Source: Planctomycetota bacterium | GTDB taxonomy: Bacteria > Planctomycetota > UBA1135 | Direction: 5' to 3' | Length of the DNA: 13,525 nt | Assembly (NCBI GenBank): GCA_029243845.1 | Contig: JAQWRF010000143.1 | Location: 1 to 13,525, forward strand | Shown here: positions 1-13,525 of the stretch, one piece after another | Position numbering within the stretch: position 1 is the first letter of the stretch | Layout: every line of letters begins with the position of its first letter | The notes under the pieces: generated by a model | What the model saw: only the letters and a program-made list of their open reading frames with translations | Databases searched by the model: none | Told to the model about the DNA's origin: nothing | Program-made: the position numbers and the translations under genes

Positions 1-1257
1 TTATTGCCCATCGCGCTGTTTCCGCTGCTTGGCATTCTTGACGGACGCACCACTGCTGCCACCTACTTCAATCATCTGATTTTTCTTTTCATCGGCGGTT
101 TTCTTTTTGCTATCGCCATGCAACGCTGGGATTTACATCGGCGCATTGCGCTACGTATTTTACGTTTCTTGGGAACTCGCCCCACTCGTGTTTTACTCGG
201 GTTCATGTGCTCCACTTGGTTTCTCTCAATGTGGATTAGTAACACCGCGGCCACCATGATGATGGTCCCCATGGCAATGGCAATCATCGGACCATTTCGC
301 GAACACCTCGACAAGCAAGAGGCGCGACGCTTCTCAATAGTATTAGTGCTAGGCGTTGCATACGCCGCGTCTATCGGCGGGATCTCAACACTAATCGGCA
401 CCCCGCCTAACATGTCACTAGCGCGTATTCTAGAACTTAACTTCCCAAACATGGAGGAACTAACATTCGCTGGGTGGTTTCGTTTCGCCTTTCCGTTATC
501 ACTAATCTTTATGTTGACCGCATGGTTTACGTTATCAAAAATCGCACGCCTCTCCGGCATAAACGCATCCATCGACAAAAACTACTTTCATCAGCAATAC
601 CAGCAACTCGGCAAAGTAACTTATGAGCAACGCGCCATCGGCGGTTTGTTTCTACTACTTATATTCGGTTGGATGTTCCGCAGTGAATGGTCGCAGCTAT
701 TCCCTCATCCAAAATATATTGATGACGGCACCGTCGCCATCATCATCGCTATTTTACTTTTCTTAATCCCGTCAAAGAAAAATCCTGGTGAAAAGCTGAT
801 GGACTGGGCCGCGGCCAAAGAAATTCGTTGGGGAATCATTTTAATGTTTGGCGGAGGATTCGCTTTAGCAACAGGATTTATTGAATCCGGTTTGTCGGAA
901 TCCCTTGGCGAACAACTCACCTCACTGCAAAATGTTCCGCTATGGATGCTAATCACCATCATCTGCACCGTGATTACTTTCCTGACTGAGCTAACCTCCA
1001 ACATGGCTACTACCGAAGTGGTTTTGCCGATTCTGGCTGCGATGGCCAAGGCGATTGGTGTCAACCCATTGGTACTAATGATTCCTGCAACATTATCGGC
1101 ATCTTGCGCGTTTATGCTGCCCGTTGCTACAGCGCCAAATGCAATAGCCTTTGGTGCTGGTGAGGTAAAGATTAAAGACATGATTCGCTATGGCTTCATC
1201 CTTAACATCATTGGCATCGTTTTGATTAGTGCAGCTGCACAGCTACTGTATATTTGA
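1..1257 (+). CDS. DASS/SLC13-family sodium:carboxylate symporter (5' partial)
   Basis: This is an inner-membrane transporter of the divalent anion:sodium symporter family, expected to import di- or tricarboxylates (or sulfate-like anions) with Na+. The frame is open from base 1, so the N-terminus lies outside the window; about 418 residues remain against a usual 460-520. Hydrophobic segments run throughout. The first binding-site motif Ser-Asn-Thr is at residues 79-81 (counting from codon 2). The second has the form Ser-Asn-Met at 332-334, in the context ELTSNMATTEVVLP. GGISTLIGTPPN (125-136) and AFMLPVATAPNAIAFGAG (369-386) are typical of the family; the latter closely resembles citrate/dicarboxylate carriers. 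Its stop is 5 nt before the next gene's ATG, so it is probably co-transcribed with the catabolic genes and supplies their substrate. The family call is firm; the substrate is unknown. Confidence 0.93.
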   Translation, partial: LLPIALFPLLGILDGRTTAATYFNHLIFLFIGGFLFAIAMQRWDLHRRIALRILRFLGTRPTRVLLGFMCSTWFLSMWISNTAATMMMVPMAMAIIGPFREHLDKQEARRFSIVLVLGVAYAASIGGISTLIGTPPNMSLARILELNFPNMEELTFAGWFRFAFPLSLIFMLTAWFTLSKIARLSGINASIDKNYFHQQYQQLGKVTYEQRAIGGLFLLLIFGWMFRSEWSQLFPHPKYIDDGTVAIIIAILLFLIPSKKNPGEKLMDWAAAKEIRWGIILMFGGGFALATGFIESGLSESLGEQLTSLQNVPLWMLITIICTVITFLTELTSNMATTEVVLPILAAMAKAIGVNPLVLMIPATLSASCAFMLPVATAPNAIAFGAGEVKIKDMIRYGFILNIIGIVLISAAAQLLYI

Positions 1258-1262
1258 TTCCA

Positions 1263-3239
1263 ATGACGTCCTCGTCCACCCATCCTACTTTAATTGAGCG
1301 TGTTCGCACATCACGCGAGCTTGGTTCAAGCCCTGATTACGTCCTACATGGCGGTGGCAACACATCGGCCAAAGGAACGGTCAAAAACTTGCTTGGCGAA
1401 GACATTGAAGTAATGTGGGTAAAAGGGTCCGGATGGGACCTCGGCAGCATCGAGGCACCAGGCTTACCTGCATTAGACTTGCAACAATTGCGAAAATTAC
1501 GCGAAGTGAAAAGCATGACTGACGAAGAAATGGTTCGCGAAGTGCGGCGCTGCATGCTCGATCCTAAAGGTCCAAGCCCATCGGTAGAAACTTTACTGCA
1601 CGCTTTTTTGCCGCACACCTTTATTGACCACAGTCATGCCGACGCGATTCTCGCTTTGAGTAACCGCGAAAATGGTGTCGAGCTATGCCAGAAAATATTT
1701 GGTTCGCGAGTGGCCTACCTGCATTACGTCATGCCGGGGTTCCCTTTATCAAAAGCGGTCGCTGACTTAGTCGATGCCAATCCCGATGTCGATGGCGTGT
1801 TACTGCACCACCATGGCTTATTTACTTTTGCTGATTCGGCTGATGAGTCGCTCAACATTCACCGCGAACTCGTTTCGCTGGCAGAGCAACAGTATGCCGA
1901 CGACAAGCAAGCGGTATTGGCGGCAACTGCAAAGCCACGACTTAAAGCGAGTGAGGTGTTACCAAGCATTCGTAACTGTTACGGCAATGAGCCGCACTTC
2001 GTTTTTGAATTACGCGATCCGGCATGGATTCTGGCGTTGCTAGATCAAGATGATGCGCAACAACTTTTAATCAGCCCACCCCTCACCCCTGACCATGCGA
2101 TTCGCACCAAGTCATTACCGTGCTGGATCGATGGCGAGCCGTCCGTATCTATTGACGCCTACGCGATTGCTTATCACGACTATTTCCAACGTGGGTGCAA
2201 GGCACGTGGGTCACGCACTGAATTAGACAACTTGCCGCGCTTGTTGTTGATTCCTGGATTGGGTTTGGTCGGCGTGGGGACCTCGGCCAAAGCAGCTGGT
2301 ATCGCCGCCGATATTGCCGAACATACTTTGCTGACAAAAGCCGCCGCGAAAAACCTCGGGCTCTACAAAGGCTTAGACGACTTAAACTTATTCGACATGG
2401 AATACTGGTCGTTAGAGCAAGCTAAGCTCGGCAGCGGCAAACCAGCCGAGTTAGCTGGGCAAGTAGCGGTGATCACCGGAGGCGCGGGCGCCATCGGCGA
2501 AGGCATCGCCGAGGTATTACTTAATGCCGGAGCAAGTGTCGCATTACTCGATTACGATTTAGATGCTGCCGTCAATACCGCAGCGCGACTCGGTCCACAG
2601 GTCCTTGCCGTAAAAGCCGATGTTACCGATGCCGATTCACTCGATGCCGCGCTGGAGCAAGTGTGCCGCCAGTTCGGTGGCATCGACATTGTGGTGCCTA
2701 ACGCCGGAGTCGCGCACTCGGCATCCATACTCGACCATGAGCTCAGCGACTGGCAACGCATTAACGACGTCAATCAAACCGGAGTGTTTCTTACTCTTCG
2801 CGCATGCGGACGTATTCTGAAAGCCCAAGCAACTGGTGGCGCAGTGGTGCTCATTTCCTCGAAAAACGTACTCGCCCCAGGCGCTGATTTTTCGGCGTAC
2901 TCTGCTTCGAAAGCCGGAGCGCATCAACTCGCAAAAGTGGCGGCGCTCGAATGGGCCAGCGACGACATTTGCGTGAACATGGTTTGCCCAGATGCCGTTT
3001 TTAGAGCTGGCGATAATGCATCCGGCCTATGGAATGAAATCGGCCCCGATCGTGCCAAGTCGCGCGGCCTGTCATCAGACGAACTCGAAGAGTTCTACCG
3101 TGACCGATGTTTACTCAAAACAGAAGTAAGCGCCACTGCTGTTGGTGAGGCGGTATTATTTTTTGCCGCACGCCGCACCCCGACAACCGGCGGTGTTATT
3201 AATGTAGACGGTGGTGTTGCCGCTGCCTTCCCCCGATAA
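1263..3239 (+). CDS. Bifunctional class II aldolase/short-chain dehydrogenase (RhaD-type fusion)
   Basis: This is a fusion of a zinc-dependent class II aldolase/adducin domain (about residues 10-390) with an NAD(P)-dependent short-chain dehydrogenase (about 400-658). In the aldolase half, HGGGNTSAKG lies near the N-terminus, followed by PSVETLLHAF, DHSHAD (likely Zn ligands) and HHHGLFTF. The linker EYWSLEQAKLG is typical of rhamnulose-1-phosphate aldolase/lactaldehyde dehydrogenase fusions. In the SDR half, TGGAGAIG binds the cofactor, an Asp ends the second strand (LLDYD, suggesting NAD+), and NAG, a Ser pair and YSASK form the catalytic set. The length (658 aa) is near the family norm of about 690. 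A TTG at 1254 would overlap the transporter stop by 4 nt; I chose ATG 1263, although neither has a ribosome binding site. It probably cleaves a sugar or acid-sugar phosphate and oxidises or reduces one product. No rhamnose isomerase or kinase is nearby, so rhamnose is not assured as substrate. Confidence 0.92.
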   Translation: MTSSSTHPTLIERVRTSRELGSSPDYVLHGGGNTSAKGTVKNLLGEDIEVMWVKGSGWDLGSIEAPGLPALDLQQLRKLREVKSMTDEEMVREVRRCMLDPKGPSPSVETLLHAFLPHTFIDHSHADAILALSNRENGVELCQKIFGSRVAYLHYVMPGFPLSKAVADLVDANPDVDGVLLHHHGLFTFADSADESLNIHRELVSLAEQQYADDKQAVLAATAKPRLKASEVLPSIRNCYGNEPHFVFELRDPAWILALLDQDDAQQLLISPPLTPDHAIRTKSLPCWIDGEPSVSIDAYAIAYHDYFQRGCKARGSRTELDNLPRLLLIPGLGLVGVGTSAKAAGIAADIAEHTLLTKAAAKNLGLYKGLDDLNLFDMEYWSLEQAKLGSGKPAELAGQVAVITGGAGAIGEGIAEVLLNAGASVALLDYDLDAAVNTAARLGPQVLAVKADVTDADSLDAALEQVCRQFGGIDIVVPNAGVAHSASILDHELSDWQRINDVNQTGVFLTLRACGRILKAQATGGAVVLISSKNVLAPGADFSAYSASKAGAHQLAKVAALEWASDDICVNMVCPDAVFRAGDNASGLWNEIGPDRAKSRGLSSDELEEFYRDRCLLKTEVSATAVGEAVLFFAARRTPTTGGVINVDGGVAAAFPR

Positions 3240-3242
3240 ATC

Positions 3243-4103
3243 ATGATTGTACCTCGCACTACTCGCCCTGAAATACTCAAGAAACTAACGGCCAAAGTTG
3301 CCGCTCGCAAACCGCTATTGATTTCCTCCGCAGGAAGTGGACTCGTTGCAAGCCTTTTAGAAAAAGCCGGGGCCGATTGCGTAAACACTTTTTCCGGTGC
3401 GCGACTGCGGGCTAATGGCATGGGAACCATGTCCATGATGTGGCCGATTCTCGACTCGAATCAGCAAGTTTACGACAACACCACTCAAGATGTGTTGCCA
3501 GCGATGAAGGGCGATGCGTTTGTTTGCGCCTGCATCAACGCCAACGATCCGCTGCGCGATATGCGCAGCTATTTACAAAGCTTGCTCGATGCCGGTATCC
3601 CATCGGTATCGAACATCGGCCCCTCGGTAAGTTATGTTGACAAAGAATCGAACCTCTACCAAGTTCTACGCAAAAGCGGCGTTACCTTCGAGAACGAAAT
3701 TGAAATGTTAGCGCTAGCCAAAGAGATGGGCATGGTCACCATTGGCTTAGCCTTTGATTTGGACGACGCCCGACAATTACTTGAGGGGGCCAAGCCTGAC
3801 ATCTTTTGTTTTCATGCGGGCACCACTAAAGGTGGCTTAGTCGGTTTTGATTCCGGTGAGACCATTGCCGAGACTGCTAGACGTAGTGAAGAAGCCTACC
3901 AAATGGCGCGCGACATTCATCCCGAGGTGTTGCTCGTCGGACATGGCGCCGCAATGGAAACTCCGGAAGACGCCGCATACATGTTGGCGAACACTAGCGG
4001 TCATGGCATCTGGACAGGATCATCCACAGAACGTCTACCGATTGAAAAGGCCGTATTCGCCGCCGCATCAGAATTCGCTAACCTAGAATTTCCAAATGAA
4101 TAA
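3243..4103 (+). CDS. PEP-hydrolase-like TIM-barrel protein (Tm-1 C-terminal-domain homologue)
   Basis: This 286-aa protein belongs to the TIM-barrel family annotated as phosphoenolpyruvate hydrolase-like, related to the PEP mutase/isocitrate lyase fold. It is also the family of the C-terminal half of plant Tm-1 proteins. Visible signatures are ISSAGSGLVA (27-36), NTFSGARLRANGMGT (48-62), SNIGPSV (123-129), HAGTTKGGLVG (191-201), VGHGAAMETPEDA (232-244) and GIWTGSSTERLPIE (255-268), where relatives usually have GASSxERLP. No signal peptide or membrane segment is present, so it is cytoplasmic. It starts 3 nt after the aldolase/SDR stop, with no Shine-Dalgarno sequence, and overlaps the Tm-1-like gene by 8 nt, which suggests translational coupling. 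The catalytic activity is not established for this family; a lyase or hydrolase step on a keto- or hydroxy-acid is inference. Confidence 0.9.
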   Translation: MIVPRTTRPEILKKLTAKVAARKPLLISSAGSGLVASLLEKAGADCVNTFSGARLRANGMGTMSMMWPILDSNQQVYDNTTQDVLPAMKGDAFVCACINANDPLRDMRSYLQSLLDAGIPSVSNIGPSVSYVDKESNLYQVLRKSGVTFENEIEMLALAKEMGMVTIGLAFDLDDARQLLEGAKPDIFCFHAGTTKGGLVGFDSGETIAETARRSEEAYQMARDIHPEVLLVGHGAAMETPEDAAYMLANTSGHGIWTGSSTERLPIEKAVFAAASEFANLEFPNE

Positions 4104-5313
4104 TAAAACCGTCGTCGTCATTGCGACCCTTGATACCAAAGGTGAAGAAGCTGCTTTTGTGAAACAGCAAATATCTGCACTCGGAGGCCATGCGCTACTT
4201 CTAGATATTGGATTGATCGGAGAACCGGGCACCGCTCCCGATATTGATCGCGCCACGGTCATTCAAAGCGGCGGTTCTAGCCTCGAAACTCTGCTTGATA
4301 ATCCTCAGCGACAAGAAGCGTCTCCCGTTTTTATCGCCGGCGCTATCGCAATCCTTAACGAGATGCTCGACAACGACGAAGTGCATGCTGTACTAGGGTT
4401 CGGCGGAACTCAAGGCACGAGTAATTGCGCGGCGATAATGCAGGCACTTCCATTTGGTTTGCCAAAAATTATTTTATCGACTATGGCCTCTGGTGACACG
4501 TCAGCATTCGTCGATATTAAAGACATCACCATGATGTTTGCGGTCAGTGACATTCTTGGACTCAATCCCCTATCGCGCACCATTTTATCTAATGCCGCCG
4601 CTGCCGCCTGGGGAATGTCGCAGTCGCCATTTAAGTTGCAGCGCAACAGTGAAAAAGCCGTAATAGGCATGACCAACCTCGGCGTGATTACCGACGGCGC
4701 CATGCATGCCATGAAATTGTTTCGCGAAGCCGGACACGAAGTCATTGTGTTTCACGCTATTGGTGCTGGCGGTCGTGCCATGGAACAACTGATGAAAGAA
4801 GGTCATATCCAAGCAGTTTTCGATTACGCCTTGGGTGAAATCTCCGACGAAGTGCATGGCGGATTCCGTTCTGCAGGCGAAGAACGCCTGACAGTCGCCG
4901 GGAAATTAGGAATCCCACAAGTGCTATGCCCTGGCGGTACCGAGCACATTGGATTATTCACTGAAGCAAATGTCGTACCTGAAGAGTATAAAGATCACGT
5001 GTCGGTATTCCATAACCCGATTATTTTCGTGCCGCGCCTCAATGCCGACGATATGCGCCAAGTCGCTAAAGTAATTGGTAAACGACTACAACATACGTCT
5101 GGCAAAGCAACGATGTTGTTACCCATGAAAGGCACTAGCCGCTACTGCATCGAGGGCGCCCCACTCTATGACCCAGAAGCCGACGCTGCATTCTTCGAAG
5201 AACTACAGAAGTGTTTACCGCGCACAGTCGAAGTGCAATTAGTCGATGCCGCAGCTGAAGATGACGTTTTTGTCGAGCTAGCAGTAACAAAGTTACTCGA
5301 CATGCTTGACTAA
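4096..5313 (+). CDS. Tm-1-like ATP-binding protein (UPF0261 family)
   Basis: This 405-aa cytoplasmic protein has the full length usual for the UPF0261/Tm-1-like family, the N-terminal half of the tomato mosaic virus resistance protein Tm-1. Hallmarks are ATLDTKGEE (10-18), GFGGTQGTSN (101-110), STMASGDTSAFVDIKDITMM (128-147), GLNPLSRTILSNAAAAAWGM (155-174), MTNLGVITDG (192-201), FHAIGAGGRAME (219-230) and CPGGTEH (278-284). The Gly-rich segments are thought to form the nucleotide site seen in Tm-1. Its start lies inside the preceding TIM-barrel gene (8-nt overlap, ATGAATAA), and the two proteins are fused in plants and fungi, so a physical complex is likely. Within this operon an ATP-dependent activation step, replacing the missing sugar kinase, is a reasonable but unproven guess. 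I know of no firmly established biochemical role for bacterial members. Confidence 0.93.
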   Translation: MNNKTVVVIATLDTKGEEAAFVKQQISALGGHALLLDIGLIGEPGTAPDIDRATVIQSGGSSLETLLDNPQRQEASPVFIAGAIAILNEMLDNDEVHAVLGFGGTQGTSNCAAIMQALPFGLPKIILSTMASGDTSAFVDIKDITMMFAVSDILGLNPLSRTILSNAAAAAWGMSQSPFKLQRNSEKAVIGMTNLGVITDGAMHAMKLFREAGHEVIVFHAIGAGGRAMEQLMKEGHIQAVFDYALGEISDEVHGGFRSAGEERLTVAGKLGIPQVLCPGGTEHIGLFTEANVVPEEYKDHVSVFHNPIIFVPRLNADDMRQVAKVIGKRLQHTSGKATMLLPMKGTSRYCIEGAPLYDPEADAAFFEELQKCLPRTVEVQLVDAAAEDDVFVELAVTKLLDMLD

Positions 5314-5328
5314 ATTCTTTCTTCCGTG

Positions 5329-6042
5329 ATGCAAAAAATACTTCAAGCTGCCCTCATCTTATTGTGGGTAAGCTGCGCGCAACTCCCAGGCCCAATTGTC
5401 CTCGCCGGCGGAGGATCTTTTGACGACGCGTTCTTTCGCCGTACTTTACAATTATCCGAGACTGCGCATCCTGCAGTGATCATTTTCCCACAAGCTTCGC
5501 AACGCGAAGAAGCCGGTAGCGAATCGTCGCAGATTTGGACCCGTGCTGGCGCAGCATCTACCTTCGTTGCTGACTTTCGCTCGACCCAAGGATGGGATTC
5601 CACTCTAGAACACCTCTCCAAAGCCAATGTCATTTGGTTCACCGGCGGTAGTCAATTGCGCTTAGTCGCTGCGATGGAATCCGCCGAATTTCTCCAGCAC
5701 ATCAAAGCGCGTTGGCGTGAAGGCGCGGTCATCGGCGGTACTAGCGCCGGAGCCTCAGTGATGGGCGAGATCATGCCGTCAGGCAAAGAGCTCTATCCTG
5801 GATTCGGGATTTGCAAGAATACCATCGTTGACCAGCACTTCACCGAGCGTAACCGACAGCCCCGCTTACGATATGCCGTGCGGGTGCATCATGGCTATAG
5901 GGGCCTTGGCATATCTGAAGGCACCGCCGTTTTCCTGCATGGTCGCTACGCCCGCACATACGGTAGCGGCATGGTGCATGTTTATGAATCGGCAGAAGCA
6001 CTAAAAGTTTTGCCACCGAATTCTGTAGAGAGTCTCTACTAA
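5329..6042 (+). CDS. Cyanophycinase-like S51 family peptidase, possible lipoprotein
   Basis: This 237-aa protein belongs to the S51 serine peptidase group (cyanophycinase / alpha-aspartyl dipeptidase fold). The nucleophile elbow GGTSAGAS (Ser about residue 139) is present, as are FTGGSQLRL (the conserved Gln-Leu loop), DQHFTERNRQPRLRYAV (the His region of cyanophycinases) and GLGISEGTAV. Its length is below the 270-290 residues common for cyanophycinase. The N-terminus (MQKILQAALILLWVSC) looks like a short lipoprotein signal ending in Cys, but the Trp at -3 is atypical, so export is uncertain. A GTG at 5326 directly precedes the chosen ATG; neither has a Shine-Dalgarno sequence. It follows the Tm-1-like gene by 15 nt and is probably the last gene of the operon. 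Cyanophycinases cleave beta-Asp-Arg peptides; the substrate here is unknown. Confidence 0.85.
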   Translation: MQKILQAALILLWVSCAQLPGPIVLAGGGSFDDAFFRRTLQLSETAHPAVIIFPQASQREEAGSESSQIWTRAGAASTFVADFRSTQGWDSTLEHLSKANVIWFTGGSQLRLVAAMESAEFLQHIKARWREGAVIGGTSAGASVMGEIMPSGKELYPGFGICKNTIVDQHFTERNRQPRLRYAVRVHHGYRGLGISEGTAVFLHGRYARTYGSGMVHVYESAEALKVLPPNSVESLY

Positions 6043-7344
6043 TTATTGACATTCGGCTTTAATCGCAGCCACCGTCGGAGACGATTCTGTTCCTAGGCCA
6101 ACTAGCTGGTGTGCTATTCTTCCTGCGGAATCTAAAGTTGTAATAATGTTCGAATGTGCGAAATTGCCCTTGATGCCTTTTTTATAACGTACGCCCAAAG
6201 CAGCAGCAATACCGCGAACAGCGAAGTCGTCGCCATGCAGTAAAGTCCAACGCGAGGTATCTAGATTATTTTTTTCAGCGTAGGCTTGTAAAACTTCTGG
6301 GGTGTCACGCTCACTGTCCATGGAAACAAGCAGCCAACGCACTTTACCTAATTGTTCGGCAGGTATTTCTTTTTCGATCTCTTTAAGATCGAGCATGGTG
6401 CGCGGGCAAGCATATTCGCAATGAGTAAATATCATCACCGCCACCACCACTTGCCCTACAAAGTCACTAAGGGCGCGCTCGCCACCACTTTGGTCACGCC
6501 AAAGTCCGTCCGTTAAATAAATGGACTCGTTGGGCAAAGCAGCAGTAGCGGAAGATGGCTCTAGCGGTAGACAGCAATCAGCGACGTATGCATCTGCCAC
6601 ACATCTAAACCCAACATTCGGGTAAGTTTGATTGGCTATAAAGCTATTACGGAAAGACAGGCGAAAAGACGCCACATCATTGGAATCAGAATCGGCTATT
6701 TCAACATTGCCACAAAACAGCTTGGTGACATCGCTCGTTTGTCCATATCCAGCCATCAAGGTAGAAGGCTTATTGAAGTCATCAACCCACTCCCAAATCA
6801 AACCATGCATATCGAACAGCTGATAATAATTCGGCTTACCTGATCGAACTGCCGTTGGTATCTCAGGCATTTGCCGTTGGTACCAGTCGAGAATGGTTTG
6901 CTGATAGCGCTTCTCTTGGCTGCCATCGGCGACTGTCTCGCTAGCGAGGGCGAGAGATTCCCATTCATCTTGCGTAGCCAACCGACGCCCAGCCCATCGC
7001 GCATATTCACGTGCTGCAAACCAAGAGACGTTGGTTACTGGAGAGTTAGCACTTCCCTCAGGGTATTCAAAGTCGCCAAGCCAATGCTGCAAATAGTTTT
7101 CGCCGACTAAAACAGCCGCTGCCTGGGAGCGAAGCCACGCTGGACTCGAAATCACGAAGTTGCGAAACTGTGCGTTCGTGACGGGATGCTCTTCCACTAG
7201 CAAATCGACAAAGGCACCCTCTGCGATTTTCACCATTGGAGTTAAGGGGGTCTCAGACGCCATAGGCCCTGGCTTACTTTCACTACAACTCGTTAGAAAT
7301 AGTGAAGAAATGACCGCTACGATGACTAGGTAAGAGACTCTCAT
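6043..7344 (-). CDS. Lipoprotein fusing NirV-like SUMF1/FGE domain with SCO1/SenC domain
   Basis: This is a 433-aa exported protein. The lipoprotein signal is MRVSYLVIVAVISSLFLTSC, with lipobox LTSC. A SUMF1/FGE-type domain follows (about residues 36-250), with NSPVTNVSWFAAREYARWAG, RRLATQDEWE, FDMHGLIWEWVDDF and NVGFRCV. The canonical FGE catalytic Cys pair is not evident; the segment LFCGNVEI...FRLSFRNSF resembles NirV-type members linked to denitrification. The C-terminal SCO1/SenC thioredoxin-fold domain (about 270-433) keeps the copper ligands: CEYACP (CxxxCP) and the distal His in NFAHSN. SCO proteins metallate or reduce copper sites of cytochrome oxidase or N2O/nitrite reductases in the periplasm. 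An upstream ATG at 7356 would add MGLV; I prefer 7344 because GGGG sits about 6 nt ahead of it. No nir, nos or cox gene is in the window. Confidence 0.9.
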   Translation of the reverse strand: MRVSYLVIVAVISSLFLTSCSESKPGPMASETPLTPMVKIAEGAFVDLLVEEHPVTNAQFRNFVISSPAWLRSQAAAVLVGENYLQHWLGDFEYPEGSANSPVTNVSWFAAREYARWAGRRLATQDEWESLALASETVADGSQEKRYQQTILDWYQRQMPEIPTAVRSGKPNYYQLFDMHGLIWEWVDDFNKPSTLMAGYGQTSDVTKLFCGNVEIADSDSNDVASFRLSFRNSFIANQTYPNVGFRCVADAYVADCCLPLEPSSATAALPNESIYLTDGLWRDQSGGERALSDFVGQVVVAVMIFTHCEYACPRTMLDLKEIEKEIPAEQLGKVRWLLVSMDSERDTPEVLQAYAEKNNLDTSRWTLLHGDDFAVRGIAAALGVRYKKGIKGNFAHSNIITTLDSAGRIAHQLVGLGTESSPTVAAIKAECQ

Positions 7345-7369
7345 TACTAGCCCCATGATACACCATCAA

Positions 7370-9262
7370 CTAGTCAGAAAACTCTGACAATTCTTCCCAA
7401 CGCTTGGTTTTAGCGACAATAAGCGCTTCTAACTCGGCGCGCCGTTTCTGCAGTACCGCAAGCTGCTTATCGGCTGTCGCGTATATCTCAGGGTCGGAGA
7501 GCTTCGAATCGAGGGTCGCCATTTCTTTTTCAATGGTTGTGACCTCGTCGAGCAAGCCGTCAAACTCGAGACGCTCTTTATTATTCAATTTACGCTTCGA
7601 CGTAGACTTTTTCCCTTCAGGGTTTGCCATAACCGGCATTTTTTCGGCTACCTGCTCGACAATCCCTTCATCCGGAGACCAGCGGTCAAGGAGTGAACTG
7701 ACATCACCGGTGTGCAAGAACGCACCACCGCGATCGTCAAGATATAGAACGTGAGTTGCGACGCGGTCTAAGAACCAGCGGTCGTGGCTAACCAACAACA
7801 CGCAACCATAAAAAGCACACAAGGCTTCTTCAAGCGCGCGCAACGTATTAAGGTCGAGGTCGTTTGTAGGTTCGTCGAGAACCAACACATTGCAATCTTG
7901 CAGCAACAATTTGGCGAGTAGAACGCGTCCGCGTTCGCCACCTGACAGCGAACCTACCTTGACTAATTTCTTTGCGCCTGGGAACAAGAATGAATTTAAG
8001 AAGCCGGCAATGTGAACTTTGCTTTCGCCGACGACTACGTATTTCCCGGTGCCAGCAATCTCTTCCATGACGGTCGCTTCATCATCAAGGTCTTCACGTT
8101 TTTGTTCAAGCGTACCAAACTTTACGGTCTCGCCGATGGTGACACTTCCGCCATCTGGCTCGAGTTGGCCGAGCAACAACTTAATCAAAGTCGTTTTACC
8201 AACGCCGTTAGGGCCGACGATACCTAGACGCATTCCGTTTTCAATTTTAAGGTCGAGGCCATTTAAAATTTTCTTTTCGGGATAGGCGAAACGTAAATTT
8301 TCTATTTCAATGACTTTAGAACCCAAGCGCGGCCCGCGCGGGATTTCCATTTCAAGTTTCACATCGCTTTCTAAAGACTTAGAACTGGCCAAAGCATCAA
8401 AGCGTTTAATGCGTGCATTCGCTTTAGTACCGCGCCCAAGGACGCCCGCGCGCATCCACGCGGTTTCACGTTTCAACAAAGCCAGGCGGGTATTCTCTGA
8501 CTTCTCTTGAGAGGCAATACGTTCGATGCGCAACCTCAAGTACTCGTTGTAGTTACCAGGGTAGGAGTAGATAGAACCACGATCGACTTCGACAATTTTA
8601 TTCACAACGCGATCGAGCAAAAAGCGATCGTGTGTCACCAACACTAACGGAACCTTCATTTGCGTCAGCTGCTTTTCAAGCCAAGCAATCACAAAAGCAT
8701 CGAGGTGGTTAGTCGGCTCGTCGAGCAGCATCAGGTCAGGTGCCGACACTAACAATTTGGCTAGTGCCACACGTCGCGCCTCACCGCCGGATAGATTACC
8801 GCAAGTTAACGACGCGTCTTTCAAACCCACGCCATGGATGGACGCCGCAATTTTATGCTCGACATCATGACCACCGAGTCGTTCAAGCTGATGCTCAAGG
8901 TCTTCGATACGATCGGACACATCTGCCCCATCCGCTAGCTTTTCATAAGTCGCAAACAATCTTGTTTGAACGGCATGATGTTCACTTAAGCCCTCGCGGA
9001 CGGCATCCTCAATAGTGAGGTCGTTATCGAACACCGGCTCTTGCTCGAGATAGCCGATACGTAAACCGTTGCGCAACACACGGGTGCCACTATCTAGAGT
9101 GTCGACTCCCGCCATCATCTTTAGCAACGTCGACTTGCCCGCTCCGTTAGGACCAATCAAACCGATGCGGTCTTGCGAAGTAACGGTTAAATCAACCTTC
9201 GTCAACAACGGGCGGTTGTCGTCGTAAGCTTTGCTTACTCCTTGGAGGGTGATGAGCGGCAT
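7370..9262 (-). CDS. uup: ABC-F family ATPase, Uup-like
   Basis: This 630-aa soluble protein has two ABC ATPase domains and no membrane segments. The first domain has Walker A GPNGAGKST (37-45), signature LSGGE (157-161) and Walker B LDEPTNHLD (180-188). The linker (about 240-310) contains ETAWMRAGVLGRGTKANARI, the arrangement that marks Uup within ABC-F. The second domain has GPNGVGKTT (350-358), LSGGE (439-443) and LDEPTNDLD (462-470). A charged C-terminal extension (about 560-630) looks like the coiled-coil DNA-binding tail of Uup. ABC-F proteins act on the ribosome; E. coli Uup also affects transposon excision and ribosome assembly. The gene lies 22 nt downstream of the NHL lipoprotein gene and 25 nt upstream of the SCO fusion, so it probably shares their transcript. 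The family call is very firm; the exact paralogue (Uup versus another ABC-F) is slightly less so. Confidence 0.95.
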   Translation of the reverse strand: MPLITLQGVSKAYDDNRPLLTKVDLTVTSQDRIGLIGPNGAGKSTLLKMMAGVDTLDSGTRVLRNGLRIGYLEQEPVFDNDLTIEDAVREGLSEHHAVQTRLFATYEKLADGADVSDRIEDLEHQLERLGGHDVEHKIAASIHGVGLKDASLTCGNLSGGEARRVALAKLLVSAPDLMLLDEPTNHLDAFVIAWLEKQLTQMKVPLVLVTHDRFLLDRVVNKIVEVDRGSIYSYPGNYNEYLRLRIERIASQEKSENTRLALLKRETAWMRAGVLGRGTKANARIKRFDALASSKSLESDVKLEMEIPRGPRLGSKVIEIENLRFAYPEKKILNGLDLKIENGMRLGIVGPNGVGKTTLIKLLLGQLEPDGGSVTIGETVKFGTLEQKREDLDDEATVMEEIAGTGKYVVVGESKVHIAGFLNSFLFPGAKKLVKVGSLSGGERGRVLLAKLLLQDCNVLVLDEPTNDLDLNTLRALEEALCAFYGCVLLVSHDRWFLDRVATHVLYLDDRGGAFLHTGDVSSLLDRWSPDEGIVEQVAEKMPVMANPEGKKSTSKRKLNNKERLEFDGLLDEVTTIEKEMATLDSKLSDPEIYATADKQLAVLQKRRAELEALIVAKTKRWEELSEFSD

Positions 9263-9284
9263 GGTCGCGCATAGTCTAATAGAA

Positions 9285-10247
9285 TTAGCGCTCGATTGTG
9301 AGGTGGCTTAGGCGCCCCCGAAAATTCCAATCACTTACCCAGATGTCACCGTTTTTGCCCCAGGCCGCACAGTGTGGCGACAAGAAGATACCGTCGCTCC
9401 ATTTATCGTAATCGACACGGTTAGTTGCACGCAAGGCCGGATCAGGCTGCTCGCCTAAGTGCTTCAGCACCTCTCCCGCCCGGTTAAGAATGGTCACTCG
9501 TCCTTCTAGCTCGGCGACAAGCCATCCGTCTTCATTGATATCGACGTGGCAAGGCCTATTGAGCACGGCTGGTACGCTGCTGCTGAACGTACCATCGGTG
9601 TTGAATAATTGCAGACGGCGGTTTTCGCGATCGGCGACGACCACCTTATTGAGGTATGCGTCGTAGCTAATGCCATGCGGTGTTTTGAACTTACCGGCTT
9701 CAGAGCCCCAGCCACCAAAGCATGATTGCCAATTACCTTCAGCATCGTAGATATGCACCCATGATTTTCCGTAGCCATCCGCGACCATGAAGCGCCCATC
9801 TGGCAGCACGGTCACCGAGGTTGGAGCGTATTCATCTGCAGAGTTGTACTTGCCGGACTCTTGCGGCCAAGCGACACTCAACAACACTTCGCCATCGAGT
9901 GACCGTTTCTGAACTTGATGCTGAGCAGTGTGCGCCACAAACAAATACTCGGTATCTCCTTCCTGAACAATTTCTAAGCCGTGTAAGCCACCGGACAAAT
10001 CTTCACCGATGTTTTTCTTAAAAACACCGTTTGCGTCAAACACGAAAATAGCTGGCTTGCTGTCGGTACAAAGATAGACGTCTCCGTTATTCGCTACGTC
10101 CACACAACCATGAGTGTTGCCTAAGGTGACGCCAGGTGGCAGAGACATCGCACTACTTTGCCATGCGTAAGAATAAGGCTGGAGTGGAGCAATCATGCAA
10201 CCAGCAATTAGGGATAAGACACACAGTACAAAGGTGGGTTTGGCCAT
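9285..10247 (-). CDS. NHL-repeat beta-propeller lipoprotein (peptidylglycine amidating lyase-like)
   Basis: This 320-aa exported protein has an N-terminal lipoprotein signal with lipobox IAGC (Cys17). The rest is a chain of NHL-type repeats forming a predicted six-bladed propeller. Blades recur at NTHGCVDVANNGDVYLCT, APTSVTVLPDGRFMVADG, TPHGISYDAYLNKVVVADRE, RPCHVDINEDGWLVAE and SPHCAAWGKNGDIWVSDW. The pattern of a His or Pro at strand entry followed by D-G-x-hydrophobic-VAD resembles peptidyl-alpha-hydroxyglycine alpha-amidating lyases and related bacterial propellers. Lyase activity is not shown, and a carbohydrate- or protein-binding role is equally possible. It is the first gene of a three-gene minus-strand run; a candidate promoter lies at 10309-10336. 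No clear Shine-Dalgarno sequence precedes ATG 10247. Confidence 0.85.
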   Translation of the reverse strand: MAKPTFVLCVLSLIAGCMIAPLQPYSYAWQSSAMSLPPGVTLGNTHGCVDVANNGDVYLCTDSKPAIFVFDANGVFKKNIGEDLSGGLHGLEIVQEGDTEYLFVAHTAQHQVQKRSLDGEVLLSVAWPQESGKYNSADEYAPTSVTVLPDGRFMVADGYGKSWVHIYDAEGNWQSCFGGWGSEAGKFKTPHGISYDAYLNKVVVADRENRRLQLFNTDGTFSSSVPAVLNRPCHVDINEDGWLVAELEGRVTILNRAGEVLKHLGEQPDPALRATNRVDYDKWSDGIFLSPHCAAWGKNGDIWVSDWNFRGRLSHLTIER

Positions 10248-10270
10248 GGAGCATATGATATGTTCCCGAA

Positions 10271-10286
10271 TGGCTGGCGTCAGCCA
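10271..10286. repeat. Short perfect hairpin in lipoprotein leader
   Basis: TGGCTG, a 4-nt loop GCGT, then CAGCCA form a perfect 6-bp stem. It lies about 24 nt upstream of the ATG of the minus-strand NHL lipoprotein and inside its likely 5' leader. No U-tract follows on either strand, so it is not an intrinsic terminator. It may be an operator, a leader structure, or chance. Confidence 0.3.
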
Positions 10287-10308
10287 AACGGTATCTACTC
10301 TGTGGGGC

Positions 10309-10336
10309 AGTCTAAATACTTTATTTTGGCAGTAAA
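10309..10336 (-). promoter_or_regulatory. Candidate sigma-70 promoter for the lipoprotein-uup-SCO run
   Basis: On the minus strand, TTTACT (10336-10331, 4/6 to TTGACA) is followed after 16 nt by TAGACT (10314-10309, 4/6 to TATAAT). Transcription would start near 10302, giving a leader of about 55 nt that includes the hairpin at 10271-10286. The hexamer GGCAGT (plus strand) recurs at 10306-10311 and 10328-10333, 22 bp apart, overlapping both promoter elements. The call rests on weak consensus matches only. Confidence 0.3.
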
Positions 10337-10345
10337 TTGGGTGTA

Positions 10346-10367
10346 ATAATCAGAGAATCGTGATTAT
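10346..10367. repeat. 7-bp inverted repeat, operator-like
   Basis: ATAATCA and TGATTAT are perfect reverse complements separated by 8 bp (22 bp in all), a size and symmetry typical of a dimeric regulator site. The left arm overlaps an extended -10-like sequence on the plus strand (TGTAATAAT, 10342-10350), and the site lies just upstream of the minus-strand promoter candidate. No cognate regulator gene is in the window. Confidence 0.4.
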
Positions 10368-10594
10368 GGGTCGCCGTGCGGTGTAGTGGGCAATAATTGC
10401 ACTCATTTCTCGAACCTCGCAGCGAGCCAATATAGACTAAACCGCTATGTGAGCGAGAGTTTCGTCACCTTCACTGCCCTCCAATCGGTGGCCATGCCCA
10501 AAGGCGGCCATCACTATCATAATGCCATAGATCGGCATAAAAGCCCTTCTGAGATAGCCGCAGCCACAAATTTCAAGTAAACATATTGCAAAAT

Positions 10595-10633
10595 TATACA
10601 AATTAAGCACATTTACTTGCGCAACGCTAGAAT
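10595..10633 (+). promoter_or_regulatory. Candidate promoter region for the RRM gene
   Basis: Two weak -10-like hexamers precede the RRM start. TATACA (10595-10600) has a poor -35, TTTCAA, 18 nt upstream; TAGAAT (10628-10633, 5/6 to TATAAT) has no good -35. Either would give a leader of about 35-70 nt. The segment is distinctly AT-rich relative to its surroundings, as expected of a promoter, but the exact element is unresolved. Confidence 0.22.
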
Positions 10634-10676
10634 GCTCACCTTGGCCATCCTGGCCTCACTCTTAATAAATAATATA

Positions 10677-10973
10677 ATGCGACTTTTTGTTGGTAACCTT
10701 CCTTGGAGCATCGGTGACGATGAGCTCCGTGATCTTTTTTCTGAATTCGGCGAAGTAACCGACAGTAAAGTAATTAACGACCGCGAAACCGGTCGCTCTC
10801 GTGGCTTCGGATTCATCGAAATAGATGATGACGGTGGCGAAGCTGCAATCAAGAGCCTAGATGGTTCTGAGCAAGATGGTCGCGATATCCGCGTAAATGT
10901 TGCTGAAGAGCGCAAGCCACGCGATAATAATCGCGGCGGTGGCGGCGATCGTCGCGATAACAACCGCTGGTAA
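10677..10973 (+). CDS. Small RRM-domain RNA-binding protein with Gly/Arg-rich tail
   Basis: This 98-aa protein is a single RNA recognition motif plus a short tail. RNP2 is LFVGNL (residues 3-8) and RNP1 is RGFGFIEI (42-49), with the ELRDLFSEFGEV helix between them. The tail (about 78-98) is rich in Arg, Gly, Asn and Asp (NNRGGGGDRRDNN). The domain begins at ATG 10677. The frame stays open upstream to a TTG at 10617, but the extra 20 residues match nothing in the family, so I exclude them. There is no Shine-Dalgarno sequence before the ATG. Such proteins in Proteobacteria and cyanobacteria are thought to be RNA chaperones, often cold-induced. Transcription is monocistronic and converges on lemA, with 25 nt between the stop codons. 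Confidence 0.92.
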   Translation: MRLFVGNLPWSIGDDELRDLFSEFGEVTDSKVINDRETGRSRGFGFIEIDDDGGEAAIKSLDGSEQDGRDIRVNVAEERKPRDNNRGGGGDRRDNNRW

Positions 10974-10982
10974 ACACTAGCC

Positions 10983-11000
10983 AAGCTAAACTTATAGCTT
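10983..11000. repeat. Small inverted repeat between convergent genes
   Basis: AAGCTA, a 6-nt loop AACTTA, and TAGCTT make a perfect 6-bp stem in the 25-bp gap between the RRM and lemA genes, running into the lemA stop codon. The plus strand continues with AAAAAG rather than a T-run, so it is a poor intrinsic terminator for the RRM transcript. It could still protect 3' ends. Confidence 0.25.
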
Positions 11001-11550
11001 AAAAAGATACCTGGGGTGCTTCACGCATCTCAGGTATTTCTATTTCAAAGAACTCGCGCGGCGTGAAACTATACATACCGGCGATGACATTCGACGGAAA
11101 CTGCTGAACTTTATTATTATTCTCGCGAATGTTGCCGTTATAAAAACGCAACGCAGCCTGAATACGGTTTTCAGTGTTTGCCAATTCTAATTGTAATTCG
11201 GCAAAATTGGTGCTGGCCTTCAAATCTGGATAAGCCTCAAGCCTCACCATCAAACTGGAAAGAGCGCCCTGCAATGCCATTTCATCGACCGCCTGAGAAG
11301 CCACGTCGCCATTATTAGCAGACGCTTTCTCGCGCATCTCTGTCACCTTTGCCAGCAACTCGCTTTCGTGCTTTGCATACCCCTTTACGGTATTGATTAA
11401 ATTCGGAATTAAATCGTAGCGGCGCTTTAATTCGGTATCGACATTCGACCAAGCCTCGTCGCATTGATTGCGAATAGAAACAAGCCCGTTGTACATGATT
11501 ATGCCGATTGTAAGAGCAAAAAGTGGTATTCCTATTATGGCGTAAGTCAT
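10999..11550 (-). CDS. lemA: LemA family protein
   Basis: This 183-aa protein has an N-terminal membrane segment (about residues 3-22) followed by the helical LemA domain. Family features are easily seen: YNGLVSIRNQCDEAWSNVDT (20-39), LKRRYDLIPNLINTVKGYA, then ALSSLMVRLEAYPDLKAS, FAELQLELANTENRI, ALRFYNGNIRENN and a C-terminal FTPREFFEIE. LemA proteins are membrane-anchored with the helical domain outside the cytoplasm; their molecular role is not settled. The start codon shares one base with the stop of the upstream gene (TAATG), so translation is probably coupled. Confidence 0.96.
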   Translation of the reverse strand: MTYAIIGIPLFALTIGIIMYNGLVSIRNQCDEAWSNVDTELKRRYDLIPNLINTVKGYAKHESELLAKVTEMREKASANNGDVASQAVDEMALQGALSSLMVRLEAYPDLKASTNFAELQLELANTENRIQAALRFYNGNIRENNNKVQQFPSNVIAGMYSFTPREFFEIEIPEMREAPQVSF

Positions 11551-12218
11551 TATTTTCTAAAAAGGTAGTCGGGCATTAGTGATCGAATCTTGATCAAGTG
11601 TTGTAAGTAGTAATCGAGCTCGTCCGGTTCTAGCCTATGAGTATCATACAAAGCCAAAGTGTCTCCGTCGAGCTCTAAAGCGGTGCTTTGATGCTTCAGC
11701 AAGTATTCCATCATTCCGGTATTACAAAAATCATACGCAAGTTTCTTGTCACCAGACTTCACAGCGAACTTCTTGGAGAACTCTACCGACTCGAAGTCGA
11801 TATCGTCGAATCCTAAGAACTGACCTATCTTCGAGAAAAAACCTTCCGGCTGAATATGCAACTCCGGAAAAGGTTGCTCGATTTTAATAGCGATGATTCC
11901 GAGATGATGGTGATGCGTTCGACGATGGCCCTTTGAGTTTGTCGAGTAGGTCTCATAATGATAAGTGAAGGCATCAGCAGCATAGCCCTGGTAGTCGCCG
12001 TGTAAATAATCGTACGCATAGCGATTGCTGCCTTGATTCAATTTATCCAAGAACGAAAGCCGGCGTCCTAGTTCACGGCTACGGTTAGGGTCGAATTCGA
12101 AATCATTCGCTGCCGCCCAGGCTATAAACCCTTCTCGGCGTTTTTTATGGTACTGCCAAGAAAAGTAGAACACCGCAGCAACAGCCGCGGCGATGAGGAC
12201 GATTAATAATGGGTCCAT
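11550..12218 (-). CDS. Membrane-anchored protein of unknown function, lemA-linked
   Basis: I do not recognise the family with confidence. The protein is 222 aa. One membrane segment (about 4-20) is followed by a basic stop-transfer (HKKRREG), placing the rest in the cytoplasm if the usual positive-inside rule applies. The soluble part is rich in aromatic and charged residues, with a run of four His (THHHHLG) and the segments FIAWAAANDFEFDPNRSREL and YDTHRLEPDELDYYLQHL. The layout resembles DUF3137-type proteins that often accompany LemA, which is my best guess. ATG 12218 overlaps the end of the upstream nucleotidyltransferase gene by 16 nt; a TTG at 12224 is an alternative. The 3' end overlaps lemA by 1 nt. 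Confidence 0.75.
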   Translation of the reverse strand: MDPLLIVLIAAAVAAVFYFSWQYHKKRREGFIAWAAANDFEFDPNRSRELGRRLSFLDKLNQGSNRYAYDYLHGDYQGYAADAFTYHYETYSTNSKGHRRTHHHHLGIIAIKIEQPFPELHIQPEGFFSKIGQFLGFDDIDFESVEFSKKFAVKSGDKKLAYDFCNTGMMEYLLKHQSTALELDGDTLALYDTHRLEPDELDYYLQHLIKIRSLMPDYLFRK

Positions 12219-13525
12219 AACCAAGTCAGTGCTTGCTCGCGATCGGCGAGATTACCTTCAATTTGAAGATCATAAGCAAGCTCTAGGATTTTACCCATTC
12301 CTGGGCCAGGCTCAATGCCATGAGAAATTAAATCTTGGCCGCGCAAAAAGTTTTTTGGTGCTTCATCCTTTACTCCCAAACTTGCAGCTCGTTCTAGCAA
12401 CCATACTTCCGGAGCCCACGGCAACTCAAACGGTTTCAGGCGTCCGGCGAAATCAGCGAAAGAGACACGGCACAGCGCAGGGATATTCACCCGTGTGGAT
12501 AGACGGCGAATCGCGGCATCGCTCACTTTGTCGCGCTCGAGATACAACTGCCCCGGACGTAAATGCTCACGCACTAAATCACAAACCAACGGCACCACAT
12601 CATTTTGTCCATTAATGCGCGCCAACAATTCTTTGGTTGGCTCGACGCCACCAACATCATGCGCGGGACATCGCCAGCGCTCGCGCTCGAATACGGTGTG
12701 CGTAGCCTTGCCAAGATCATGGCAGAGTACACCAAGCATTTCTGCCCACACATTCTCCATTTCGTCACGGCGTAATACAGCAGCATCGAGGCACAAAGCG
12801 GTATGAATCAACACATCGCCCTCAGGGTGCCACTCAGGGTCTTGCGGTACTTCGCGCAAACACGATAACTCGGGGAAATGCATTAATGCGCCCGTTTGCT
12901 CTAAGGCCAATAAGCCCTTGCCCGGATGATCGCATTTCTCGAGCATCAATCGAAACTCGCCTTCGATACGCTCGCGCGGCAATTCTGAAATGTCAATCGA
13001 CTTACACAGCTCTACCGTTTCGTCGGCGATTGCAAAATCGAAGCTCGCCACAAAACGCGCGGCCCGCAAAACACGTAACGGGTCTTCGATGAAAGTCGGA
13101 GAAACATGACGCAGCACCTTTCTCTCTAAATCGCCGACGCCATCATGGAAATCGAATATCTCGCCCGTCAGCACATCTTGCATTAAAGCATTGACCGTGA
13201 AATCACGGCGCAGCACGGCCTCTTCTTTTTGCATGCGTGGGTCTGATTTTATCTCGAAGCCCTTGTGCCCGGGACCCGTTTTAGATTCGCGCCGTGGCAA
13301 GGCAACTTCAACCTCGTCCCCATCATCAAACACCAACAGCAGCACGGCAAATTGCTTGCCGATTAGATGGACTTTGCCAAATTTAGCCAACAGGTTCTCG
13401 AGATCGTCCACTTCGATTCCGTAGACCTCAAGATCAAAGTCTTTGCACTCTCTATTTAGCAACTGATCGCGCACAGCTCCACCTACAAAATACGCCCTGC
13501 CCCCTGCCGCTTCGACAGCAGTGGC
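12203..13525 (-). CDS. cca: tRNA nucleotidyltransferase / poly(A) polymerase with HD domain (5' partial)
   Basis: The frame is open to the window edge, so the N-terminus is missing; 440 residues are visible. Counting from the edge, YFVGGAVRD (12-20) is the nucleotide-binding loop of class II nucleotidyltransferases and KDFDLE (28-33) holds the two catalytic Asp. RRDFTVNAL, the DGVGDLERKVLR segment and EDPLRVLRAARF follow in the normal order. A metal-binding HD domain is next (HTALCLDAA, CHDLGKATH), and the end has GIEPGPGMGKIL as in CCA-adding enzymes. The family either builds the tRNA CCA end or polyadenylates RNA. The HD domain and C-terminal motif favour CCA addition, but the two cannot be separated by eye. 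It is the first visible gene of a minus-strand operon and overlaps the next gene by 16 nt. Confidence 0.92.
   Translation of the reverse strand, partial: ATAVEAAGGRAYFVGGAVRDQLLNRECKDFDLEVYGIEVDDLENLLAKFGKVHLIGKQFAVLLLVFDDGDEVEVALPRRESKTGPGHKGFEIKSDPRMQKEEAVLRRDFTVNALMQDVLTGEIFDFHDGVGDLERKVLRHVSPTFIEDPLRVLRAARFVASFDFAIADETVELCKSIDISELPRERIEGEFRLMLEKCDHPGKGLLALEQTGALMHFPELSCLREVPQDPEWHPEGDVLIHTALCLDAAVLRRDEMENVWAEMLGVLCHDLGKATHTVFERERWRCPAHDVGGVEPTKELLARINGQNDVVPLVCDLVREHLRPGQLYLERDKVSDAAIRRLSTRVNIPALCRVSFADFAGRLKPFELPWAPEVWLLERAASLGVKDEAPKNFLRGQDLISHGIEPGPGMGKILELAYDLQIEGNLADREQALTWLWTHY

Follow-up and report, generated by a model that had tools for sequence, protein, structure and literature searches.

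A planctomycete operon that joins UPF0261 and PF09370 proteins to an aldolase/SDR fusion: a candidate phosphorylation-dependent aldol-cleavage pathway

A PF09370 TIM barrel, a UPF0261 protein and a class II aldolase/SDR fusion are encoded by a recurrent three-gene unit, and the planctomycete operon that contains this unit probably phosphorylates a compound resembling a sugar, rearranges the product and cleaves that into two parts. We put the chance that the operon constitutes a phosphorylation-dependent aldol-cleavage pathway at about even. The initial annotation had proposed a four-gene catabolic operon that imports and degrades a carboxylated sugar or hydroxy acid, with the Tm-1-like (UPF0261) protein as the possible kinase; a recurrent module does exist and the kinase role gains support, whereas the transporter as a module member and the carboxylated substrate are unsupported. 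The window, i.e. the whole stretch of DNA that was analysed (13,525 nucleotides), is the entire contig G000:C31, the edge of which cuts the 5' end of the first of the following genes:

1 to 1257, plus strand: DASS-family (SLC13-type) sodium/carboxylate symporter (TIGR00785), truncated at its 5' end by the contig edge
1254 to 3239, plus strand: class II aldolase/SDR fusion of the PRK08324.2-2 (NF006194) subfamily, with a TTG start at 1254 or an ATG start at 1263
3243 to 4103, plus strand: PF09370 'PEP hydrolase-like' TIM barrel (Pfam), putative sugar-phosphate isomerase or lyase
4096 to 5313, plus strand: UPF0261/Tm-1-like protein (PF06792 and PF23189), putative ATP-dependent small-molecule kinase
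5326 to 6042, plus strand: cyanophycinase-like S51 peptidase (PF03575) after a 12-nt gap, possible fifth gene in this genus

The spacings first reported for the four plus-strand genes (gaps of 5 and 3 nt, then an overlap of 8 nt) are exact if the fusion starts at ATG 1263, and the four family assignments are upheld by Pfam and NCBIfam profile scores above the cut-offs: 262.2 bits versus 198.6 for the 5'-truncated DASS gene (TIGR00785); 712.9 bits versus a curated cut-off of 686 for the whole fusion protein (NF006194, bifunctional aldolase/SDR); 194.7 bits versus 33.8 for PF09370; and 185 and 205.6 bits, versus 27 each, for the PF06792 and PF23189 domains of UPF0261. The genes of the proposed four-gene operon are real, but its boundary is less firm: because the S51 peptidase gene begins only 12 nt further on and has been kept in L002 and L003, the two congeners seen, the transcription unit may not stop at 5313. 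A promoter scan returned 7 sites versus 7.3 in shuffled sequence, which is no excess, and a terminator scan returned 10 versus 9.0, which is about equal.

Adjacency was counted by tblastn because a simple gene caller overlooks or mis-starts some genes. Among the 49 loci that could be decided, the fusion adjoins the UPF0261-PF09370 pair in 18; these 18 represent six phyla and fall into two arrangements of the genes and two subfamilies of the fusion, so a recurrent catabolic module does exist, in line with the operon postulated at the outset. Three of the four families originally grouped together recur, whereas DASS does not, so that the lack of co-occurrence named by the initial annotation as refuting its reading was not seen in full. 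Occurrence within the class is patchy: 41 of 154 genomes surveyed carry PF09370, with the fusion adjacent in six, all of the window's family, and no adjacent fusion found in the other 35; 12 genomes of the class encode both PF09370 and the fusion, on different contigs in six of the 12. In view of these 35 carriers and these separate contigs, the pair has further partners besides the fusion, a point against the pathway favoured here. ThuA is encoded in the flanks of the pair at 11 distinct loci (Pfam was run on two, one of which scored below cut-off) and GDSL/PVC-type haem proteins at ten (Pfam was run on four); these neighbours may mark a second pathway type. Four of nine plasmid regions with a Tm-1-like gene have no annotated PF09370 gene nearby.

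This patchiness bears on an alternative in which two pathways share one transcript, the fusion taking a ketose phosphate from other enzymes, such as 5-deoxyribulose 1-phosphate or rhamnulose 1-phosphate, while the UPF0261-PF09370 pair serves an unrelated function. Consistent with such an arrangement, the majority of PF09370 carriers in the class are without an adjacent fusion, and within the window's family 6 of 12 genomes with a fusion of at least 56% identity (over the matched part) lack a close UPF0261 or PF09370 match anywhere in the assembly, one of these six (G023) having a contig that stops exactly where the pair would sit. We nevertheless consider it unlikely, given that the association persists across six phyla with differing gene orders and fusion subfamilies, that another clade links the pair to an unrelated aldolase family, and that the genome, 85% complete, yielded neither MtnA nor RhaA.

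Residues Glu112, His126, His128, His187, Ser536, Tyr549 and Lys553 of the fusion are invariant across 21 aligned sequences, and in other loci the genes of related fusions are found no more than about 4 kb from mtnK/mtnA or as direct neighbours of mtnA; no activity was found in the literature for the NF006194 subfamily. A rhamnose/fucose gene set immediately upstream, which the initial annotation had named as evidence against its own reading, was not found, and a rhamnose/fucose operon was rejected: the whole fusion protein scores 512.7 bits against the RhaD_aldol-ADH (TIGR02632) cut-off of 567.75; no rhamnose genes were seen upstream in L002 or in L004, where a subtilase gene precedes the fusion; and rhamnose isomerase RhaA (PF06134) gave 0 matches in the window's 85%-complete genome, the control search being positive in 3 of 14 genomes. 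Among the contig proteins scanned, none is of the FGGY, PfkB or DUF1537 type, as first reported. In the rest of the genome, FGGY is represented by one fragment and PfkB by two matches; the FGGY fragment was read by eye as glycerol-kinase-like and one PfkB as HldE-like, and a dedicated kinase elsewhere was rejected on these grounds. DUF1537 (PF07005) and the MtnA-type isomerase (PF01008) each gave 0 matches in this assembly, with positive controls in 3 and 9 of 14 genomes, respectively, and a DUF1537 acid-sugar route and a DHAP shunt were rejected accordingly, in an assembly from which, at 85% completeness, a kinase or isomerase encoded elsewhere could be missing.

The UPF0261 protein of the window is proposed to be an ATP-dependent small-molecule kinase. 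The solved relative 9mpy, Saro_1862 of Novosphingobium aromaticivorans (32% identity), has acetovanillone as its bound ligand, and according to the parts of PMC13101465 drawn on here, the first step of acetovanillone catabolism in the same strain is carried out by the kinase MarK; together these observations lend support to the kinase assignment and to the earlier suggestion that the Tm-1-like protein may be the activation enzyme. We infer that Saro_1862 is MarK; the name Saro_1862 had no match in the literature searched. UPF0261 has one probable enzymatically characterised member, and the initial statement that the TIM-barrel and UPF0261 families have no firm bacterial role has, in its UPF0261 half, probably been overtaken by the work on MarK published in 2025. 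Of the 61 family-invariant residues (alignment A2), 44 are identical in 9mpy and 17 differ; D13, T14, K15, E18, K124, S128, T129, S132, K142, D143, H220, R264 and R314 are kept. A structure search with UPF0261 brought out no known kinase fold beyond its own family among the matches listed, and those other than Tm-1 and 9mpy covered mainly residues 1-225; the missing kinase-fold match says nothing against a kinase. The kinase assignment hangs on a single relative, and the ligand of that relative is a phenolic ketone.

The acetovanillone in 9mpy and the MarK pathway (PMC13101465, in part) would also agree with degradation of a phenolic ketone as in Novosphingobium, the phenol being phosphorylated before side-chain cleavage. 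This explanation is very improbable for the planctomycete operon: the 17 differing invariant residues set its UPF0261 protein apart from 9mpy; neither a biotin-dependent carboxylase nor a ring-cleavage enzyme, nor a three-component carboxylase beside the kinase, is found among the ten window proteins scanned; and neighbouring genes in related loci encode, among others, aldolases for sugar phosphates, kinases of the FGGY type and a RuBisCO-like protein.

The PF09370 protein has the 2p10 fold as well as its domain score above cut-off. The name 'PEP hydrolase' appears to have been given by analogy; a literal PEP hydrolase function is without support, and no activity of a PF09370 protein turned up in the literature searched. 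Conceivably, PF09370 is a C-C lyase akin to PEP mutase and isocitrate lyase that acts on a 2-oxo or hydroxy acid, phosphorylated or free, imported by DASS, with the aldolase/SDR fusion taking one product, but we give this little credence. The transporter is intact in a near-identical relative (L002:361-1860), where the sole upstream ORF is short and divergent, has no match in Pfam and runs to the contig end. Of 77 gene-called loci, L002 alone has DASS beside the module, contrary to the membership initially assigned to it, and tblastn of 90 loci agrees; seen in the window and one congener only, DASS was dropped as a core part and is in this genus an accessory within the gene string that was not observed beside the module in other loci. 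Because DASS is not part of the recurrent module and was the sole ground for proposing a carboxylated sugar or hydroxy acid as substrate, that proposal is unsupported.

In the phosphorylation-dependent aldol-cleavage pathway that we favour, a small hydroxy-carbonyl compound would be imported and phosphorylated by UPF0261, with ATP, at a hydroxyl or enol; PF09370 would take over this phosphorylated product and in all likelihood isomerise it to a ketose 1-phosphate, which is the weakest step; the class II aldolase domain would split the ketose phosphate, giving an aldehyde and a C3 phosphate (DHAP); and the SDR domain would oxidise the aldehyde with NAD+, the chemistry of both cleavage and oxidation being known for the family. 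The UPF0261-PF09370 pair would stand in place of MtnK/MtnA (5-deoxyribose salvage) or RhaA/RhaB (rhamnose). Tentatively, and with some doubt, we suggest that the pair could be a widespread combination of kinase and isomerase (or kinase and lyase) at the head of undescribed aldolase pathways in bacteria and archaea, swapping with MtnK/MtnA or RhaB/RhaA; in that case the tomato virus-resistance protein Tm-1 would have arisen by fusion and horizontal acquisition from a two-step metabolic enzyme of this sort. The link to a metal-dependent aldolase/dehydrogenase fusion would narrow the chemistry of the two families to 'phosphorylate, rearrange, cleave, oxidise' and bring it within reach of a single coupled NADH assay on three purified proteins. 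If right, this would give families that occur in bacteria, archaea, plants and fungi a type of reaction and would hint at the ancestral function of plant Tm-1.

No description of the pair-aldolase combination was found in the literature searched, most subscription papers being outside its reach. DUF1537-dependent tetronate pathways employ a kinase and a class II aldolase/decarboxylase on acid sugars; the operon resembles them in its putative kinase and class II aldolase and differs in that no PF07005 was found in its genome. RhaEW, a rhamnulose-1-phosphate aldolase/lactaldehyde dehydrogenase fusion (PMC3870299, in part), comprises PF00596 and PF00106 as the window fusion does, and for both, cleavage of a ketose phosphate followed by NAD+-dependent oxidation of the aldehyde is expected; unlike RhaEW, the window fusion falls below the RhaD_aldol-ADH cut-off, belongs to the NF006194 subfamily and comes from a genome in which no rhamnose isomerase was found. 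The 5-deoxyribose salvage pathway or DHAP shunt, with its kinase, isomerase and class II aldolase (PMC6079011, in part), has one gene each for activation, isomerisation and aldol cleavage, the logic also proposed for the window, whereas the window would have UPF0261 and PF09370 instead of its kinase and isomerase families. MarK/Saro_1862 (9mpy) differs in its aromatic ketone ligand and in being described as a single-component kinase, whereas the UPF0261 protein of the window is paired with PF09370. Co-evolution of UPF0261 and PF09370 across bacteria, archaea and fungi has already been reported, with no aldolase link in the parts of PMC5028733 consulted. The plant Tm-1-like protein (PDB 3wrw), noted in the same parts for tobamovirus inhibition, is a single fused UPF0261-PF09370 polypeptide, unlike the separate window genes 3 and 4, which are adjacent and encode the same two domains.

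The operon is real and holds a recurrent three-gene module composed of a TIM-barrel gene (PF09370), a Tm-1-like gene (UPF0261) and a class II aldolase/SDR fusion gene. Pfam and NCBIfam searches bear out the four families named in the initial annotation, its four genes lie where it placed them, and the spacing it described (5 nt, 3 nt and an 8-nt overlap) holds when the ATG at 1263 is taken as the fusion's start. The features are:

1-1257, + strand: DASS transporter
1263-3239 (alternatively from 1254), + strand: class II aldolase/SDR fusion
3243-4103, + strand: PF09370 TIM-barrel protein
4096-5313, + strand: UPF0261 protein
5326-6042, + strand: cyanophycinase-like S51 peptidase, a possible fifth operon gene
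6043-7356, - strand: single protein with an FGE-sulfatase-like domain, then a SCO1/SenC domain (Pfam/NCBIfam domain search)
7370-13525: ordinary neighbours, namely ABC-F ATPase, NHL-repeat protein, RRM protein, LemA, DUF3137-like protein (score under the cut-off) and CCA tRNA nucleotidyltransferase

The S51 gene starts 12 nt 3' of UPF0261 and is kept in two congeners (L002 and L003; it was not found in L004, the relative that comes next), so that transcription of the unit may extend as far as 6042, short of a convergent gene. The combination of domains in that convergent gene's product looks unusual. The assembly holding the window comprises 1.8 Mb in 391 contigs and is 85% complete, the window being all of contig C31; a near-identical contig from Planctomycetota bacterium isolate ANT-129 has 98% protein identity to it. 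In the relatives L002 and L004, neither a sugar kinase nor an isomerase gene was seen 5' of the operon. In L002, an intact DASS gene begins at 361, preceded solely by a short divergent ORF that extends to the edge of the contig and matches no Pfam family; in L004, a subtilase gene occupies the DASS position. Membership of the DASS transporter in the module, and the carboxylated sugar proposed as its substrate, are without support beyond the genus. Searches of the window's genome (85% complete) gave no match to rhamnose isomerase (RhaA), the isomerase MtnA of 5-deoxyribose salvage or the acid-sugar kinase family DUF1537; one FGGY fragment and two PfkB genes are present, all on other contigs, and the only UPF0261 copy is the window's own.

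Among 60 loci with a UPF0261 relative, drawn from genome contigs with a bias toward relatives of the window's protein, 55 have a PF09370 gene of usable length within 2.5 kb of UPF0261; in L012, L022, L056 and L060 a contig end cuts one gene or the partner's place, and L047 offers only ~640 nt of downstream sequence. When these 55 loci, the window and four loci from a genome search (L122, L123, L134, L136) were scored for a same-strand fusion no more than 3 kb away, it was adjacent in 18, absent in 31 and undecidable in 11; the corresponding figures for the window's clade (n=42) are 18, 18 and 6. The 18 adjacent loci include near copies (the window, L002 and L003 belong to the same genus) and span Planctomycetota, Bacteroidota, Gemmatimonadota, Pseudomonadota, Chloroflexota and Rhodothermota; all 15 that have named records are MAGs by title. 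The fusion precedes the pair in the Planctomycetota and Saprospiraceae loci and follows it in the others. On a rapidly built tree, with SH-aLRT as its sole branch support and two rows flagged for long branches, the adjacency label requires 6 changes, of which supported branches force at least 4, against an average of 15 for label shuffles. With a single fusion in a genome of 4 Mb, adjacency by chance would be ~0.0008 per locus, assuming an independence that relatives violate. Of the six fusions typed, those of the window and L025 are of the NF006194 subfamily, and those of L019, L020, L032 and L033 are nearest NF006196, with the cut-off passed in L019 and L020 only.

This adjacency result is tempered by a less biased count across 154 genomes of the class (PF09370 E <= 1e-60; fusion E <= 1e-90; no more than seven fusion candidates scored per genome). 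Close PF09370 genes occur in 41 genomes, fusions in 54 and both in 12, adjacent in six and on separate contigs in six; thus, class-wide, the pair mostly occurs without an adjacent fusion. All six adjacent cases belong to the window's family, in which 6/26 genomes carry the pair and 16/26 the fusion, the two being adjacent in every pair carrier (hypergeometric P 0.035, for presence alone).

The pair also has other partners. A second clade of 17 loci (11 Chloroflexota; gene order UPF0261-PF09370) has a class II FBP-type aldolase directly 3' of the pair or one gene on in seven (family assigned by Pfam on two), and these aldolase loci often carry 2-oxoacid dehydrogenase E1 genes. In the chloroflexotal L049, a RuBisCO-like protein and a xylose-isomerase-like barrel lie just upstream of UPF0261 (Pfam), and members of the same clusters lie upstream of the pair in L051, also Chloroflexota. 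An extended cluster in the alphaproteobacterial MAG loci L032 and L035 runs from an AraC regulator and alpha/beta hydrolase, through the three genes, to an FGGY-like kinase, HAD phosphatase, second class II aldolase and FMO-like enzyme; the families were assigned on L032, except for the hydrolase, typed on its cluster mate L020, and L035 was matched by clustering. Within the window's clade, GDSL/PVC-type haem proteins flank the pair in 10 distinct loci and ThuA proteins in 11, as assigned on a sample of recurring clusters, which may point to a sugar or polyol being oxidised in the periplasm and then taken up; such genes lie by the pair in L009, L011, L013, L015, L019 and others.

Nine annotated regions of plasmids, each holding a Tm-1-like gene, were hand-chosen from a spread of 343 records. 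PF09370 is next to the gene or one gene off in five; in the incomplete gene table, the other four have no PF09370 annotation within 8 kb, and no aldolase/SDR fusion is annotated across the nine. A class II aldolase adjoins the gene in one (Thermus). The Ruegeria (L142) and Variovorax (L143) plasmids have a Tm-1-like gene without annotated PF09370, by class III aminotransferases and aldehyde dehydrogenases, probably a different UPF0261 pathway; a phosphotransferase is also nearby in the former and a HAD hydrolase in the latter.

The window's fusion retains, on alignment, the residues that we take to bind the metal, to serve as catalytic Glu and to form the SDR triad. It very likely acts as an aldolase and dehydrogenase. 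No gene in the rest of the operon resembles a classical kinase or isomerase; UPF0261 is probably the kinase, and PF09370 as the isomerase is a tentative guess. Fusions also occur without the pair, as in L126 and L127, where a FIST-domain protein follows the fusion and a molybdopterin oxidoreductase is nearby. In the window's family, mtnA is the gene next to the fusion in G013 and G015. Four annotated regions of plasmids that carry a related fusion were picked by hand out of 40 listed (247 records in all): the kinase gene mtnK and mtnA lie within ~4 kb of the fusion in two, one is a rhamnose cluster and one has a glycerol-3-phosphate dehydrogenase by the fusion. The founding member, RhaEW, converts rhamnulose 1-phosphate to DHAP and lactate (PMC3870299). 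Therefore, given the kept residues and the mtnK/mtnA, rhamnose and RhaEW precedents, the window's fusion very likely needs a ketose phosphate as its substrate.
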